From NCBI GenBank assembly GCA_027487945.1, contig JAIYCQ010000008.1, positions 1 through 64,000 of the forward strand: a stretch of DNA of 64,000 nucleotides. Reading direction: 5' to 3'. This DNA is from Caulobacteraceae bacterium. Lineage in GTDB: Bacteria; Pseudomonadota; Alphaproteobacteria; Caulobacterales; Caulobacteraceae. Below the pieces are notes generated by a model, which did not search any database, was not told where the DNA came from, and worked only from the letters and a program-made list of their open reading frames with translations. Position 1 is the first letter of the stretch, and every line of letters begins with the position of its first letter. This document shows positions 1-64,000 of this stretch, piece after piece. A program made the position numbers and the translations under genes.

Positions 1-595
1 CCGGGGCCGGGGCGGCGGGCGCCGGAGCCGGCCGGGGCGCGACCGGCGCCGGAGCGGCGGCCTGGGGCGCAGGGGCGGCCGGGGCGGCCGGGGCGGGGGC
101 TGGCGCGGGAGCCGGCGCCGGAGCAGGAGCAGGAGCAGGGGCGACGACCGGAGCCGGACGGGCGGCCTCGGCGGCGGCGCGGGCGGCGGCCTGTTCAGCG
201 GCCTGACGGCGCGCATCTTCGTCGGCGCGGGCGCGGGCCTGGGCGGCCTGACGCTCCTGGGCCTCGCGGGCGGCGTCGATGGCGCGCTGGCGAGCCCGCA
301 TCTCCTCGGCCGACAGGTTGCCGGACGGATCGACGGCGGCGGGACCCGAGGGGCGCGGCGCGGCAGGACGCGGATCGTAGGTCGTGCGCTTTTCAGCAGC
401 GGACGGACCGGCAAGGTTGGAGCCGCCGCCGGGGCCGTGGGTGCGCACGCGCTTGGTCTCGACCACCACAGTCTTCGACCGGCCATGGCTGAAGCTCTGC
501 TTGACCACGCCTGCGCTCACCGAGCCCGCGCGGGGCTTCAGGGTGAGGGAGGGCCTGGGGGCATTGGGCCGGCCGTTGTCGTTCTCGTCGCTCAT
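1..595 (-). CDS. infB: translation initiation factor IF-2, N-terminal part (cut by window edge)
   Basis: IF-2 brings initiator fMet-tRNA to the 30S subunit and hydrolyses GTP on subunit joining. Only the first ~198 residues are in the window, so the GTPase and C-terminal domains are not seen. The start MSDENDNGRP and the segment VKQSFSHGRSKTVVVE are characteristic of alphaproteobacterial IF-2. They are followed by an Arg/Glu/Gln/Ala-rich helical stretch and then low-complexity Ala-Pro repeats reaching the edge, which is the usual variable N-terminal linker of this protein. It is the last visible gene of the rimP-nusA-ylxR-infB series, about 90 bp downstream of ylxR. Identification rests on the N-terminal signature and gene order. 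Confidence 0.93.
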   Translation of the reverse strand, partial: MSDENDNGRPNAPRPSLTLKPRAGSVSAGVVKQSFSHGRSKTVVVETKRVRTHGPGGGSNLAGPSAAEKRTTYDPRPAAPRPSGPAAVDPSGNLSAEEMRARQRAIDAAREAQERQAAQARARADEDARRQAAEQAAARAAAEAARPAPVVAPAPAPAPAPAPAPAPAPAAPAAPAPQAAAPAPVAPRPAPAPAAPAP

Positions 596-684
596 GCGTC
601 TCGCTTAAACTCAGTGCCGGCGTATCCGGCGCATACGTAACGTTCAAAACCTGAAGGGACCGCGGCGCGTTCCGCCCGGCCCTT

Positions 685-1326
685 CTATTCCTCGCGCCAA
701 CCCTCGGGAAGAAGCGGACGGAACCCCGCCAGTCTGTGGACGTCCTTCGCCCAGTGACCGGAGGCTCGCCCCGCAAGGAAGGCGGTGTGTATCACATTCT
801 CGCCCCCCAAGGCCAAACCCAATTCGGTCGAGGAGAAAACGCCAACAAGCTGTGGCGGCGAGGGCGATGTCCGGAAGGCGGACAGAAGCTTCCGGCGACC
901 GTCGGCGGCCCCGTCGGACGCTTCCACCAGCCAGGCGGCCTTGCCGCCGCGGATGCTGGAGAGAACCTTTTCGAACCCGGAGATAATGTCCCCGCCCCGG
1001 CGTGCAAGGCCGAGGCTGTCGAGGCAGCGCCGGTGCAGCAGGGCGTCGACCTGGTCAGCCAGGCCGGCGGGCGCGATCAGCTTCGCCTTGGCCGCCCGTG
1101 AGAACAGGCCCTTCCTGACCGCGGTCTCGACGCTGGCGCGGTCGGCCGCGACCCACAGGCCGCGGCCCGGCAGCTTGCGCGCCAGATCGGGCGTGACCAC
1201 GCCGTCCGGTCCAGCCACGAACCGGATCAGCTGGTGTTCCTCCATCACCGAGCCCGAGACGATGTCCCGGCGCTCGCGCGAGGCCTCCCCATGGGTCCGA
1301 GGGGTGCGGGGTTGAGGGGCGGCCAT
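685..1326 (-). CDS. ylxR: YlxR/L7Ae-type RNA-binding protein
   Basis: A 213-residue protein with an N-terminal YlxR (DUF448) domain, seen as HQLIRFVAGPDGVV followed by KLPGRGLWV, and a C-terminal L7Ae-like segment (GLARRGGDIISGFEKV). It is probably an RNA-binding accessory protein of the transcription/translation operon; its precise role is unknown. The ATG at 1326 (MAAPQPR) is preferred over an upstream alternative at 1350, which would sit only a few bases after the nusA stop. The position usually held by a cysteine in YlxR (RxCIVS-type) reads RRDIVSGS here. It lies between nusA and infB, the normal place for this family. Confidence 0.88.
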   Translation of the reverse strand: MAAPQPRTPRTHGEASRERRDIVSGSVMEEHQLIRFVAGPDGVVTPDLARKLPGRGLWVAADRASVETAVRKGLFSRAAKAKLIAPAGLADQVDALLHRRCLDSLGLARRGGDIISGFEKVLSSIRGGKAAWLVEASDGAADGRRKLLSAFRTSPSPPQLVGVFSSTELGLALGGENVIHTAFLAGRASGHWAKDVHRLAGFRPLLPEGWREE

Positions 1327-1355
1327 GTCGGTTTCGCCCTCAATGAGCAACGCCC

Positions 1356-3014
1356 TCAGGCGTCGCTCGCCTCGCCTTCGGCCAGATCGTAGTCCTCGGG
1401 ATTGTCCAGGCCCTCGGAGACGAACTCTTCCTCGTACTCCGGCTCCGGCGGGGCCTCGACCCAGCCCATCACGACCCGGGCCCGCATGATCAGGGCCTCG
1501 GCGTCGTCCGGCGACAGGTTGAAGCTTTCGAGGATGCCCGGCTCACGCACCCGCTCGCCCTCGCGGGTCTCGAACCAGCCGCGCAGGTCGTCCGGGATCA
1601 GGCCGGCGAGATCCTCGACGGACTTCACCTCGCCTTCGCCCAGGGCGACGGCCATCGGCAGGGTCACGCCCTCGATGCCCAGCACGGCGTCCTCGACGCC
1701 CAGTTCGACGCGACGGGCGTCCTGGGCGGCGGCTTCCTTGTCCAGGAACTCGCGGGCGCGGGTCTGCAGCTCGTCGGCGGTGTCGTCGTCGAAGCCTTCG
1801 ATGGCCGCGATTTCGTGCGGCTCGACATAGGCCACGTCCTCGACCGACATGAAGCCTTCGGTGGCCAGCAGCTGGGCGATGACCTCGTCGACGTCCAGGG
1901 CTTCCTGGAACAGGGCCGTGGTCTCGGCGAACTGCTTCTGACGGCGCTCGCTCTCCTGGGTCTCCGTCATGATGTCGATCTGCCAGCCGGTCAGCTGGGA
2001 GGCGAGGCGGACGTTCTGGCCGCGGCGGCCGATGGCCAGCGACAGCTGCTCGTCCGGCACGACCACTTCGACGCGCTCGTCTTCCTCATCCATCACGACC
2101 TTGGAGACTTCAGCCGGGGCCAGGGCGTTGACGATGAAGGTCGCCTCGTCGCCGTTCCACTGGATGATGTCGATCTTCTCGCCCTGCAGCTCGGCGACCA
2201 CCGCCTGGACGCGCGAGCCGCGCATGCCGACGCAGGCGCCGACCGGGTCGATGCTGGAGTCGTTGCTGACCACGGCCATCTTGGCCCGGCTGCCCGGGTC
2301 GCGGGCCACGGCGCGGATCTCGATGACGCCATCGTAGACTTCCGGGACTTCCTGCGCGAACAGCTTGGCCATGAAGCCGCCGTGGGCGCGGCTGAGCATG
2401 ATCTGCGGACCCTTGGTCTCGCGGCGGACGTCGTAGATGTAGCAGCGGATGCGGTCGCCGAGGTTGAAGTTCTCGCGCGGGATCGACTGGTCGCGGCGCA
2501 TGATGCCCTCGCCCCGGCCCAGGTCGACGATGACGTTGCCGTACTCGACCCGCTTGACCGTGCCGTTGACGATCTCGCCGACGCGATCCTTGTACTCTTC
2601 GAACTGACGCTCGCGCTCGGCCTCGCGGACCTTCCCGGTCACGACCTGGCGGGCCATCTGGGTCTGGACCCGGCCGAATTCGAACGGCGGCAGCTCCTCG
2701 TCGGTCACCTGGCCGACGAAGGCGTCGCGGTCGATGGCAAGGGCGTCGCTCAGCCGGACCATGCCCAGCGAGGTCTCGTCCAGCTCGGCGTCGTCGGGCA
2801 CCACGGTCACGAAGCGCTTGATCGAGGTCTCGCCGGTCTTGGGGTCGATATGGACCCGGATGTCGTGCTCGGCGCCATAACGGCTGCGGGCCGCCTTCTG
2901 GATCGCTTCCTCGATGGAGGCGATCACGATCTCCTTCTCGATGCCCTTCTCGCGGGCGACCGCGTCGGCGATCTGGAGCAGCTCAAGGCGGTTGGCGGAA
3001 ATGCCGGTGGCCAT
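1356..3014 (-). CDS. nusA: transcription termination/antitermination factor NusA
   Basis: NusA (552 aa) binds RNA polymerase and nascent RNA, modulating pausing, termination and antitermination. The N-terminal polymerase-binding domain covers about residues 1-125, an S1 domain follows ([20 protein letters not shown]), then two KH domains ([15 protein letters not shown] and [14 protein letters not shown]), and C-terminal acidic repeat-like helical regions ending in a Glu/Asp-rich tail. This is the longer alphaproteobacterial/enterobacterial form rather than the short Gram-positive one. It starts 9 bp after the rimP stop and is followed closely by ylxR, so it belongs to the rimP operon, whose leader carries an apparent intrinsic terminator that NusA itself could influence (inference). 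Confidence 0.98.
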
Positions 3015-3023
3015 GGTCGTTTC

Positions 3024-3557
3024 CTACTCTTCTTCGGATTGGATACGGGCGGCGCGTTCGTCGGCCCCGTGTTTCATCAGTTTGTCGTTGAAGACCAGCT
3101 TGGCCTCAACGATCCAGTCGAACGGTATGTAGAGGGTGGTGTCGGCCTCGCCCTCGACGTTGATGCCGACCTGGCCATCTTCGACGCCGGCCAGCTCGCC
3201 CCGGAAGCGCTTGCGGTTCTCGGCCAGGCGGTCGAGCTCGAGGCGGGCCTCGAAGCCCTCCCAGACCTCGAAGTCCTTCAGCCGGGTCAGCGGCCGGTCG
3301 ATCCCGGGGCTGGAGACTTCCAGCGTGTACTCGCCGGTGATCGGGTCGGCGGCGTCCATGATCTCGGACACGGCGCGCGACAGCACGGCGCAGCCCTCGA
3401 CGGTCATGTCGCCATCAGGCGTCTCGGCCATGATCTGCAGCCGGCGGCTCTCCTTGCCGGCCATCAGACGCAGGCGGACGATCTCGTACCCGGCCGCTTC
3501 CGCGACCGGATCGAGCAGTTCGAGCAGCGTGGCGTCTTCCGCCGTGCGTGCGCGCAT
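3024..3557 (-). CDS. rimP: ribosome maturation factor RimP
   Basis: RimP (177 aa) assists maturation of the 30S subunit. The protein shows the conserved N-terminal alpha/beta domain ([19 protein letters not shown]), the signature [17 protein letters not shown] in the middle and a C-terminal SH3-like domain ([17 protein letters not shown]). It is the first gene of the operon with nusA, ylxR and infB. The ATG at 3557 lies only 13 nt downstream of the T-run of a strong hairpin, and a good promoter lies about 80 nt further upstream; translation therefore starts just behind a likely attenuator. The Shine-Dalgarno match (GAG/GAACGG) is modest. Confidence 0.97.
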
Positions 3558-3570
3558 CCGTTCTCAAGCC

Positions 3571-3602
3571 CAAACAAAAAGCGGCGGCCCGAAGACCGCC
3601 GC
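3571..3602 (-). terminator. leader terminator/attenuator of the rimP operon
   Basis: On the minus strand, GCGGCGG (3602-3596) and CCGCCGC (3587-3581) form a perfect 7-bp GC stem around an 8-nt loop containing TTCGG, followed at once by TTTTTGTTTG. This is a textbook intrinsic terminator. It lies between a sigma70-like promoter at 3643-3671 and the rimP start at 3557, so it would stop the operon's own transcript and is best read as an attenuator. A smaller hairpin (GCGCT/AGCGC) precedes it in the leader. It would also end read-through from the DUF1993 gene upstream. Confidence 0.75.
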
Positions 3603-3642
3603 TCGACTGCGCTATCCAGCGCGATCAAACGATGTTGAGCGC

Positions 3643-3671
3643 TCTATAGCGCGGCCCGAACGGCTTGTCAG
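3643..3671 (-). promoter_or_regulatory. sigma70-like promoter of the rimP-nusA-infB operon
   Basis: Read on the minus strand, CTGACA (3671-3666) and TATAGA (3648-3643) are separated by exactly 17 bp, close to the housekeeping consensus. The predicted start near 3636 gives a leader of about 78 nt ahead of rimP that contains the hairpin at 3571-3602. Prediction is from sequence only. Confidence 0.6.
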
Positions 3672-3698
3672 CCCCCCGGCGCCGCGCTGAGCTGTGCT

Positions 3699-4205
3699 CT
3701 ACGCCTTCGTCGGGACGCCGCCCAGGAAGTCCATCTTGCCGATCGGCGCGCCGACCGACCGCAGCAGGGCGTAGGCGGTGGTGACGTGGAAGAAGAAGTT
3801 GGGCAGGGCGAAGCCGGTCAGGAAGTCGGCGCCGGTGAACTTCAGCTCCATGCCCGGGAACTTCAGCACCACCTCGCGGTCCTCCGCACCGTCGAAGGCG
3901 GCGACGTCGACGCTTTCGATGAAGGCGACGGTGGCGGCGATCCGGGCCTTCAACTCGGCCAGGGTGGTCTCGGTGTCGGGCATGGCCGGGACCTCGACCC
4001 CGGCCAGCCGGGCGATGGCGCCCTTGGCCGCGTCGGAGGCCATCTGGATCTGGCGCGGGAAGGGATGCATGTCCGGCGCGAGGCGCGCCTCGAGGATCGC
4101 CGTCTCCGACAGACCGGCGGCCAGCGCCTTGTCGATGATGGCGCTGGTGTTGGTCAGCGCGCGCACGAAGACCGGCGCGGACGCGGCGTGGACAGAAAAG
4201 CTCAT
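3699..4205 (-). CDS. DUF1993 family protein
   Basis: A 168-residue soluble protein beginning MSFSVHAASAPVFVRAL, with the family pattern of a helical-bundle protein: HPFPRQIQMASDAAKGAIARL near residues 50-70, a conserved FPGMELKFTGADFLTGFALPNFFFHV segment, and a helix TTAYALLRSVG near the end. It resembles DUF1993 proteins, which look related to the DinB-like helical bundles; function is unknown. It is transcribed toward rimP, but a terminator and a new promoter separate the two, so it is probably a single-gene unit. Confidence 0.8.
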   Translation of the reverse strand: MSFSVHAASAPVFVRALTNTSAIIDKALAAGLSETAILEARLAPDMHPFPRQIQMASDAAKGAIARLAGVEVPAMPDTETTLAELKARIAATVAFIESVDVAAFDGAEDREVVLKFPGMELKFTGADFLTGFALPNFFFHVTTAYALLRSVGAPIGKMDFLGGVPTKA

Positions 4206-4286
4206 CGGTGGTGCCCCAGGGAATTGATCAGGCCGGACACATCGGGTGTGTCGCGGCCAATTGCCAGAGGGTCGGTTGCGGATTGC

Positions 4287-4964
4287 TCAGACCCTCGCGA
4301 AATCCAGAAACACCGGCGCGCAGTCGCCCAGCTTCTTTTCCTCGTAGCGGGTGGTCAGGTGGTCGGCGGGCGGAACGGCGGTGTCGCCGAGTGGCCCGGT
4401 GAACAGGCCGCCGGCCTTCATCCGCTCCAGGGTCCAGTCGGCGTAGGCCGCCCAGTCCGTGGCGAAGCGCAGGGTTCCGCCGGGCTTGAGCAGCCGGTGC
4501 AGCTCGACCAGGAACTCACTCTGGATGATCCGCCGCTTGTGGTGGCGCGACTTGGGCCAGGGGTCGGGGAACAGGATGAAGATCCGGTCGAGGCAGCCGT
4601 CGGGCAGCCGGCCGGCCACCTCGCGCGCATCGCCCTGGTGGACCTTCACATTCGTCAGGCCGCCCTCCTGGACATGGCGCAACGCGCTGGCCACGCCGTT
4701 GAGGAAGGGCTCGACGCCGATGATCAGCAGGTCGGGATCACGGCCCGCCTGCCCGGCCATATGCTCGCCGCCGCCAAAGCCGATCTCCAGCCAGACCTCG
4801 CGGGCGTCCGGCTTGAGGTCGCGCGGGTCGAACGGGCCGTCGGGGATATCGACCCCCGGCGCCACGGTGTCGAGCAGCGCCGCCTGCCGCGCCTTGAGAA
4901 CGCGCGCCTTGACGCGGCCGTAGCTGCGCAGGGCTCCGTGGGGCTGCTGGGGCGTGAGGGTCAT
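4287..4964 (-). CDS. trmB: tRNA (guanine-N7-)-methyltransferase
   Basis: TrmB (225 aa) methylates N7 of G46 in the variable loop of many tRNAs using S-adenosylmethionine. The SAM-binding motif LEIGFGGGEHM is near residue 60, the family signature FILFPDPWPKSRHHKRR is near residue 130, and FATDWAAYADW follows. The ATG at 4964 (MTLTPQQPHGALRSYGR) gives the normal family length; the reading frame stays open well upstream, but those extra residues have no family character. The next gene on this strand ends at 3699-4205, with an 80-bp gap. Confidence 0.96.
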   Translation of the reverse strand: MTLTPQQPHGALRSYGRVKARVLKARQAALLDTVAPGVDIPDGPFDPRDLKPDAREVWLEIGFGGGEHMAGQAGRDPDLLIIGVEPFLNGVASALRHVQEGGLTNVKVHQGDAREVAGRLPDGCLDRIFILFPDPWPKSRHHKRRIIQSEFLVELHRLLKPGGTLRFATDWAAYADWTLERMKAGGLFTGPLGDTAVPPADHLTTRYEEKKLGDCAPVFLDFARV

Positions 4965-5079
4965 GGCCGCTGCTCTAGCGTTTCCATCCCGGGTCGAGAA
5001 GAGATTCACTTGAGCGTGCGGGAAAGACCGGCGATCCTGCGCCGGTTCCCGGGGGCCTTGCCGGCCCCGCGCCACGGCC

Positions 5080-5493
5080 ATGGAGGGCTCCGTGTCGACC
5101 CGTTCCATCCTCGCCGTCTCGATAGCCGCTCTGCTGGGCGCCTGCGCCACGGCGCCGGACCGGCTCGGCGCCGCTGCGTCCTGTGCGACCGGACGCGAGG
5201 TGACCGTCACCACCCAGGGCACGCGGCTGGCCTTGCGGCCCGGCGCGATCGGCCGGCTCCAGAAGGTGTCGCTCGGCCCCGACGAAAGCGGCGTGGTGCT
5301 GTCCTGCCGCCCCGGCGGCGGGTCGCTGAAGCGCTGCGTGGTGCTGTTCGAGGATGCCCCGGGACAGGGGTACGGCAAGGCGGCGCGGGCCTGGGCGCAG
5401 CGGGTCATCTACCCCGCCGACGAGGACTCCCGCACCGTGGAGGTCCGGGTCCGGTTCGGGCCCTCGCCCGCCGGCGACCGGCGCTGCAGCTGA
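5080..5493 (+). CDS. small putative lipoprotein, TonB-C-terminal-like pattern
   Basis: A 137-residue exported protein. The N-terminus has a hydrophobic segment ending in a lipobox (LLGAC, Cys about residue 21), so lipid anchoring is likely. The remainder contains VVLSCRPGGGSLKRCVVL and GYGKAARAWAQRVIYP, a spacing reminiscent of the C-terminal domain of TonB-like proteins of Caulobacterales, but without the membrane anchor and proline linker of TonB. A GTG at 5092 preceded by GGAGGG is an alternative start. Function unknown. It is followed by another small lipoprotein gene in the same direction. Confidence 0.6.
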   Translation: MEGSVSTRSILAVSIAALLGACATAPDRLGAAASCATGREVTVTTQGTRLALRPGAIGRLQKVSLGPDESGVVLSCRPGGGSLKRCVVLFEDAPGQGYGKAARAWAQRVIYPADEDSRTVEVRVRFGPSPAGDRRCS

Positions 5494-5536
5494 TATCGCC
5501 CCATTTCCGCCCCGAGCGAACGCGAAGGAGGCCATC

Positions 5537-6061
5537 ATGATCCGCACGACCGCCCTGCTGGCCGTTCTGGCCCTGACGCTGACCGGCTGCGCCACCACCG
5601 CGCGCTATGACGCCGCCGGCGATGTGCATGCTCTGCTGGTCGCCATCCGCGACAACGACCGCGCCGCCTTCGACCGCTACGTCGACCGGCGGGCGTTGAA
5701 GAACAATCTCGAGTCCCGCGTGATGCGCGAGGTGGGTCGCCGCGAGATGGACGACAGCGCCCGGGCCCTGGCCGCCATCGTCGCGCCGGGTCTGGCCGAG
5801 GTAGCGGTCGAGGCCTTGCTGCGGCCCGAGGCCTTCCGCGCGGCGGCCAGCTACTACGGCTATACGCCCGACCAGCCGCTGCCCGGCCGGGTCGCCATCG
5901 GGGCGGCGCTGCGATACCGCGACGACGGTTCGGTCTGCGCCACCAAGAAAAAGGATGGCCCCTGCCTGCTGGTGTTCGCCCGGCAGGGCGACGTCTGGAA
6001 GCTGTCCGGCTTTGAGGGCGACCTCGCCGACCTGCGCGGCAAGCCCGGATCAAAGCGCTGA
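5537..6061 (+). CDS. DUF2939-like lipoprotein
   Basis: A 174-residue protein with a signal peptide and lipobox (LALTLTGC, Cys about residue 18). The mature part begins with a pattern of DUF2939 proteins (VHALLVAIRDNDRAAFDRYVD, then LKNNLESRVMREV) and ends with LVFARQGDVWKLSGFEGDL. The ATG at 5537 has a good AAGGAGG ribosome-binding site 7-8 nt upstream. It probably sits in the envelope; no enzymatic motif is seen. It lies between two other small exported proteins, all on the plus strand. Confidence 0.7.
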   Translation: MIRTTALLAVLALTLTGCATTARYDAAGDVHALLVAIRDNDRAAFDRYVDRRALKNNLESRVMREVGRREMDDSARALAAIVAPGLAEVAVEALLRPEAFRAAASYYGYTPDQPLPGRVAIGAALRYRDDGSVCATKKKDGPCLLVFARQGDVWKLSGFEGDLADLRGKPGSKR

Positions 6062-6081
6062 ACGTTCAGGGTCAGAGAGTT

Positions 6082-6654
6082 ATGACGCGTTCCCGTTTCC
6101 GCTTCACGGCCGTCCTGGCAGGCCTCGCCGCCCTGATCGCCGCCGGACCCTCGACGGCGGCGGTCAAGCGAATGGTCACCTATGACTCCGCCTCGCCCGA
6201 GGCGCGCCGGCTGACGGGCGCCGGCCTCACCTTCGTCTTCACCAGGTCCCTGCTGCGACAGCGGGTGCTGGCGGTGCGCGCAACCGCGGTCGCGGTCGGG
6301 GTCATCCCCGAGCCCCTGCGCGACGCCGACACCGTCCGCACGCTCGACAGCCTGATGGGCGAGGACGCCGGGACGGGGACCCTCTACGTCATCGATCCGG
6401 ACAAGGCCGAGGGCAAGGTGATGGTCCAGGCCTTCTGCCCGGGCGCGACCCGGGGATGGCTGGCGATCAGCCCGATCGCCCACAACCGCGACCTCCGGGT
6501 CCATGCCTTCGGCGCCGACGCCGCCGGACAGACCCGCCTCTGCGCGGTGATGGACTTCGCCTGGCGCGGCGAGTGGCGCATGCCCAACCCCAACACCTCC
6601 GATGTCACCGCGCGGGTCATGGCGCCCGACTACCTGAAGAAGCCGGGCAGCTAG
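6082..6654 (+). CDS. secreted hypothetical protein
   Basis: A 190-residue protein with an N-terminal signal peptide (RFTAVLAGLAALIAAGPSTAA). I do not recognise a family. The mature part has a central segment TGTLYVIDPDKAEGKVMVQAFCPGATRGWLAIS and a C-terminal FAWRGEWRMPNPN; the cysteines near residues 119 and 154 could pair in the periplasm. It starts 20 bp after the DUF2939-like gene and may be cotranscribed with it. Downstream is a palindromic repeat block. Confidence 0.6.
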   Translation: MTRSRFRFTAVLAGLAALIAAGPSTAAVKRMVTYDSASPEARRLTGAGLTFVFTRSLLRQRVLAVRATAVAVGVIPEPLRDADTVRTLDSLMGEDAGTGTLYVIDPDKAEGKVMVQAFCPGATRGWLAISPIAHNRDLRVHAFGADAAGQTRLCAVMDFAWRGEWRMPNPNTSDVTARVMAPDYLKKPGS

Positions 6655-6662
6655 CGAGCGGC

Positions 6663-6791
6663 AATCCTCCCCACGCAGTGGGGAGGGGGACCGCGCGGAG
6701 CGCGGTGGAGGGGAGTCGGTGCACATTCTCCCCTCCACCCTGCTTCGCAGGGTCCCCCTCCCCCGCTACGCTGCGCGCAGCCGGGGAGGAC
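6663..6791. repeat. REP/BIME-like palindromic repeat block
   Basis: Between the secreted protein gene and the dienelactone hydrolase. The first unit is CCTCCCCA (6666-6673), loop CGCAG, TGGGGAGG (6679-6686). It is followed by two inverted copies of a CTCCCCTCCACC-type element, each with its own small palindrome (CCGCGCGGAGCGCGG and CCCTGCTTCGCAGGG). The CCTCCCCA/TGGGGAGG stem recurs at 13371-13391 and 13853-13873, so this is a dispersed family of intergenic palindromes. Confidence 0.7.
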
Positions 6792-6800
6792 TGAACCGAG

Positions 6801-7607
6801 ATGGCCGACATCGACATCCTGAAGGACTACGAGCGCTTCGACTTCGCCGACGGGCCGTGGACGCGGCCGGTGTTCCGGCGCGGGTCGGGGCCGGCGGTGA
6901 TCATCATGCACGAGATCCCGGGCCTGCATCCGCTGGTGGTGCGCTATGCCGACGGGGTGGCGGCGGCGGGGTTCACCGTCTACCTGCCCAGCCTGTTCGG
7001 CGCGCCGGGCAAGCCGGTCAGCAATGGCTATGCGCTCGGGCAGATGTTCATGAACGTCTGCATCCGGCGCGAGTTCAATGTCTGGGCCAACGGCAAGTCC
7101 TCGCCGATCGTCGACTGGCTGCGGGCCCTGGCGCGCCAGGCGCACGCCGACTGCGGCGGTCCGGGCGTCGGGGCGCTGGGCATGTGTTTCACCGGCGGGT
7201 TCGCCCTGGCCATGATGACCGAGCCTTCGGTGATCGCCCCGGTGCTGAGCCAGCCCTCGATGCCGATCGGCAAGGGCCGCGAGCGGGCCATCGACTGCTC
7301 GGCCGCCGAGATGGGCTGCGTGAAGAAGCGCCTGACCGAGGAGGACCTGAGCGTCCTGGGTCTCGCTTTCCACGGCGACCGCTTCGTGCCGCCGGGCCGG
7401 TTCGAGATGCTCAAGGAGGAGCTGGGCGAACGCTTCGAGGCCTGGCAGCTGAAGCCCGAGGACGGGCAGCCCGGCACGGGCGTACCCAGCCACTCGGTGC
7501 TGACCATCCACCTCGCCAACAGCGGCCCCACGCGGGAGGCCGAGGCGCGGACGATCAGCTTCTTCAATCAGCGGCTACGGCCAGCGGCCTCGGCCCCCAC
7601 GGCGTGA
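6801..7607 (+). CDS. dienelactone hydrolase family protein
   Basis: An alpha/beta-hydrolase of 268 residues. The opening MADIDILKDYERF leads to AVIIMHEIPGLHP, the usual oxyanion-side motif of this family, then the nucleophile elbow GMCFTGG with a cysteine nucleophile, LAFHGDRFVPPGRFE with the acid residue, and a histidine in GVPSHSVLTIHLAN. It probably hydrolyses an ester or lactone; the natural substrate cannot be told. Its 3' end overlaps the convergent MATE transporter gene by 44 bp. Confidence 0.85.
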   Translation: MADIDILKDYERFDFADGPWTRPVFRRGSGPAVIIMHEIPGLHPLVVRYADGVAAAGFTVYLPSLFGAPGKPVSNGYALGQMFMNVCIRREFNVWANGKSSPIVDWLRALARQAHADCGGPGVGALGMCFTGGFALAMMTEPSVIAPVLSQPSMPIGKGRERAIDCSAAEMGCVKKRLTEEDLSVLGLAFHGDRFVPPGRFEMLKEELGERFEAWQLKPEDGQPGTGVPSHSVLTIHLANSGPTREAEARTISFFNQRLRPAASAPTA

Positions 7608-8940
7608 AGTAGACGAAGGCGGCCGTAAGCGCCCCCATGGTCACCATCCCCAGGGCGACCAGGGCGAACAGCGCCCAGGCCGGGGCGTCGACGGTGACCA
7701 GGATCAGGCCGCCGACCCCGACGACGACCAGCCGCGCCGTGCCGGCGACCAGCGGGCCGACGATCTTCCCCGCCCCCTGGGAGGCGAAGTAGAGCGCCAG
7801 CGACAGGCCGAAGAAGGCGAAGAACGGCCCGACGAAGTGCAGGTAGACGGCCGCCGCCTTCCGTACGCCCGGCTGGTCGGTGAAGATCGACACCCACAGG
7901 TCCGGGAACAGGCTGAGCAGCAGTCCAAGGGCTCCCAGTCCCGCCGCGGCCACGCCGCCGGCGGTCCAGGCCACCTTGCGGGCCCGGGCCACATCGCCGG
8001 CCCCGATGGCGAGGCCGACCATCGGCAACGAGGCCACCCCGACCGAGAAGGCGATCGGCACCAGCAGGAACTCCAGCCGCGAGCCGATGCCGTAGCCGGC
8101 CAGGGTCTCGGGCCCGAAGCGGGCGGCGATGGCGGTCAGGACCAGGATGGTGGCCACGGTCTGGATTGGCGACAGCAGCGCCGGGGCCCCGACCTTTAGG
8201 ATGTCGTCGAAATGCGCCCGGCTGAGCGGCCCGCGCAGCTGCAGCTTCACCCGCGCCGACGGCCGGCGCAGCAGCAGGAACAGGATCACCGTCACCAGCG
8301 TCCCGGTGATCGCCTGGCCGAGCCCGACGCCGACGATGCCCAGCTTCGGCGCCGGGCCCCAGCCGAAACAGAGGGCGCCGCCGAGGATGACCTGCAGCGC
8401 CGCCCCGGCCAGCATCGCCGCCGACGGTCCGACCATGTTGCCCGAGCCGCGCAGCACCGAGGCCAGCATGTTGCTGAGCCAGATGGCGCCGGCGAAGGCG
8501 AAGATTACCGTCGAATAGAGCACGGCCTGGTGCAGGGTCTCGCCCTTGCCGCCCAGCAGCGCGAACACGCCGCGGCCGAACAGGGTCAGCAGGAGGGTGA
8601 AGGTCAGGCCCAGCGCCAGGCCGATCACCGCCGCGTGGCGGGCCAGGGCCTCGGCCTTGTCGGTGTCGCCGGCCCCCAGCGCCCGGCTGACCGCCGAGGA
8701 CACCCCGCCGCCCATGGCGCCGCCGCTCATCATCCCCATCAGCATCACCAACGGCAGCACCAGCGCCGCCGCCGCCAGCGGCTCGACGCCAAGCCGGCCG
8801 ATGTAGGCGGTCTCGGCGATGGCCACCGCCGTGGTGGCCGTCATGCCCAGCAGGTTGGGCGCGGCCAGCCTGATCAGGGTCGGCGCGACCGGCGCGACCA
8901 GCAGCGGATGGGGGGGCGCCGCCCCGGTGCTGTCCGTCAT
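7564..8940 (-). CDS. MATE family efflux transporter
   Basis: A 458-residue inner-membrane protein with about 12 hydrophobic segments and the two-lobed MATE pattern. The N-terminal motif LIRLAAPNLLGMTATTAVAIAETAYIG and the repeated GGGVSSAVSRALGAGD / AIGAGDVARARKVAW segments (one per half) are typical. MATE proteins export drugs or metabolites using a Na+ or H+ gradient; the substrate is not evident. The ATG at 8940 (MTDSTGAAPPHP) is preferred over upstream in-frame alternatives. The end overlaps the convergent dienelactone hydrolase gene. Confidence 0.92.
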   Translation of the reverse strand: MTDSTGAAPPHPLLVAPVAPTLIRLAAPNLLGMTATTAVAIAETAYIGRLGVEPLAAAALVLPLVMLMGMMSGGAMGGGVSSAVSRALGAGDTDKAEALARHAAVIGLALGLTFTLLLTLFGRGVFALLGGKGETLHQAVLYSTVIFAFAGAIWLSNMLASVLRGSGNMVGPSAAMLAGAALQVILGGALCFGWGPAPKLGIVGVGLGQAITGTLVTVILFLLLRRPSARVKLQLRGPLSRAHFDDILKVGAPALLSPIQTVATILVLTAIAARFGPETLAGYGIGSRLEFLLVPIAFSVGVASLPMVGLAIGAGDVARARKVAWTAGGVAAAGLGALGLLLSLFPDLWVSIFTDQPGVRKAAAVYLHFVGPFFAFFGLSLALYFASQGAGKIVGPLVAGTARLVVVGVGGLILVTVDAPAWALFALVALGMVTMGALTAAFVYFTPWGPRPLAVAAD

Positions 8941-9258
8941 CCCCGTCTCCGCCCGTTCGTTTCGATTCACTACGCATAGTGACAGATGAAGGATCGCCCG
9001 CAACCGCGCGCTGTCGGCGCGGCGGCGATGAGCTCAATCGTCAGCCTCGGGCTTGTCCCGAGGACCCCTCGTTCAGCCTTTACGTGAGAGCGTGATCTTC
9101 CATTCACCTGCGAACCGACAAAGGGGTCCGCGCCACAAGGGCGAAGATGAAGGGCGCCGGGCGGAACTGGACATTCCCCCGCTCGGAGCCTAGAAGCCCG
9201 CCCTTCGTTTTCGCCCGCCCCGGGTTCGATCCCCGCCGCCGGCCAGAGGTAGACCGTC
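8941..9258. repeat. intergenic region with REP-like hairpin
   Basis: A 318-bp gap between divergent MATE and rbfA genes; it should carry both promoters, but none stands out. It contains CCTCGGG-CTTGT-CCCGAGG (9045-9063), a palindrome of a type common between alphaproteobacterial genes. This overlaps a longer inverted pair GGACCCCT (9062-9069) / AGGGGTCC (9122-9129). Near 9222-9235 a tRNA T-arm-like string (GGGTTCGATCCCC) occurs, but no full tRNA can be folded around it. Confidence 0.5.
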
Positions 9259-9705
9259 ATGTCACGCGCCAGTCCCAAGCATGGGAAGTCCCGCCACCAG
9301 GCCCCTGCCGGCCCGACCCAGCGCCAGCTGCGCGCCGGGGAGCTGATCCGCCATGCCCTGGTCGAGGTGCTGCGGGAGGAAGAGTTCCAGGAGCCGGCGC
9401 TGCAGGGCGTCTCGGTGACCGTCTCGGAAGTGCGGATGAGCCCGGACCTCAAGCACGCCATCTGTTTCGTCGAACCGCTCGGCGCCGGCGTCACCGGCCA
9501 GGCGACGGCCGAGATCGTCAAGGCGCTGAACAAGGTCTCGAAGTTCCTGCGCGGCCGGCTGGGCCGGCACATCGACATGAAGTTCACCCCGGACCTGAAG
9601 TTCTTCCACGACGACAGCTTCAACAACGCCGCGCGGATCAACAGCCTGTTCGACAATCCACGCGTCCAGGCCGACCTCCATCCCGACGACGACGGCGAAG
9701 CCTGA
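9259..9705 (+). CDS. rbfA: 30S ribosome-binding factor RbfA
   Basis: RbfA (148 aa) is a late-stage 30S assembly and cold-adaptation factor with a type II KH-like fold. Diagnostic segments are [22 protein letters not shown] at the start, [21 protein letters not shown] in the centre, and [24 protein letters not shown]. An AGAGGT ribosome-binding site precedes the ATG. It ends 2 bp before truB, with which it is surely cotranscribed. Together with truB, rpsO and pnp it forms the second half of the conserved nusA-infB-rbfA-truB-rpsO-pnp cluster, here separated from infB. Confidence 0.97.
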
Positions 9706-9707
9706 GC

Positions 9708-10640
9708 ATGGCCCGTCGCAAGAAGGGGGATGCGGTCTCCGGCTGGGTGTGCCTGGACAAGCCCTACGACTTCGGCTCGACCCAGGCCGTGGGCCGGGTG
9801 CGCTGGCTGTTCAACGCCCAGAAGGCCGGCCACGCCGGCACGCTTGACCCGCTGGCCACCGGCGTCCTGCCCATCGCGCTCGGCGAGGCGACCAAGACCG
9901 TCCCCTTCATGATGGACGCCGACAAGGCCTACCGCTTCATGATCGAGTGGGGCCGCTCGACCACCACCCTGGACCGTGAGGGCGAGACCACCGGGACCTC
10001 GCACGTCCGCCCGACCGTGGCGCAGGTCGAGGCCGCCCTCCCCGCCTTCGTCGGCGAGATCCAGCAGATCCCGCCGCAGTATTCGGCCATCAAGGTCGAC
10101 GGCGAGCGCGCCTATGACCTGGCCCGCGCGGGCGAGGCGTTCGAGCTGCAGGCCCGCGCCGTCGTGGTCCACGCCGCCCGGGTCAGCGCTGCCCCTGACC
10201 CCGACCATGTCGAGATCGAGGTCGAGTGCGGCAAGGGCACCTACGTCCGCTCCATCGTCCGCGACCTGGCCGCCGCCCTCGGGGCCGAGGCCCATGTCAG
10301 CGCCCTGCGCCGCACCCGGGTCGGCCCCTTCGGGGAGGATCGTGCGATTCTGCTGGAAAATCTGGAAGATATGAGCCATAAGGCCGCGCTTCCGGATGTA
10401 TTGCTCCCGGTCGAGACCGCGCTGGACGACATCCCGGCGCTGGCCGTGACCGCGGAGGACGCCTTCCGGCTGGCGCAGGGAAGACCCATCGTTCTCGTTC
10501 CCCGACAGGTCGAAAACCTCAAGGCCCGCCTCACCGGCGGCTCGCGACTGGTTTCGGCGATGGACGGAGACAGGCTGGTGGCCCTCGCCGAGATGCGCGC
10601 GGGAAAGCTCAATCCCGTCCGGGTCTTTCTTCAAGCCTGA
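9708..10640 (+). CDS. truB: tRNA pseudouridine(55) synthase TruB
   Basis: TruB (310 aa) makes pseudouridine 55 in the T loop of tRNAs. The N-terminal [17 protein letters not shown] and the catalytic motif [18 protein letters not shown] (catalytic Asp in TLDPLA) are clear. Further motifs include [21 protein letters not shown] and [19 protein letters not shown]. The C-terminal ~80 residues form a PUA-like domain. The ATG at 9708 directly follows the rbfA stop. The next gene is rpsO, 14 bp on. Confidence 0.97.
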
Positions 10641-10654
10641 GCGGAGACCACACG

Positions 10655-10924
10655 ATGTCGATCACTCTCGAGCGCAAAGCCGCGCTCATCGCTGAACACG
10701 GCCGTACCCCGAACGACACCGGCAGCGCCGAAGTCCAGGTCGCGATCCTTTCCGAGCGCATCGCCAACCTGACCGAGCACTTCAAATCCCACAAGAAGGA
10801 CAACCACAGCCGTCGTGGCCTTCTGCTCATGGTTTCGCAGCGTCGTTCGCTGCTCGACCACCTCAAGAAATCGGACGTCGCGCGCTACCAGAGCCTCATC
10901 GAGAAACTGGGTCTGCGCCGATAG
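10655..10924 (+). CDS. rpsO: 30S ribosomal protein S15
   Basis: S15 (89 aa) is a primary 16S rRNA-binding protein that organises the platform of the 30S subunit. The sequence is canonical: [25 protein letters not shown], then [34 protein letters not shown]. Length is exactly that of the family. It sits between truB and pnp, as in many bacteria. A strong hairpin 16 bp after the stop (10941-10972) may protect the mRNA end or partly terminate transcription. Confidence 0.99.
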
Positions 10925-10940
10925 GCCGCTGAAGACAGAA

Positions 10941-11101
10941 CGGGGCGGGATCTTTCAGAAGGTCCCGCCCCGATGCTTATCCGCCGAAGGTTCCTCCAGG
11001 CCTTGGAACCGCCGGCGCGAAGCCCGGAAACCGGGCTTCTGACGCACGAACGAGGGTTCGAACGAAATCCTCATCAGGCCTGACATCTGGAGAGGATTTC
11101 G
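10941..11101 (+). promoter_or_regulatory. multi-hairpin rpsO-pnp intercistronic leader
   Basis: The 238-bp rpsO-pnp gap holds several strong stems. CGGGGCGGGATC (10941-10952) pairs with GGTCCCGCCCCG (10961-10972), with one G-T wobble. GAAGCCCGG (11019-11027) pairs with CCGGGCTTC (11031-11039) around an AAA loop. CGAAATCCTC (11063-11072) pairs with GAGGATTTCG (11092-11101), 61 bp ahead of the pnp ATG. None is followed by a long T-run. In Escherichia coli the pnp leader stem is cut by RNase III and then used by PNPase for autocontrol; the last stem here is placed to do the same (inference). Confidence 0.6.
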
Positions 11102-11162
11102 GAAACGACACCTGTCCGCCCCCGCGGGAATACGCCCTCGGGACACGAGAGAAAGACCCTCA

Positions 11163-13301
11163 ATGTTCGATATCAAACGCAAGACCATCGAGTGGGGCGG
11201 CAAGACCCTCACGCTCGAAACGGGCCGCATCGCCCGTCAGGCCGACGGCGCCGTTCTGGCCACCATGGGCGAAACCGTCGTCCTGGCCACCGCCGTGTTC
11301 GCCAAGACCCAGAAGCCGGGACAGGACTTCTTCCCGCTGACGGTCAACTACCAGGAAAAGACCTTCGCCGCCGGCAAGATCCCAGGTGGCTTCTTCAAGC
11401 GTGAAGGACGCCCGTCGGAGAAGGAGACCCTGGTCTCCCGCCTGATCGACCGTCCGATCCGCCCGCTGTTCGTCAAGGGCTTCAAGAACGAAGTCCAGGT
11501 CGTCTGCACCGTGTTGCAACATGACCTCGAGAACGACCCCGACATGCTGGCCATGGTCGCGGCCTCGGCCGCCCTGGTCATCTCGGGCGCCCCGTTCATG
11601 GGCCCGATCGGCGCCGCCCGCGTCGGCTGGATCAACGGCGAATACGTGCTGAACCCGACGCTCGACGAGCTGAAGGAATCGAAGATGGATCTCGTCGTGG
11701 CCGGCACCGCCGACGCGGTGATGATGGTCGAGTCCGAGATCCAGGAACTGGACGAAGAGATCGTCCTGGGCGGCATCAAGTTCGCCCATGAAGGCATCCA
11801 GCCGGTGATCGACGCGATCATCGAACTGGCCGAGCACGCCGCCAAGGAGCCGTTCGACTTCGCCGTCGACGACACCGACGCCATCAAGGCGGAAATGAAG
11901 ACCCTGGTCGGCGCCGACATCATCGCCGGCTACAAGATCCAGAAGAAGCAGGACCGCTACGAAGCGATCGGCGCCGCCAAGAAGAAGGCCATCGCGGCCC
12001 TCGGCAAGAGCGAAGCCAATCCGGACGGGACCGACCCGCTGAAGCTGGGCGGCGTGTTCAAGGAACTGGAAGCCGACGTCGTGCGTCGCGCCATCCTCGA
12101 CACCGGCATCCGCATCGACGGCCGCGACGTGCGCACCGTCCGTCCGATCGTCGGCGAAGTCGGCATCCTGCCGCGCACCCACGGCTCGGCCCTGTTCACC
12201 CGCGGCGAGACCCAGGCCCTGGTGGTCGCGACCCTCGGCACCGGCGACGACGAGCAGTTCATCGACGCCCTGGAAGGCACCTACAAGGAGTCCTTCCTGC
12301 TGCACTACAACTTCCCCCCCTACAGCGTCGGTGAGACCGGCCGCATGGGCTCGCCCGGCCGCCGCGAAGTCGGCCACGGCAAGCTGGCCTGGCGCGCCAT
12401 CCGCCCGATGCTGCCGAAGAAGGAAGACTTCCCCTACACGATCCGCCTGGTCTCCGAGATCACCGAGTCCAACGGCAGCTCCTCGATGGCCACGGTCTGC
12501 GGCTCCTCGCTGGCCATGATGGACGCGGGCGTTCCGCTGATCCGTCCGGTCTCGGGCATCGCCATGGGCCTGATCCTGGAATCGGACGGCTTCGCGGTCC
12601 TGTCGGACATCCTGGGTGACGAGGATCACCTGGGCGACATGGACTTCAAGGTCGCCGGCACCAGCGACGGCATCACCTCGCTGCAGATGGACATCAAGAT
12701 CTCGGGCATTACGCTGGAGATCATGGAAAAGGCCCTCGCCCAGGCGAAGGAAGGCCGTGACCACATCCTCGGCGAGATGAACAAGGCCATGGACGCGCCG
12801 CGCACCGAGCTCGGTGAGTTCGCGCCCAAGATCGAGACGATCAAGATCCCGGTCGACAAGATCCGTGAAGTGATCGGCACCGGCGGCAAGGTGATCCGCG
12901 AGATCGTCGCCGAAACCGGCGCCAAGGTGGACATCGGCGACGATGGCACCATCAAGATCGCCGCCTCGGAACAGTCCAAGATCGACGCCGCCCGCGACTG
13001 GATCAAGTCCATCGCCAGCGAGCCGGAACTGGGCGCCATCTACAACGGCAAGGTCGTGAAGGTCGTCGACTTCGGCGCCTTCGTGAACTTCTTCGGCGCC
13101 AAGGACGGCCTGGTCCACGTCAGCCAGATCAGCAACGAGCGGGTCTCCAAGCCCAGCGACGTGCTGACCGAAGGCCAGATGGTCAAGGTGAAGCTCCTGG
13201 GCTTCGACGATCGCGGCAAGACCAAGCTGTCGATGAAGGTCGTCGACCAGGAAACCGGTGAAGACCTGTCCAAGAAGGAAGAAGCGACCGCCGAGGCGTA
13301 A
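11163..13301 (+). CDS. pnp: polyribonucleotide nucleotidyltransferase (PNPase)
   Basis: PNPase (712 aa) is the 3'-5' phosphorolytic exoribonuclease of mRNA decay and of the degradosome. It contains two RNase PH domains (first about residues 10-140; second about 315-450 with [19 protein letters not shown] and [17 protein letters not shown]), joined by an all-helical linker. A KH domain follows ([21 protein letters not shown]), then an S1 domain ([20 protein letters not shown]). It is preceded by a structured leader that may mediate autoregulation and followed by an intrinsic terminator, so it is the last gene of the rbfA-truB-rpsO-pnp unit. Confidence 0.99.
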
Positions 13302-13329
13302 GCTTCAAGCGTCATCGCTGAAGGATCAG

Positions 13330-13361
13330 GGGCGGCTCCGGAAACGGGGCCGCCCTTTTTC
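13330..13361 (+). terminator. intrinsic terminator after pnp
   Basis: GGGCGGC (13330-13336) pairs with GCCGCCC (13349-13355), extended by TCC/GGG pairs, around a GGAAAC loop, then TTTTTC. It lies 28 bp after the pnp stop and ends the rpsO-pnp transcript. Confidence 0.88.
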
Positions 13362-13370
13362 TTGCTCAGT

Positions 13371-13391
13371 CCTCCCCACAGTGTGGGGAGG
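13371..13391. repeat. CCTCCCCA/TGGGGAGG palindromic repeat
   Basis: CCTCCCCA (13371-13378), loop CAGTG, TGGGGAGG (13384-13391), immediately after the pnp terminator. Same stem as at 6666-6686 and 13853-13873; REP-like intergenic element. Confidence 0.7.
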
Positions 13392-13473
13392 GTTGGCGAC
13401 GCATCGCCCCCCTTTCAGGCGGCGCGCGGCGCGCTGACTCCGCCGTATCGTCCTCCCATCCGGAGGTTCTCCC

Positions 13474-13842
13474 ATGCGTATCCCGCTCTTCACCACCATC
13501 GCCCTGTCGCTGGCCCTGCCCATCGCGACCCCGGTCGCCGCCCAGACCCTCTCCCCCGACTACTTCGCCATCGAGCGGTGCGCGGCGACCTATCGCCGGC
13601 TGTCGCAGATCGATGGCGAGGCGCTGGACGGCTATCCCGGCAAGCCGCCGGTCTGGGAGAAGAAGACCCAGGCCGCCGTCGCCCGGCTGAAGGCGCGCGG
13701 CGAAGAGCCGGACGAGACGGAGATGTGGATCGGCATCGGCTATGTGAACCTCAACTTCGAGAGCGCGATCCTGGCCGGGACGATGAAGCGGCCGGACATC
13801 GTGAAACTGGCCGACGCCTGCACCGCGAAGTGGAAGTTCTGA
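13474..13842 (+). CDS. small periplasmic hypothetical protein
   Basis: A 122-residue protein with a clear signal peptide (FTTIALSLALPIATPVAAQ, cleavage after AAQ or AxA). The mature domain of about 100 residues has two cysteines (ERCAATYRRL and DACTAKWKF) near its ends that could form a disulfide, and amphipathic helices between them. I do not recognise the family. A GGAGG ribosome-binding site lies close upstream. It is bracketed on both sides by copies of the same palindromic repeat, so it is probably transcribed alone. Confidence 0.6.
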   Translation: MRIPLFTTIALSLALPIATPVAAQTLSPDYFAIERCAATYRRLSQIDGEALDGYPGKPPVWEKKTQAAVARLKARGEEPDETEMWIGIGYVNLNFESAILAGTMKRPDIVKLADACTAKWKF

Positions 13843-13852
13843 GGGCGGCAGT

Positions 13853-13873
13853 CCTCCCCACATCGTGGGGAGG
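13853..13873. repeat. CCTCCCCA/TGGGGAGG palindromic repeat
   Basis: CCTCCCCA (13853-13860), loop CATCG, TGGGGAGG (13866-13873), just after the stop of the small periplasmic protein gene. Third copy of the family in the window. Confidence 0.7.
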
Positions 13874-13929
13874 GCGGGTCTGAAAAGCACGACTCCGGCG
13901 ACATCCGGCCGCGCCTTCCGCCCATCGAA

Positions 13930-13944
13930 GTAAACGCCCCTTAA
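13930..13944. promoter_or_regulatory. possible CtrA-type box upstream of ftsK
   Basis: GTAA-N7-TTAA, one mismatch from the CtrA consensus TTAA-N7-TTAA, 49 bp before the ftsK ATG. A GACTC (GANTC, CcrM-type methylation site) lies at 13891-13895. Suggests cell-cycle control of ftsK, but this is a short motif in one copy. Confidence 0.35.
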
Positions 13945-13992
13945 CCCTCCGCGGGCGAGATAGGCGGCTCAGAACGAATTTTGGGGGCGCGG

Positions 13993-16392
13993 ATGGCGCG
14001 GGCGGCGAGGCGGACCGGGCTGGATATGGCGATGGAGCTGGCGGCCTGGGCCTGGACCCAGCCGTTCAGCGCGCGTCTGCGCGGCGGCGTGGTCGCAGCG
14101 GCCGGCCTTGCGCTGATCGCCGCCTTCGCCACCTGGAATTCTGCCGACCCCAGCCTGAACGTCGCCTCGGCCCTGCCGGCCAGCAACATCCTGCGCGGAC
14201 CGGGCGCCGTGGTCGCCGACATCTTCGTCCAGTCGCTGGGCCTCGCCGCCTGGGGGCTGGCCCTGCTGATGGTCGTCTTCGGCCTGACCCGCGCCGTCGA
14301 TCCCGAGCCGGACGTCCATCGCCGTTCCACCCGCCTGCGGGCGCTGGTCGGCGTCGGGGCCGTGCTGGCGCTGGCCGGGGCCATCGCGGCGCCGAGCCCG
14401 CCGAAGAGCTGGGCCCTGGCCCGGGGTCTGGGCGGCTTCTGGGGCGACGGCCTGCTGGGCGCCCTGTCGGGCATCATCGGCTTCGCCCGTATTCCCGGGG
14501 CGGAGCTGATCGCGTCTCTGGTGCTGCTTGGCGTCGGCGGGTTCGCCGCCACCTGGGCCCTCGGGGTTAGCCGGGCCGGCATGGCCCGCGCCGCCGAGGG
14601 CGCGCTGGAAAACCTCCTGGCCCGGCGGGCGGCGCCGCGCGCACCCGAGCCGGCCGCCGCCCCCGCAAAGGCCCCGGTCGCCCGGCGCCGCGCCGAGAAG
14701 CCCGCCGCCGCGCCCAAACCGCTGCGCTTCGCCGACGATCCCCCCGTCGAGGCGGGCGAGGATGATGCAGAGATCCCCGCTGCGGGTCGCCCCGGCGCCC
14801 CTGCCATCAAGCCGCCCAAGCCCGCGCCGAAGAACAGCAGCCGCGAGGTGCGCGAGCAGCAGAAGACCTTCGACTTCGTCGCCCCCGGCGGCTTCATGCT
14901 GCCGGAGCTGGCCATGCTGGCCAAGCCCAAGCCCCGGGTCGGCGGCTTCGACGAGGCGGCGCTGCGCCAGAACGCCCGGCTTCTGGAAAGCGTGCTGAGC
15001 GAGTTCGGCATCCGGGGCGCCATCGACCAGATCCGCCCCGGCCCCGTCGTCACCCTCTACGAGCTGGTGCCGGCGCCGGGCGTCAAGCACGCCCGGGTCG
15101 TGGCCCTGGCCGACGATATCTCCCGCTCGATGGGCGTGGCCGCCTGCCGCGTGTCGGTGGTGTCCGGCCGCAACGCCATCGCCCTGGAACTGCCCAACGC
15201 CAAGCGCGAGACAGTCTATCTGCGCGACCTGCTGGCCAGCGCCGACTACGAGAAGGCCTCCCAGACCCTGCCCATGGCGCTGGGCGAGACCATCGGCGGC
15301 GAACCCTATATCGCCGACCTGGCCAGGATGCCTCACCTGCTGATCGCCGGCACCACCGGGTCGGGCAAGTCGGTCGGGGTCAACGCCATGATCCTGTCGA
15401 TCCTCTACCGGCTGAGCCCCGAGCAGTGCCGGTTCATCATGATCGACCCCAAGATGCTCGAGCTCTCCGTCTATGACGGCATCCCGCACCTGCTGGCCCC
15501 GGTGGTGACCGACTCGAAGAAGGCGATCGTGGCCCTGAAGTGGACCGTCCGCGAGATGGAGGACCGCTATCGCCGGATGGCCAAGATCGGGGTGCGCGGC
15601 ATCGCCGCCTACAATGAGCGGGCCAAGGAGGCCATCGACAAGGGCGAGCACTTCGAGCGCACGGTCCAGACCGGCTTCGACGAGGCCGGCCGCCCGATCT
15701 TCGAGAGCGAGAAGATCCGCCCCGAGCACATGCCCTATCTGGTCGTGGTCATCGACGAGGTCGCCGACCTGATGATGGTGGCCGGCAAGGACATCGAGGG
15801 CGCCGTGCAGCGGCTGGCCCAGATGGCCCGCGCCGCCGGCATCCACCTGATCATGGCCACGCAGCGCCCGTCGGTCGACGTCATCACCGGCACCATCAAG
15901 GCCAATTTCCCGACCCGCATCAGTTTCCAGGTCACCTCGCGCATCGACAGCCGCACCATCCTGGGCGACCAGGGCGCCGAGCAGCTGCTGGGCCAGGGCG
16001 ACATGCTCTACATGGCCGGCGGCAGCGGCGGCCGGCTGACGCGCCTGCACGGCCCGTTCGTGGCCGATGAGGAGGTGGCGGCCGTGGCCCGGTTCCTGCG
16101 CGAACAGGGCACGCCGCAGTACCTCGACGAGGTTACCGCGGGCGGCGACGACGAGGACGGCGACGGGGGCGGCTATGGCTCCGGCGGCGATGGCGACGAG
16201 AACAGCCTCTACGACCGCGCCGTGGCCGTGGTCACCCGGGACGGCAAGGCCTCGACCAGCTACATCCAGCGCCGGCTGCAGATCGGCTACAACCGTGCGG
16301 CGTCCCTGATTGAACGGATGGAGCAGGAGGGCGTTGTTGGAGCCGCCAACCACGCCGGCAAGCGCGAGATCCTGGCGCCGCCGCCGCCCTAG
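13993..16392 (+). CDS. ftsK: DNA translocase FtsK
   Basis: FtsK (799 aa) is the septum-located ATPase that pumps the chromosome terminus at division and activates XerCD recombination. The first ~220 residues contain about four hydrophobic membrane segments. A Pro/Ala-rich linker follows to about residue 310. Then come the alpha domain and the RecA-like motor with Walker A GTTGSGKS (about 453) and Walker B VVVIDEVADLMM (about 585). The C-terminal ~65 residues are the winged-helix gamma domain (LYDRAVAVVTRDGKASTSYI). The ATG at 13993 is preferred over the TTG at 13981. lolA follows 49 bp downstream. Confidence 0.97.
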   Translation: MARAARRTGLDMAMELAAWAWTQPFSARLRGGVVAAAGLALIAAFATWNSADPSLNVASALPASNILRGPGAVVADIFVQSLGLAAWGLALLMVVFGLTRAVDPEPDVHRRSTRLRALVGVGAVLALAGAIAAPSPPKSWALARGLGGFWGDGLLGALSGIIGFARIPGAELIASLVLLGVGGFAATWALGVSRAGMARAAEGALENLLARRAAPRAPEPAAAPAKAPVARRRAEKPAAAPKPLRFADDPPVEAGEDDAEIPAAGRPGAPAIKPPKPAPKNSSREVREQQKTFDFVAPGGFMLPELAMLAKPKPRVGGFDEAALRQNARLLESVLSEFGIRGAIDQIRPGPVVTLYELVPAPGVKHARVVALADDISRSMGVAACRVSVVSGRNAIALELPNAKRETVYLRDLLASADYEKASQTLPMALGETIGGEPYIADLARMPHLLIAGTTGSGKSVGVNAMILSILYRLSPEQCRFIMIDPKMLELSVYDGIPHLLAPVVTDSKKAIVALKWTVREMEDRYRRMAKIGVRGIAAYNERAKEAIDKGEHFERTVQTGFDEAGRPIFESEKIRPEHMPYLVVVIDEVADLMMVAGKDIEGAVQRLAQMARAAGIHLIMATQRPSVDVITGTIKANFPTRISFQVTSRIDSRTILGDQGAEQLLGQGDMLYMAGGSGGRLTRLHGPFVADEEVAAVARFLREQGTPQYLDEVTAGGDDEDGDGGGYGSGGDGDENSLYDRAVAVVTRDGKASTSYIQRRLQIGYNRAASLIERMEQEGVVGAANHAGKREILAPPPP

Positions 16393-16441
16393 GCGCGGTT
16401 TCGGTCAAGAATTCGCCGCTGCGCCCTGCTAGACGGATGCC

Positions 16442-17062
16442 ATGACCACGACCAGACGCGCTCTCCTCGCCGCCGCCCCGGCCCTGCTGCTGGCCCCGGG
16501 CCTTGCCCACGCGGCCCTGTCGCCCGCCGACCAGGCCATGGTCGACAAGGCCACCAGCTACCTGCAGGGCCTGTCCTCCGCACGTGGCAAGTTCGTGCAG
16601 ACCGACGCCCGCGGCTCGCAGTCGACCGGGATGCTGTACCTGCAGCGCCCGGGCAAGGCCCGCTTCGAGTACGAGGCGCCGTCCAGCCTGCTGGTGGTCT
16701 CCGACGGCCGCGTCGTCTCCGTCGCCGACAAGCGGCTGAAGACCGTGAACCGCTATTTCCTCAGCCAGACGCCTCTGAAGCTGTTCCTGGCCGACGAGAT
16801 CCGGCTGGACCGCGGCGTCCACATCGCCGGGGTGAAGGCCCTGAACGACGGCTTCGAGATCACGGCCCAGGATCGGGCGGGAAAGACCAAGGGGCAGATC
16901 ATCATGACCTTCTCCGACAGCCCGGTGCAGCTGCTGGGCTGGACGGTGACCGACGCCCGAAACGCCCCGACCCGGGTGCGGCTGACCAGCCTGGTGCGGG
17001 CGTCCGGGCTCGATCCGGCCCTGTTCAAGGCCCCCTACCCCACCCCGGCACGGCGAGGCTGA
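16442..17062 (+). CDS. lolA: outer-membrane lipoprotein carrier protein LolA
   Basis: LolA (206 aa) shuttles lipoproteins across the periplasm from LolCDE to the outer membrane. It has a signal peptide (RRALLAAAPALLLAPGLAHA) and the family pattern KATSYLQGLSSARGKFVQTDARGSQSTG, followed by LYLQRPGKARFEYEAPSSLLVVSDGRVV. The ftsK-lolA order is widespread in proteobacteria. It probably shares the ftsK transcript. Downstream is the predicted small RNA gene at 17153. Confidence 0.94.
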   Translation: MTTTRRALLAAAPALLLAPGLAHAALSPADQAMVDKATSYLQGLSSARGKFVQTDARGSQSTGMLYLQRPGKARFEYEAPSSLLVVSDGRVVSVADKRLKTVNRYFLSQTPLKLFLADEIRLDRGVHIAGVKALNDGFEITAQDRAGKTKGQIIMTFSDSPVQLLGWTVTDARNAPTRVRLTSLVRASGLDPALFKAPYPTPARRG

Positions 17063-17116
17063 CGCTAGGTCCGTTTGTGACACATTCGCAACAGGCAAAT
17101 ACCCTGATTCAGCCTG

Positions 17117-17146
17117 TTGACGTTTCTGTGGGCTCGTTGCAATAAT
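17117..17146 (+). promoter_or_regulatory. promoter of the predicted small RNA
   Basis: TTGACG (17117-17122) and AATAAT (17141-17146) with an 18-bp spacer, close to the sigma70 consensus. The predicted start at about 17153 falls just before the first hairpin of the RNA. No match to the GGAAC-N16/17-CGTT general-stress promoter was found at this place. Confidence 0.55.
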
Positions 17147-17152
17147 GCCACG

Positions 17153-17276
17153 CATAACGGTAGCGCGCCCGACCTCGCGATACCGTCGCACCGTGCCGGA
17201 ACCTATCCCCTCCCGGCGGCGGCATGAGAGACCACCTTTGGCGCCCGGATGCTTCGCGCATCCGGGCGTTTCTTTT
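17153..17276 (+). ncRNA. candidate structured small RNA with C-rich loops
   Basis: About 124 nt between a good promoter and a very strong terminator, in the lolA-xth gap, with no plausible reading frame. Hairpin 1: ACGGTA (17157-17162) pairs with TACCGT (17181-17186) and CGCG with CGCG inside it, leaving the loop CCCGACCT. Hairpin 2: GCCGG (17195-17199) pairs with CCGGC (17213-17217), exposing AACCTATCCCCTC; an alternative pairing TGCCG/CGGCA exposes the same bases. Hairpin 3 is the terminator at 17242-17276. C-rich loops of this kind in alphaproteobacterial small RNAs pair with Shine-Dalgarno regions, and GsrN of Caulobacter has this general design. Identity with any known RNA is not established. 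Confidence 0.6.
17242..17276 (+). terminator. terminator of the small RNA
   Basis: An 11-bp perfect stem, CGCCCGGATGC (17242-17252) with GCATCCGGGCG (17258-17268), loop TTCGC, then TTTCTTTT. The strongest intrinsic terminator in the window. It could also end read-through from ftsK-lolA. Confidence 0.9.
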
Positions 17277-17302
17277 GGCCCGAAACCCCTTATCTGACGG
17301 TC

Positions 17303-18109
17303 ATGCGCCTCCGTCTCGCCACCTGGAACATCAACTCGGTCCGCCCACGCGGAGAGCTCATCGGCCGGATGGTCGACGAGGTGGCGCCCGACGTCCTGTG
17401 CCTCCAGGAGATCAAGTGCCAGACGGCGGAGTTCCCGAAGGCGATGTTCGAGGACCTGGGCTTTTCCCACTTCCGCATCGCCGGCCAGAAGGGCTGGCAC
17501 GGGGTGGCCATCGCCTCGCGCTATCCGATCGAGGACGCCCGGCCGCTCGAGGTCTGCCGCGAGGGGCATGCCCGCTGCGTCGGGGCGAAGGTCGCGGGGG
17601 TCGAGATCCACAACTTCTACATTCCGGCCGGCGGCGACCTGCCCGACCGGGCGCTGAACCCCAAGTTCGACCACAAGCTGGATTTCTACGAGAGCCTGAC
17701 GCGCGAGCTGGCCCTGCGGGACCCGAAGGCCCCGCTGGTCGTCACCGGCGACCTCAACGTGGCGCCGGGCGAGTTCGACGTCTGGAACCACCGCCACATG
17801 TCGAAGATCGTCAGCCACACCCCGGTCGAGGTCGAGGCCTTCCGGGCCATGCAGGCATCGCTGGGGCTGATCAACCTGGTGCGGGAGGCGACCCCCGAGC
17901 CGGAGAAACTGGCCAGCTGGTGGAGCTACCGCGCCGCCGACTTCCGGCAGTCCAACCGCGGGCTGCTGCTCGACCACATCCTGGTGACGCCTGGCCTGCG
18001 CGACGCCGCCTTTGCCGGCGGCCGTGCCCAGGCCCGCATCCACGACGACGTGCGCGGCTGGGACAAGCCCAGCGATCACGCACCGGTGACCGCCGACTTC
18101 ATGGTCTAG
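17303..18109 (+). CDS. xth: exodeoxyribonuclease III (AP endonuclease)
   Basis: A 268-residue member of the exonuclease III/AP endonuclease family, which incises DNA at abasic sites in base excision repair. Motifs: LRLATWNINSVRPR at the start, CLQEIKCQTAEFP with the metal-binding Glu, VVTGDLNVAP with catalytic Asp/Asn, and GWDKPSDHAPV with the C-terminal Asp-His pair. The ATG at 17303 matches the family's usual N-terminus; an in-frame start at 17249 would lie inside the small RNA terminator and adds residues without family character. The gene ends 2 bp from the convergent toxin gene. Confidence 0.95.
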   Translation: MRLRLATWNINSVRPRGELIGRMVDEVAPDVLCLQEIKCQTAEFPKAMFEDLGFSHFRIAGQKGWHGVAIASRYPIEDARPLEVCREGHARCVGAKVAGVEIHNFYIPAGGDLPDRALNPKFDHKLDFYESLTRELALRDPKAPLVVTGDLNVAPGEFDVWNHRHMSKIVSHTPVEVEAFRAMQASLGLINLVREATPEPEKLASWWSYRAADFRQSNRGLLLDHILVTPGLRDAAFAGGRAQARIHDDVRGWDKPSDHAPVTADFMV

Positions 18110-18110
18110 C

Positions 18111-18527
18111 TCAGCAGGCGATCGCCTTGACGTGCCCGGCCGCGGCATACTCCAGCAGCGGCCGGTCGCGGGTCAGGATCCGGCAACCCAGGGCCCGGGC
18201 CGTCGCGGCGATGACGCGGTCTGCGGGATCCCGCAGACGCGACTGGGGCAGGAAGGACGCCTCCACCATGATCTCGGGGCTGAGGTCGGTCAGCTGCACC
18301 CCGGCCTCCACCAGACCTGTGAACCAGGTCAGCGGCGACTCCAGCAGCGCGATCCGGCCCCGGGCCACGAGCATCCCGAGCTCCCAGGCGGTGATCGGCG
18401 ACACATAGACCGCCGCCGCGGCCTGTTCCGCCTCGGCGATGGCGGCCCGCGCGCCCGGCGACAGTCCATCGGGGCGGGTCGCCCAGATGGCCGCACAGGT
18501 GTCCAGAAGGATGGGGGAGACAGTCAC
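18111..18527 (-). CDS. vapC: PIN-domain toxin, VapC type
   Basis: A 138-residue PIN-domain protein, probably an RNase toxin. The acidic active-site residues are visible: ILLDTCAAIWA (Asp9), SPITAWELGML (Glu near 49), and the third acidic motif LRDPADRVIAATA, which forms the metal-binding pocket, followed by ILTRDRPLLEY. It follows the antitoxin gene with a 4-bp ATGA overlap, implying translational coupling. Such modules serve in plasmid or chromosome stabilisation and stress growth control; the RNA target is unknown. Confidence 0.88.
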   Translation of the reverse strand: MTVSPILLDTCAAIWATRPDGLSPGARAAIAEAEQAAAAVYVSPITAWELGMLVARGRIALLESPLTWFTGLVEAGVQLTDLSPEIMVEASFLPQSRLRDPADRVIAATARALGCRILTRDRPLLEYAAAGHVKAIAC

Positions 18528-18898
18528 CGCTCGGCGTCCCAGATCTCACCGACGGGCGCAGCCAGATCGACACCCGCCGCGACGGTGACCGTGCCGCCGA
18601 GACGGGCCTGAATGCGTTCCAGAAGCGTCCCGGCCAGGGCCTGGGCGCGCGTGGCGTCCCGGGTCCGGCGAAAGACCAGCCGCTCGGCAGCGATATCCAC
18701 CCGTTCGGTGTGATAGCCGGCCGCCAGCCAGGCGCGGGTCATGACGTTGTTGCCCGGGTTGTTGCTCCACCAGGCGGGATACTTCTTCGAGGCCGGCAGG
18801 GGCTGACCGATGACGCGCTCGATCTCGGCGAAGGTCATCACCGCCTCGGACCCGGCGGCGCGGGCGAGAAAGTCGGTCAATGGCGCATACTTACTCAT
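18524..18898 (-). CDS. antitoxin of the PIN-domain pair, DUF7662-like N-terminus
   Basis: A 124-residue protein translated just before the PIN toxin and overlapping it by 4 bp, so it is almost certainly the antitoxin. It does not look like a usual VapB (AbrB or ribbon-helix-helix). Residues 3-78 (KYAPLTDFLARA, TFAEIERVIGQPLP, YPAWWSNNPG, RAWLAAGYHTERVD) match the pattern of the DUF7662-type domain otherwise found in small standalone proteins. The C-terminal ~45 residues, ending VGEIWDAER, probably wrap the toxin. An inverted repeat upstream (18911-18948) may be its operator. Confidence 0.7.
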   Translation of the reverse strand: MSKYAPLTDFLARAAGSEAVMTFAEIERVIGQPLPASKKYPAWWSNNPGNNVMTRAWLAAGYHTERVDIAAERLVFRRTRDATRAQALAGTLLERIQARLGGTVTVAAGVDLAAPVGEIWDAER

Positions 18899-18910
18899 GT
18901 TAGCCTCTGA

Positions 18911-18950
18911 GACACACTGAAAACTAACTGTAGACTTAGTAGTGTGTCAA
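18911..18950 (-). promoter_or_regulatory. inverted-repeat operator and -35 of the toxin-antitoxin operon
   Basis: GACACACT (18911-18918) and AGTGTGTC (18941-18948) form a perfect 8-bp inverted repeat with a 22-bp spacer, 13 bp upstream of the antitoxin start. On the minus strand the right arm overlaps TTGACA (18950-18945), a perfect -35 element; the -10 (TTAGTT) is weak. A toxin-antitoxin complex bound here would block the promoter. The region is also less GC-rich than its neighbours. Confidence 0.6.
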
Positions 18951-18999
18951 ACGCCGGAAAGCCTTTCACGGCTAGGCCCTGACCAGCGCCGAACCCGCA

Positions 19000-19689
19000 T
19001 CAGGGCTGCAGCCGATAGCCCCCCGCCTCGGTGAGCAGCAGACGGGCGTTGGCGGGATCGGGCTCGATCTTCTGGCGCAGACGGTAGACGTGGGTTTCCA
19101 GGGTGTGGGTGGTGACCCCGGCGTTGTAGCCCCAGACCTCCGTCAGCAGCTCCTCGCGCGACACCGATTTGGCGCCGCTGCGATAGAGGTACTTGAGGAT
19201 GTTGGTTTCCTTCTCCGTCAGACGGACCTTCCTCGCCTTCTCGTCGACGAGCAGTTTCTGGGCGGGGCGGAACTCATAGGGGCCAATGCGGAAGACCGCA
19301 TCCTCGGACGCTTCATGGCTGCGCAGGTGCGCCCGGATGCGGGCCAGCAGCACCCCGAACCGGAAGGGCTTGGTCACATAGTCATTGGCCCCGGAATCGA
19401 GGCCCAGGATGGTGTCGGCGTCGGTGGCCGCCGCGGTGAGCATGATGATCGGCGCAGTCACGCCGCCCTTGCGCATCAGGCGGCAGGCCTCGCGGCCATC
19501 CATATCGGGCAGGTCGACGTCGAGCAGGATCAGGTCAGGCCGGGCTTCCCGCCCCAGCCGCCCGCCCTCGCCGGCCGTCTCCGCCTGGACCACGGCGAAC
19601 TCCTCATGGAGCTGCAGCTGCTCGGCCAGAGCCGTGCGGAGGTCGTTGTCGTCATCGACGATGAGGAGAGTCTTGCGTTGCGCCATCAT
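19000..19689 (-). CDS. cenR: OmpR-family response regulator, probable CenR
   Basis: A two-component response regulator. The receiver domain covers about residues 6-120, with acidic pocket VDDD, phosphorylation site LLDVDLPDMDG (Asp about 57) and the KPF motif in YVTKPFRFG. The winged-helix DNA-binding domain follows (RLTEKETNILKYLYRSG, then THTLETHVYRLRQKIE). No histidine kinase is adjacent. The genomic neighbourhood and the sequence fit CenR, the essential cell-envelope regulator described in Caulobacter; that name is an inference. The start is the ATGATG at 19689/19686; an upstream TTG gives a longer N-terminus without receiver character. Confidence 0.72.
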   Translation of the reverse strand: MMAQRKTLLIVDDDNDLRTALAEQLQLHEEFAVVQAETAGEGGRLGREARPDLILLDVDLPDMDGREACRLMRKGGVTAPIIMLTAAATDADTILGLDSGANDYVTKPFRFGVLLARIRAHLRSHEASEDAVFRIGPYEFRPAQKLLVDEKARKVRLTEKETNILKYLYRSGAKSVSREELLTEVWGYNAGVTTHTLETHVYRLRQKIEPDPANARLLLTEAGGYRLQP

Positions 19690-19778
19690 CAGACCATGCA
19701 CCGGTTCGAGGCCTCTGGCCAACAGGCGGGCGAGGCAACCTGCTGCAGATAGGGAGGGCCCACGGCTATTTCACGGCG

Positions 19779-20441
19779 TCAGCCCCGGGCGCCGAACAGC
19801 GCCGAGCCGACCCGAACGCTGGTCGCCCCCTGCCGCACGGCGGTTTCGTAGTCGCCGCTCATCCCCATCGACAGCCTGTGAAGGCCGTTACGGGCGGCGA
19901 TCTCGGCCAGCATCGCGAAGTGGCGGTCAGCGGGCTCGTGCTCCGGCGGGATACACATCAGGCCCTCCACCGAAAGCCCCAGGTCACGGCAGTAGGCGAC
20001 GAAACCGTCGACCTCGCCCGGCGCGACACCCGCCTTCTGAGGCTCCAGGCCCGTATTGACCTGCACGTAGAGGCGGACGGCGGTTTCCGAGCGCGCCATC
20101 TCGCGGGCCAGGGCCTCGGCCAGCTTCTCGCGATCCACCGTCTCGATGACATCGAAGAGGGCCACGGCCTCGCGGACCTTGTTGGTCTGCAACGGCCCGA
20201 TCAGGCGCAGCTCGACCCCCTCGCGGCGCGGAATCCAGCGTCCCATGGCTTCCTGGACCCGGTTCTCGCCGAAGACCCGCTGGCCAGCGGCAAGCATGGC
20301 GTCGATCTTCTCGTCCGACTGTTGCTTGGAGACGGCGACAAGGGTCACATCGTCCGGCGACCGTCCGGCCTCCCGCGCCGAAACAGCTATGCGGTCCAGC
20401 ACGGAAAGGCGCGCGTCGGCGACAGCGGATGAGTGAGGCAA
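19779..20441 (-). CDS. yggS: YggS/PROSC family PLP-binding protein
   Basis: A PLP-binding homeostasis protein (220 aa) of the YggS family, a single-domain alanine-racemase-like barrel without known enzyme activity. The PLP lysine motif LVAVSKQQSDEKI, VFGENRVQEA, LIGPLQTNKVR and the phosphate-binding LSMGMSGDYETAVRQGATSVRVGSALFG are all present. The likely start is the TTG at 20441 (residues PHSSAVADARL follow), since the frame has no ATG at the right place; this start overlaps the divergent thiE-like gene by 13 bp. The start is less certain than the identity. Confidence 0.9.
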   Translation of the reverse strand: MPHSSAVADARLSVLDRIAVSAREAGRSPDDVTLVAVSKQQSDEKIDAMLAAGQRVFGENRVQEAMGRWIPRREGVELRLIGPLQTNKVREAVALFDVIETVDREKLAEALAREMARSETAVRLYVQVNTGLEPQKAGVAPGEVDGFVAYCRDLGLSVEGLMCIPPEHEPADRHFAMLAEIAARNGLHRLSMGMSGDYETAVRQGATSVRVGSALFGARG

Positions 20442-21052
20442 CGGGTGATCTCCAGCGGCTGGCGGACCTTGCGGCGTCCTTACGACCCCGGCTGCCCGGC
20501 GCAAAGCCCCTGCCCCGCCTGATCTTCGTGACGGATCCGGCGCGGACGGCCGATCCGGCGGCCATCGCGTCGCGGCTGCCGGTCGGCAGCGGGATCATCT
20601 ATCGGGCGTTCGGCGCCTCGGACGCCCTGGCCCGGGCGAGGGATCTGGCGACAATCGCCCGGGATCGCGGGCTACGGCTCCTGATCGGGGCGGACGCGGA
20701 TCTGGCGGCGGCGGTCGGCGCCTCGGGCGTCCATCTGCCGGAGCGCGATCTCGCGCGTGCGGCCGGGATGAAGGCGGCCTTTCCGGACTGGGTGATAACC
20801 GGCGCGGCCCACGGTCTGCAGGCCGCCCATCAGGCGGCGGCATCGGGCTGCGACGCCGTGCTCGCCTCGACCGTTTTCGCCAGCGCCAGCGCCTCGGCCG
20901 GACCGCCGATGGGCGCGGACGCCTTCACCGCCTTCGTCGCCGCAGCGCCCTTGCCGGTCTATGCGCTGGGCGGGGTGAATGTGAAAACGGCGCCGGAGCT
21001 GGTCAGCTCGGGCGCCGCGGGCTTTGCGATGGTGGACGGCTTCAGAACTTGA
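20429..21052 (+). CDS. thiE: thiamine phosphate synthase family protein (ThiE-like)
   Basis: A 207-residue TIM-barrel of the TMP synthase/TenI family: PRLIFVTDPART near the start, LRLLIGADADLAAAVGASGVHLPERD, GCDAVLASTVFAS, and the phosphate-binding end PVYALGGVNVKTAPELVSSGAAGFAMVDGF. It joins the thiazole and pyrimidine halves of thiamine if it is a true ThiE. The canonical ThiE GPxFxTxTK segment is not seen (the equivalent reads ASTVFASASASAGPP), so a related or diverged activity is possible. It starts divergently from yggS with a short overlap and ends 11 bp into the convergent ntrZ. Confidence 0.75.
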   Translation: MSEATGDLQRLADLAASLRPRLPGAKPLPRLIFVTDPARTADPAAIASRLPVGSGIIYRAFGASDALARARDLATIARDRGLRLLIGADADLAAAVGASGVHLPERDLARAAGMKAAFPDWVITGAAHGLQAAHQAAASGCDAVLASTVFASASASAGPPMGADAFTAFVAAAPLPVYALGGVNVKTAPELVSSGAAGFAMVDGFRT

Positions 21053-21446
21053 AGGCGGTCTCGAGACGCACGCGCGGAGTTTCCTCGCGACCGTCGCTCT
21101 TGCGGATCGGGGCGGGCTGGTTGGGCCCGACGCCCACGGCGCCGCCGACGCGAAGGCGCGGCGTGACCTTGAAGAAGGCCCCGGCCTCGACATCGCGGCC
21201 CGAGGGACCGATGTCGGTGCGCGGCTTGATGTCGAGGGTCAGGCCCCAGCGGCCCTTGTCGGCGTCCCAGACCAGACGGCGGCTTTCCTGGCCGCCGAAC
21301 TGCGCGTCAGAGGCGTTGAAGTCGCTGCGGACGGAGAAACCGGCCTGCGGCTTGGGCTTGGCGGGCGAGGTCTGGGCGTGCGCAAACGTCGCCGGGCCCG
21401 CAATGGCCAGCGCCGAAATCGCGACGGTGCTCAGAAACCTGTTCAT
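21042..21446 (-). CDS. ntrZ: NtrZ family periplasmic regulatory protein
   Basis: A 134-residue exported protein: signal peptide (FLSTVAISALAIAGPATFAHA), then a domain with FSVRSDFNASDAQFGGQESR, RWGLTLDIKPRTDI, VEAGAFFKVTPRLRVGGAVGVG and the C-terminal TPRVRLETAFKF. The end resembles a small beta-barrel-like or calycin-like fold. This pattern matches NtrZ, reported in Caulobacter to act in the periplasm on the NtrY sensor kinase. Neither ntrY nor ntrX is in the window. The gene ends 11 bp inside the convergent thiE-like gene. Confidence 0.8.
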   Translation of the reverse strand: MNRFLSTVAISALAIAGPATFAHAQTSPAKPKPQAGFSVRSDFNASDAQFGGQESRRLVWDADKGRWGLTLDIKPRTDIGPSGRDVEAGAFFKVTPRLRVGGAVGVGPNQPAPIRKSDGREETPRVRLETAFKF

Positions 21447-21733
21447 ATCGCCCTGCCGGCTCCCCCAGCCGTCTCTCTCTCGCCATCATTCCTGAAGAAA
21501 CATGGTGAGCCTGAGGCGCGATTAAAGGCCGCTTTGGGTCGGGGTCAACCGGCAGCGGTCGCACTCGGGGAAAGAGTCCATCGATTCCCCGGTCGCCTGT
21601 TGCGCGAAGGCCACGAGATTCCCGTTTGGCGGCGAGGCGGCCCTGTTGTAGACGGGCAGTCAAGGCGTCGGGGGTGTACGCCGCCGCGCGAACATGAAAC
21701 GCGTGGCCCGAAACGTTGTTGGAGCGATACAAT

Positions 21734-22234
21734 ATGGCGTTTGCGCGCGGGTCTTGGATGCGGGTCGCCTCTGTCGGGGCTCTGACCCTGGCGCTCGTGG
21801 GCGTGGCCGGCTGCGGAACGGGCGGTTCACGGTCGGTCGAGAGCGAAGGCGGCGGCTGGTCGCCCTTCGGCCTCGGCGCCAGCGCCCCCAAGGGCCCCGA
21901 GGCGGCGCAGATCGGCGTCAACGCCTACCTTTGGCGCGCGACCCTGGACACGCTGTCCTTCATGCCCCTGGCCTCGGCCGACCCCTACGGCGGCGTGGTG
22001 ATCACCGATTGGTACACCAACCCCGAGAAGCCGGATGAGCGGTTCAAGACGACGGTCTACATCCTCGACACCCGACTTCGGGCCGACGGCCTGAATGTCA
22101 CCGTGTTCAAGCAGGTCAGCGACGGCGCCGGCGGCTGGACGGACGCCCCCACGGCGGCCCAGACCGAGACCGATATCGAAAACGCCATCCTGACCAAGGC
22201 CCGCCAGCTGCGTCTGGCCAACATGGCCGGCTAA
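21734..22234 (+). CDS. DUF3576 family lipoprotein
   Basis: A 166-residue lipoprotein with signal peptide and lipobox (ALTLALVGVAGC, Cys about residue 27). The mature part has the DUF3576 signature: IGVNAYLWRATLDTLSFMPLASADPYGGVVITDWY, then ERFKTTVYILDTRLRADGLNVTVF and a C-terminal ENAILTKARQLRLA. In alphaproteobacteria this gene commonly stands just before leuS and lptE, as here. The ATG at 21734 has a GGAG site 9 nt upstream. It probably works in the outer-membrane side of the envelope; exact role unknown. Confidence 0.88.
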   Translation: MAFARGSWMRVASVGALTLALVGVAGCGTGGSRSVESEGGGWSPFGLGASAPKGPEAAQIGVNAYLWRATLDTLSFMPLASADPYGGVVITDWYTNPEKPDERFKTTVYILDTRLRADGLNVTVFKQVSDGAGGWTDAPTAAQTETDIENAILTKARQLRLANMAG

Positions 22235-22261
22235 GCCGGCCCGGACCGCTCGAAAGCCTCT

Positions 22262-24838
22262 ATGGCCCGATACAATCCGAAGGACGCGGAGCCCCGTTGG
22301 CGTGAAGCCTGGGCCCGCAATGACGTTTTCCGCGTCGGCAACGACGATCCGCGGCCGAAGTACTATGTCCTCGAGATGTTCCCCTATCCCTCGGGGCGCA
22401 TCCACATGGGCCACGTCCGCAACTACGCCATGGGCGATGTCGTGGCGCGCTATCGCCGCGCCAGGGGTCATGCGGTGCTGCACCCGATGGGCTGGGACGC
22501 CTTCGGCATGCCGGCCGAAAACGCCGCCATGGAGCGCGGCATCCATCCCAAGGGCTGGACCTATGACAACATCGCCGGGATGCGGGAACAGCTGAAGGCG
22601 CTCGGCCTGTCGATCGACTGGAGCCGGGAGTTCGCCACCTGCGATCCGGAATACTACGGTCAGCAGCAGGCCTGGTTCCTGAAGTTGCTGCAGCGCGGCC
22701 TCGTCTACCGCAAGGAGGCCACGGTCAACTGGGACCCGGTCGACATGACCGTGCTGGCCAACGAGCAGGTCGTCGACGGGCGCGGCTGGCGCTCCGGCGC
22801 GGTCGTCGAGAAGAAGAAGCTGACCCAGTGGTTCCTGCGGATCACGGACTACGCCGATGATCTGATCGAGGGGCTGCAGACCCTCGACCGCTGGCCGGAG
22901 AAGGTCCGGACCATGCAGGAAAACTGGATCGGTCGCTCGACCGGTCTGCAGTTCTCGTTCGACTTCGACGGCGGTGCGCCGGAGGGGTTCGCGGCGGGCC
23001 TGGAGGTCTATACCACCCGCCCTGACACGCTTTTCGGCGCGGCTTTCGTCGGTATCGCGCCGGATCATCCGTTGGCCGAAACGCTGGCGGCTGACCCCGG
23101 GGTCGCGGCCTTCATCGCTGAATGCCGCAAGGGCGGGACCTCGGAGGCGGACATCGAGGGTGCAGAAAAACTGGGTTGGGATACCGGCCTGCGGGTCAGG
23201 CATCCGTTCGTCGACGGCGAGACCCTGCCGGTCTGGATCGCCAACTTCATCCTGATGGACTACGGCACCGGCGCCATCTTCGGCTGCCCGGCTCATGATC
23301 AGCGCGACCTCGATTTCGCCCGCAAGTACGGCCTGCCGGTCAAGCCGGTCGTGCTGCCGTCCGACGCCCATCCGGCCACCTTCATGGTGGGGTCGGAGGC
23401 CTATACCGGTCCCGGGAAGATCTTCAATTCCGGCTTCCTGGACAACCTGACCATCGAACAGGCCAAGGCCGCCGCCGTCTCCCGTATCGAGGCGATGGGC
23501 AGGGGCAAGGGCGCGACCGTGTACCGCCTGCGCGACTGGGGCGTCTCACGCCAGCGCTACTGGGGCTGCCCGATCCCGGTCATCCACTGCAAGACCTGCG
23601 GGACCCTCCCGGCCCCGGCTGACCAGTTGCCGATCATCCTGCCCGACGACGTCACCTTCGACCGGCCCGGCAACCCCCTGCTGCACCATCCGACCTGGCG
23701 GTTCGTGGCCTGCCCGACCTGCGGCGGCGAGGCCGAGCGGGAGACGGATACGCTCGATACCTTCATGGACTCGTCCTGGTACTTCGCGCGGTTCGCCAAT
23801 CCCCGGAGCGACACGCCGATCGACAAGGCCGCTGCCGACAAGTGGCTGCCCGTCGACCAGTACATCGGCGGGGTCGAGCACGCGGTGCTTCACCTGCTGT
23901 ACGCCCGCTTCGTGACCCGCGCCCTGAAGGACGAGGGCCTGCTGTCGGTGGCCGAGCCTTTCGCGGGCCTGTTCACCCAGGGCATGGTCACGCACGAGAC
24001 CTACAAGACCCAGGCCGGCGACTGGGTTGAACCCTCGCAGATCGTCATCGAGGCCGAGGGAAACACCCGTAGAGCCCGCGTGGCCTCGACGGGCGAGCCG
24101 CTGGTCATCGGCGACATCGAGAAGATGTCCAAGTCGAAGAAGAACGTCGTGGCGCCGGAGGAGATCTTCGAGGCCTACGGCGTCGACGCTGCGCGCCTGT
24201 TCGTCATGTCCGACAGCCCACCCGAGCGGGACGTGCAGTGGACCACAGGTGGCGTCGAGGGCGCCGGGCGCTTCGTGAACCGCGTCTGGGCGGAGTTCGA
24301 CGCCGAAGGCGCGGCGCCGTCAGGCCCGGACAGCGACCCGCGCGCGGAGGAGCTGCGCCGGGCGACGCACAAAACCATCAAGGCGATCACCGACTCCATC
24401 GAACAGTTCAGGTTCAACAGCGGCATTGCCCGACTGTATGAATTCCTGAACATCCTCAAGGGTTTCCCTGCGAGCGACGCCGGCGTCGCCGAGGCGCGGG
24501 CCGAGGCCCTTTCGGTTCTGGCCCGCCTGATCGCGCCCTTCACGCCCCATCTCGCGGAGGAATGCTGGGCCCGGATTGGCGGCGAGGGCATGGCCGTCGA
24601 CGCCCCCTGGCCGGTGGCCGACCCGGCCCTGACGATCGACGCGGAGCTGGTGCTGCCGATCCAGATCAACGGCAAGCGCCGCGACGAGGTTCGGGCGCCG
24701 GCCGACGCGGACGCTGCGACGGTTGAGGAATTAGCACGAGCCAACACCGCGGTTCAGGCGTACCTTTCCGCCAACAACCTCTCCATCCGCAAGGTGATCG
24801 TCGTGCCCGGCCGCATCGTGAACATAGTCGCGGGGTGA
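22262..24838 (+). CDS. leuS: leucyl-tRNA synthetase
   Basis: LeuRS (858 aa) charges tRNA-Leu. The class I signatures are present: HMGH in [10 protein letters not shown] (about 48-51) and KMSKS in [12 protein letters not shown] (about 621-625). Between them lies the CP1 editing domain ([13 protein letters not shown]). A four-cysteine zinc segment (CKTCGTL ... CPTCGGE) is near residues 445-485. The anticodon-binding and C-terminal domains follow ([13 protein letters not shown]). The stop overlaps the possible GTG of the next frame, and lptE begins 2 bp later, so leuS-lptE-holA is one operon. Confidence 0.99.
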
Positions 24839-24840
24839 CC

Positions 24841-25338
24841 ATGAAGGCGCGTTGGCTGGCCCTGGTTCTGCTCGCGACCGCCCCGCTCGTGGCCGGGTGT
24901 GGCTTCACGCCCCTCTACGCCCAGCCCGGCGTCAGCCCGGGCCTGTCGGCCATCGAGACCATCGCGCCGGAGGGGCGCACGGGTTTTCTGCTGCGCGAAT
25001 CCCTCGATGACGCCCTGGCCCGTGACGCGGCCGTTCCGGCTGCCTACACCCTGAAGGTCGACCTTCGGCAGACGCGCACGCCGCGCGGCCGCCGGGTCGA
25101 CGCCGCCGCCAGCCGGTACGAGCTGGTGCTCGAGGCGGACTGGACCCTGACAGAGGCGGCTACCGGCGTTGTCGCCTTCAAGGGCGAGACCAGCACCGAG
25201 GTGACCTTCGACCGCGCCGAGCAGCCCTACGCCTCGATTGCGGGCCATCAGGACGCCGAGGAACGGGCCGCCGCCGAGCTCGCGCGCAAGATCCAGCTTC
25301 AGCTGGCCACCTGGATGGCGCGCGGTCGGGCGGGCTAG
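24841..25338 (+). CDS. lptE: LPS-assembly lipoprotein LptE
   Basis: LptE (165 aa) plugs the LptD barrel in lipopolysaccharide export to the outer membrane. It has a signal peptide with lipobox (LLATAPLVAGC, Cys about residue 18) followed by GFTPLYA, the typical LptE opening. The rest follows the family pattern: LLRESLDDALA, YTLKVDLRQTRTPRG, and YASIAGHQDAEERAAAELARKIQLQL. The ATG at 24841 is preferred over a GTG at 24835. It sits between leuS and holA, the usual order in proteobacteria. Confidence 0.93.
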   Translation: MKARWLALVLLATAPLVAGCGFTPLYAQPGVSPGLSAIETIAPEGRTGFLLRESLDDALARDAAVPAAYTLKVDLRQTRTPRGRRVDAAASRYELVLEADWTLTEAATGVVAFKGETSTEVTFDRAEQPYASIAGHQDAEERAAAELARKIQLQLATWMARGRAG

Positions 25339-25344
25339 CCTGCC

Positions 25345-26391
25345 GTGATCATCTCCAAACGTCCCGACGTCGAACGGTTTCTGAAAGGCCCCGACGCCGG
25401 CGTGCGGGCGGCGTTAATCTACGGACGGGACCGGGGCGGCGTACGCGAACGCGCTGACCGACTGGCCAGGGTGGTCACCGCCAATCCTGACGATCCCTTC
25501 GACACCGCCTTGCTGAACGACGACGAGCTGGGCGACGGGCGCCTGGAGGGCGAACTGGCGGCCATCTCCATGATGGGCGGCCGGCGTCTCGTGCGGGTCC
25601 GGTTCACCGGCGAGAAGGCCGGGCCCGACAAGACCGCGGCGGAGGCCCTGACGGCCCATGCGGATGGAAAGCTGAACCCCGACGCCTTCCTGCTCATCGA
25701 GGCGGGCGCACTCGGCCGCGACTCGGCGTTGCGCAAGGTGGCCGAGAAGGCCGCCGCCTGCGCCACCATCCCCTGCTACGACGACGAGCCGGGGGATGTG
25801 GCCCGGCTGGTTCGCGAGTCGCTGGCCGCAGACAAGGTCGGGCTCGACAGCCAGGCGCTCGAGCTCTTTGTGTCCCGCCTTCCGCGGGAACGCGGCGTCG
25901 CGCGGCAGGAGATGGAGCGGCTTGCGCTCTGGCTGGGCCCGGGCAGCGGGCGGATCGCCGGCCCCGCCGACCTTGAGGACTTCCTCGGCGTCGAACCGGA
26001 GGCCTCGCTGACCGATGCGGCGACCGACGCTTTCGGCGGGAAGCTCGCAGCCGCCCAGGCCGGGTTGCGACGGGCCGCGGCTGAAGGGGAGGGCGGTCCG
26101 GCCGCCGTGCGGGCCATGGGCATGCACCTCGCCCGCCTGCGACGGATCCTGACCCTGGCCGCCAACGGCGTCGGCCTGGCCGAGGCGGCCAAGGCGTCGG
26201 GCGTCTTCTGGAAAAACGAACGCGAGATGCTGCGCCAGGCGCGAGCCTGGACCCTGGAGCATCTGCTCGCGCTTCACCCGGAGGTGCTGGCGGCCGACAT
26301 GGCCTGCAAGACGGCCGGCGCTCCGGACAACCTGCTCGCCGAGCGCCTCGCCCTGACCATCGCCGGTCGAGCGCGGCGGCTCGGGCTTTAG
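25345..26391 (+). CDS. holA: DNA polymerase III subunit delta
   Basis: HolA (348 aa) is the delta subunit of the clamp loader, which opens the beta sliding clamp. The N-terminal domain (RPDVERFLKGPDAGVRAALIYGRDRGGVRERADRL) and the region LLNDDELGDGRLEGELAAISMMGGRRLVRVR are diagnostic. The C-terminal helical collar domain is also present (WKNEREMLRQARAWTLEHLL). The start is the GTG at 25345, six bases after the lptE stop. It is convergent with parB, from which it is separated by a 108-bp gap that includes the most AT-rich stretch of the region. Confidence 0.95.
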   Translation: MIISKRPDVERFLKGPDAGVRAALIYGRDRGGVRERADRLARVVTANPDDPFDTALLNDDELGDGRLEGELAAISMMGGRRLVRVRFTGEKAGPDKTAAEALTAHADGKLNPDAFLLIEAGALGRDSALRKVAEKAAACATIPCYDDEPGDVARLVRESLAADKVGLDSQALELFVSRLPRERGVARQEMERLALWLGPGSGRIAGPADLEDFLGVEPEASLTDAATDAFGGKLAAAQAGLRRAAAEGEGGPAAVRAMGMHLARLRRILTLAANGVGLAEAAKASGVFWKNEREMLRQARAWTLEHLLALHPEVLAADMACKTAGAPDNLLAERLALTIAGRARRLGL

Positions 26392-26499
26392 GCGGATTTT
26401 TTAGCTATATAATTCAGACACTTACAGCGCCGGATCGTAAAATCGCCGCTGTGGCGAATTTAGCAGCGCCTGTCGCACTCAGCCACAGCTCCCTGCGCC

Positions 26500-27387
26500 T
26501 CAGCCGCCCCGTGTCAGGCGGCGGCAGAGGTCGTCCAGCTGCTCAAGCGTCGAGTACCGGATACGGATTTCGCCGGTCCCGCCGCCATCGCGGATATCGA
26601 CCGGCAGGCCGAGCACTTCCGACAGGTCGTCCTCCAGCGCCAGCGTGTCGGCATCCTTGCCGGCGGGCCGGCCACCGACCTGCGGTCGGTCGGATTTCCG
26701 CTCCGGCGCGCCGCGTTTCACCAGCGCCTCGGTCTCCCGAACGTTCAGCTCGCGGTCGATGATCTCACGCGCAAGGCTGACCGCCTCGGTATGGCCGACC
26801 AGCGCCCGGGCATGACCGGCGGTCAGCTGGCCCTCGGCCAGCATCAGCTGGACAGACTCCGGCAGGGTCAGCAGGCGCAGGGCGTTGCCGACATGCGGCC
26901 GGCTCTTGCCGACGACCTGGGCCACCTCCTCCTGGGTGCGGCCGAACCGGTCCATCAGCGCCTTGTAGCTGAGCGCCTCCTCTACGACGCCGAGGTCCGC
27001 GCGCTGCACGTTCTCGACGATGGCGATCTCGAGCACCTGGCGGTCATCGAGATCGCGAACCAGCGCCGGCATGGCCCGCAGGCCGGCCTGCTGCGAGGCG
27101 CGCCAGCGGCGCTCCCCGGCCACCAGCTGGTACTCGCCGGGTAGACCTGGGGCCGGGCGGAGCAAGACAGGCTGCAGGACGCCCTTTTCCCGAATAGAAT
27201 CGGCCAGTTCGCTGATCTCGGTCTCGCCGAACCGGCGCCGCGGCTGATCAGGATTGCGGTGGATCAGCTCGATCGGAATCTCGCGTACGCCGGCGGGCTC
27301 GCCAACCGGAGCCGCGGCGCTTTCCGCATCGGCCTCGCCGAGCAGCGCGGACAGACCGCGACCCAGTCCCCTGCGACCTTCAACCAT
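26500..27387 (-). CDS. parB: chromosome partitioning protein ParB
   Basis: ParB (295 aa) is the CTP-dependent clamp that loads at parS and spreads, forming the segregation complex. The order is: N-terminal GRRGLGRGLSALLGE (ParA-interacting), then NPDQPRR (about 45-51), the nucleotide-binding motifs GERRWR (91-96) and ENVQRAD (125-131), the HTH for parS (TQEEVAQVVGKSRPHVGNALRLL), and a C-terminal dimerisation domain. The ATG at 27387 fits the known Caulobacter N-terminus and has GGAG upstream; an ATG at 27408 is possible. It follows parA by 28 bp. Two parS sites lie 2-4 kb away. Confidence 0.98.
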   Translation of the reverse strand: MVEGRRGLGRGLSALLGEADAESAAAPVGEPAGVREIPIELIHRNPDQPRRRFGETEISELADSIREKGVLQPVLLRPAPGLPGEYQLVAGERRWRASQQAGLRAMPALVRDLDDRQVLEIAIVENVQRADLGVVEEALSYKALMDRFGRTQEEVAQVVGKSRPHVGNALRLLTLPESVQLMLAEGQLTAGHARALVGHTEAVSLAREIIDRELNVRETEALVKRGAPERKSDRPQVGGRPAGKDADTLALEDDLSEVLGLPVDIRDGGGTGEIRIRYSTLEQLDDLCRRLTRGG

Positions 27388-27415
27388 CGACGTCGTCACT
27401 CCGTTCATTCCCTCG

Positions 27416-28243
27416 TCAGGCCGCCCGCAGGCGCCGTTCGCGTTCGCGACCCACGACTTCGCGGGCCAGTTTCAGATAGGCCTGCGACCCGGCGCATTTC
27501 AGGTCATAGATCAGTACCGGTTGCCCGAAGGACGGCGCCTCCGACACCCGCACATTACGCGGTATGACCGTTTCGTAGACCTTGGATCCGAAGTGGGCCC
27601 GGACATCGCGCGCCACCTGCTCCGACAGGCTGTTGCGCCGGTCGAACATGGTCAGGACCACGCCCTGGATCTCCAGCGTCGGGTTGAGGCTGCCGCGCAC
27701 CAGCTCGACGGTCCGCATCAACTGTGTCAGGCCCTCGAGCGCGAAGAACTCGGTCTGCAGCGGAACGAACACCGCGTCGGCGGCGGTCATGGCGTTGACG
27801 GTCAGCAGATTCAGGGACGGCGGGCAGTCAATGAGAACATAGCCGTAGTGGCCCGCGGCGCGCAGGGGCTCGAGCGCGTCGCGCAGCCGGTAGGACCGGC
27901 GCGGCGCCTGTCCCAGCTCCAGCTCGATACCGGACAGGTCAGGGTCGGACGGCACGATGTCGAAGCCGGGCAGGGCGGTCGGCACGGCCGCCTCCGCCGC
28001 CGGCATGTCGTTCATCAGCACATCATAGAGGTTGGTCTTGCGTTGCTGGCGGGTGATGCCGAGTCCGGTGGAGGCGTTGCCCTGCGGATCGGAGTCGATC
28101 AACAGCACCTTCTCGCCCACCGCGGCCAGCGCGGTGCCGAGGTTGATGGCCGTGGTGGTCTTTCCGACGCCACCCTTCTGGTTGGCGACCGCCAGGACGC
28201 GCATCGGGGCCGGCGGCAGAACCGGGTCAGGCCTGTGGGGCAC
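27416..28243 (-). CDS. parA: chromosome partitioning ATPase ParA
   Basis: ParA (275 aa) is the nucleoid-bound ATPase whose gradient pulls the ParB-parS complex to the opposite pole. It carries the deviant Walker A KGGVGKTT (23-30), LIDSDPQGN (Walker A') and LIDCPPSLNLLTVNA (Walker B). The C-terminal DLKCAGSQAYLKLAREVV is also conserved. The GTG at 28243 has an AAAGGGA site and overlaps the end of rsmG by 17 bp; an ATG at 28204 is a weaker alternative. Order rsmG-parA-parB is the conserved origin-proximal arrangement. Confidence 0.98.
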   Translation of the reverse strand: MPHRPDPVLPPAPMRVLAVANQKGGVGKTTTAINLGTALAAVGEKVLLIDSDPQGNASTGLGITRQQRKTNLYDVLMNDMPAAEAAVPTALPGFDIVPSDPDLSGIELELGQAPRRSYRLRDALEPLRAAGHYGYVLIDCPPSLNLLTVNAMTAADAVFVPLQTEFFALEGLTQLMRTVELVRGSLNPTLEIQGVVLTMFDRRNSLSEQVARDVRAHFGSKVYETVIPRNVRVSEAPSFGQPVLIYDLKCAGSQAYLKLAREVVGRERERRLRAA

Positions 28244-28889
28244 GGGAAAGTCCCTTTACTTCGACAATACGACCCCGGGGGTCGCTCAAGCTCTCGATCA
28301 GACGGCTGGAGAAGGTCCAGGAGGTGCGGGCATCCTCCAGCTCGGATGCCACATCCTGTCCCTTGAGAAACAAGCCGACGGCCCCTCGCTTCAGGTAGGG
28401 CCGGGCGTACCCGAGCAGGCGGCTCATCGGCGCGCAAGCCCGTGCGGTGACGATATCCACAGTCAGGGACAGGTCTTCCGCACGCTTGTTGTGAATCACG
28501 ACGGGAAGGTCGAGCGCCTCGGCGACCGAGCCCAGGAACCGGCACCGCTTGGCCATGCTCTCGACGAGATGCACCGTCGCCCCCGGCCGGCCCTTGAACA
28601 GGATGGCCAGCACCAGACCCGGGAAGCCGGCGCCGGCGCCAAGGTCGGCCCAGCTCGCGGCGTCGGGCGCGAGGCGCAGGAGCTGGGCGCTGTCCCAGGC
28701 ATGACGGTTCCAGAAGTCCGGGATCGTGGCCGGGCCGACGAGATTCATCACAGCATTCCCGGCCGTCAGCATCTCGAGGAACCGCTCGAGGTCCGCCAGT
28801 TGGGCGTCGGTGGTCTGGGTCAGGGCTTGAAAGCCTGCGGCGTCCAGCGCCGCGCCAGCCGCCTCAGGCGGCGCGGGGACGTCGGACAT
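28227..28889 (-). CDS. rsmG: 16S rRNA (guanine527-N7)-methyltransferase RsmG
   Basis: RsmG/GidB (220 aa) methylates G527 of 16S rRNA. The SAM-binding motif [18 protein letters not shown] is about residue 90. Other family motifs are LIVD-type N-terminal helix [22 protein letters not shown] and the later [14 protein letters not shown] and [15 protein letters not shown] segments. It overlaps the end of mnmG by 26 bp and the start of parA by 17 bp, so mnmG-rsmG-parA-parB form a densely packed unit. Confidence 0.97.
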
Positions 28890-30720
28890 GGGCGAGCAGG
28901 GCGGTCAGGGCGCCGGGGGTGACCCCCTCGATCCGGGCGGCCTGGCCCAGGGTAAGGGGCCGGACAGCGATCAGCTTGGACCGCACCTCGTTGGAAAGAC
29001 CGCCGATAGCGCTGTAGTCGAGATCGGCCGGAAGCCGCAGAGCCTCGTCCCGACGGAAGGCCTCGACGTCCGCGGCCTGCCGGTCGAGATAGCCGGCATA
29101 GGCGGCGTCGATCTCGATCTGCTCGCGCACCGCGGGGGACCAGGCGTTGATGTCCGGCCAGAGGGTCGCCAGCACCTCCAGCGTCACCTCGGGATAGGCC
29201 AGAAGCTGGGTCAGATCCCGCCGCTGGCCGTCAGCCTTGACCGCCAACCCGGCCTTCTTCGCGGAGGCCGGCGTTAAGGACCATGAACGGGCCTGGGCGC
29301 GGGCCTCATCCAGGGCCCGTTGTTTCACGTGAAACACTCCAGCCCTTGCAGGGCCGACAATTCCGAGATCGATCCCACGCTGCGTCAACCGCTGATCGGC
29401 GTTGTCGGCTCGCAGCAGAAGCCTGAACTCGGCCCTACTGGTAAACATCCGGTAGGGCTCGGTCACGCCGCGGGTCACCAGATCGTCGATCAGGACGCCG
29501 ATGTAGGCCTCATCCCGCGCGAAGGTGGCGGCCTCGGCCCCGGAAGCCGCGCGCGCCGCGTTCAGCCCGGCCATCAGACCCTGCGCCCCGGCCTCTTCGT
29601 AACCCGTCGTGCCGTTGATCTGGCCGGCGAGATACAGACCGGGCAGCCGCTTGACCTCCAGGGTCGGGAAGAGCTCCCGCGGATCGACATAGTCATATTC
29701 GATCGCATAGCCGTAGCGGCGGACCTCCACCGACTCCAGCCCCGGAATGGTCCGCAGGAAGAGCAGCTGGGTCTCTTCAGAGACAGAGGTCGAGATGCCG
29801 TTTGGATAGACGGTGTCGTCATCCAGCCCCTCGGGCTCGAGGAAGACCTGGTGGCTGGTCTTGTCAGCGAAGCGAACGACCTTGTCCTCGATCGAGGGAC
29901 AGTACCGCGGACCCCGGCCCTCGATCCTCCCGCCATAGACCGCCGATTCCGTCAGCCGCTCGGCGATGATCCTGTGCGTCTCTTCCGTCGTCCAGGTGAT
30001 GCCGCAAGGGATCTGCGGGACCGCGATACGATCATTGAGGAAGGAGAAGGGGATCGGTTCTGCATCCGCCGCCTGCATCTCAAGCCGGTCCCAGGCGATG
30101 GTCGAGCCGACGAGCCGCGCCGGGGTGCCCGTCTTCAACCGGCCCATATCAAGACCGAGGCTGTAGAGCCGGTCGGCCAGCCCGATGGCCGGGGCATCCC
30201 CGACACGGCCGGCAGGGATCCGTTGCGAGCCGAGGTGAATGACCCCCTTGAGGAAGGTGCCGGTCGTAAGAACCACCCTCGGCGCGCGGTAGAGGACGCC
30301 CGAAGCGCCGATGACCCCAGCGAGGACACCGTCCTCGACGATGAGATCCTCAACGGCTTCCGCGATGATGTCGAGCCCGGCCGTCGCGGCCAGTTCGGCC
30401 TGCATCGCCTCGCGATAGAGTTTGCGGTCGATCTGGGCGCGAGGACCCCGCACCGCGGGCCCCTTGGAGCGATTGAGCATCCGGAACTGGATACCGGCCT
30501 TGTCGGCCATTCGGCCCATCAGCCCGTCGAGGGCGTCGATCTCACGAACCAGATGGCCCTTGCCCAGGCCGCCGATGGCCGGGTTGCAGCTCATCTCGCC
30601 GATGGTCTCAAGCTTGTGAGTGAGCAGCAGCGTGCGGGCGCCGAAACGCGCCGAGGCCGCAGCGGCCTCGCAGCCGGCGTGTCCGCCGCCGATCACGATC
30701 ACATCCCAGGATTGGGTCAT
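28864..30720 (-). CDS. mnmG: tRNA uridine-5-carboxymethylaminomethyl modification enzyme MnmG
   Basis: MnmG/GidA (618 aa) works with MnmE to modify U34 of certain tRNAs, using FAD and a folate-derived carbon. The FAD dinucleotide-binding motif [19 protein letters not shown] is at residues 7-25. Characteristic GidA segments follow: [43 protein letters not shown], and [19 protein letters not shown]. The C-terminal MnmE-binding helical region ends with [19 protein letters not shown] perfect parS site is embedded in its coding sequence at 29321-29336, encoding FHVKQ. Confidence 0.98.
29321..29336. promoter_or_regulatory. parS: parS centromere site inside mnmG
   Basis: TGTTTCACGTGAAACA, a perfect 16-bp palindrome identical to the parS consensus. 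It lies within the mnmG coding region, about 1.9 kb from the parB start and 9.3 kb from the putative origin. ParB should load here. Confidence 0.95.
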
Positions 30721-30742
30721 CTGGCACAGGTCCGAACGCGAA

Positions 30743-30763
30743 CGCCCCCGGCAAGCGGGGGCG
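30743..30763 (-). other. GC-rich hairpin in the mnmE-mnmG gap
   Basis: CGCCCCCG (30743-30750) pairs with CGGGGGCG (30756-30763) around GCAAG, 22 bp before the mnmG start. On the minus strand it is followed by GTTCGCGTT, a poor T-run, so it is at best a weak terminator or an mRNA-stabilising stem. The rest of the 228-bp gap holds a parS site and no gene. Confidence 0.4.
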
Positions 30764-30930
30764 ATGAGCGCTGCTTATACAGGAACCGCTTCCTGCTTGG
30801 GAGTCCGTCTGTACATCGACAGAGGCCGGCGACGTCGTCTGGCAAGACGGGGGACAGGGGCCTTCCTTTCGGGTCAGGCCGAGCGCCCCCCCCCGGCACC
30901 GGGCGTCCCGGAGGGAACAGGCCCTACCGG

Positions 30931-30946
30931 TGTTTCACGTGAAACA
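30931..30946. promoter_or_regulatory. parS: parS centromere site between mnmE and mnmG
   Basis: A second perfect TGTTTCACGTGAAACA, 2 bp beyond the mnmE stop codon and 1610 bp from the site inside mnmG. About 7.7 kb from the putative origin. Confidence 0.95.
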
Positions 30947-30948
30947 TC

Positions 30949-32286
30949 TCACTTGCCGATACAGAAGCTGGCGAAGACGCGATCCAGAACCGCCTCGGGA
31001 TCGACCCGTCCGGACACACGCTCCAGAGCACGGGCCGCCAGGCGAACATCCTCGGCGGCCAGCTCCGGCTCCGGCTGGGCCAGGGCCCTGGCCACACGGT
31101 CGGCGGCTTCGCGAAGGCTTTCAGCGTGTCTCAGCCGGGTCGCCGCCGGGAACTCGGATGCCGACAGCGCCGTCACGACCCGCGCCTCGAGCGCGGCTGA
31201 CACGAGCGCGGCGCCGTCGGTCCTTATCGACACCGCGAGACACTCGAGGCCGCGCTCCGTTGCGGCCGTTCGCGCCCGGCCGCCGTCAAGGCTCTCCGGC
31301 AAATCGGCCTTGTTCACGACGCAGAGATCCCCGGGCTGAACCAGATCGAGCGCAAAGCGCCAGCTGCCGTCCGATGCGTGGCCATCGACCACCCAAAGCC
31401 GGAGGTCAGCCTCCCCGGCCCAGGCCCTCGCCCGCCGGACGCCCTCGGCCTCAACGGCCTCCTCGGTCTCGCGAACGCCGGCCGTGTCGGCGAGAAGCAC
31501 CTTGTAGCCGCCGACCACGAGCGGAACCTCGATGACGTCGCGCGTCGTACCCGGGGTGGCGGTGACGATCGCCGCGTCGCGATGGGCCAGCCCATTGAGC
31601 AGGCTGCTCTTGCCGGCGTTCGGCGCCCCGATCAGCGCCACGCGGAAACCCTCCCGCACCCGGCGTCCGCGATCAGCGTCGGCCAGGGCGGCCTTCAACG
31701 CCGCCAGCAAGGACCGCAAATGGGGTCGCGCCCGGGCGGCGACATCCTCTGGCAGATCTTCGTCCGGGAAATCCACCGCCGCCTCCAGCACCGCCAGACT
31801 GGCGATGAGCGCCTCGCGCCAGGCGTCGTAGCGGCGAGACAGGCCGCCCCCCAGCTGGTCCAGGGCCTGTCGGGACTGCGCAAGCGTTTCGGCGTCGATG
31901 AGATCGGCCACCGCCTCCGCCTGGGCCAGGTCGAGCCGCCCGTTCTGGAAGGCGCGACGGGTGAACTCGCCCGGCTCGGCCAGACGAAGCCCCAGACCCG
32001 ACAGGGCGATGACCAGGGCCTCGACAACCGCGAGGCCCCCATGGAGGTGGAACTCCGCGCAGTCCTCGCCCGTGTAGCTCGAGGGACCCGGGAACCAGAG
32101 GATCAGGGCCTCATCGATCGTCTCACCGTCCAGACCCGCGATCCGGCGCAGCGACGCGCGTCGGGGCGAGGGGACCACGCCCGCCAGGGCGGCGACGGCG
32201 GCGCGGGCGGTGGGGCCGGAGACGCGGACAACCGCCAGCGCCGCGCGGCCGGGCGCGGTGGCCGGCGCGAAGATTGTGTCGCTCAT
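30949..32286 (-). CDS. mnmE: tRNA modification GTPase MnmE
   Basis: MnmE/TrmE (445 aa) is the GTPase partner of MnmG in tRNA wobble-uridine modification. The N-terminal tetrahydrofolate-binding domain begins [22 protein letters not shown]. The helical domain is interrupted by the G domain, with P-loop [28 protein letters not shown] and the later NKAD motif. The protein ends with the catalytic FCIGK motif (441-445). Its start overlaps the DUF6489 gene end by 4 bp. Confidence 0.98.
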
Positions 32287-32540
32287 TCGCCCGGCTTGGT
32301 CCCGAACCCGGCCGCCGCCGGCATCGCCGCCGTCATCAGCTTGCGGAACTGCTCCTGCGCGCCTGAACCGAACGCCATCCAGCTCTTCATAAGTTCTTCC
32401 GGGGCCAGGGCCGCCATGTTGGAGTCCATGCGCTTCTGCATCTCGGCCACCATATGGTCGTTGAGGACGGTGACATCCGGCAGGCCCATGAAGGTGCGGG
32501 CCTCAACCGGGGTGCAGTCGATCTCGATGGTGACCTTCAT
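32283..32540 (-). CDS. DUF6489 family protein
   Basis: An 85-residue small acidic protein: [23 protein letters not shown], then [30 protein letters not shown] and a helical C-terminus. This family is short, alphaproteobacterial and uncharacterised. It overlaps mnmE by 4 bp and probably is cotranscribed with it; this position may reflect a link to tRNA modification or simply operon packing. No signal peptide or membrane segment. Confidence 0.78.
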
Positions 32541-32637
32541 GGTTCGATCTTTCCTTGGACGCGGGCAGGGTTACCTATGGCCGCGGGACGCGCGGCCGCG
32601 CTAACAACCACACCCTGACACATAACGGAGACCGACG

Positions 32638-33336
32638 ATGAGCGGAGAACGCGTGACCATCAAGACGCCCGACGGCGAGTTTTCGGCCTATGTCGCCCGA
32701 CCGGTGGTCGCAAAGGCCCCTGCCGTGCTGGTGATCCAGGAGATCTTCGGCGTCAACGCCGTGATGCGCGACATCACCGACGGCCTCGCCGCCCAGGGCT
32801 ACCTCGCCATCTGCCCGGACCTGTTCTGGCGGATCGAACCGGGCATCGACATCACCGATCAGTCGAAGGCGGAGTGGGACAAGGCGTTTGAACTGTTCAA
32901 TGCCTTCGACGCCGACAAGGGGGCGGAAGACCTCCAGGCGACGATCACCGCCATCCGCGCCGACGCCGGTTGCAACGGCAAGGTCGGATCCGTCGGCTTC
33001 TGCCTCGGCGGGAAGATGGCCTTCCTGACCGCCACCCGCACCGACATCGACGCCGCTGTCTCCTACTACGGCGTGGGACTCGACGCCCTGACGGCTGAAG
33101 CGGAAAAGATCACCCGCCCGGTCATGCTCCACATCGCCGGCGAGGACGGCTTCGTCCCCAAGGAAGCCCAGGCGGCCATCCACGCGGCGCTCGACAACCA
33201 TCCGCTGGTTACGCTCCACGACTATGCGGGCCGCGACCACGCCTTCGCCCGCCACGGCGGTGAGCACTACCACGCCGCAGATGCAGAGACGGCCGGGCGA
33301 CGCTCGCTGGCCTTCTTCGCCGCGACCCTGGGGTAG
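32638..33336 (+). CDS. dienelactone hydrolase family protein
   Basis: A 232-residue alpha/beta-hydrolase close to classical carboxymethylenebutenolidase. Motifs: PAVLVIQEIFGVNAVMRDI, nucleophile elbow VGFCLGGKMA with cysteine (about residue 122), HIAGEDGFVP with the acid, and AGRDHAFARHGGEHY with the catalytic histidine. It probably opens a lactone ring in aromatic or related catabolism, but no pathway genes surround it. It is followed at 6 bp by the quinone oxidoreductase. It is more typical of the family than the paralogue at 6801. Confidence 0.9.
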   Translation: MSGERVTIKTPDGEFSAYVARPVVAKAPAVLVIQEIFGVNAVMRDITDGLAAQGYLAICPDLFWRIEPGIDITDQSKAEWDKAFELFNAFDADKGAEDLQATITAIRADAGCNGKVGSVGFCLGGKMAFLTATRTDIDAAVSYYGVGLDALTAEAEKITRPVMLHIAGEDGFVPKEAQAAIHAALDNHPLVTLHDYAGRDHAFARHGGEHYHAADAETAGRRSLAFFAATLG

Positions 33337-33341
33337 GGCGC

Positions 33342-34313
33342 ATGCTGGCGATCCAGGCGTCCCGCACCGGCGGACCCGAGGTGCTCGAGACGGTCGATCT
33401 GCCCGTCCCGGCCCCCGGACCCGGAGAGATCCTCATTCGGCATGAGGCCATCGGGCTGAACTTTATCGACACCTACTACCGCTCAGGCCTCTACCCGGCG
33501 CGCCTGCCGGGCGTGATGGGGGTCGAAGGCGCAGGGGTTGTCGAGGCGGTCGGCGACGGCGTCACCCGCTTCAGCGTCGGCGACCGCGCCGGCTATGCGG
33601 GCGGGCCGCTGGGCGCCTACGCCGAAGCGCGCACCTACAAGGCCGATCGGGCGGTGAAGCTGCCGCAGGGTGTTTCTTCAGAGGTGGCCGCGGCCTCCCT
33701 CCTGAAAGGCATGACCGCGGAATTCCTGCTGCGCCGCTGCTATCCGGTGAAGGCCGGCCAGACCATCCTGGCCCATGCCGCCGCCGGCGGGGTCGGCCAG
33801 ATCCTTGTCCAGTGGGCGAAGCACCTGGGCTGCCGCGTCATCGGCACGGCGGGCGATGCCGACAAGGCGGCGCTGGCCCGGACGCTCGGCTGCGACGAGG
33901 TCATTCTCTATCGCGAGGAGGACGTCGCCGCGCGGGTTCGTGAACTGACCGACGGGCAGGGGGTGTCGGTCGTCTATGACGGCGTCGGCGCGGCCACCTT
34001 CGAGGGCAGCCTTGGCGCCCTGGCCCGCCGCGGCATGCTGGTCAGCTACGGCAACGCTTCCGGACCGGCGCCGGCGGTCCTGCCGTCGCGGCTGGCCCAG
34101 GGGGGGTCGCTGTTCCTGACCCGGCCGGGCCTGTTCGACTACATCGCCACGCGCGAAGAACTGGACGAAAGCGCCGCCGCCCTGTTCGAGGTGCTGGTGT
34201 CGGGGGCGGTCAAGGTCGACATCGGCCAGACCTTCCCGCTCGCCCAGGCCCGTCAGGCGCACGAAGCCCTGGAAGGCCGGGGAACCGTCGGGTCGACGCT
34301 GCTGATCCCCTGA
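33342..34313 (+). CDS. quinone oxidoreductase, MDR family (Qor-like)
   Basis: A 323-residue NADPH-dependent quinone reductase of the zinc-free MDR superfamily. It has the N-terminal GroES-like domain (ASRTGGPEVLETVDLPVPAPGPGEILIRHEAIGLNFIDTYYRSGLYP), then PGVMGVEGAGVVEAVGDGV and the Rossmann motif LAHAAAGGVGQILVQWAK. The absence of the catalytic zinc ligands fits quinone oxidoreductase rather than alcohol dehydrogenase. It is coupled to the preceding hydrolase gene and ends before a bidirectional terminator shared with rho. Confidence 0.92.
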   Translation: MLAIQASRTGGPEVLETVDLPVPAPGPGEILIRHEAIGLNFIDTYYRSGLYPARLPGVMGVEGAGVVEAVGDGVTRFSVGDRAGYAGGPLGAYAEARTYKADRAVKLPQGVSSEVAAASLLKGMTAEFLLRRCYPVKAGQTILAHAAAGGVGQILVQWAKHLGCRVIGTAGDADKAALARTLGCDEVILYREEDVAARVRELTDGQGVSVVYDGVGAATFEGSLGALARRGMLVSYGNASGPAPAVLPSRLAQGGSLFLTRPGLFDYIATREELDESAAALFEVLVSGAVKVDIGQTFPLAQARQAHEALEGRGTVGSTLLIP

Positions 34314-34340
34314 CGACGACGGGCGCCTGCGGAAACGACA

Positions 34341-34366
34341 AAGGGCGCGGAGTGATCCGCGCCCTT
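34341..34366. terminator. bidirectional terminator between quinone reductase and rho
   Basis: AAGGGCGCGGA (34341-34351) pairs perfectly over 11 bp with TCCGCGCCCTT (34356-34366) around GTGA. The plus-strand tail reads CTTCGTT; on the minus strand, TGTCGTTT. It lies between two convergent genes and can serve both. Confidence 0.75.
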
Positions 34367-34391
34367 CTTCGTTCCGGTGATCCTCGACGGA

Positions 34392-35786
34392 TCAGGTGTT
34401 CATCGACTGGAAGAAGTCGGCGTTGTTCTTGGTCTGACGCAGCTTGTCGATCAGGAACTCGATCGCGTCCTGGGCGCCCATCGGGTTGACGATCCGGCGC
34501 AGGACGTAGGTCTTCTGCAGCTGATCCTTCGGGGTGATGAGCTCTTCCTTGCGGGTGCCCGACTTGAGGATGTCGATGGCCGGGAAGATCCGCTTGTCAG
34601 CCACCTTGCGGTCGAGGACGATTTCCGAGTTCCCGGTGCCCTTGAACTCTTCGAAGATGACTTCGTCCATCCGCGAGCCGGTGTCGATCAGGGCCGTGGC
34701 GACGATGGTCAGCGAGCCGCCCTCCTCGACGTTCCGCGCCGCGCCGAAGAAACGCTTGGGACGCTGCAGCGCATTGGCGTCGACGCCGCCGGTCAGAACC
34801 TTGCCCGAGGACGGGACCGTGGTGTTGTAGGCGCGGCCGAGACGGGTGACCGAGTCCAGCAGGATGATCACGTCGCGCTTGTGCTCGACCAGCCGCTTGG
34901 CCTTTTCGATGACCATCTCGGCCACCTGCACGTGTCGGGTCGCGGGCTCATCGAAGGTCGAGGAGATCCCCTCGCCGACGACCGTCCGCTGCATGTCGGT
35001 GACTTCTTCCGGGCGTTCGTCGATCAGCAGCACGATCAGGTAGCACTCGGGGTGATTGGCGGCGATCGACTTGGCGATGTTCTGCAGCATCACCGTCTTG
35101 CCGACGCGCGGCGGGGCGACGATCAGGCAGCGCTGGCCTTTACCGAGCGGCGAGACGATGTCGATGATCCGGCCAGAGCGATCCTTGAGGGTCGGATCCT
35201 CGATCTCCATCTTCAGCCGCTCCTCCGGATAGAGGGGCGTCAGGTTGTCGAAGTGGACCTTGTGGCGGACGTTCTCGGGCGCCTCGAAGTTGATCTGCTC
35301 GACGCTGACCAGCGCGAAGTAGCGTTCACCTTCGCGCGGCGCGCGGATGGCGCCGACGACGGAGTCGCCGGTGCGCAGGCCGAACTTCCGGATTTGCGAG
35401 GGCGAGACGTAGATGTCGTCAGGCCCCGGCAGATAGTTGGCTTCCGGGCTGCGCAGGAAGCCGAAACCGTCCGGCAGGACCTCCATGGTGCCCGATCCCG
35501 AGATCTCGATGCCTTCCTCGGCAACGGTCTTGAGGATGCCGAACATCATATCCTGCTTGCGCATCGAGTTCGCGTTATCGAGCTCGAGCTTTTCGGCCAG
35601 GGCCAGCAGGTCGGCGGGGGAGGTCTCCTTCAGTTCCTGAAGGGACATGCGGGTGACGCCGAGCGCGGCGACGACGGCGGAAACCTGGGACTCGTCGCCA
35701 TCATGACCATCGTGGCCGTCGGCGCCGTTGTCCGCCGCGTCAGCGGCGGCCATGGCTTCGTTCTCGGGGGTGTTGTCTTCGGACAT
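34392..35786 (-). CDS. rho: transcription termination factor Rho
   Basis: Rho (464 aa) is the hexameric RNA helicase of factor-dependent termination. A short acidic/His-Gly-Asp-rich N-terminal extension precedes the core. The RNA-binding cold-shock-like domain contains [29 protein letters not shown]. Walker A APPRVGKT is about residue 225, followed by [15 protein letters not shown], the Walker B strand [16 protein letters not shown], and the Q/R-loop region [14 protein letters not shown]. The 266-bp upstream gap shows GC-rich hairpins but no gene; Rho genes are often autoregulated through their leader. It is the most distal of the genes reading leftward from hemE. Confidence 0.99.
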
Positions 35787-36052
35787 GGACAGACTCTGGG
35801 CGTGGGGGCCTGCGGGGCCCCTTGGGTAGACGGGCGCCGGGCTGGACGTTTGACGGTCCGGAGCGGCGGGAGACGGGCGCTTTCAGCAAGCGCGAAAGGA
35901 CGTTCGGGGAGCCGGATCATGGACGCGCCGCCAGGGGGGCGCGGATCCGGCGATAAGGAGGGAACGCGGACCGAACCGGCCTGCATCACCGGCAGGGGAA
36001 CCACACCGCCCCCGCCGCGTCAAGGAATCCGTTGCAGCGACGCCTGTGCGGC

Positions 36053-36502
36053 TCAGCGCGCCAGGAACTCGGTCGTCACAGCGAGGACCATGACGATGGC
36101 CGCCAGGAAAGGAAGCTCGTTGGTCATGCGCCAGAACTTTTCCGATCGCGTGTTCGTCCCGGCGGCGAACTTCTTCCGCGCCCCGGCGAGAAAGCCGTGC
36201 CAACCGCTGAGGAACAGCACGCCGGCCAGCTTGGTCCACATCCAGGGCTGCGACAGGACGTCCGGTCGGGCCGCCATCAAGCTGAGACCCAGCAGCCAGG
36301 TCAGAACCATCGCCGGATTGATGATGATGCGCAGGAGCTTGAGCTCCATCACCTGCAGGGCCGTATCCAGCTCCCCCGCCGGGATGGCTCCGGTGTGATA
36401 GACGTACAGTCGCGGCAGGTAGAGCATCCCCGCCATCCAGGCGATGACGGCGATGATGTGCAGCCCGCGCAGCAGGTCGTAGTGTTCCGAAAACCAGCTC
36501 AT
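36053..36502 (-). CDS. hemJ: protoporphyrinogen IX oxidase HemJ
   Basis: HemJ (149 aa) is the membrane protoporphyrinogen oxidase of many alphaproteobacteria and cyanobacteria, replacing HemG or HemY. It has about four transmembrane segments; the first contains the conserved histidine in LLRGLHIIAVIAWMAGMLYLPRLYVYH, and later comes KLAGVLFLSGWHGFL. The ATG at 36502 (MSWFSEHYD) overlaps the end of hemH by 4 bp. hemE-hemH-hemJ thus gives three late steps of haem synthesis in one operon. Confidence 0.93.
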   Translation of the reverse strand: MSWFSEHYDLLRGLHIIAVIAWMAGMLYLPRLYVYHTGAIPAGELDTALQVMELKLLRIIINPAMVLTWLLGLSLMAARPDVLSQPWMWTKLAGVLFLSGWHGFLAGARKKFAAGTNTRSEKFWRMTNELPFLAAIVMVLAVTTEFLAR

Positions 36503-37560
36503 GCGGCCCTCTCCCGGCAGGGACATTGCTTGAAGCCCCGGTCACAGGGCGAACCCGACGGGGCCACGCCGGTCCGGCCCAGCGCCTCGATCGCGACCTC
36601 GGCCAGACCTTCAATGAAGGCGAGGTCAGTGCCGACGGCGGGCGCCCGGAGGTAGAAGGGCAGCCCCCGGTCCCGCGCCAGCTCGGCGTACTCGTGATCC
36701 AGCTCGACCAGGGTCTCCACATGCTCGGAGACGAAGGCGATCGGGGTGACCAGCACGCCGCGTCCGTCGCGGCCGGCGTCTTCGATAGCCTGTTCCGTCG
36801 ACGGCCCAATCCACTTCAGCGGGCCAACCCGGCTCTGGTAGCAGACCCGCCAGTCCCAGTCGGGCGCCCAGTCCGGGCCCAGCTGGGCGACGACCGCCGC
36901 ACAGGTGCGCTCGATCTGGCTCTGATAGGGGTCACCGCCGGCGATGACCTTCTCGGGCAGACCATGGGCGGAGAACAGCAGGCGCAAGGGGCCCGGCGCG
37001 CCCATGGCCCGGTGGGTGCGCACGATCGACCGCGCGTGCGCCTCGACAAGTCCGGGCTCCTGCGGATAGCAGCAGACGGTTCGGCTCCTGCCCGGCCCCT
37101 TGTAGCGCTTCGCCCAGGCCTTGGCCGAGGATCCCGTCGTCGTGGTCGAGAACTGCGGGTAGAGCGGCAGCAGGACGATCTCGTCGGGCGCAAAATCTGC
37201 GACCGCCCTGGCGGTCTCATCGGTCATCGGATGCCAGTAGCGCATGGCGATGAAACAGCGGACCTCATCACCCGCCAGCCGCGCGCCCAGCGCCGCCTCG
37301 AGCGCGGCCGCCTGTTTCCGCGTCTCGGGCAGCAACGGGGAGCCGCCGCCCATGATGGCGTAGTTGGCCTTGGCGGACTCTTCGCGCCGGCTGCTGATCA
37401 GCGCCGCCAGCGGGGTGCGCAGGATGCCGGGCACGCTGATAATGGCCGGATCATTGAACAGGTTGAACAGGAACGGGCGGACGGCGTCAGGGCCGTCCGG
37501 GCCGCCGAGGTTGAACAGGACGACGGCGATCCTGCGGCCGCCGGGCTTGGCGTCTGTCAC
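36499..37560 (-). CDS. hemH: ferrochelatase
   Basis: Ferrochelatase (353 aa) inserts Fe2+ into protoporphyrin IX, the last step of protohaem synthesis. The N-terminal RIAVVLFNLGGPDGPDAVRPFLFNLF, LLPLYPQFSTTTTGSS, and the catalytic His segments LLFSAHGLPEKV and VTPIAFVSEHVETLVELDHEY are present. The C-terminus has the cysteine motif CDRGFKQCPC (Cys339, 346, 348), as in [2Fe-2S]-containing ferrochelatases, which include that of Caulobacter. The start is the GTG at 37560, overlapping the hemE stop. Confidence 0.97.
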   Translation of the reverse strand: MTDAKPGGRRIAVVLFNLGGPDGPDAVRPFLFNLFNDPAIISVPGILRTPLAALISSRREESAKANYAIMGGGSPLLPETRKQAAALEAALGARLAGDEVRCFIAMRYWHPMTDETARAVADFAPDEIVLLPLYPQFSTTTTGSSAKAWAKRYKGPGRSRTVCCYPQEPGLVEAHARSIVRTHRAMGAPGPLRLLFSAHGLPEKVIAGGDPYQSQIERTCAAVVAQLGPDWAPDWDWRVCYQSRVGPLKWIGPSTEQAIEDAGRDGRGVLVTPIAFVSEHVETLVELDHEYAELARDRGLPFYLRAPAVGTDLAFIEGLAEVAIEALGRTGVAPSGSPCDRGFKQCPCRERAA

Positions 37561-38585
37561 TGACCGGTCACCCGCTTGAGAACCTGCTCGACGTGAGCGA
37601 TCGGCGTATCCGGCAGGATGCCGTGGCCGAGGTTGAAGATGTAGGGCCCGCCCCCCCACTGGTCCAGAAGCTGTTCGACCCGGCGGTCGAGCGCCGGTCC
37701 GCCGGCCCGCAGCAGCAGGGGGTCGAGCGCGCCCTGGATCGCCTTGGTCTTCTGGATCGCCTGACCCACGTGAGCGGGACAGGCGGTATCGAGCGCCACG
37801 CCCTGCACATCGACGGTCTCTGCATAGTACTGCGCCAGGCTGGCGGCTCCGCGGGGGAAGCCTATGACCGGCGTCTCAACGCCCAGATCGCGAAGACCCT
37901 TGATGATGGTCCGGTGCGGCTTGCAGACGATCCGCTCGAACAGGTCCTCGGGAAGCCCTTCCGCCCAGCTTTCGAACAGCTTCAGCACCTGGGCGCCGGC
38001 CTCTGCCTGCATCGCCAGATAGCGAACGCTGGCCCGGGCGACGATGTCGAGCAGGCGATCCATGTCCTCGGGACGTTCATAGGCGAAGGTCCGGGCCTTG
38101 CTACGGTCCGAGGAGCCGCCCTCGATCATGTAGCTGGCCACGGTCCAGGGCGCGCCTGCGAAGCCGATCAGCGCCCGCTCAGGCTCCAGCGCGGCGCGAA
38201 CCCGCGACAGCGTCTGCCCCACGGGGGTCAGTTTGAAGGTCGAGGCCTCGATCTCGCCCTCGAGGACGTCGAGCGATGGCAACTCGCCCAGCCTCGGCCC
38301 CTCGCCGGCCTCGAACCAGACCTTCTGGCCCAAGGCTCCCGGGATCAGCAGGATGTCGGCGAAGACGATGGAGGCGCTGAACGGCAGCCGGCGCATCGGC
38401 TGCAGGGTCGCCTCGGCCGCCTTCTCCGGATCGAGACAGAAGGCGATGAAGTCCGGGGCGGTCGCGCGCAGGGCGCGGTACTCCGGAAGATACCGACCGG
38501 CCTGGCGCATGAACCATACCGGCGGCCGCTTGAGGGTCTCGCCCGAGAGGACCTTCAGGAGGTCAGGTGTTGAATGCTCGCTCAT
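37557..38585 (-). CDS. hemE: uroporphyrinogen decarboxylase
   Basis: HemE (342 aa) decarboxylates the four acetate side chains of uroporphyrinogen III to give coproporphyrinogen III. The signature PPVWFMRQAGRYLPEYRALR is at the N-terminus, followed by FSASIVFADILLIPGALG, GFAGAPWTVASYMIEGG and YIFNLGHGILPDTPIAHVEQ. The ATG at 38585 gives the standard length. It is the first gene on the left of the origin region, exactly the position hemE occupies next to Cori in Caulobacter; its promoter must lie inside the origin region. Confidence 0.98.
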   Translation of the reverse strand: MSEHSTPDLLKVLSGETLKRPPVWFMRQAGRYLPEYRALRATAPDFIAFCLDPEKAAEATLQPMRRLPFSASIVFADILLIPGALGQKVWFEAGEGPRLGELPSLDVLEGEIEASTFKLTPVGQTLSRVRAALEPERALIGFAGAPWTVASYMIEGGSSDRSKARTFAYERPEDMDRLLDIVARASVRYLAMQAEAGAQVLKLFESWAEGLPEDLFERIVCKPHRTIIKGLRDLGVETPVIGFPRGAASLAQYYAETVDVQGVALDTACPAHVGQAIQKTKAIQGALDPLLLRAGGPALDRRVEQLLDQWGGGPYIFNLGHGILPDTPIAHVEQVLKRVTGQ

Positions 38586-38808
38586 CGCCCGCTTGATAGG
38601 CCTCGCGCCGCGAGAGGCAAAGCCCCCCTTACTTCCCTGATAGAAAGTTAAGAAGGATGGGGAGGTAGGCGTAGGACACAGGCGCCGCCGGGACAATCCG
38701 GCCCGCCGCAACGATCTCCCACCACGATACAGACTTCTTCCCCGGCTTGCGCACAACGGTACAACCGCCTGTGAATATCGGGGACCAATAGCCAGCGCCG
38801 CGAAATCC

Positions 38809-38823
38809 TTAACAAAACCCTAA
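38809..38823. promoter_or_regulatory. CtrA-type box 1 in origin region
   Basis: TTAA-CAAAACC-CTAA, one mismatch from TTAA-N7-TTAA. CtrA bound at such boxes represses replication initiation in Caulobacter swarmer cells. Confidence 0.6.
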
Positions 38824-38879
38824 CGCGGGGCCGCGGGTCCGGGCAGCGCCGGCGTCTCGTCGTCCCCGCCGGGGGACGG

Positions 38880-38894
38880 TTAACAAATCCCTAA
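38880..38894. promoter_or_regulatory. CtrA-type box 2 in origin region
   Basis: TTAA-CAAATCC-CTAA, nearly identical to the box at 38809 (one base differs in the spacer), 71 bp away. The conserved spacer suggests selection or duplication. Confidence 0.6.
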
Positions 38895-39009
38895 CGGGCA
38901 AGTCTCGACGCGCCTGGGGATGAAGCCGAGCCAAACCGGGCAAGGCGTCCACGCAACCCACCGGCGTTCCGGCGCGACCGGAAAAGCGTCCCGGACCGTC
39001 CCTCAAGGG

Positions 39010-39024
39010 TTAAGAGAACATTAA
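39010..39024. promoter_or_regulatory. CtrA box 3 in origin region (perfect)
   Basis: TTAA-GAGAACA-TTAA, an exact consensus match, 53 bp upstream of the PPSR start; it could control both origin firing and the promoter of that gene. Confidence 0.7.
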
Positions 39025-39076
39025 CGGACCATGCACAGGCTTGGTCGAACAGCTGACCTGGCCTTATGGAGGGGTG

Positions 39077-39925
39077 ATGAGCACTGCGCCCCGCGTCGCC
39101 ACCTATTTCCACATCCATCTCGTGTCCGACTCGACGGGCGAGACCCTGAACGCAATGGCGCGCGCCGTCTGCGCCCGGTTCAACGATATTCTGCCGATCG
39201 AACACATCTACGCCCTTGTCCGCTCGCCCCGTCAGCTGGAGCGGGCCCTCGAGGAAATCGCCGGCGCACCGGGCGTGGTCATGCACACCATCGTCGACGC
39301 CGCCCTGCGCTCGGCGCTGGAGGAGGGCTGCCGTCGGCACGAGATCCCCTGCATCGCGGCGCTCGATCCCGTGGTCGCCGCCATGTCGCGCTACCTCGGC
39401 GCGCCGATCTCCAGCCGGGTCGGGGCCCAGCACAATCTCGACACCGACTACTTCAACCGGATGGAAGCGCTGAACTACGCGATCGGCCATGACGACGGCC
39501 AGCTGGGTCAGGATCTGACCCAGGCGGACGTGGTGCTGATCGGCGTCTCGCGGACGTCGAAGACCCCCACCAGCATCTACCTGGCCCATCGCGGCGTCCG
39601 GGCGGCCAACATCCCGCTGGTGCCGGGCGTTTCGCTGCCCAGGGAAGTCTTCGAACTGAAGAACACCCTGGTCGTCGGCCTGATCGCGTCGCCAGATCGT
39701 CTGATCCAGATCCGCCGGAACAGGCTTCTGTCGCTCAACGAACAACGGGAAAGCACCTACATCGACCAGGAAGCGGTTCGCGAGGAGATCATCGCCGCCC
39801 GCCGACTGTTCGAGCGCCAGGGCTGGCCGGTGATCGATGTCACCCGGCGTTCGGTCGAGGAGACGGCCGCCGCCATCATCAACCTGCTCTCGGGAGGCCG
39901 TGGCGCGGTGGAGGTTCTCGGATGA
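39077..39925 (+). CDS. pyruvate, phosphate dikinase / PEP synthase regulatory protein (DUF299)
   Basis: A 282-residue bifunctional serine/threonine kinase and Pi-dependent pyrophosphorylase that switches pyruvate phosphate dikinase or PEP synthase off and on. The N-terminal HLVSDSTGETL and the P-loop GVSRTSKTPT (from residue 156) followed by IYLAHRGVRAANIPLVPG are diagnostic. The ATG at 39077 has an excellent GGAGGGG site; an in-frame start at 39041 is less likely. It is the first gene right of the origin and overlaps maf by 4 bp. Confidence 0.95.
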   Translation: MSTAPRVATYFHIHLVSDSTGETLNAMARAVCARFNDILPIEHIYALVRSPRQLERALEEIAGAPGVVMHTIVDAALRSALEEGCRRHEIPCIAALDPVVAAMSRYLGAPISSRVGAQHNLDTDYFNRMEALNYAIGHDDGQLGQDLTQADVVLIGVSRTSKTPTSIYLAHRGVRAANIPLVPGVSLPREVFELKNTLVVGLIASPDRLIQIRRNRLLSLNEQRESTYIDQEAVREEIIAARRLFERQGWPVIDVTRRSVEETAAAIINLLSGGRGAVEVLG

Positions 39926-40512
39926 TCATATTGGCCAGCAAGAGCGCGGCCCGCACCTCGGTGCTGGGCGCCGCCGGAGTTCCGTTCGAGACCCACGTCG
40001 CCGGTGTCGATGAAGCGGCTGTAAAGGTCGGGCTCCTCGCCGAGGGCCACGGCCCCCGCGAGGTGGCCGACGCCCTGGCCGAACTAAAGGCGATCAAGGT
40101 CTCCCGCGCCAGGCCCGAGGCCCTTGTGATCGGCGCCGACCAGACGCTGGATCTGGACGGGGCGCTCTTCGACAAGGTCGAGACCCTCGATGAAGCCCGT
40201 GACCGGCTCCGTCTGCTGCGCGGCAAGACCCACAAGCTGCACTCCGCGGTGGTCGTCGCCCGGGGCGGCGAGGCGATCTGGCGTGAGATACCGCCTGCGA
40301 AACTGACCATGCGCGACGTCAGCGACGCCTTCATCGACCGCTATCTGGCCACGCACGGCGAAGGCATCCTCGGGTCGGTCGGCTGCTACCAGCTGGAGAA
40401 CGAGGGCGTGCAGCTCTTCTCCCGCATCGAAGGCGACTATTTCACCATCCTGGGGCTTCCCCTGATGGGCCTGTTCGACTTCCTGCGCCTGCACGGGGAG
40501 CTTGACGCGTGA
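39922..40512 (+). CDS. maf: Maf family nucleotide pyrophosphatase
   Basis: A 196-residue Maf/HAM1-type NTP pyrophosphatase, thought to remove modified or non-canonical nucleotides. The opening [21 protein letters not shown] corresponds to the usual LASxSPRR motif but with AAR in place of [27 protein letters not shown] and [31 protein letters not shown] follow. It overlaps PPSR and aroE by 4 bp on each side, so the whole series is translationally coupled. Confidence 0.93.
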
Positions 40513-41357
40513 GCGGGATCACGGGCGCGGCGCTTGTCGCCGGGATCGTGGGCCGGCCGGTCACCCACTCGCTCAGCCCCGTACTCCACAACGCCTGGAT
40601 CGCCGCAGCGGGACTGAACGCCGCCTACGTCCCGCTGGCGCCGGCCGCCGGGGGGTTTCCGGCCCTCGCCGAGGGGCTGCGCGGCGGCGTGATCCGGGGT
40701 GTCAACGTCACCATCCCCTTCAAGGAAGAGGCGCTGGCCTGCGCGGACGAGGCCAGCCCGGCGGCCCGTCTGGCCGGCGCGGCCAACCTGCTGCTGTTCC
40801 GCGACGACGGTTCGATCTTCGCCGACAACACCGATGGCCTCGGCCTGCTCGCCGCCCTGTCGCTCCAGGCCCCCGGCTTCGACCCCGCCGCCGGACCGGC
40901 GGTGATCCTGGGCGCGGGCGGCGCCGCCCGGGGCGCCGCGGCGGCGCTCGTCCTCGCCGGCGCCCCGGACGTCCGGATCGTCAACAGAACCGCTGATCGC
41001 GCCCACGCCCTCGCCGCGGACGTCGGCGGACCGGTGCGCGCCGTTGACCCGGGCGACGCCCTGGCCGGCGCCAATGTCATCATCAACGCCACCTCGCTGG
41101 GGCTGAACGGCGGCCAGGGTCCCGAGGCCGAGCTCGCCGACGCCCCCGCGACCGCCGTGGTCATGGACATGGTCTACAAGCCGCTGCGCACCGAATTCAT
41201 CGCCCGTGCCCGGGCGCGAGGCCTGCGCACGGTGGACGGGCTCGAGATGCTGATCCGCCAGGCCGTCCCCAGCTTTGAAGCCTTCTTCGGCGTCGCACCC
41301 CCGGCCGGGATCGATGTTCGCGCCCTGGCCCTGAAGACCATCGGAGAAACCGCATGA
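40509..41357 (+). CDS. aroE: shikimate dehydrogenase
   Basis: AroE (282 aa) reduces 3-dehydroshikimate to shikimate with NADPH in aromatic amino acid synthesis. The substrate motifs are [16 protein letters not shown] (about 17-32), [12 protein letters not shown] with the catalytic lysine, and [12 protein letters not shown]. The NADPH-binding [13 protein letters not shown] and a later NRT motif (IVNRTADRA) are also present. It starts with GTG at 40509, overlapping the maf stop, and overlaps coaE by 4 bp. Confidence 0.97.
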
Positions 41358-41995
41358 TCACCGTCGGACTCACCGGCTCCATCGGTATGGGCAAGTCAAC
41401 CACGGCAGCGATGTTCGCCGCCGAAGGCGTGCCGGTCTATGACGCGGACGCCGAAGTCCACGCCCTCTACGCCAGGGGCGGCGCGGCGGTCGAACCGCTG
41501 GACGCCGCCTTCCCCGGCGTGGTCGTCGACGGCGCGGTGGACCGGACCCGCCTCAGCCAGCGCGTGGTCGGCAAACCCGAGGAGCTCAAGCGTCTCGAGG
41601 CCATCGTCCACCCGCTGGTCGGCATGAGCCGCGTCGGCTTTTTCGAGCGGGCCGTGGCGGCCGGCGCCGACGTCGTGATCCTGGACATCCCGCTGCTGTT
41701 CGAGACCGGCGGGGAGGCCCGCATGGACGCGGTCGTCGTCGTCTCCGCCCCCGCCGACCTGCAGCGGCAGCGGGTCCTGGCCCGTCCCGGCATGGACGAA
41801 GCCAAGCTCGACGCCATCCTCGCCCGGCAGACGCCGGATGCCGAGAAGCGGGCCCGCGCCCACTTCGTGATCGACACAGGCCGGGGCCTCGACCATGCCC
41901 GGGAGCAGGTTCGCGAGGTGCTCAGGGTGCTGCGCGATCCGTCCACAACCTGGCCCCCCGCCCCGCTTGTCGCTCCCGCCGAACCGGGCCAATGA
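41354..41995 (+). CDS. coaE: dephospho-CoA kinase
   Basis: CoaE (213 aa) phosphorylates dephospho-CoA, the last step of coenzyme A synthesis. The P-loop [17 protein letters not shown] opens the protein; [20 protein letters not shown], and [16 protein letters not shown] are the other family motifs. About 15 residues at the C-terminus are Pro-rich and unconserved. It precedes dnaQ by 7 bp; the aroE-coaE-dnaQ order is common in alphaproteobacteria near the origin. Confidence 0.96.
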
Positions 41996-42002
41996 GTAGG
42001 CC

Positions 42003-42701
42003 ATGGCGCGCCACCTCGTCCTCGACACCGAGACCACCGGGCTCGATCCCCGGAACGGGCACCGCCTGATCGAGATCGCCTGCGTCGAGGTCGTCGACTT
42101 CATTCCGACCGGCAAGTCCTTCCACGAATACGTCCATCCCGACCGAGAGATCGATCCGGACGCCGAGCGGGTGCACGGCATCTCGCTGGCCTCCCTGCGC
42201 GACAAGCCGCGCTTCCCCGAGATCGTCGACCGGCTGCTCGACTTCATCGGCGACGACAAGATCGTCGCCCACAACGCGCCTTTTGACCGGAGCTTCGTCA
42301 ACGCCGAGCTGAGCCGCTGCGGCCGGCCCGTCACGGCGGACGACCAGTGGATCGACACCCTGGCCCTCGCCAAGAAGAAGTTCCCGGGGATGTACAACTC
42401 GCTGGACGCGCTCTGTAAGCGGATGAAGATCTCGCTGGCGGCGCGCGACAAGCACGGCGCCCTCATCGACGCCGAACTGCTGGCGGCGGTGTACCTCGAG
42501 CTGCAGGGCGGCAAGGAGCGCGCCCTGGACCTGACGATGGGCGCGGTCGAGCGGGCCAGCCACGTCGTCCAGACCATCGTCTACGGCGCGCGGCCCAGGC
42601 CGCTGGCCCCACGCTCGACGCCGGACGAGCGCGCCGCTCACGAGAGCTTCGTGCGCGGCGTTCTCAAGGACAAGGCTGTCTGGGCGAAGTACGGCGTCTG
42701 A
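42003..42701 (+). CDS. dnaQ: DNA polymerase III epsilon subunit
   Basis: DnaQ (232 aa) is the 3'-5' proofreading exonuclease of the replicase. The DEDDh motifs are clear: Exo I LDTETTGLDP (Asp7, Glu9), Exo II VAHNAPFDRSFVNAEL, and Exo III HGALIDAELLAAVYLEL. The C-terminal segment binds the alpha subunit. It is the last gene of the plus-strand run that begins at PPSR and ends before a strong hairpin. Confidence 0.96.
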   Translation: MARHLVLDTETTGLDPRNGHRLIEIACVEVVDFIPTGKSFHEYVHPDREIDPDAERVHGISLASLRDKPRFPEIVDRLLDFIGDDKIVAHNAPFDRSFVNAELSRCGRPVTADDQWIDTLALAKKKFPGMYNSLDALCKRMKISLAARDKHGALIDAELLAAVYLELQGGKERALDLTMGAVERASHVVQTIVYGARPRPLAPRSTPDERAAHESFVRGVLKDKAVWAKYGV

Positions 42702-42732
42702 ACAGCACCCGTTCCGGCTCTCATGACGCAAA

Positions 42733-42762
42733 GAGGGGCGCAACCGACCGGTTGCGCCCCTC
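42733..42762. terminator. terminator between dnaQ and secB
   Basis: A 13-bp perfect stem: GAGGGGCGCAACC (42733-42745) with GGTTGCGCCCCTC (42750-42762), loop GACC. The minus-strand tail starts TTTGCG; the plus-strand tail has no T-run. It separates the convergent dnaQ and secB genes and probably serves both. Confidence 0.75.
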
Positions 42763-42790
42763 CAGGTTCATAGACTGCGGCGGGATCGGC

Positions 42791-43282
42791 CTAGGCGTTG
42801 CCGACCAGTGAGCCGTCGCCCTGCGCCTTGCGGGCGGCATAGACTCCGGCGAAGTCGATCGGATCCAGCTGGAAGGGCGGGAAGCCGCCTTCCGAGGTGA
42901 CGTCCGAGATCAGCCGGCGGGCGTAGGGGAACAGGAAGCGCGGGCACTCGATCATCAGCACCGGCTCGATCTCTTCCTGCGGAACGCCGCTGATCGCGAA
43001 CAGGCCGCCGTAGAGCAGCTCGACATGGAAGGCGACCTTTTCGCCCCGCGTGGCCTGGGCCGACAGCTTGAGGTCGACCTCGAACAGGCCGTCAGCGCGG
43101 CCGCGCGCGTTCATCTCCACCCCGATGTCGATCTGCGGCTGCAGGCCGCCGGGGTCGGCGCGGAGCGATTCCGGCGCGAGGGGATTTTCGAAGGAGAAGT
43201 CGCGCACGAACTGCGCGAGGATGCGGAAACCCGGCTGGGCTTCGACGCCGTTCTCGGCCGGGGCGGTGAACGTATCGCTCAT
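42791..43282 (-). CDS. secB: protein-export chaperone SecB
   Basis: SecB (163 aa) keeps preproteins unfolded and hands them to SecA. The sequence shows [22 protein letters not shown], the hydrophobic groove segment [20 protein letters not shown], and [34 protein letters not shown], all hallmarks of the family. It is divergent from the Tim44-like gene, with 167 bp between them, and ends at a hairpin. Confidence 0.97.
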
Positions 43283-43449
43283 GGGTGGGTCAGGTTCCTG
43301 GACTTAGGAAGGGTCGCCGCCCGGACATGAGCGCGACAATAGTGAGGCGCGCTGCTATCACGCGCACCCTGCCTGTGCAACGGCAGGCCCCTTACGCGGG
43401 CGGAAGCGTGACCTATATTCGCCTGAGTACAACCGGAGCCCGGTCTGAC

Positions 43450-44073
43450 GTGAAGTATCTTGAACTGATCATCTTCGCCGTGTTCGCCGCCGTGGTGCTG
43501 TACCAGCTCTACGCGGTGCTCGGCCGCCGCATCGGTCGGCAGCCCGAGGACGACGCGCCCAGACCCGGCGCCGCCACGCCCCCGCCGGCAGAGCAGCCGC
43601 TCAGCCCTGTCGAGCCGGCGACCTTGGACGCCCCCGCGCCGGGCGGCCTGAACGCCGTCCGCGCCCGGGACCCGGGCTTCGACGTGGGCCGCTTCCTCGA
43701 CGGCGCGCGGCAGGCCTACCAGATGATCGTGGTCGCCTTCGCCGCCGGCGATCGCGCCACCCTTCAGAACCTGCTGTCGCCCGCGGTGGCCGACAGCTTC
43801 GAGGCTGTCATCAACGCCCGTGAAGCCGAGGGCCGCACCGAGACGGTCGAGTTCCTGCATCCCCCCCGGGCAGACCTCGAGACGATCGAGGTCAAGGATG
43901 ACGTGGCTCACGTGATCGTTCGTTTCCTGGGCGAGTTCCGCTCGCGGACCAAGGGATCGGAAGGCGAGGGCGTCGATGACCGCCGCACTGCGGAGCTCTG
44001 GACGTTCGAACGCAATCTTAACAGCCGCGACCCCAACTGGACTCTGGTTCATGTAGACGCCGCGGAGGCGTGA
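43450..44073 (+). CDS. Tim44/TimA family adaptor-like protein
   Basis: A 207-residue protein with one N-terminal membrane segment (ELIIFAVFAAVVLYQLYAVLG), a Pro/Ala-rich linker and a C-terminal Tim44-like (NTF2-fold) domain containing DVGRFLDGARQAYQMIVVAFAAGDRATLQNLLSPAV and RTAELWTFERNLNSRDPNWTLV. In mitochondria Tim44 tethers the import motor; bacterial relatives act near the secretion apparatus, which fits its place next to secB, but the role is unproven. The GTG at 43450 is preferred since the membrane helix begins at once. Confidence 0.85.
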   Translation: MKYLELIIFAVFAAVVLYQLYAVLGRRIGRQPEDDAPRPGAATPPPAEQPLSPVEPATLDAPAPGGLNAVRARDPGFDVGRFLDGARQAYQMIVVAFAAGDRATLQNLLSPAVADSFEAVINAREAEGRTETVEFLHPPRADLETIEVKDDVAHVIVRFLGEFRSRTKGSEGEGVDDRRTAELWTFERNLNSRDPNWTLVHVDAAEA

Positions 44074-45206
44074 TGCGGATTCGGGTTCTCGGCGCGGCGG
44101 CGCTGCTCTTCATCCTGGCCGCCTGCGCCACCCCGAAGCCCGACGTCCCCGTGCTCACCCCGCCGGGCCCCGCGCCGACGCCGGGCCCGGCGCCTGCGCC
44201 CACACCACCGCCGACCCCCGCCCCGACGGTGTCCTTTGCCGATCTGCCCGGCTGGGAGACCGATGACCACGTCGCCGCCCTCGAGGCCTGGCGAGCCACC
44301 TGTCATGTCGCGAAGGACATCGACAGCGCCGCAGCCTGCCGGCGCGCCCGGGCTCTGGGGCCCGTTGATCCCGTCGCCGCCCGCGGCTTCCTCGAGGCGA
44401 ACTTCCGCCCCGCCCCTCTGGAGGAGGAGGGGCTGCTCACCGCCTACTTCGCCCCCCGGTACGAGGCGCGCTTCTCACGGCGCGACGGCTTCACCGCTCC
44501 CGTCCGCGGTCGTCCCGCCGATCTGGAGATGAAGGGATCGATGGAGGTCAACCGCACGGTCGAGGGGAGGACCGAACCCTATCCCGACCGCGCCGCCATT
44601 GAAGCGACAGAACCGGAGGTGATCCTGGCCTGGATGCGGCCCGAGGATCTGTTCTTCCTGCAGATCCAGGGCTCCGGCGTCCTGGTGCTGCCTGACGGAA
44701 CCCGCAAGCGTGCGGCCTTCTCCGCCCACAACGGCCGGCCGTTCGTCGGGATCGCCCGGCCCATGCGCGAGCGCGGCCTGCTCAAGGACTCCGACACGTC
44801 GGGCGACGCGATCCGCCGCTGGCTCGCAGACCATCGCGGGCCGGAAGCCGACGAGATCATGCGGCTGAACCCCCGCTACGTCTTTTTCCGGATGAGCGAC
44901 GACGACGGCAAGGAGGCCGCCGGCGCCGCCGGTGTCCCTCTGCCGGCCGGCCGCGCCATCGCCGTTGATCTGACCCGTCACGCGGTCGGGGAACTGTTCT
45001 GGATCGATGCCAGCGCCCCGATCCTCACCGGAGCCTTCCCTGTCTATCGCCGACTGACCGTCGCCCTCGATACCGGCGGTGCGATCCGGGGAGAGGTCCG
45101 CGCGGACCTCTATATGGGCAGCGGCGACGCGGCCGGGGTCGAGGCGGGTCGCGTCCGCCACACCCTTCGCATGTGGCGTCTCGTCCCGCTGCCGGCCGGC
45201 GGCTGA
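44073..45206 (+). CDS. mltA: membrane-bound lytic murein transglycosylase A
   Basis: MltA (377 aa) cleaves peptidoglycan to 1,6-anhydromuropeptides. It carries a signal peptide with lipobox (LLFILAAC, Cys about 18), a Pro-rich linker of about 30 residues, and the MltA domain: TAYFAPRYEARFSRRDGF, LEMKGSMEVNRTV, WMRPEDLFFLQIQGSGVLVLPDG, and the 3D domain end (LTVALDTGGAIRGEVRADLYMGSG with the catalytic Asp). It follows the Tim44-like gene with a 1-bp overlap. The downstream Smr gene begins after 4 bp. Confidence 0.95.
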   Translation: MRIRVLGAAALLFILAACATPKPDVPVLTPPGPAPTPGPAPAPTPPPTPAPTVSFADLPGWETDDHVAALEAWRATCHVAKDIDSAAACRRARALGPVDPVAARGFLEANFRPAPLEEEGLLTAYFAPRYEARFSRRDGFTAPVRGRPADLEMKGSMEVNRTVEGRTEPYPDRAAIEATEPEVILAWMRPEDLFFLQIQGSGVLVLPDGTRKRAAFSAHNGRPFVGIARPMRERGLLKDSDTSGDAIRRWLADHRGPEADEIMRLNPRYVFFRMSDDDGKEAAGAAGVPLPAGRAIAVDLTRHAVGELFWIDASAPILTGAFPVYRRLTVALDTGGAIRGEVRADLYMGSGDAAGVEAGRVRHTLRMWRLVPLPAGG

Positions 45207-45210
45207 GGCG

Positions 45211-45738
45211 ATGGCGCGGAAGCTGAAACCGGACGAGGCGCGGCTGTGGAGCCATGTGGCCTCGACCGTCAAGCCGCGCCCGGGCATGGCGCTCCCGTCC
45301 GTGGAGGCGGATGCAGACCGCCCGAAACCCGATCCCCATGCCGCGCCCGCCCACCTGCCCGTAGCGCCCGCGGCCAAAAAGCCTGTGCGCCCCCGGCCGC
45401 CGCCGCCGCCCGACCCGATCGAGCCCGGGCGCAAGCGCAGGATCGTGCGTGGTCACGAACCGCTCGAAGCCCGTATCGATCTTCACTTCATGACCCATGA
45501 CCGGGCGCGGGCCGCACTGGAGGCCTTCCTGCTGCGCGCTCATGCCAACGGTGTGCGCGAGGTGCTGGTCATCACGGGGAAGGGGACCCTGGGCGAAGGC
45601 ATACTTCGTCGACAGACGCCGGAATGGCTGGCCGCGCCGCCGCTCCGCGCTATCGTTGCCGGTGTGTCAAAGGCAGACCGCCGACACGGGGGCGAAGGCG
45701 CCCTCTATGTGGCCCTGAAGGCGAAGGCGCGGACCTGA
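45211..45738 (+). CDS. Smr-domain protein
   Basis: A 175-residue protein with a basic N-terminal region, a Pro-rich linker (residues 45-75) and a C-terminal Smr domain: ARIDLHFMTHDRARAALEAFLLRA, then VLVITGKGTLGEGILRRQTPEWL and GGEGALYVALK. The DLHxxT and TGKG motifs match Smr proteins, which nick DNA or cut RNA; recent examples act in ribosome rescue. The specific role here is unknown. It lies directly behind mltA, a common alphaproteobacterial arrangement. Confidence 0.9.
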   Translation: MARKLKPDEARLWSHVASTVKPRPGMALPSVEADADRPKPDPHAAPAHLPVAPAAKKPVRPRPPPPPDPIEPGRKRRIVRGHEPLEARIDLHFMTHDRARAALEAFLLRAHANGVREVLVITGKGTLGEGILRRQTPEWLAAPPLRAIVAGVSKADRRHGGEGALYVALKAKART

Positions 45739-45804
45739 CCTCGCGTCATACTGGCAGGGTCTTCCGCCGCGGGTCATAGTCCGCGCGGATCCAGGGGTTC
45801 GACG

Positions 45805-47319
45805 ATGACTGAGCGTGTTTTGGTGGTGGGCGCCGGGATGGCCGGCCTCTTCTCGGCCCTGGCCCTCGCAGGTTCTGGCCGTCAGGTCGACGTGCTGGAG
45901 CGTGATCCGCCCGCGCCGGAAGGGGGCGCCGACGACGCCTTCGAGAACTGGGGTCGTCGGGGCGTGGGTCACCTGCGTCACAGCCACGCCTTCCTGGCCC
46001 GGTTGCGGCGCGTGATCTCGGACAACCATCCCGGCCTGCTCGATGATCTGCGCACCGCCGGCGTCCAGGAGCTGAACTTCGTCGACGGCCTGACGCCCCA
46101 TGCCCGCGAGGCTTACCGGCCCATGCCGGGCGACAGCGAACTCACCGTGCTGACAAGCCGGCGCACCACCCTGGAGCTGGTCATCCGTCGCTACGTGGAA
46201 CGCATGAACAGCGTCCGCATCCATAGCGGTGTGAATGTGGTCGGGCTGATCGGCGATCTGGACGAGGAGGGCCGCTACGTCTGTCGCGGCCTGACGCTCG
46301 AGGACGCCGCAGGGCGCCGGGAGGAGCGCGCCGACATCGTCGTCGATGGGGCTGGTCGCCTGTCTCAGACCTTCGAATGGCTGGAAGAGGCCGGGGTCAA
46401 GGTCCCCGAGGAGAGCGAGGACGCCGGGATCCTCTACTACACCCGACACTGGCGGCTGCGGCCCGGTCAGGAAGAGCCGCCGCGCGGCGGTCCGCCGGGG
46501 GCCGGCGATATCGGCTTCATCAAGTTCGGCGTCTTCCCGGCCGACAACGGCTGCTTCTCGATCACCCTGGCTGTGCCCGAGATCGAGGAAACCCTGCGCC
46601 AGGCCGTCATGCGGCCCGAGACCTTCGACCGCATCTGCCAGTTGATCCCGGGGGTGGCCCGCTGGACCGATGCGGCGCGCGCCGAACCGATCAGCAAGGT
46701 GTTCGGCATGGGCGACCTGAAGAGCCGCTGGCGCGAGACCGTCAGTGACGGCAAGCCGGCGGCGCTCAATCTCTACTGTGTCGGCGATGGCCTGGTGCGG
46801 ACCAATCCGCTCTACGGTCGCGGCTGCTCCTTCGCGGCGGTCGAGGCCCATCTGCTGCGTGATGTTCTGGAGGCCCACAGCGAGCCCGCGGCGCGGGCCG
46901 TGGCCTATCGCGACGCGGTCGAGCGCGAGTTGCGCCCCTTCTATGACGGCATGCGCGCCCAGGACCGCCAGGCGATCAAGCGGGCCAGGGAAACCCTGAC
47001 CGGCGGTCAGCAGCCGGGCCTCAAGGCCCTTATGGCGCGCAGCTTCGCCAACGACGCCCTGACCCCCGCTCTCCGATCTGACCCGGCCCTCCTGCGGGAG
47101 TTCATGCGCGGGTTCCACATGCTGGAGCCCAGCAACGACTGGCTCAAGCGGCCCGCCAACATCGCCAAGGTGCTGAAGGTCTGGGCCACGCCGAAGCCGG
47201 CGAAGGCGAAGCACTATCCGCCGCGGCTCGGGCCGCGCCGCCCGGAGATGTTCGAGGCGCTCGGCCTCAGCGCGACGGCGGACGCCGAACGGCTCGGCCT
47301 CGCGCCAGCGGGGCCTTAG
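45805..47319 (+). CDS. FAD-dependent oxidoreductase
   Basis: A 504-residue flavoprotein with N-terminal FAD dinucleotide-binding motif VLVVGAGMAGLFSALALAGSGRQVDVLERD. Later it has a DG motif (IVVDGAGRLSQTFEW) and an NPLYGRGCSFAAVEAHLLRD segment near residue 335, resembling the FAD-contacting GD region of squalene epoxidase/halogenase-type monooxygenases. The substrate is unknown. The C-terminal ~100 residues are not typical of any family I recognise. It is convergent with hisE, overlapping it by 4 bp. Confidence 0.8.
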   Translation: MTERVLVVGAGMAGLFSALALAGSGRQVDVLERDPPAPEGGADDAFENWGRRGVGHLRHSHAFLARLRRVISDNHPGLLDDLRTAGVQELNFVDGLTPHAREAYRPMPGDSELTVLTSRRTTLELVIRRYVERMNSVRIHSGVNVVGLIGDLDEEGRYVCRGLTLEDAAGRREERADIVVDGAGRLSQTFEWLEEAGVKVPEESEDAGILYYTRHWRLRPGQEEPPRGGPPGAGDIGFIKFGVFPADNGCFSITLAVPEIEETLRQAVMRPETFDRICQLIPGVARWTDAARAEPISKVFGMGDLKSRWRETVSDGKPAALNLYCVGDGLVRTNPLYGRGCSFAAVEAHLLRDVLEAHSEPAARAVAYRDAVERELRPFYDGMRAQDRQAIKRARETLTGGQQPGLKALMARSFANDALTPALRSDPALLREFMRGFHMLEPSNDWLKRPANIAKVLKVWATPKPAKAKHYPPRLGPRRPEMFEALGLSATADAERLGLAPAGP

Positions 47320-47636
47320 CTCCGGCTCGCCTTCTCCGCGACGCCGGACCGGCCCTCGCGCGCTTCCAGCTTGGCGGCGACCTCATCGAGCGACACCCCG
47401 CTCGCCGCCAGCAGGGCCAGGAGGTGGTAGAGGACGTCGGCGCTCTCGGCGGCCAGGGCGTCCCCGTCCTTCAGGGCAGCGGCCAGCACCGCCTCGACGG
47501 CCTCCTCGCCCAGCTTTTTCGCCGCCAGGGTCGGGTCGGCGAGCAGTTTCGCCGTCCAGGACGCCGACGGATCAGCGCCCTTGCGGGCCTCGATCGTGGC
47601 GGCCAGGCGTTCGAGGACGTCGGTCAACCGGCTCAT
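47316..47636 (-). CDS. hisE: phosphoribosyl-ATP pyrophosphatase
   Basis: HisE (106 aa) hydrolyses PR-ATP to PR-AMP, the second step of histidine synthesis. The MazG-like helical pattern [28 protein letters not shown] with the metal-binding EExxE type residues, then [18 protein letters not shown], is diagnostic. Here it is a separate gene rather than a HisIE fusion; hisI, hisG and hisD are outside the window. Its start overlaps hisF by 4 bp. The end overlaps the convergent FAD oxidoreductase. Confidence 0.95.
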
Positions 47637-48409
47637 GCGACGACGTCCTCGACCAGCCGGACCGGCACGCCTGCCGCGGCCATGGCCTGTTTGGCCCGGG
47701 CTATCGACACCTCGCCGAAGTGGAAGATCGAGGCCGCCAGCACCGCGTCGGCATGGCCGTCGGTCACCGCCTGAACCAGGTGGTCGACATTGCCCGCCCC
47801 GCCGCTGGCGATCACCGGCACGCTGACCGCGCCGGTCACCGCGCGCAGCAAGCCGATGTCGTAGCCGGTCTTCGCCCCGTCGCGGTCCATCGAGGTCAGC
47901 AGGATCTCGCCGGCGCCCTTTGCGACCGCCCGCTCGGCGAACACGACGGCGTCGATGCCCGTGTCGTTGCGGCCGCCGTAGGTGAAGATGTTCCAGCCCC
48001 CGTCCGGGCGGGCCTTGGCGTCGACGGCGACGACCACGCACTGGCTGCCGAAGGTGTCGGCCATCCGGCTGATCAGGTCGGGATCCTCGACGGCCGCGGT
48101 GTTGACCGAGACCTTGTCGGCGCCGGCCCGCAGCAGGGCCCGCGCGTTCTCGACGGTCCGCACGCCCCCGCCGACCGAGACCGGCATGAAACAGACATCG
48201 GCCGTTCGGGCGATGACGTCGAGGATGGCGCCCCGGCCCTCGTGGCTGGCGGTGATGTCGAGGAACATCAGCTCGTCAGCCCCGGCGGCGTCATAGGCCC
48301 GCGCCTGTTCCACCGGATCGCCGGCGTCGCGCAGGGCCACGAAGTTGACGCCCTTCACCACGCGGCCGTCCTTGACGTCCAGGCAGGGGATGACGCGGAC
48401 CTTGAGCAT
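47633..48409 (-). CDS. hisF: imidazole glycerol phosphate synthase, cyclase subunit
   Basis: HisF (258 aa) is the cyclase partner of HisH, making imidazole glycerol phosphate and AICAR. The (beta-alpha)8 barrel begins [20 protein letters not shown] with the catalytic Asp11, and has [39 protein letters not shown] and [18 protein letters not shown] with the second catalytic Asp. It overlaps hisA by one base. Confidence 0.98.
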
Positions 48410-49131
48410 CAGCCGGCGATCTTCAGGGCCTGGGCCGGGTCGACCGCGCCCTCATAGAGCGAACGGCCGAGCACCGCGCCGGCGATCGGCACGCCCGGCC
48501 GGGCCTTGAGCAGCTCGATATCGCGCACCGAGGCGATGCCGCCCGAGGCGATGACGGGAATGGACACGGCGTCGGCGACCTCGCCGACCTGGTCGACATT
48601 GACCCCGACCATGGCCCCGTCGCGGCCGATGTCGGTGACGATCAGGGCCGCGACCCCGGCGTCCTCAAAGCGTCGCGCCAGTTCGATGACGCCAAGGTCC
48701 GAGGCGCCGATCCAGCCTTCGGTGGCGACCATGCCGTCGCGGGCGTCGATGGCCACCGCGATCTGCTCGGGCCACTGGCGCGCGGCGGCCTTGACCAGCG
48801 CCGGGTCCTTCACGGCGACGGTGCCCAGGATCACCCGGTCGATGCCGGCCTCGATCCAGGCCTCGATGGCTTCCATCGTCCGCACGCCCCCGCCCAGCTG
48901 CACCGGGATCGAGATGGCGTTCATGATGTCGGCGACGGCGGCGGCGTTGACCGGCCGGCCCTCGACCGCGCCGTTCAGGTCGACGACGTGCAGCCAGGAA
49001 AAGCCCTGCTTCTGGAACTGCTGCGCCTGGTCGGCCGGCGAGGTGTTGAACACCGTCTCCTTGTTCAGGTCGCCGTGCAGCAGCCGCACGCAGCGGCCGT
49101 CCTTAAGGTCAATGGCGGGATAGAGGATCAC
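48409..49131 (-). CDS. hisA: phosphoribosylformimino-5-aminoimidazole carboxamide ribotide isomerase
   Basis: HisA (240 aa) isomerises ProFAR in the histidine pathway and is a barrel paralogue of HisF. Motifs: [18 protein letters not shown] with catalytic Asp, [45 protein letters not shown], and [12 protein letters not shown] with the second Asp. It overlaps hisH by 4 bp upstream and hisF by 1 bp downstream. Confidence 0.98.
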
Positions 49132-49766
49132 GCGCGCGTCTCCAGGAAGTTCTGCAGCAGCCTCAGGCCGGAGCCCTGGGACTTCTCGGGGTGAAACTGG
49201 ACGCCCATGACGTTGTCCCGCGCCACGGCGGCGGCGAACCGGCCTCCGTGGTCGACGTAGGCCGCCACATGTGACGGATCGGACGGCGTGAACGCAAAGG
49301 AATGGGTAAAATACATGTGCGGGTCGGCGCCCAGCCCGGCCATCAGCGGGATGGCGCGGACCTCGGTCAGCGGGTTCCAGCCCATGTGCGGGATCTTGGC
49401 GGCCGGGTCGGACGGGGTCAGGCGGGCGACCTCGCCGCCGATCCAGCCCAGGCCCGGCGTGCTGCCGAACTCCAGCCCACGGTCGGCGAGCAGCTGCATG
49501 CCCACGCAGATGCCCAGGAAGGGCGCGCCACGCGTCAGCACCGCCTCGCTCATGGCGGCGATCAGGCCGTCGCGCGCCGACAGCGCCGCCATACAGGCCG
49601 CGAACGCCCCGACGCCCGGCAGCACCACGCGGTCGGCGCGGACCACGACCTCGGGATCAGCGGTCACGACGATGTCGGCCGGCGCGGCCTCGGCCGCCTT
49701 GCGGAGGGCCTTTTCGGCCGAGCGAAGGTTGCCCGACCCATAGTCGATCAGGGCGACGCTCTGCAT
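49128..49766 (-). CDS. hisH: imidazole glycerol phosphate synthase, glutaminase subunit
   Basis: HisH (212 aa) is the class I glutamine amidotransferase that supplies ammonia to HisF. It begins VALIDYGSGNLRSAEKAL, has VVLPGVGAF (oxyanion region), the nucleophile cysteine in GICVGMQLLAD and the His-Glu pair in GVQFHPEKSQGSG. The length is normal. The upstream neighbour is hisB at 9 bp. Confidence 0.98.
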   Translation of the reverse strand: MQSVALIDYGSGNLRSAEKALRKAAEAAPADIVVTADPEVVVRADRVVLPGVGAFAACMAALSARDGLIAAMSEAVLTRGAPFLGICVGMQLLADRGLEFGSTPGLGWIGGEVARLTPSDPAAKIPHMGWNPLTEVRAIPLMAGLGADPHMYFTHSFAFTPSDPSHVAAYVDHGGRFAAAVARDNVMGVQFHPEKSQGSGLRLLQNFLETRA

Positions 49767-49775
49767 GGGGTTTCC

Positions 49776-50366
49776 CTAGAGCACGCCCTTGGTCGACGGT
49801 GCGCGGCCATGGGTCTTGGGGTCCAGCTCCACCGCCTCGCGCAGCGCCCGGGCCAGGGCCTTGAAGCCGCTCTCGGCGATGTGGTGGGTATTGTCGCCGT
49901 ACAGGGTTTCCAGGTGCACGCAGGCGCCGCTGTTCATGGCGAAGGCGTGGTGGAATTCCTTGAACAGCTCGGTGTCCATCTCCCCGACCTTCGGCCGCGC
50001 GAAGGCGACCTTCCAGATCAGGTAGGCGCGGTTCGAGAGATCCAGCGCGCAGCGGGTCAGGGTCTCGTCCATCGGGATATAGGCGGTCCCGAAGCGGCGG
50101 ATGCCTTTGAACCCGTCCAGCGCCTGTTTCACCGCCTGGCCCAGCACGATGCCGGTGTCCTCGACGGTGTGGTGCATGTCGATGTGCAGGTCGCCCCTGG
50201 TCTCGACCTTCAGGTCGAAGCCGCCGTGGCGGGCGAAGCCCTCCAGCATGTGGTCGAAGAAGCCGATGCCGGTTGAAACCGTCGACTCACCGGTCCCGTC
50301 GAGATCGATCCAGACGCGGATCTGCGTCTCCTTCGTCTCGCGAACCACTTCGGCCGTCCGGGCCAT
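49776..50366 (-). CDS. hisB: imidazoleglycerol-phosphate dehydratase
   Basis: HisB (196 aa) dehydrates imidazole glycerol phosphate; the monofunctional form without the histidinol phosphatase domain. Metal-binding histidine motifs are conserved: [38 protein letters not shown], and the second pair [11 protein letters not shown] and [20 protein letters not shown]. It overlaps the stop of the upstream PfkB kinase gene (ATGA). Confidence 0.98.
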
Positions 50367-51358
50367 CAGATCAGTCCTTCCGCCTTCGCCAGGGTCTCGA
50401 GCGAGACCTGCGGTCTGGGGCCGTAGTGGCCGATGACTTCCGCCGCCGCCAGGGCGCCGAGCCTGCCCGCCGTCGCCAGCGGCAGGCCGCGCGCGATCCC
50501 CAGCAGGAAGCCCGCTGCGTATTGGTCGCCGGCGCCCGTCGTGTCCACGACTTTTTCGACCGGGAAGGCCGGGATCACCGCCGAGTCCCGCCCGGCGAGC
50601 ACCAGCGAACCGGCCTCGCCCCGGGTGATGGCGCAGACGCTGGTCATGGCGCCCAGTTTCGCGGCGGCCGCGTCGAAATCGTCGGTCTCGAACAGCGCCT
50701 TCACCTCGGCCTCATTGGCCAGGACGATGTCGCACTGGCCCTCGATGAAGCCCAGCAGGGCGCCGCGGTGACGGTCGACGACGAAGGCGTCCGACAGGGT
50801 GATGGCGATCTTGCGACCGGCCCCGTGGGCCAGGCCCGCCGCCTTGGCGAAGGCGCGGCGCGCCTCGCTGGGGTCGAACAGATAGCCTTCGAGGTAGACG
50901 ATGGTCGACCGCTCGATGATCTCCGGCCTGACGTCGTCGGCGGTCAGTTCGACCGAGGCGCCCAGATAGGTGCACATGGTCCGCTGGCCGTCGGGGGTGA
51001 CATTGATCATGCTGCGCGCCGTCGCCGGGCCGCCGGTCAGGCGCGCGGTGTCGAAGGCCACGCCGATGGCCTTCATGTCGTGCTCGAACACGTCGCCCAG
51101 CTGGTCGGCCGCCACCTTGCCCAGATAGGCCGCCCGACCGCCGAAGCTGGCGACGCCGGCGACCGTGTTGCCGGCCGAGCCGCCGGAGGTCTCGATGCTC
51201 GCCTTCATCCGCCCGTACAGGGCGATGGCCTGGGCTTCATCGACCAGCTGCATCGAGCCCTTGGCCAGGCCCTCCGTGGTCAGGAAGGTCTCTTCGCAGG
51301 GGGCGATCACGTCGACGATGGCGTTGCCGATGGCGGCGACGTCGTAGAGGGCGGTCAT
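50366..51358 (-). CDS. PfkB family carbohydrate/nucleoside kinase (adenosine kinase-like)
   Basis: A 330-residue ribokinase-fold kinase. The N-terminal [15 protein letters not shown] and [24 protein letters not shown] form the substrate domain; the C-terminal signature [21 protein letters not shown] contains the catalytic Asp and anion hole. It resembles adenosine kinase-like members common in alphaproteobacteria; the exact sugar or nucleoside is not determined. The coding frame is open far upstream, but the ATG at 51358 ([13 protein letters not shown]) is the family start. Coupling to hisB suggests it leads the his transcript. Confidence 0.9.
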
Positions 51359-51508
51359 GGGGCAGGGGATCTCGCGCGGAAACAGATGGCGGTCGTTACG
51401 GGAAAAGGCCTTTCGGGGCAATGAACGCCGCGCCGCACAGGCGGCTCGACTTCCCTTCCGGCAGCGCCGCCAGGGTCCGCCCCTGCAATCAAAACAGGGA
51501 GCGAAACC

Positions 51509-51796
51509 ATGGCCGCCTATCTGATCTTCACCCGCGACAGGACCACCGACGCCGCCGAACTGGCCACCTACTCGGGCCTCGCCGGCCCCAGCATGGCCGG
51601 CCACGCGGTGACCCCGCACGTGGTCTACGGCCAGCACGAGGTGCTCGAGGGCCCCGAGGTCGAGGGCGTGGTCGTGGTCTCCTTCCCGACCGTGGCCGAG
51701 GCCAAGGCCTGGTACGACAGCCCGGCCTACACCGCCGCCCGCGCGCACCGCTTCAAGGGCGCCGAGTACCGCGTGGTCCTCGTCCAGGGGGTTTGA
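51509..51796 (+). CDS. DUF1330 family protein
   Basis: A 95-residue ferredoxin-fold (dimeric alpha/beta barrel) protein: AAYLIFTRDRTTDAAELATYS, HVVYGQHEVLEGPEVEGVVVVSFPTVAEAKAWYDSPAYTAARAHRFKGAEYRVVLVQG. The pattern AxxWYxSPxY is the DUF1330 hallmark. Members are uncharacterised and may be monooxygenase-like or stress-related. It has a GGGAGCGAAACC sequence ahead of the ATG and reads divergently from the kinase gene, with 150 bp between. Confidence 0.88.
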   Translation: MAAYLIFTRDRTTDAAELATYSGLAGPSMAGHAVTPHVVYGQHEVLEGPEVEGVVVVSFPTVAEAKAWYDSPAYTAARAHRFKGAEYRVVLVQGV

Positions 51797-51829
51797 CGAC
51801 AAGGGGCGGAGGGCGGTACCCGGCGTCGC

Positions 51830-52681
51830 ATGACCCGGATCGCCCTCCTGACCCCCGCCGCCGACAGTCCCTATGTCCGTTCCTGGGGCGACGCCCGCGA
51901 CCGCTATGCCGCGGCGCTGTCCGGCCAGGGCCTTTCCGTCGAGACGATCGACTGGCGTGACGCCGCCGCCAGCGACGCCGAGGTGATCATGCCGTTGCTG
52001 GCCTGGGGCTATCACCTCGAGGCCGACCGCTGGCTCGCCCTGCTGGACCAGCTGGCCGCCGACGGCCGCCGCATGCTCAACGGCGTCGGCCTGCTGCGCT
52101 GGAACACCGTGAAAACCTATCTCGATGACCTGGAGCAGGCCGGCGTCCCGGTGGTGCCGACCCTGTTCGTCGAGCGCGCCACCCAGGCGGTGGTCGAGGG
52201 CGCCCGCGACCTGCTGGGCGGCGGCGGCGAACTGGTGATCAAGCCGCAGGTCTCCGGCGGGTCCAACGCCACCGTCCGCCTTGCCCCCGGCGCGCTGCTG
52301 GAGGGTGGCCCCGCCGGCCCGGCGATGATCCAGCCCTTCCTCCCCTCGGTCAGCGGCGAGGGCGAGCTCTCCATGCTGCATTTCAACGGCGTCTTCAGCC
52401 ATGCGGTCGGCAAGGTGGCCCGGGCCGGCGACTTCCGGGTCCAGCCGCAGTTCGGTTCGACCATCGGTCCGGCGACCCCCTCGGACGAGGCTGTCGCGGT
52501 GGCCGCCGCTGTTTTCGCCGCACTCGACGAGACCCCGGTCTACGCCCGCATCGACCTGATCCGCCATCTGGACGGCACGTTGCGGGTGATGGAGGTGGAA
52601 GCCATCGAACCGGACCTGTTCTTCGAGCACGACCCGGAGGCCGGGGCGCGGTTCGCGGCGGCGGTGAAGGCGGCGCTGTAG
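51830..52681 (+). CDS. ATP-grasp family protein (RimK/glutathione synthetase-like)
   Basis: A 283-residue ATP-grasp ligase-like protein. The N-terminal part begins RIALLTPAADSPYVRSWGDAR. The ATP-grasp core is GGGELVIKPQVSGGSNATVRLAPG, then MIQPFLPSVSGEGELSMLHFNGVFSHAVGKV, and the metal-binding end YARIDLIRHLDGTLRVMEVEAIEPDLFFE. Such enzymes join a carboxylate to an amine or thiol; the substrates are unknown. It follows the DUF1330 gene by 33 bp, probably cotranscribed. Downstream begins a gene-poor kilobase. Confidence 0.82.
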   Translation: MTRIALLTPAADSPYVRSWGDARDRYAAALSGQGLSVETIDWRDAAASDAEVIMPLLAWGYHLEADRWLALLDQLAADGRRMLNGVGLLRWNTVKTYLDDLEQAGVPVVPTLFVERATQAVVEGARDLLGGGGELVIKPQVSGGSNATVRLAPGALLEGGPAGPAMIQPFLPSVSGEGELSMLHFNGVFSHAVGKVARAGDFRVQPQFGSTIGPATPSDEAVAVAAAVFAALDETPVYARIDLIRHLDGTLRVMEVEAIEPDLFFEHDPEAGARFAAAVKAAL

Positions 52682-53038
52682 CGTCCCCGGTGTCTTCAGG
52701 GCGTTGTGCGCCGCCCGGGCGCCGGCGCCGCCAGGGGGACAGAGGGCGGTCTCGGCCGGCTGTGGGGCGACGCGATGCGCCGGCGCGGTCATGCCCGGCC
52801 GGTGGCTGATCCCTTGCCCGCAAAGGCGTCCGCCCGCCGCAACGCTGTGAAGTTCACCCGTCATCCCAGCAGTATGACGCCGTGTGCGCGGGTGGGGACG
52901 GATGGCCGGGCGCGATGTCTCGCAAAGGGGTCGAATGTCCCGCCTCGTCCCGGGAGTATAGGTCTCGGGAGTCTCGCTTTGGGGTCAGCGGAGAAGCGGA
53001 GCGGGCGGGGTGGCAACCCCTCTCTATCCCCTTCTCCG

Positions 53039-53241
53039 TCATGGCCCGACTTGTTCGGGCCACCCATGAACACTGCCCATGCGGTGCGTCCTTCGACACG
53101 CCGCTCCGCGGCTGCTCAGGATGACCGAGAAAGAAGGCTACCCACCCACGTCATGCTGAGCAGCGCCGCAGGCGCGTGTCGAAGCACGTACAGCTTCCCG
53201 GCCCACCCCGCATGGCTGGCCCTAACAAGTCGGGCCATGAC
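53039..53241. repeat. nested inverted repeats
   Basis: Outer pair: CATGGCCCGACTTGTTCGGG (from 53040) and its inverted near-copy ending at 53240 (reverse strand CATGGCCCGACTTGTTAGGG). Inner pair: a CTTCGACACG...GCTGCTCAGGATGAC element at 53093-53126 and its inverted near-copy at 53150-53190 (reverse strand CTTCGACACG...GCTGCTCAGCATGAC). The whole 200 bp could fold as one long cruciform. Each arm also contains its own small palindrome. Confidence 0.75.
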
Positions 53242-53481
53242 TAAGGGAGTGGAAGGGCTGGGGTGATGATGCGCGCACCGAATGCAGAACCAGCCCCGAC
53301 CACACCTGCCCTTAGGCCTTGATGGAATGGGAGCGCGAGCGGTCGCCCTGGTCAAGGACGGCCCTGCGGGCCGCCGCGGAGCGGCCGGCTTCGCCGGTCC
53401 TTGAGCAGGACGCCCGCTCGCGCAAGGCTCCGCCAAGGCATCAGGGCGGGGACCGCCGGAGGTGCCCCCCCCCACACTCCG

Positions 53482-53609
53482 CTGATCCTCGCGGAAGCGA
53501 GGACTCAGGTTTACGGGGGGCGCACTCAACGCGAGGGATTGCGAGCGGCCAGCCCCTCACAATGCGTGCACGTTCAACAAACCTGGGTCCTCGCTTCCGC
53601 GAGGATGAG
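53482..53609. repeat. inverted pair of palindromic elements
   Basis: Two 31-bp elements in inverted orientation, 53482-53512 and 53579-53609, about 90% identical. Each contains the palindrome TCCTCGC-(GGAA/TTCC)-GCGAGGA. Arrangement resembles bacterial REP doublets (BIMEs). Confidence 0.7.
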
Positions 53610-53659
53610 CGGGGAGAAAGTGGGGCGTAGGGTCAGCTCAGTGTGAGAAGCGGTAGCTG

Positions 53660-53863
53660 CTAGCGGCTCTGCAGCTTCGTCCCGCACCAAGGGCAATAGC
53701 TGATCTCTATCGTGCTGCTTCCGCCGTCATGGATCATGATGCCGTAGGCAGGTGCGTCGGGCCAGAAGTCGATCAGGCAGTCCGGACAGTCGTATCGGTC
53801 TGGATGCTGCTCGCAAACAGACTCCACATTCGATCGCATCATTTCGCAGCAGTGGTTAGCCAT
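53660..53863 (-). CDS. DUF6980-like small zinc-ribbon protein
   Basis: A 67-residue protein starting MANHCCEMMRSNVESVCEQH, with DRYDCPDCLIDFWPDAPAYGIMIHDGGSS and a C-terminal CPWCGTKL. The CPDC and CPWC pairs suggest one zinc site. The pattern matches the DUF6980 family of short, standalone proteins, whose function is unknown; they often appear in accessory regions. The ATG at 53863 is the probable start (53878 is an alternative). Its GC content is lower than the neighbours, and it stands next to the repeat-rich region, suggesting acquisition. Confidence 0.7.
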   Translation of the reverse strand: MANHCCEMMRSNVESVCEQHPDRYDCPDCLIDFWPDAPAYGIMIHDGGSSTIEISYCPWCGTKLQSR

Positions 53864-53931
53864 CGGGTGATCTCGCATCGAAACGCGACGGTCCGCAACG
53901 GGCCGAGAGCGAACATCCCGCACAGGCCGCT

Positions 53932-54609
53932 CTAGCCCCCCACAAACAACTCCCGCGACGGGCACAAATCCCCAACCCGGCACTCCAGGCACTTCGGCTT
54001 GCGCGCCACGCACACATACCGCCCGTGCAGGATCAGCCAGTGGTGGGCGCGCGTCAGAAACGGCTCCGGCACGATCGCCATCAGGTCCTGCTCGACCTTG
54101 TCGGGCGTCTTGCCGGCCGACAGTTTCAGCCGGTGCGAGACGCGGAAGACGTGGGTGTCGACGGCGATGGCCGGCTCGATGCCCAGCTCGTTCAGCACCA
54201 CGCTGGCGGTCTTGCGGCCGACGCCGGGCAGGGCCTCGAGGTCGGCGCGGTTCAGCGGCACCTCGCCGCCATGCTTCTGCAGAATGATCTCCGACAGGGC
54301 GATGACGTTCTTCGCCTTGTTCCGGAACAGGCCGATGGAGTTGATGTAGGGGATCAGGCCCTCGACCCCGAGTGCGGCCATGTCGGCGGGGGTGTCGGCC
54401 ACCGGGAACAGCTTCGCGGTCGCCTTGTTGACCCCCACGTCGGTCGCCTGGGCCGACAGGGCCACGGCCACCACCAGGGTGAAGGGGCTGGTGAAGTGCA
54501 GCTCGGTGCGCGGGTCGTCCGACAGGGTCGAGAAGCGGTCGAACAGGTCATCGACGCGGGCCCGCTCTTTGGGCGTCAGGCGTTTACGGCGCGCGGCGGG
54601 CTTTTTCAT
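53932..54609 (-). CDS. nth: endonuclease III
   Basis: Nth (225 aa) is the [4Fe-4S] DNA glycosylase/AP lyase for oxidised pyrimidines. The helix-hairpin-helix LPGVGRKTASVVLNELG with the catalytic lysine and AVDTHVFRVSHRL with the catalytic aspartate are present. The cluster ligands are C-x6-C-x2-C-x5-C in CVARKPKCLECRVGDLC at the C-terminus. The ATG at 54609 (MKKPAARRKRLTPKE) gives a basic N-terminal tail. It is divergent from the DUF2244 gene. Confidence 0.97.
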   Translation of the reverse strand: MKKPAARRKRLTPKERARVDDLFDRFSTLSDDPRTELHFTSPFTLVVAVALSAQATDVGVNKATAKLFPVADTPADMAALGVEGLIPYINSIGLFRNKAKNVIALSEIILQKHGGEVPLNRADLEALPGVGRKTASVVLNELGIEPAIAVDTHVFRVSHRLKLSAGKTPDKVEQDLMAIVPEPFLTRAHHWLILHGRYVCVARKPKCLECRVGDLCPSRELFVGG

Positions 54610-54675
54610 CGCCGGTGAAGATGGCGTGACCCGGCGCGCTCGCCAAGGCGGGGGTCGCGACCTATGTTCCCGCCC

Positions 54676-55173
54676 ATGTCCGGCCGGCTCTACATGGATG
54701 CGGAAATCCGCCAGAACGCCTCGCTGAGCCCGCTGGGGTTCAAGGTCATTCTCGGCGTCGTGGCGGCGGCGAGCACGGTGTTCTCGATCTTCTTCTTCGT
54801 CATCGGCGCCTGGCCGGCGCCGATCTTCCTGGGGCTGGACGTGCTGCTCGTCTGGCTGGCCTTCCGCGCCAGCTTCCGGGCGGCGGCGCGCAAGGAGCGG
54901 GTGAGGGTCAGCGCCGAGCAGGTGGAGATCTGGCTGGAGTCGGAGGCCGGCAAGCGCACGGTCTGGACCTCGCCCACCGCCTTCACCGGCCTGGATGTCG
55001 AGCCCTGGGGCCAGGACGACACCAAGGTGCGGCTGCGCATGCACCGCAAACGCTACCTGGTCGGCCGGGCGCTCAGTCCCGAGGAACGGGCCGACCTCGG
55101 CCGGGCGCTGGACGACGCCCTGAGGGCGGCGCGGGCCGAGCGGTATCCGACCGGCGCGGCGCTGCCGGCCTGA
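54676..55173 (+). CDS. DUF2244 family membrane protein
   Basis: A 165-residue protein with two adjacent transmembrane segments (about residues 26-70: FKVILGVVAAASTVFSIFFFVIGAW and PIFLGLDVLLVWLAFRASF), followed by a C-terminal cytoplasmic domain with RVSAEQVEIWLESEAGKRTVWTSPTAF and LRMHRKRYLVGRALSPEERADLGRALDDAL. This layout is the DUF2244 pattern. Function unknown. It is upstream of and in line with the Ada-like gene, and divergent from nth, as in many alphaproteobacteria. Confidence 0.85.
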   Translation: MSGRLYMDAEIRQNASLSPLGFKVILGVVAAASTVFSIFFFVIGAWPAPIFLGLDVLLVWLAFRASFRAAARKERVRVSAEQVEIWLESEAGKRTVWTSPTAFTGLDVEPWGQDDTKVRLRMHRKRYLVGRALSPEERADLGRALDDALRAARAERYPTGAALPA

Positions 55174-55222
55174 CCGCAAGAAGCGGGTGGAGCGGTCGGC
55201 CGCCGGTTCCTAACTTGCGTTC

Positions 55223-56104
55223 ATGGCCCGCGACATGATCGATGACCCGATGACCGCCACCCTTGTCCAGCTCGAGGACCGCGCCCGCGACTATCACCGC
55301 ATGGAGCGGGCGCTCGGCTGGCTGGCCGACCACTGGCAGGACCACCCCTCGCTGGACGAGGCGGCCGAGGCGGTGGGGCTGTCGCCCTTCCACTTCCAGC
55401 GCATCTTCACCCGCTGGGCCGGGGTCAGTCCCAAGACCTTCGTCGGGGCCATCGCCCATGCCGAGGCGCGGCGCAGCCTGGAGCAGGGCGCCAGCGTGCT
55501 GGACGCCGCCTTCGACGCCGGCCTGTCGGGGCCCTCGCGGCTGCATGACCTGTTCATCGCCCAGGAGGCGGTGACCCCGGGCGAGGCGCGAAGGCGCGGC
55601 GAGGGCCTGACCCTGCGCTGGGGTCTCGCGCCCACCCCTTTCGGCCGCGGCCTGTTCGCCATCGCGCCGCGCGGACTGGCCGGGCTGGGTTTCGCGGGCG
55701 AGGGCGAGGAGGACGCGGCCTTCGCCGACCTGCACCGCCGCTTCCCGGCCGCCGACTGGGTCCGCGACGACGCGGCTGCGGGCGAGATGGCGCTGGCGGC
55801 CTTCGGCGGCGCGGGCGGGCCGGTGCCGCTGGTGCTGATCGGCACGCCCTTCCACATCCAGGTCTGGAAGGCCCTGCTGCGCATCCCGGCCGGTCACACC
55901 GCCACCTATGGCGAGGTCGCCGGCTGGGCCGGCAAGCCCCGCGCCTTTCAGGCGGCGGGCGCGGCCATCGGCGCCAACCCCGTCAGCCTGCTGATCCCCT
56001 GCCACCGCGTGATCGCCCGCGACGGGCGGCTGACCGGCTATCACTGGGGGCTGGGCCGCAAGGCGGCGATGCTGGGTCTGGAGGCGGTGGCGCGGGCGGG
56101 GTGA
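55223..56104 (+). CDS. AraC-type HTH plus methylated-DNA-protein cysteine methyltransferase (Ada-like)
   Basis: A 293-residue fusion: an AraC-type helix-turn-helix domain (residues ~25-125, SLDEAAEAVGLSPFHFQRIFTRWAGVSPKTF) and a C-terminal alkyltransferase domain with GTPFHIQVWKALLRIPAGHTATYGEVA and the acceptor-cysteine motif IPCHRVI (Cys about 260). It repairs O6-alkylguanine and may regulate its own expression. It lacks the N-terminal zinc-binding methylphosphotriester domain of full-length Ada. Nearby nth suggests a small DNA-repair neighbourhood, though nth is on the other strand. Confidence 0.93.
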   Translation: MARDMIDDPMTATLVQLEDRARDYHRMERALGWLADHWQDHPSLDEAAEAVGLSPFHFQRIFTRWAGVSPKTFVGAIAHAEARRSLEQGASVLDAAFDAGLSGPSRLHDLFIAQEAVTPGEARRRGEGLTLRWGLAPTPFGRGLFAIAPRGLAGLGFAGEGEEDAAFADLHRRFPAADWVRDDAAAGEMALAAFGGAGGPVPLVLIGTPFHIQVWKALLRIPAGHTATYGEVAGWAGKPRAFQAAGAAIGANPVSLLIPCHRVIARDGRLTGYHWGLGRKAAMLGLEAVARAG

Positions 56105-56173
56105 GGCGGTGCGCTTCCCCAAACACCGTCATGGTCCATGGCGGACCCAGGGGGATGCGGGAGAGAGCGGGCG

Positions 56174-57481
<1,308 letters not shown>

Positions 57482-57501
57482 ACGGACCCTGTGCTGCTGT
57501 C

Positions 57502-57951
57502 CTAGTTGGGCCTCGGCGGCGGGGTGAGCAGCAGGTCGTCGAAGACGATCCGCCAGCCCTCGGCGCGGCGTTGCCACACGCGCACATAGTGACCTTTGGT
57601 CTCCCCACCAATGCCGGACCAGTCCATCACGCCATAGGTCCAGACCAGGTCGCCGGCCGCCGAGGCCTCGCCGCCCAGGGTCGTCAGCCGCGCCGCCGCC
57701 GGACGGGTGGCCATCTCGACCTCGCCCGGGTCGCGGTCCCGCGCCGGCGGTTCGACCGCGCCCCGCATGCGGCCGTCGTCGGCGTAGACCGTCAGGAATC
57801 CGGACTTCAGGTCGGTCTCGGCGACGGCGGCCAGAGCCGCCTCGACCGCCAGGACCTGGGCCAGGGCCTCGCCGCTGTCCATCGGCGGCAGGCCCGTCAC
57901 CGCGCTCAGCCCGCCGTCCTCGAACAGCCAGGCCCACTGATCGTTCATCAT
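57502..57951 (-). CDS. NTF2-like (DUF4440/SnoaL-type) protein between hslV and hslU
   Basis: A 149-residue protein with the NTF2-fold pattern: [24 protein letters not shown] near the middle, [44 protein letters not shown] at the end. Such proteins are often small steroid-isomerase-like or adaptor-like proteins; catalytic residues are not evident. It starts 17 bp after the hslV stop and ends 20 bp before hslU, on the same strand, so all three form one operon. A GNAT acetyltransferase occupies this slot in some alphaproteobacteria; this gene is unrelated in sequence. Confidence 0.75.
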
Positions 57952-57968
57952 CCTGCCCCGACCGCGGC

Positions 57969-58523
57969 TCAGCCCAGGCTTTCCACCGTCAGCGATCCGT
58001 TGGTGTAGACGCAGATCTCCGCCGCGATCGCCATGGCCTTGCGGGCGACGTCGTCGGCGGAGAGGTCGGTGTGCTCGGCCAGGGCCTTGGCGGCGGCGAG
58101 GGCGTAGTTGCCGCCCGAGCCGATGGCGGCCACCCCGCCCTCCGGCTCCAGCACATCGCCGACGCCGGTGACGGTGTAGATGGCGCTCTCGTCGGCCACG
58201 AGCAGCATGGCCTCCAGCCGGCGCAGGTAGCGGTCGGTGCGCCAGTCCTTGGCCAGCTCGACGCAGGCCCGGGCCAGCTGGCCGGGGAACTGCTCCAGCT
58301 TCGCCTCCAGACGCTCGATCAGGGTGAAGGCGTCGGCGGTGGCGCCAGCGAACCCGGCGATGACCTTGCCGCCGGCCAGGGTGCGCACCTTTCGGGCGTT
58401 GCCCTTGACCACGGTCTGGCCCATGGAGACCTGACCGTCGCCGGCCACCACGGTCTTGCCGTTCTTGCGCACCGCCAGGATGGTGGTGCCGTGCCAGTCA
58501 GGGAAGTTCGTCGCGCTCTGCAT
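57969..58523 (-). CDS. hslV: ATP-dependent protease subunit HslV
   Basis: HslV (184 aa) is the threonine peptidase core of the HslUV protease. The catalytic Thr follows Gly12 in [27 protein letters not shown], implying removal of a 12-residue propeptide. Other motifs: [26 protein letters not shown] and [14 protein letters not shown]. The ATG at 58523 ([10 protein letters not shown]) is preferred to an upstream start at 58565, which would overlap the divergent moeB. It leads the operon hslV-NTF2-hslU. Confidence 0.97.
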
Positions 58524-58563
58524 GGCTTTCGATGTGGCCGCGCCGACATGTGAGGTCAAGGAC

Positions 58564-59298
58564 ATGGCGTTTTCGGACAGCGAGGTCGAACGCTACGCCC
58601 GCCATCTGGTGCTGCGCGAGATCGGCGGGCCGGGGCAGCAGAAGCTGAAAGGCGCCAGCGTGCTGATGGTCGGGGCCGGGGGGCTGGGCGCGCCCGCCGC
58701 CCTCTACCTCGCCGCCGCCGGCGTCGGCCGCATCGGCCTGGCCGACCCCGATGTCGCCGCCCTGTCCAACCTGCAGCGCCAGGTGATCTACGCCACCGCC
58801 GACGTCGGCCGGCTGAAGGTCGAGGCGGCCGCGGCGCATCTGTCGGCGCTCAATCCCGAGATCGTGGTCGAGACCCACGCCGTCGCGGTGACGCCGGACA
58901 ACGCCCGCGCGCTGGTCGCCGGCCATGACCTGATCCTCGACGGCACCGACGATTTCGCCACCCGCTTCGCGGTCTCGGACGCCTGTCTGGCGGAGGGAAA
59001 GACCCTGGTCAGCGGGGCCATCGCCCGCTGGACCGGCCAGGTCGGGGTGTTTCCGGGCAGGCCCTGCTACCGCTGCCTGGTGCCGGACATCCCGCCCGAC
59101 GCCGACACCTGCCAGACCGTCGGCGTGATCGGGGCGCTGGGCGGGGTGATCGGCTCGATGATGGCGTTGGAGGCGGTGAAGCTGCTCACCGGGGCCGGCG
59201 CGCCGCTGTCCGGGCGCCTCCTCATCTACGACGCCCTGGCCGGCGAGACCCGCACCGTCCGCGTCGGCGCCGACCCGGACTGCCCCGCCTGCGCTTGA
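58564..59298 (+). CDS. moeB: HesA/MoeB/ThiF family adenylyltransferase
   Basis: A 244-residue E1-like enzyme that adenylates the C-terminus of a ubiquitin-like sulfur carrier (MoaD or ThiS). Motifs: [19 protein letters not shown], the nucleotide-binding [44 protein letters not shown], and two CxxC pairs (CYRCL and CPAC) for zinc. Molybdopterin synthase activation is the likeliest role, but ThiF activity is not excluded. Divergent from hslV with 40 bp between the starts. Confidence 0.92.
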
Positions 59299-59356
59299 CC
59301 TGCGGCGTTTCGCGCCATCTCATCCCCGGCAACGAAAAGGGGCGGGGGAACGCGAA

Positions 59357-60343
59357 ATGAAGACGCTGGGCAAGGTCCTGATCGGACTGCTGGTCGTGGT
59401 CGCCGTGGTTCTGGTCGGCGGCTGGCTGGCCATGCGGCGTCCGGCCATTCCTTACGAGACGCTGGAAGCGAAGTACGCCACCCCGGCCTCGCAGTACGTG
59501 ACCCTCAAGGACGGCGTCCGCGTCCACTACCGTGACCAGGGCAAACGCGACGGCCCGGTGCTGGTCATGGTCCACGGCTTCTCGGCCAATCTCGAGACCT
59601 GGGAGCCCTGGGTGAAGCGGCTGGGGGCTGAGTACCGCATCATCAGCCTCGACCTGCCGGGCCACGGTCTGACCAGCGCGCCAGAGGGCTACACGCTGAA
59701 GCGCACCGGCTTCGTCGACATCGTCGACGAGACGGTGAGCAAGCTGGGGGTCGAAAAGTTCGTGCTGATCGGCAACTCGATGGGCGGCGGGGTCACCTGG
59801 GCCTACACCCTGGCCCATCCGGACAAGGTGCAGGGCGCGGTGCTGGTCAACGCCGCCGGCTGGCTGGAGCCGCGCGCGGAGGGCGACGAGGGGCCGTTCA
59901 TCTTCAAGGTGCTGCGCAACCCGGTCGGCCGGGCCATCGTCAAGGACCTCGACGTCAGCGCCATGACCCGCGCCGGCCTGCGCGACGCCTTCGAACCGAC
60001 GCCGGACATGGCCGACGACGCCATGGTCGCCCGCTACGTCGAGATGGCCCGCGCCCCGGGCCACAAGGACATCATCCTGGGCCTGATGGGCAGTTTCGAC
60101 CCGAAGGACGCGGCGACGAAGGAAAAGCTGGCGGCCATCACCGCCCCGACCCTGGTCCTGCACGGCACGGAAGACCGCCTGATCCCGGTCTCCGCCGCCG
60201 GCAGGTTCGGCGACGCCATCCCCGGCGCGCAGGTCATCATCTACGACAAGGTCGGCCACGTCCCCATGGAACAGATCCCCGACCGCTCGGCGGCGGACCT
60301 GGCGGCCTGGCTGAAGGCGAAGGTGTTCGTGGCCGGGCGGTGA
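59357..60343 (+). CDS. alpha/beta hydrolase
   Basis: A 328-residue hydrolase with an N-terminal membrane anchor or signal (LGKVLIGLLVVVAVVLVGGWLAM). The alpha/beta fold shows VLVMVHGFSANLETWEPWVKRL (oxyanion), ISLDLPGHGLTS, the nucleophile elbow LIGNSMGGGVTWAYTLA (Ser), LVLHGTEDRLIPVSAAGRFG (Asp) and KVGHVPMEQIPDR (His). The lid region is about 65 residues. The substrate is unknown. It ends 14 bp before the convergent membrane protein gene. Confidence 0.9.
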   Translation: MKTLGKVLIGLLVVVAVVLVGGWLAMRRPAIPYETLEAKYATPASQYVTLKDGVRVHYRDQGKRDGPVLVMVHGFSANLETWEPWVKRLGAEYRIISLDLPGHGLTSAPEGYTLKRTGFVDIVDETVSKLGVEKFVLIGNSMGGGVTWAYTLAHPDKVQGAVLVNAAGWLEPRAEGDEGPFIFKVLRNPVGRAIVKDLDVSAMTRAGLRDAFEPTPDMADDAMVARYVEMARAPGHKDIILGLMGSFDPKDAATKEKLAAITAPTLVLHGTEDRLIPVSAAGRFGDAIPGAQVIIYDKVGHVPMEQIPDRSAADLAAWLKAKVFVAGR

Positions 60344-60356
60344 GGGGCGGGGGCCT

Positions 60357-60878
60357 TCAGCCTCTCGTCGCGCGCCAGGCGGCGATGTCGCGGGCCATAT
60401 GGGCCTTGCGCAGGCCGCGTCCTGAGACCAGCCGGCGGAAGTCCGCCGCGTTGTCGAAGTGCTGCAGCTGGATCCGGTAGTAGTTGACGTATTCGAGGAC
60501 CGCGAGCGCCGCCAGTGCGGCGGCCCCGATCCGCGACGGGGTCCAGCCGCCGCCCGGCAGCCAGTCGAGCGCCACAGCCGCCAGGGCGGCGAGGACCACA
60601 AGGCCCGACCACAGCTCGGCCCGCGCCAGCCCGGGCAGCACGCGGTCGAGCGCGGCGGACTCCCCCTCCATGCGATGCAGGACCGCGCGCCAGTAGATGG
60701 CTCCAATCACCAGAAGCGCCGCGCAGGCCAGGGCGGCGAGGCAGAAGGCGACCGTGAAGCCGCCGCCCGACTGCCAGACCAGCAGGCCCGCCACGCCGGG
60801 CACCAGGATCACGTTGCCGGCCTCGAGCCGCCAGTAGGACCGCAGCCGCCGGACGACCGCATTGTCGGACCGAGCCAT
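60357..60878 (-). CDS. membrane protein of unknown function
   Basis: A 173-residue protein with about four hydrophobic segments (ILVPGVAGLLVW, VAFCLAALACAALLVIGAIYW, WSGLVVLAALAAVALDWL, and IGAAALAALAVLEYVNYY), then a basic C-terminal cytoplasmic tail with DFRRLVSGRGLRKAHMARD. I do not recognise the family. It follows the 2-hydroxyacid dehydrogenase gene on the same strand by 33 bp, perhaps cotranscribed. Confidence 0.65.
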   Translation of the reverse strand: MARSDNAVVRRLRSYWRLEAGNVILVPGVAGLLVWQSGGGFTVAFCLAALACAALLVIGAIYWRAVLHRMEGESAALDRVLPGLARAELWSGLVVLAALAAVALDWLPGGGWTPSRIGAAALAALAVLEYVNYYRIQLQHFDNAADFRRLVSGRGLRKAHMARDIAAWRATRG

Positions 60879-60911
60879 GATGTCTGCCTTCGTCGCCGGG
60901 CTGCCGTGCGC

Positions 60912-61898
60912 CTAGAGCATCGACGGGATGACCCGGTCGGGCGGCCTGTGCCCGTCCATGAAGGTCTTGATGTTGACGATGACCTTCTCGCCCATGTCGA
61001 TGCGGCCCTCGACGGTGGCCGAACCCATGTGGGGCAGCAGCACGACGTTCGGGAGCTTCAGCAGCTTGGGATTCACCGCCGGTTCGTGCTCGTAGACGTC
61101 CAGGCCGGCGCCGGCGATCTCGCCCCGGGCCAGCATGTTGGCCAGGGCCCCTTCGTCGATGATCTCGCCCCGCGCCGTGTTCACGATCACGGCGTGCGGC
61201 TGCAGCAGCTTCAGGCGGCGGGCCGACAGCAGGTGGTAGGTGGCCGGGGTGTGGGGGCAGTTGACCGAGACGATGTCCATCCGGGCCAGCATCTGGTCGA
61301 GGCTCTCCCAGTAGGTCGCCTCCAGCTCCTCGGCCAGGCGCGGGCTGATCGGCTTGCGGTTGTGATAGTGGATCGACAGGCCGAAGGCCTTGGCGCGACG
61401 GGCCACGGCCTGGCCGATGCGGCCCATGCCGATGACGCCCAGCCGCTTGCCCCACAGGCGGCGGCCCAGCATCCAGGTCGGCGACCAGCCCTGGAAGCCG
61501 CCGGACTGCACCACGGCCGCGCCTTCGACGATGCGGCGGGTGCTGGCCATGATCAGGCTCATGGTCAGGTCGGCGGTGTCCTCGGTCAGGACGCCCGGGG
61601 TGTTGGTGACGATGAAGCCGCGCTGGTTGGCGGTGGCCACGTCGATGTTGTCGACCCCGGCCCCGAAGTTGGCGATCAGCTTCAGCCGCTCGCCGGCCCG
61701 CGACAGCAGGCGCGAATCAAGCCGGTCGGTGATGGTGGGCACCAGCACGTCGCAGCGCCCCATGGCGTCGACCAGCTCGTCGGCCGTCATCGGACGGTCG
61801 TCGACGTTCAGTTCGGTGTCGAAAAGCTCCCGCATCCGGGTTTCAACCGGGTCGGGCAGCTTGCGCGTGACGATGACTTTCGGCTTCTTGGCGGCCAT
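60912..61898 (-). CDS. D-isomer 2-hydroxyacid dehydrogenase (glyoxylate/hydroxypyruvate reductase-like)
   Basis: A 328-residue NAD(P)H-dependent dehydrogenase. The Rossmann motif RLGVIGMGRIGQAVARRAKAFGLSIHYHNR is near residue 155; IANFGAGVDNIDVATANQRGFIVTNTPGVLTEDTADLTMSLIMA and NTARGEIIDEGALANMLARGEIAGAGLDVYEHEP with catalytic Glu follow, and a catalytic His in LLPHMGSATVEGR. The fold and length fit glyoxylate/hydroxypyruvate reductase (GyaR-type); substrate preference cannot be told. Divergent from the SH3-domain gene. Confidence 0.94.
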   Translation of the reverse strand: MAAKKPKVIVTRKLPDPVETRMRELFDTELNVDDRPMTADELVDAMGRCDVLVPTITDRLDSRLLSRAGERLKLIANFGAGVDNIDVATANQRGFIVTNTPGVLTEDTADLTMSLIMASTRRIVEGAAVVQSGGFQGWSPTWMLGRRLWGKRLGVIGMGRIGQAVARRAKAFGLSIHYHNRKPISPRLAEELEATYWESLDQMLARMDIVSVNCPHTPATYHLLSARRLKLLQPHAVIVNTARGEIIDEGALANMLARGEIAGAGLDVYEHEPAVNPKLLKLPNVVLLPHMGSATVEGRIDMGEKVIVNIKTFMDGHRPPDRVIPSML

Positions 61899-61989
61899 GG
61901 ACGCTTTCGGTGCGGACGTTGGGCCCTTGAAGGGCTCGGCGAACCCTTAGCAAAGGCCCGGCGGGGGGCCAAGGGAAGGCTGGATTGTG

Positions 61990-62532
61990 ATGCGTTCAGA
62001 AAAGCTGGCGCCGACAAACAATGCGCTGCTGCTCGCGGTGATGGCTACGGCCATTGTGCTCGCCGGCTGCAATCGCCAGGGCCAGGCCGAGTGCGACACC
62101 CCCTCCCGCCAGCCGGTGCCGCGCTTCGTGGCGCTGGAGTACAACGAGATCAACGCCCGCAACGGCCCCGGCGAGGATCACCGCATCCTCTGGACCTGGC
62201 GGGCCAGGGGCATGCCGGTCGAGGTGATCGCCGAAACCAGCGACTGGCGTCGCGTGCGCGGGCCCGACGGCGCCCCGGCCTGGGTCCACAAGCGCGGCCT
62301 GACCGGCACGCTGGCGGTCATGCGGGTCAAGCCCGGGCAGGCGGCGCTGCTAGCCGAACCCGAAGCGGGCGCGAAGGTCGTGGCCTGGCTCAATCCCCAG
62401 GCGGTGGCGACTCTGGAGAAGGCGCAGGGCGACTGGCGGCAGGTCAAGGCCGGCGGCCGCAAGGGCTGGGTCCAGGCCTCCGAGGTCTGGGGTGCGGGCG
62501 GACCGACGCCCTGCCTGCCCCGGGAACATTGA
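61990..62532 (+). CDS. SH3-domain exported protein
   Basis: A 180-residue protein with an N-terminal export signal and lipobox-like end (LLLAVMATAIVLAGC), followed by two SH3b-type repeats. The first is RFVALEYNEINARNGPGEDHRILWTWRARGMPVEVIAETSDWRRVRGPDGAPAWVHKRGL; the second ends with WRQVKAGGRKGWVQASEVWG. SH3b proteins often bind peptidoglycan. This form is widespread in alphaproteobacteria next to the 2-hydroxyacid dehydrogenase gene. The ATG at 61990 directly follows a GTG codon. Confidence 0.85.
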   Translation: MRSEKLAPTNNALLLAVMATAIVLAGCNRQGQAECDTPSRQPVPRFVALEYNEINARNGPGEDHRILWTWRARGMPVEVIAETSDWRRVRGPDGAPAWVHKRGLTGTLAVMRVKPGQAALLAEPEAGAKVVAWLNPQAVATLEKAQGDWRQVKAGGRKGWVQASEVWGAGGPTPCLPREH

Positions 62533-62603
62533 GGCCGCCTGCCTTAAGTGCTACCCCGACACCTTGTTCGGTCGCCTCCAGGGCGGCGAAGACCCGGTGA
62601 CGC

Positions 62604-63140
62604 ATGACCTCGACGACCCCGCCGCCCATGGCCCAGTCCAGCTACAGCTATGACGAACTGATCGCCTGCGGACGCGACGAAACCTTCGGGCCCAACAATG
62701 CCCAGCTGCCGATGCCGCCGATGCTGATGTTCGATCGCATCACGGAAATCACCAGTGACGGCGGCGCCTATGGCAAGGGTCAGGTTCTGGCCGAGCTCGA
62801 TATCCACAAGGACCTGTGGTTCTTCGCCTGCCACTTCAACAACGACCCGGTGATGCCCGGCTGCCTCGGCCTGGACGCCATGTGGCAGCTGGTCGGCTTC
62901 TACCTGGGCTGGATCGGCGGCCCCGGCCGCGGCCGCGCCCTGGGCGTCGGCGAGGTGAAGTTCACCGGCCAGGTCACCCCGGCGATCAAGCAGGTCCGCT
63001 ATCGCGTCGACCTCAAGCGCGTCATCAACCGCAAGCTGGTCATGGGTATCGGCGATGCGGTTATGGAGGCCGACGGCAAGGCCATCTACGAGGCCAAGGA
63101 CCTGCGGGTCGGCCTCTTCGACCCGAAAGACATGGTCTGA
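62604..63140 (+). CDS. fabA: beta-hydroxydecanoyl-ACP dehydratase/isomerase FabA
   Basis: FabA (178 aa) dehydrates 3-hydroxydecanoyl-ACP and isomerises the trans-2 to cis-3 bond, the entry to unsaturated fatty acids. The hot-dog fold shows the active-site His in [11 protein letters not shown] and Asp in [15 protein letters not shown], with [13 protein letters not shown] near the start. Starts at 62604 or at 62628 ([14 protein letters not shown]); the second matches the usual FabA length better. fabB follows 69 bp downstream, the normal partner. Confidence 0.96.
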
Positions 63141-63162
63141 TCCAAAGGACCGGCGCGGGCGG

Positions 63163-63181
63163 CCGCTCCATGGCGGAGCGG
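63163..63181 (+). other. hairpin between fabA and fabB
   Basis: CCGCTCC (63163-63169) pairs with GGAGCGG (63175-63181) around ATGGC, 28 bp before the fabB ATG. No T-run follows, so it is not a terminator; it may be a processing or stabilising stem. Confidence 0.35.
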
Positions 63182-63209
63182 TCACAAGGGAAAAACCTGG
63201 GGAAAAGCT

Positions 63210-64000
63210 ATGCGGCGCGTTGTCGTCACCGGTATCGGTATCGTCTCGTCCATCGGCGCCAATGCCGATGAGGTCATCGCCTCGCTGCGCGACGCGAAGT
63301 CCGGGATCAGGTTCACCCAGGAGTATGCCGACCTCGGCTTCCGCAGCCAGGTCCAGGCCTCGCCCGACTGTGACTGGGAGGCGCTGGTCGACCGCCGCGC
63401 CGCGCGGTTCCTGGCCCAGGGCACCGGCTGGGCCCATGTGGCCATGGAACAGGCCATCGCCGACTCCGGCCTGGAGGAGACCGAGGTCTCCAACGACCGC
63501 ACCGGCCTGATCGTCGGCGCCGGCGGGCCCTCCACCAAGGTGATCATCGAAGCGGCGGCCACGACGCGCGAAAAGGGCCCCAAGCGCATCGGCCCGTTCG
63601 CGGTGCCCAAGGCGATGAGCTCGGGGGCCTCGGCCACCCTGGCCACCTGGTTCAAGATTCGCGGCCTGAACTTCTCGATCAGCTCGGCCTGCGCCACCTC
63701 CACCCACTGCATCGGCTCGGCCTACGAGCAGATCGCCTGGGGCAAGCAGGACGTGGTCTTCGCCGGCGGGACCGAGGAGCTGGACTGGTCGCTGTCCAAC
63801 CTGTTTGACGCCATGGGCGCGATGAGCAGCAACTTCAACGACCGCCCGGAAACGGCCAGCCGCGCCTATGACGCCAACCGCGACGGCTTCGTCATCGCCG
63901 GCGGCGCGGGCATCGTGGTGCTGGAAGAGTACGAGCGGGCCAAGGCGCGCGGCGCGAAGATCTATGGCGAAGTCGTCGGCTACGCGGCCAACTCGGACGG
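63210..64000 (+). CDS. fabB: beta-ketoacyl-ACP synthase I FabB (cut by window edge)
   Basis: The first ~263 residues of FabB, the condensing enzyme that elongates unsaturated acyl chains. [20 protein letters not shown] is the start; the catalytic cysteine is in [13 protein letters not shown] (about residue 162), followed by [21 protein letters not shown] and [17 protein letters not shown]. The two active-site histidines lie beyond the window. The ATG at 63210 is preceded by GGGGAAAA. Pairing with fabA identifies it as FabB rather than FabF. Confidence 0.96.

Follow-up and report, generated by a model that had tools for sequence, protein, structure and literature searches.

In Caulobacter crescentus, the interval between lolA and xth encodes RusT (CCNA_R0199), an Hfq-bound RNA of 118 nt, on its plus strand (PMC11005374). 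It folds into four stem-loops, the last of which is a Rho-independent terminator, and carries a conserved stretch at nt 45-57 in SL2 that contains C53; Hfq is needed and leaves a footprint at nt 73-84 (PMC11005374). The promoter is bound and repressed by NtrX, and the RNA is induced by iron chelation or zinc and represses TonB-dependent receptors and OmpW under iron starvation (PMC11005374). RusT acts in trans on reporters in C. crescentus, and its pairing with ompW is backed by a compensatory mutation (PMC11005374). The same paper draws the comparison with RyhB, likewise an iron-starvation small RNA working with Hfq, which differs in being controlled by Fur and is likened to RusT by function, not by sequence. 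ChvR resembles RusT as a Caulobacter small RNA directed against a TonB-dependent receptor, but is described in the available part of PMC6237742 as Hfq-independent, controlled by ChvI and encoded at the recF locus. GsrN, as far as the accessible portion of PMC5869019 describes it, also exposes a C-rich loop, but is transcribed from a sigma-T promoter at another locus and activates katG.

The window analyzed here, a 64,000-nt stretch of a Caulobacteraceae genome, contains a lolA-xth gap (17063-17302) that holds a sigma-70-like promoter, two hairpins and a terminator reaching to about 17276 (Table 1). Pfam searches identified the genes flanking the gap as ftsK, lolA and xth. Because the gap, the predicted size of the RNA and its seed all agree with RusT, we hold with high confidence that this gap encodes the RusT ortholog. 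The locus is therefore not a new small RNA, RusT being already known from C. crescentus. The sequence-only reading had proposed an unnamed RNA of GsrN-like design; this gives way to the known RNA of the same lolA-xth gap, and the resemblance to GsrN is superficial.

Table 1. Coordinates of the rusT locus and its neighbors in the window.
Feature	Position	Strand	Basis
lolA, 5′ neighbor	16442..17062	+	Pfam LolA, E 6e-30
Upstream imperfect palindrome TTGTGACACATTCGCAA (TTGTGA-N5-TCACAA in relatives)	17075..17091	.	Candidate operator
-35 box TTGACG	17117..17122	+	Promoter scan
-10 box AATAAT	17141..17146	+	Promoter scan
rusT ortholog, predicted transcript of ~125 nt	17152..17276	+	Start by homology with C. 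vibrioides; structure model; fold
SL1 hairpin, loop CCCGACCU at 17168-17175	17157..17186	+	Fold prediction; homolog folding
SL2 hairpin carrying the seed	17191..17222	+	Fold and structure model
Seed loop AACCUAUCCCCUC (loop 2)	17200..17212	+	Position equals RusT nt 45-57; target tests
AUGAGAGACCACCUUU, candidate equivalent of RusT SL3 / Hfq footprint	17224..17239	+	By position
Intrinsic terminator, 13-pair stem and U-rich tail	17240..17276	+	Terminator prediction; stem covariation
xth, 3′ neighbor	17303..18109	+	Pfam Exo_endo_phos, E 5e-25; start picked by homology

The two promoter boxes are separated by an 18-bp spacer, match the consensus at 10 of 12 positions, and form the sole sigma-70-like site in 2.6 kb (16000-18600), where dinucleotide shuffles averaged 0.1 such sites. 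With the transcript start set at G17152 by alignment to the C. vibrioides start, positions 17152-17276 were predicted to fold at -57 kcal/mol (z -3.6) with both loops present, and none of 200 shuffles was equally stable. Folding of all 160 nt, including the promoter, gave a z of -3.0 (1 of 200 shuffles) and a different SL1, which makes the structure dependent on where transcription starts. The terminator stem (17240-17270) has 13 pairs by the prediction tool, read as 11 Watson-Crick pairs and two G-U pairs, and is followed by UUUCUUUU; taken alone the terminator was at chance level (1 found versus 0.8 expected). The promoter, the two hairpins with their loops and the 11-bp terminator stem were thus recovered where the sequence-only reading had placed them, and its statement that a general-stress promoter is lacking held on inspection, GGAAC being absent from 17060-17151. 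Its expectation that control would differ from that of GsrN agrees with the NtrX and iron control of RusT (PMC11005374). The Rfam scan that it had suggested as a check returned no family at gathering score in the whole window (Rfam 15), and four permissive matches near the gap lay far under their gathering scores. Beyond xth, on the minus strand (18111-18898), a PIN-domain protein adjoins a DUF7662 protein in a toxin-antitoxin-like arrangement, from which alone their pairing is inferred.

Caulobacter vibrioides DSM 9893 (L023) served as the stand-in for the NA1000 RusT sequence in all comparisons. A genome of the window's genus (G001) has a 290-nt stretch identical to that of DSM 9893. In DSM 9893, 118 nt counted from GCATGG end in the U-run and place AACCTATCCCCTC at nt 45-57, the interval published as conserved. 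A table in the available part of PMC5988900 gives the NA1000 rusT start site as 3987216, and the accessible portion of PMC5172544 lists a hypomethylated GANTC at 3987164-3987166. By these partial sources the two are 52 nt apart in NA1000; in DSM 9893 a GAATC lies 53 nt before GCATGG, and the agreement in spacing gives independent support to this start. The SL2 loop of the window is the same 13 nt as that of DSM 9893, standing in for NA1000. The window's rusT further resembles RusT in its gap, its location on the plus strand, its size class, hairpin order and terminator, in the presence of hfq and ntrX in the genome, and in the match to an OmpW ribosome-binding site. It differs in length (125 nt by homology prediction versus 118 nt) and in the sequence of the SL1 stem, which departs from that of C. 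vibrioides. The predicted fold comprises SL1, SL2 and the terminator, with no separate SL3 in the prediction. Near-identical RNAs were found at L038 and L119. The latter, labeled Pseudomonas sp., carries lolA-rusT-xth, and the label looks wrong; so does that of L059, labeled Brevundimonas vancanneytii, which also carries lolA-rusT-xth and equals L012, from a genome placed in the window's genus.

Conservation was evident at several depths. A nucleotide search with the whole region found matches in 24 of 41 genomes. The window's genus, represented by 25 genomes with the window's own counted, accounts for 23 of these matches, and the 24th is a terminator-only match. The SL2 pattern was present in 18 of the 19 relatives' loci from this search (L002-L020), L016 being one seed base off. 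A scan of named genomes for this pattern returned 104 stretches, mostly labeled Caulobacter, Phenylobacterium or Caulobacterales; the pattern fixes the seed and the following GGCATGA, so that finding these bases conserved among the 104 carries no evidential weight. The combined set comprised 123 sequences (122 loci and the window), of which 111 were distinct, and the synteny read from them was strong: lolA lay upstream and xth downstream in 114 of the 123, and 8 were cut by a contig end. One locus, L113, has rusT with lolA upstream and no xth within 4 kb downstream.

Each of the 96 distinct homologs folded was predicted to form an SL1 hairpin, with a z below -1 relative to mononucleotide shuffles in 93, and the sequence of this hairpin is strongly variable. 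Among the 39 sequences with loop CCGACC, 51 double-change cells were counted in the stems versus 18.2 in shuffles (0 of 500 reached this); the sequence-only reading had named a lack of compensatory changes in the stems of relatives as refuting it. The terminator stem alone gave 39 versus 10.2 (0 of 500), with two of five covariation measures for the terminator alone not beyond shuffles (23 and 55 of 500). Covariation was clearer for the terminator than for SL1, in which 78% of cells were paired because some rows have the 3′ arm misaligned. The SL2 stem is nearly invariant, and covariation therefore speaks neither for nor against it.

The upstream region contains the imperfect palindrome listed in Table 1. 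Of 108 distinct homologous loci, 61 carried it at the same position with at most 2 mismatches and one further locus carried it elsewhere, versus 0 of 115 control stretches inside lolA. The extended palindrome, allowing up to 3 mismatches, had a single occurrence per genome in 6 genomes, in every case upstream of rusT; the exact core is absent from the window's genome. NtrX is the obvious candidate to bind it. NtrX is reported to bind at ntrY in C. crescentus, and the palindrome was not found in the stretch before ntrY of the window's genome, so this tie is unsupported. The ntrX product of the window's genome scores above its NCBIfam cut-off, and its gene lies in the hfq cluster next to that of a sensor kinase; this kinase, which reaches no NCBIfam cut-off shown, was taken as ntrY by position, and hfq itself is present. 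GANTC near the promoter was mildly enriched (44 of 108 versus 22 of 107 control stretches).

The target complementarity of the loops was then assessed by computation. The window's genome contains 25 receptor Plug domains and one OmpW, with start codons called by a simple script. The seed paired with the -40 to +30 regions of these 26 genes at a mean of -11.2 kcal/mol, versus -8.7 for 46 genes of the window (p 0.001), and only 1 of 500 shuffled seeds was as good. Seven of the 26 targets and none of the 46 controls had the motif GGGG(A/G)UA ahead of the start; two control genes reached -14.5 kcal/mol or lower. For loop 1 (CCCGACCU) there was no signal on receptor and OmpW starts, 356 of 500 shuffles being as good. 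The earlier suggestions that the C-rich loops pair with Shine-Dalgarno sequences and that targets could be predicted from them were therefore borne out for loop 2 and not for loop 1. The OmpW gene of the window's genome has GGGGAUAG just before the AUG, as does one of two C. vibrioides OmpW genes, and AAGGGGAUAGACCAAUG, which is close to one C. vibrioides OmpW site; the second C. vibrioides OmpW is without GGGGAU. In C. vibrioides, where the test covered 30 of 63 receptors, the seed gave a weaker result, equaled by 7 of 300 shuffles.

For the family's OmpW genes taken together, the fit of the seed was equaled by 1 of 300 shuffles, and GGGGAU was present in 19 of 32. Grouped by strength of the RusT match, the genomes with this motif before OmpW numbered 16 of 22 (strong), 3 of 5 (weak) and 0 of 4 (none); the p of 0.014 for strong versus none takes no account of kinship, three of the four genomes with none belong to one genus, and the cut-off was chosen afterwards. 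G029, an outgroup genome with its own diverged copy of RusT, was tested with both seeds. The window's seed did not fit its receptors (171 of 500 shuffles as good; 30 of 47 receptors tested), whereas its own seed fitted them modestly (35 of 500) and gave no fit on the targets of the window's genome (156 of 500). When 17 sequences were read for covariation between the seed flank and the OmpW site, agreement was seen in G092 and in G077, which has its OmpW site over 20 nt ahead of the AUG, and was lost in G093, G081 and G053; several of the 17 are without GGGGAU at OmpW, and only the core is shared. These data support by computation the prediction that the seed targets TonB-dependent receptors and OmpW.

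Other explanations of the locus were weighed against these results. A RusT ortholog with two seeds, in which the SL1 loop also selects targets, would account for the CCGACC loop core that 47 of the 96 distinct homologs have above a variable stem, and ChvR of C. crescentus does use two pairing sites, according to the available part of PMC6237742. The loop-1 target test argues against it, as do the other loops found in the remaining 49 homologs, which include L012 of the window's genus and L110 and L115 (labeled Caulobacter), and we consider a second seed unlikely. The terminator ends 26 nt before the start of xth and synteny is strong, as would be expected of a cis-acting leader or attenuator of xth. 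In C. crescentus, however, RusT is made as a transcript of its own, 118 nt long, and acts in trans on reporters (PMC11005374), the xth matches start at variable distances (~91 to 205 nt past the seed among the loci listed), and at four lolA-adjacent outgroup matches no xth was found in the adjoining ~1.5 kb; a role as xth leader is thus very improbable, and this reading was set aside.

GsrN or a direct relative would share the exposed C-rich loop. In the accessible part of PMC5869019, however, GsrN homologs are typically near ecfG-nepR-phyR (C. crescentus excepted) and GsrN is activated by sigma-T, whereas the window's RNA lies between lolA and xth and has no GGAAC upstream; the neighbors examined for general-stress genes were the ftsK, lolA, xth, PIN and DUF7662 genes. 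It is locus and promoter, not sequence alignment, that set GsrN apart here, and on these grounds we give that identity almost no credence. Equally implausible is a chance promoter-like match next to a bare terminator with no functional RNA: that the terminator alone does not exceed chance is as this would predict, but the covarying stems, the synteny of the homologs and the RNA demonstrated in C. crescentus all oppose it, and it was set aside.

The RusT ortholog is accordingly named as the preferred reading, and a model for its action can be drawn up by analogy with C. crescentus. Disturbed iron homeostasis would lift NtrX repression of the rusT promoter, and an RNA of ~125 nt would be made and end at its own terminator. 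Hfq, on which the RNA would likewise depend in this organism, would bind the stretch before the terminator. The SL2 loop, whose complementarity to the ribosome-binding site of OmpW and to those of many TonB-dependent receptors is supported by the computations above, would pair there, and this pairing may block translation and trim the set of outer-membrane transporters. SL1 most likely stabilizes the 5′ end and does not select targets. A characterized iron-starvation RNA is thus placed in a genome with no Rfam match, and its working part is narrowed to one loop. GGGGAU before the AUG offers a testable rule for target prediction in species without RNA data.

A structure model (R1), provided here, was built from sequences including the window, its E of 5e-32 on the window being that of one of its own input sequences. 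At a cut-off of E 0.001, R1 matched 153 of 199 Caulobacteraceae genomes; among the 182 good genomes it matched 141. The window's genome and its genus account for 39 of the 153, and none of the 20 unmatched genomes listed (of 46) belongs to that genus. In genus g12 all seven fetched matches follow lolA, with xth beside six, the seventh (L168) lying on a 3.4-kb contig; AUCCCCU was present in 6 of the 7, and a separate set of fetched genomes had it in 17 of 17.

Within the order but outside Caulobacteraceae, R1 matched 8 of 16 genomes at E 0.01. In six of these 16 the best match (L322-L327) is a diverged RusT-like UCCCCUCCCGG hairpin just downstream of lolA on the same strand, two with xth beside it. 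The matches at L328 (E 2.5e-4) and L329 (E 0.006) lie away from lolA, so matches weaker than ~E 2e-4 are untrustworthy, and the weakest of the 153, a few of which exceed that value, may be false. By sequence comparison, the range of RusT thus widens beyond the genus Caulobacter to take in much of the family and, it appears, further families of the order. A search of open-licence PMC papers found no earlier account of the RNA outside that genus, though Fig. S4 of PMC11005374 may show other genera of the family. We propose tentatively, with slightly more doubt than belief, that RusT is an order-wide, lolA-linked family whose SL2 loop co-evolved with receptor ribosome-binding sites, and that a GGGGAU-type site before the AUG marks its regulon.

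Weak second R1 matches were considered as paralogs and rejected: those in G001, G008, G003 and G133 are CCTCCCCC-rich hairpin repeats with a terminator, and that on contig C16 of the window's genome (G000) is a terminator only. At loci L160-L163, in Caulobacter genomes, CCTCCCCC-rich hairpins next to a terminator resemble REP-type repeats.
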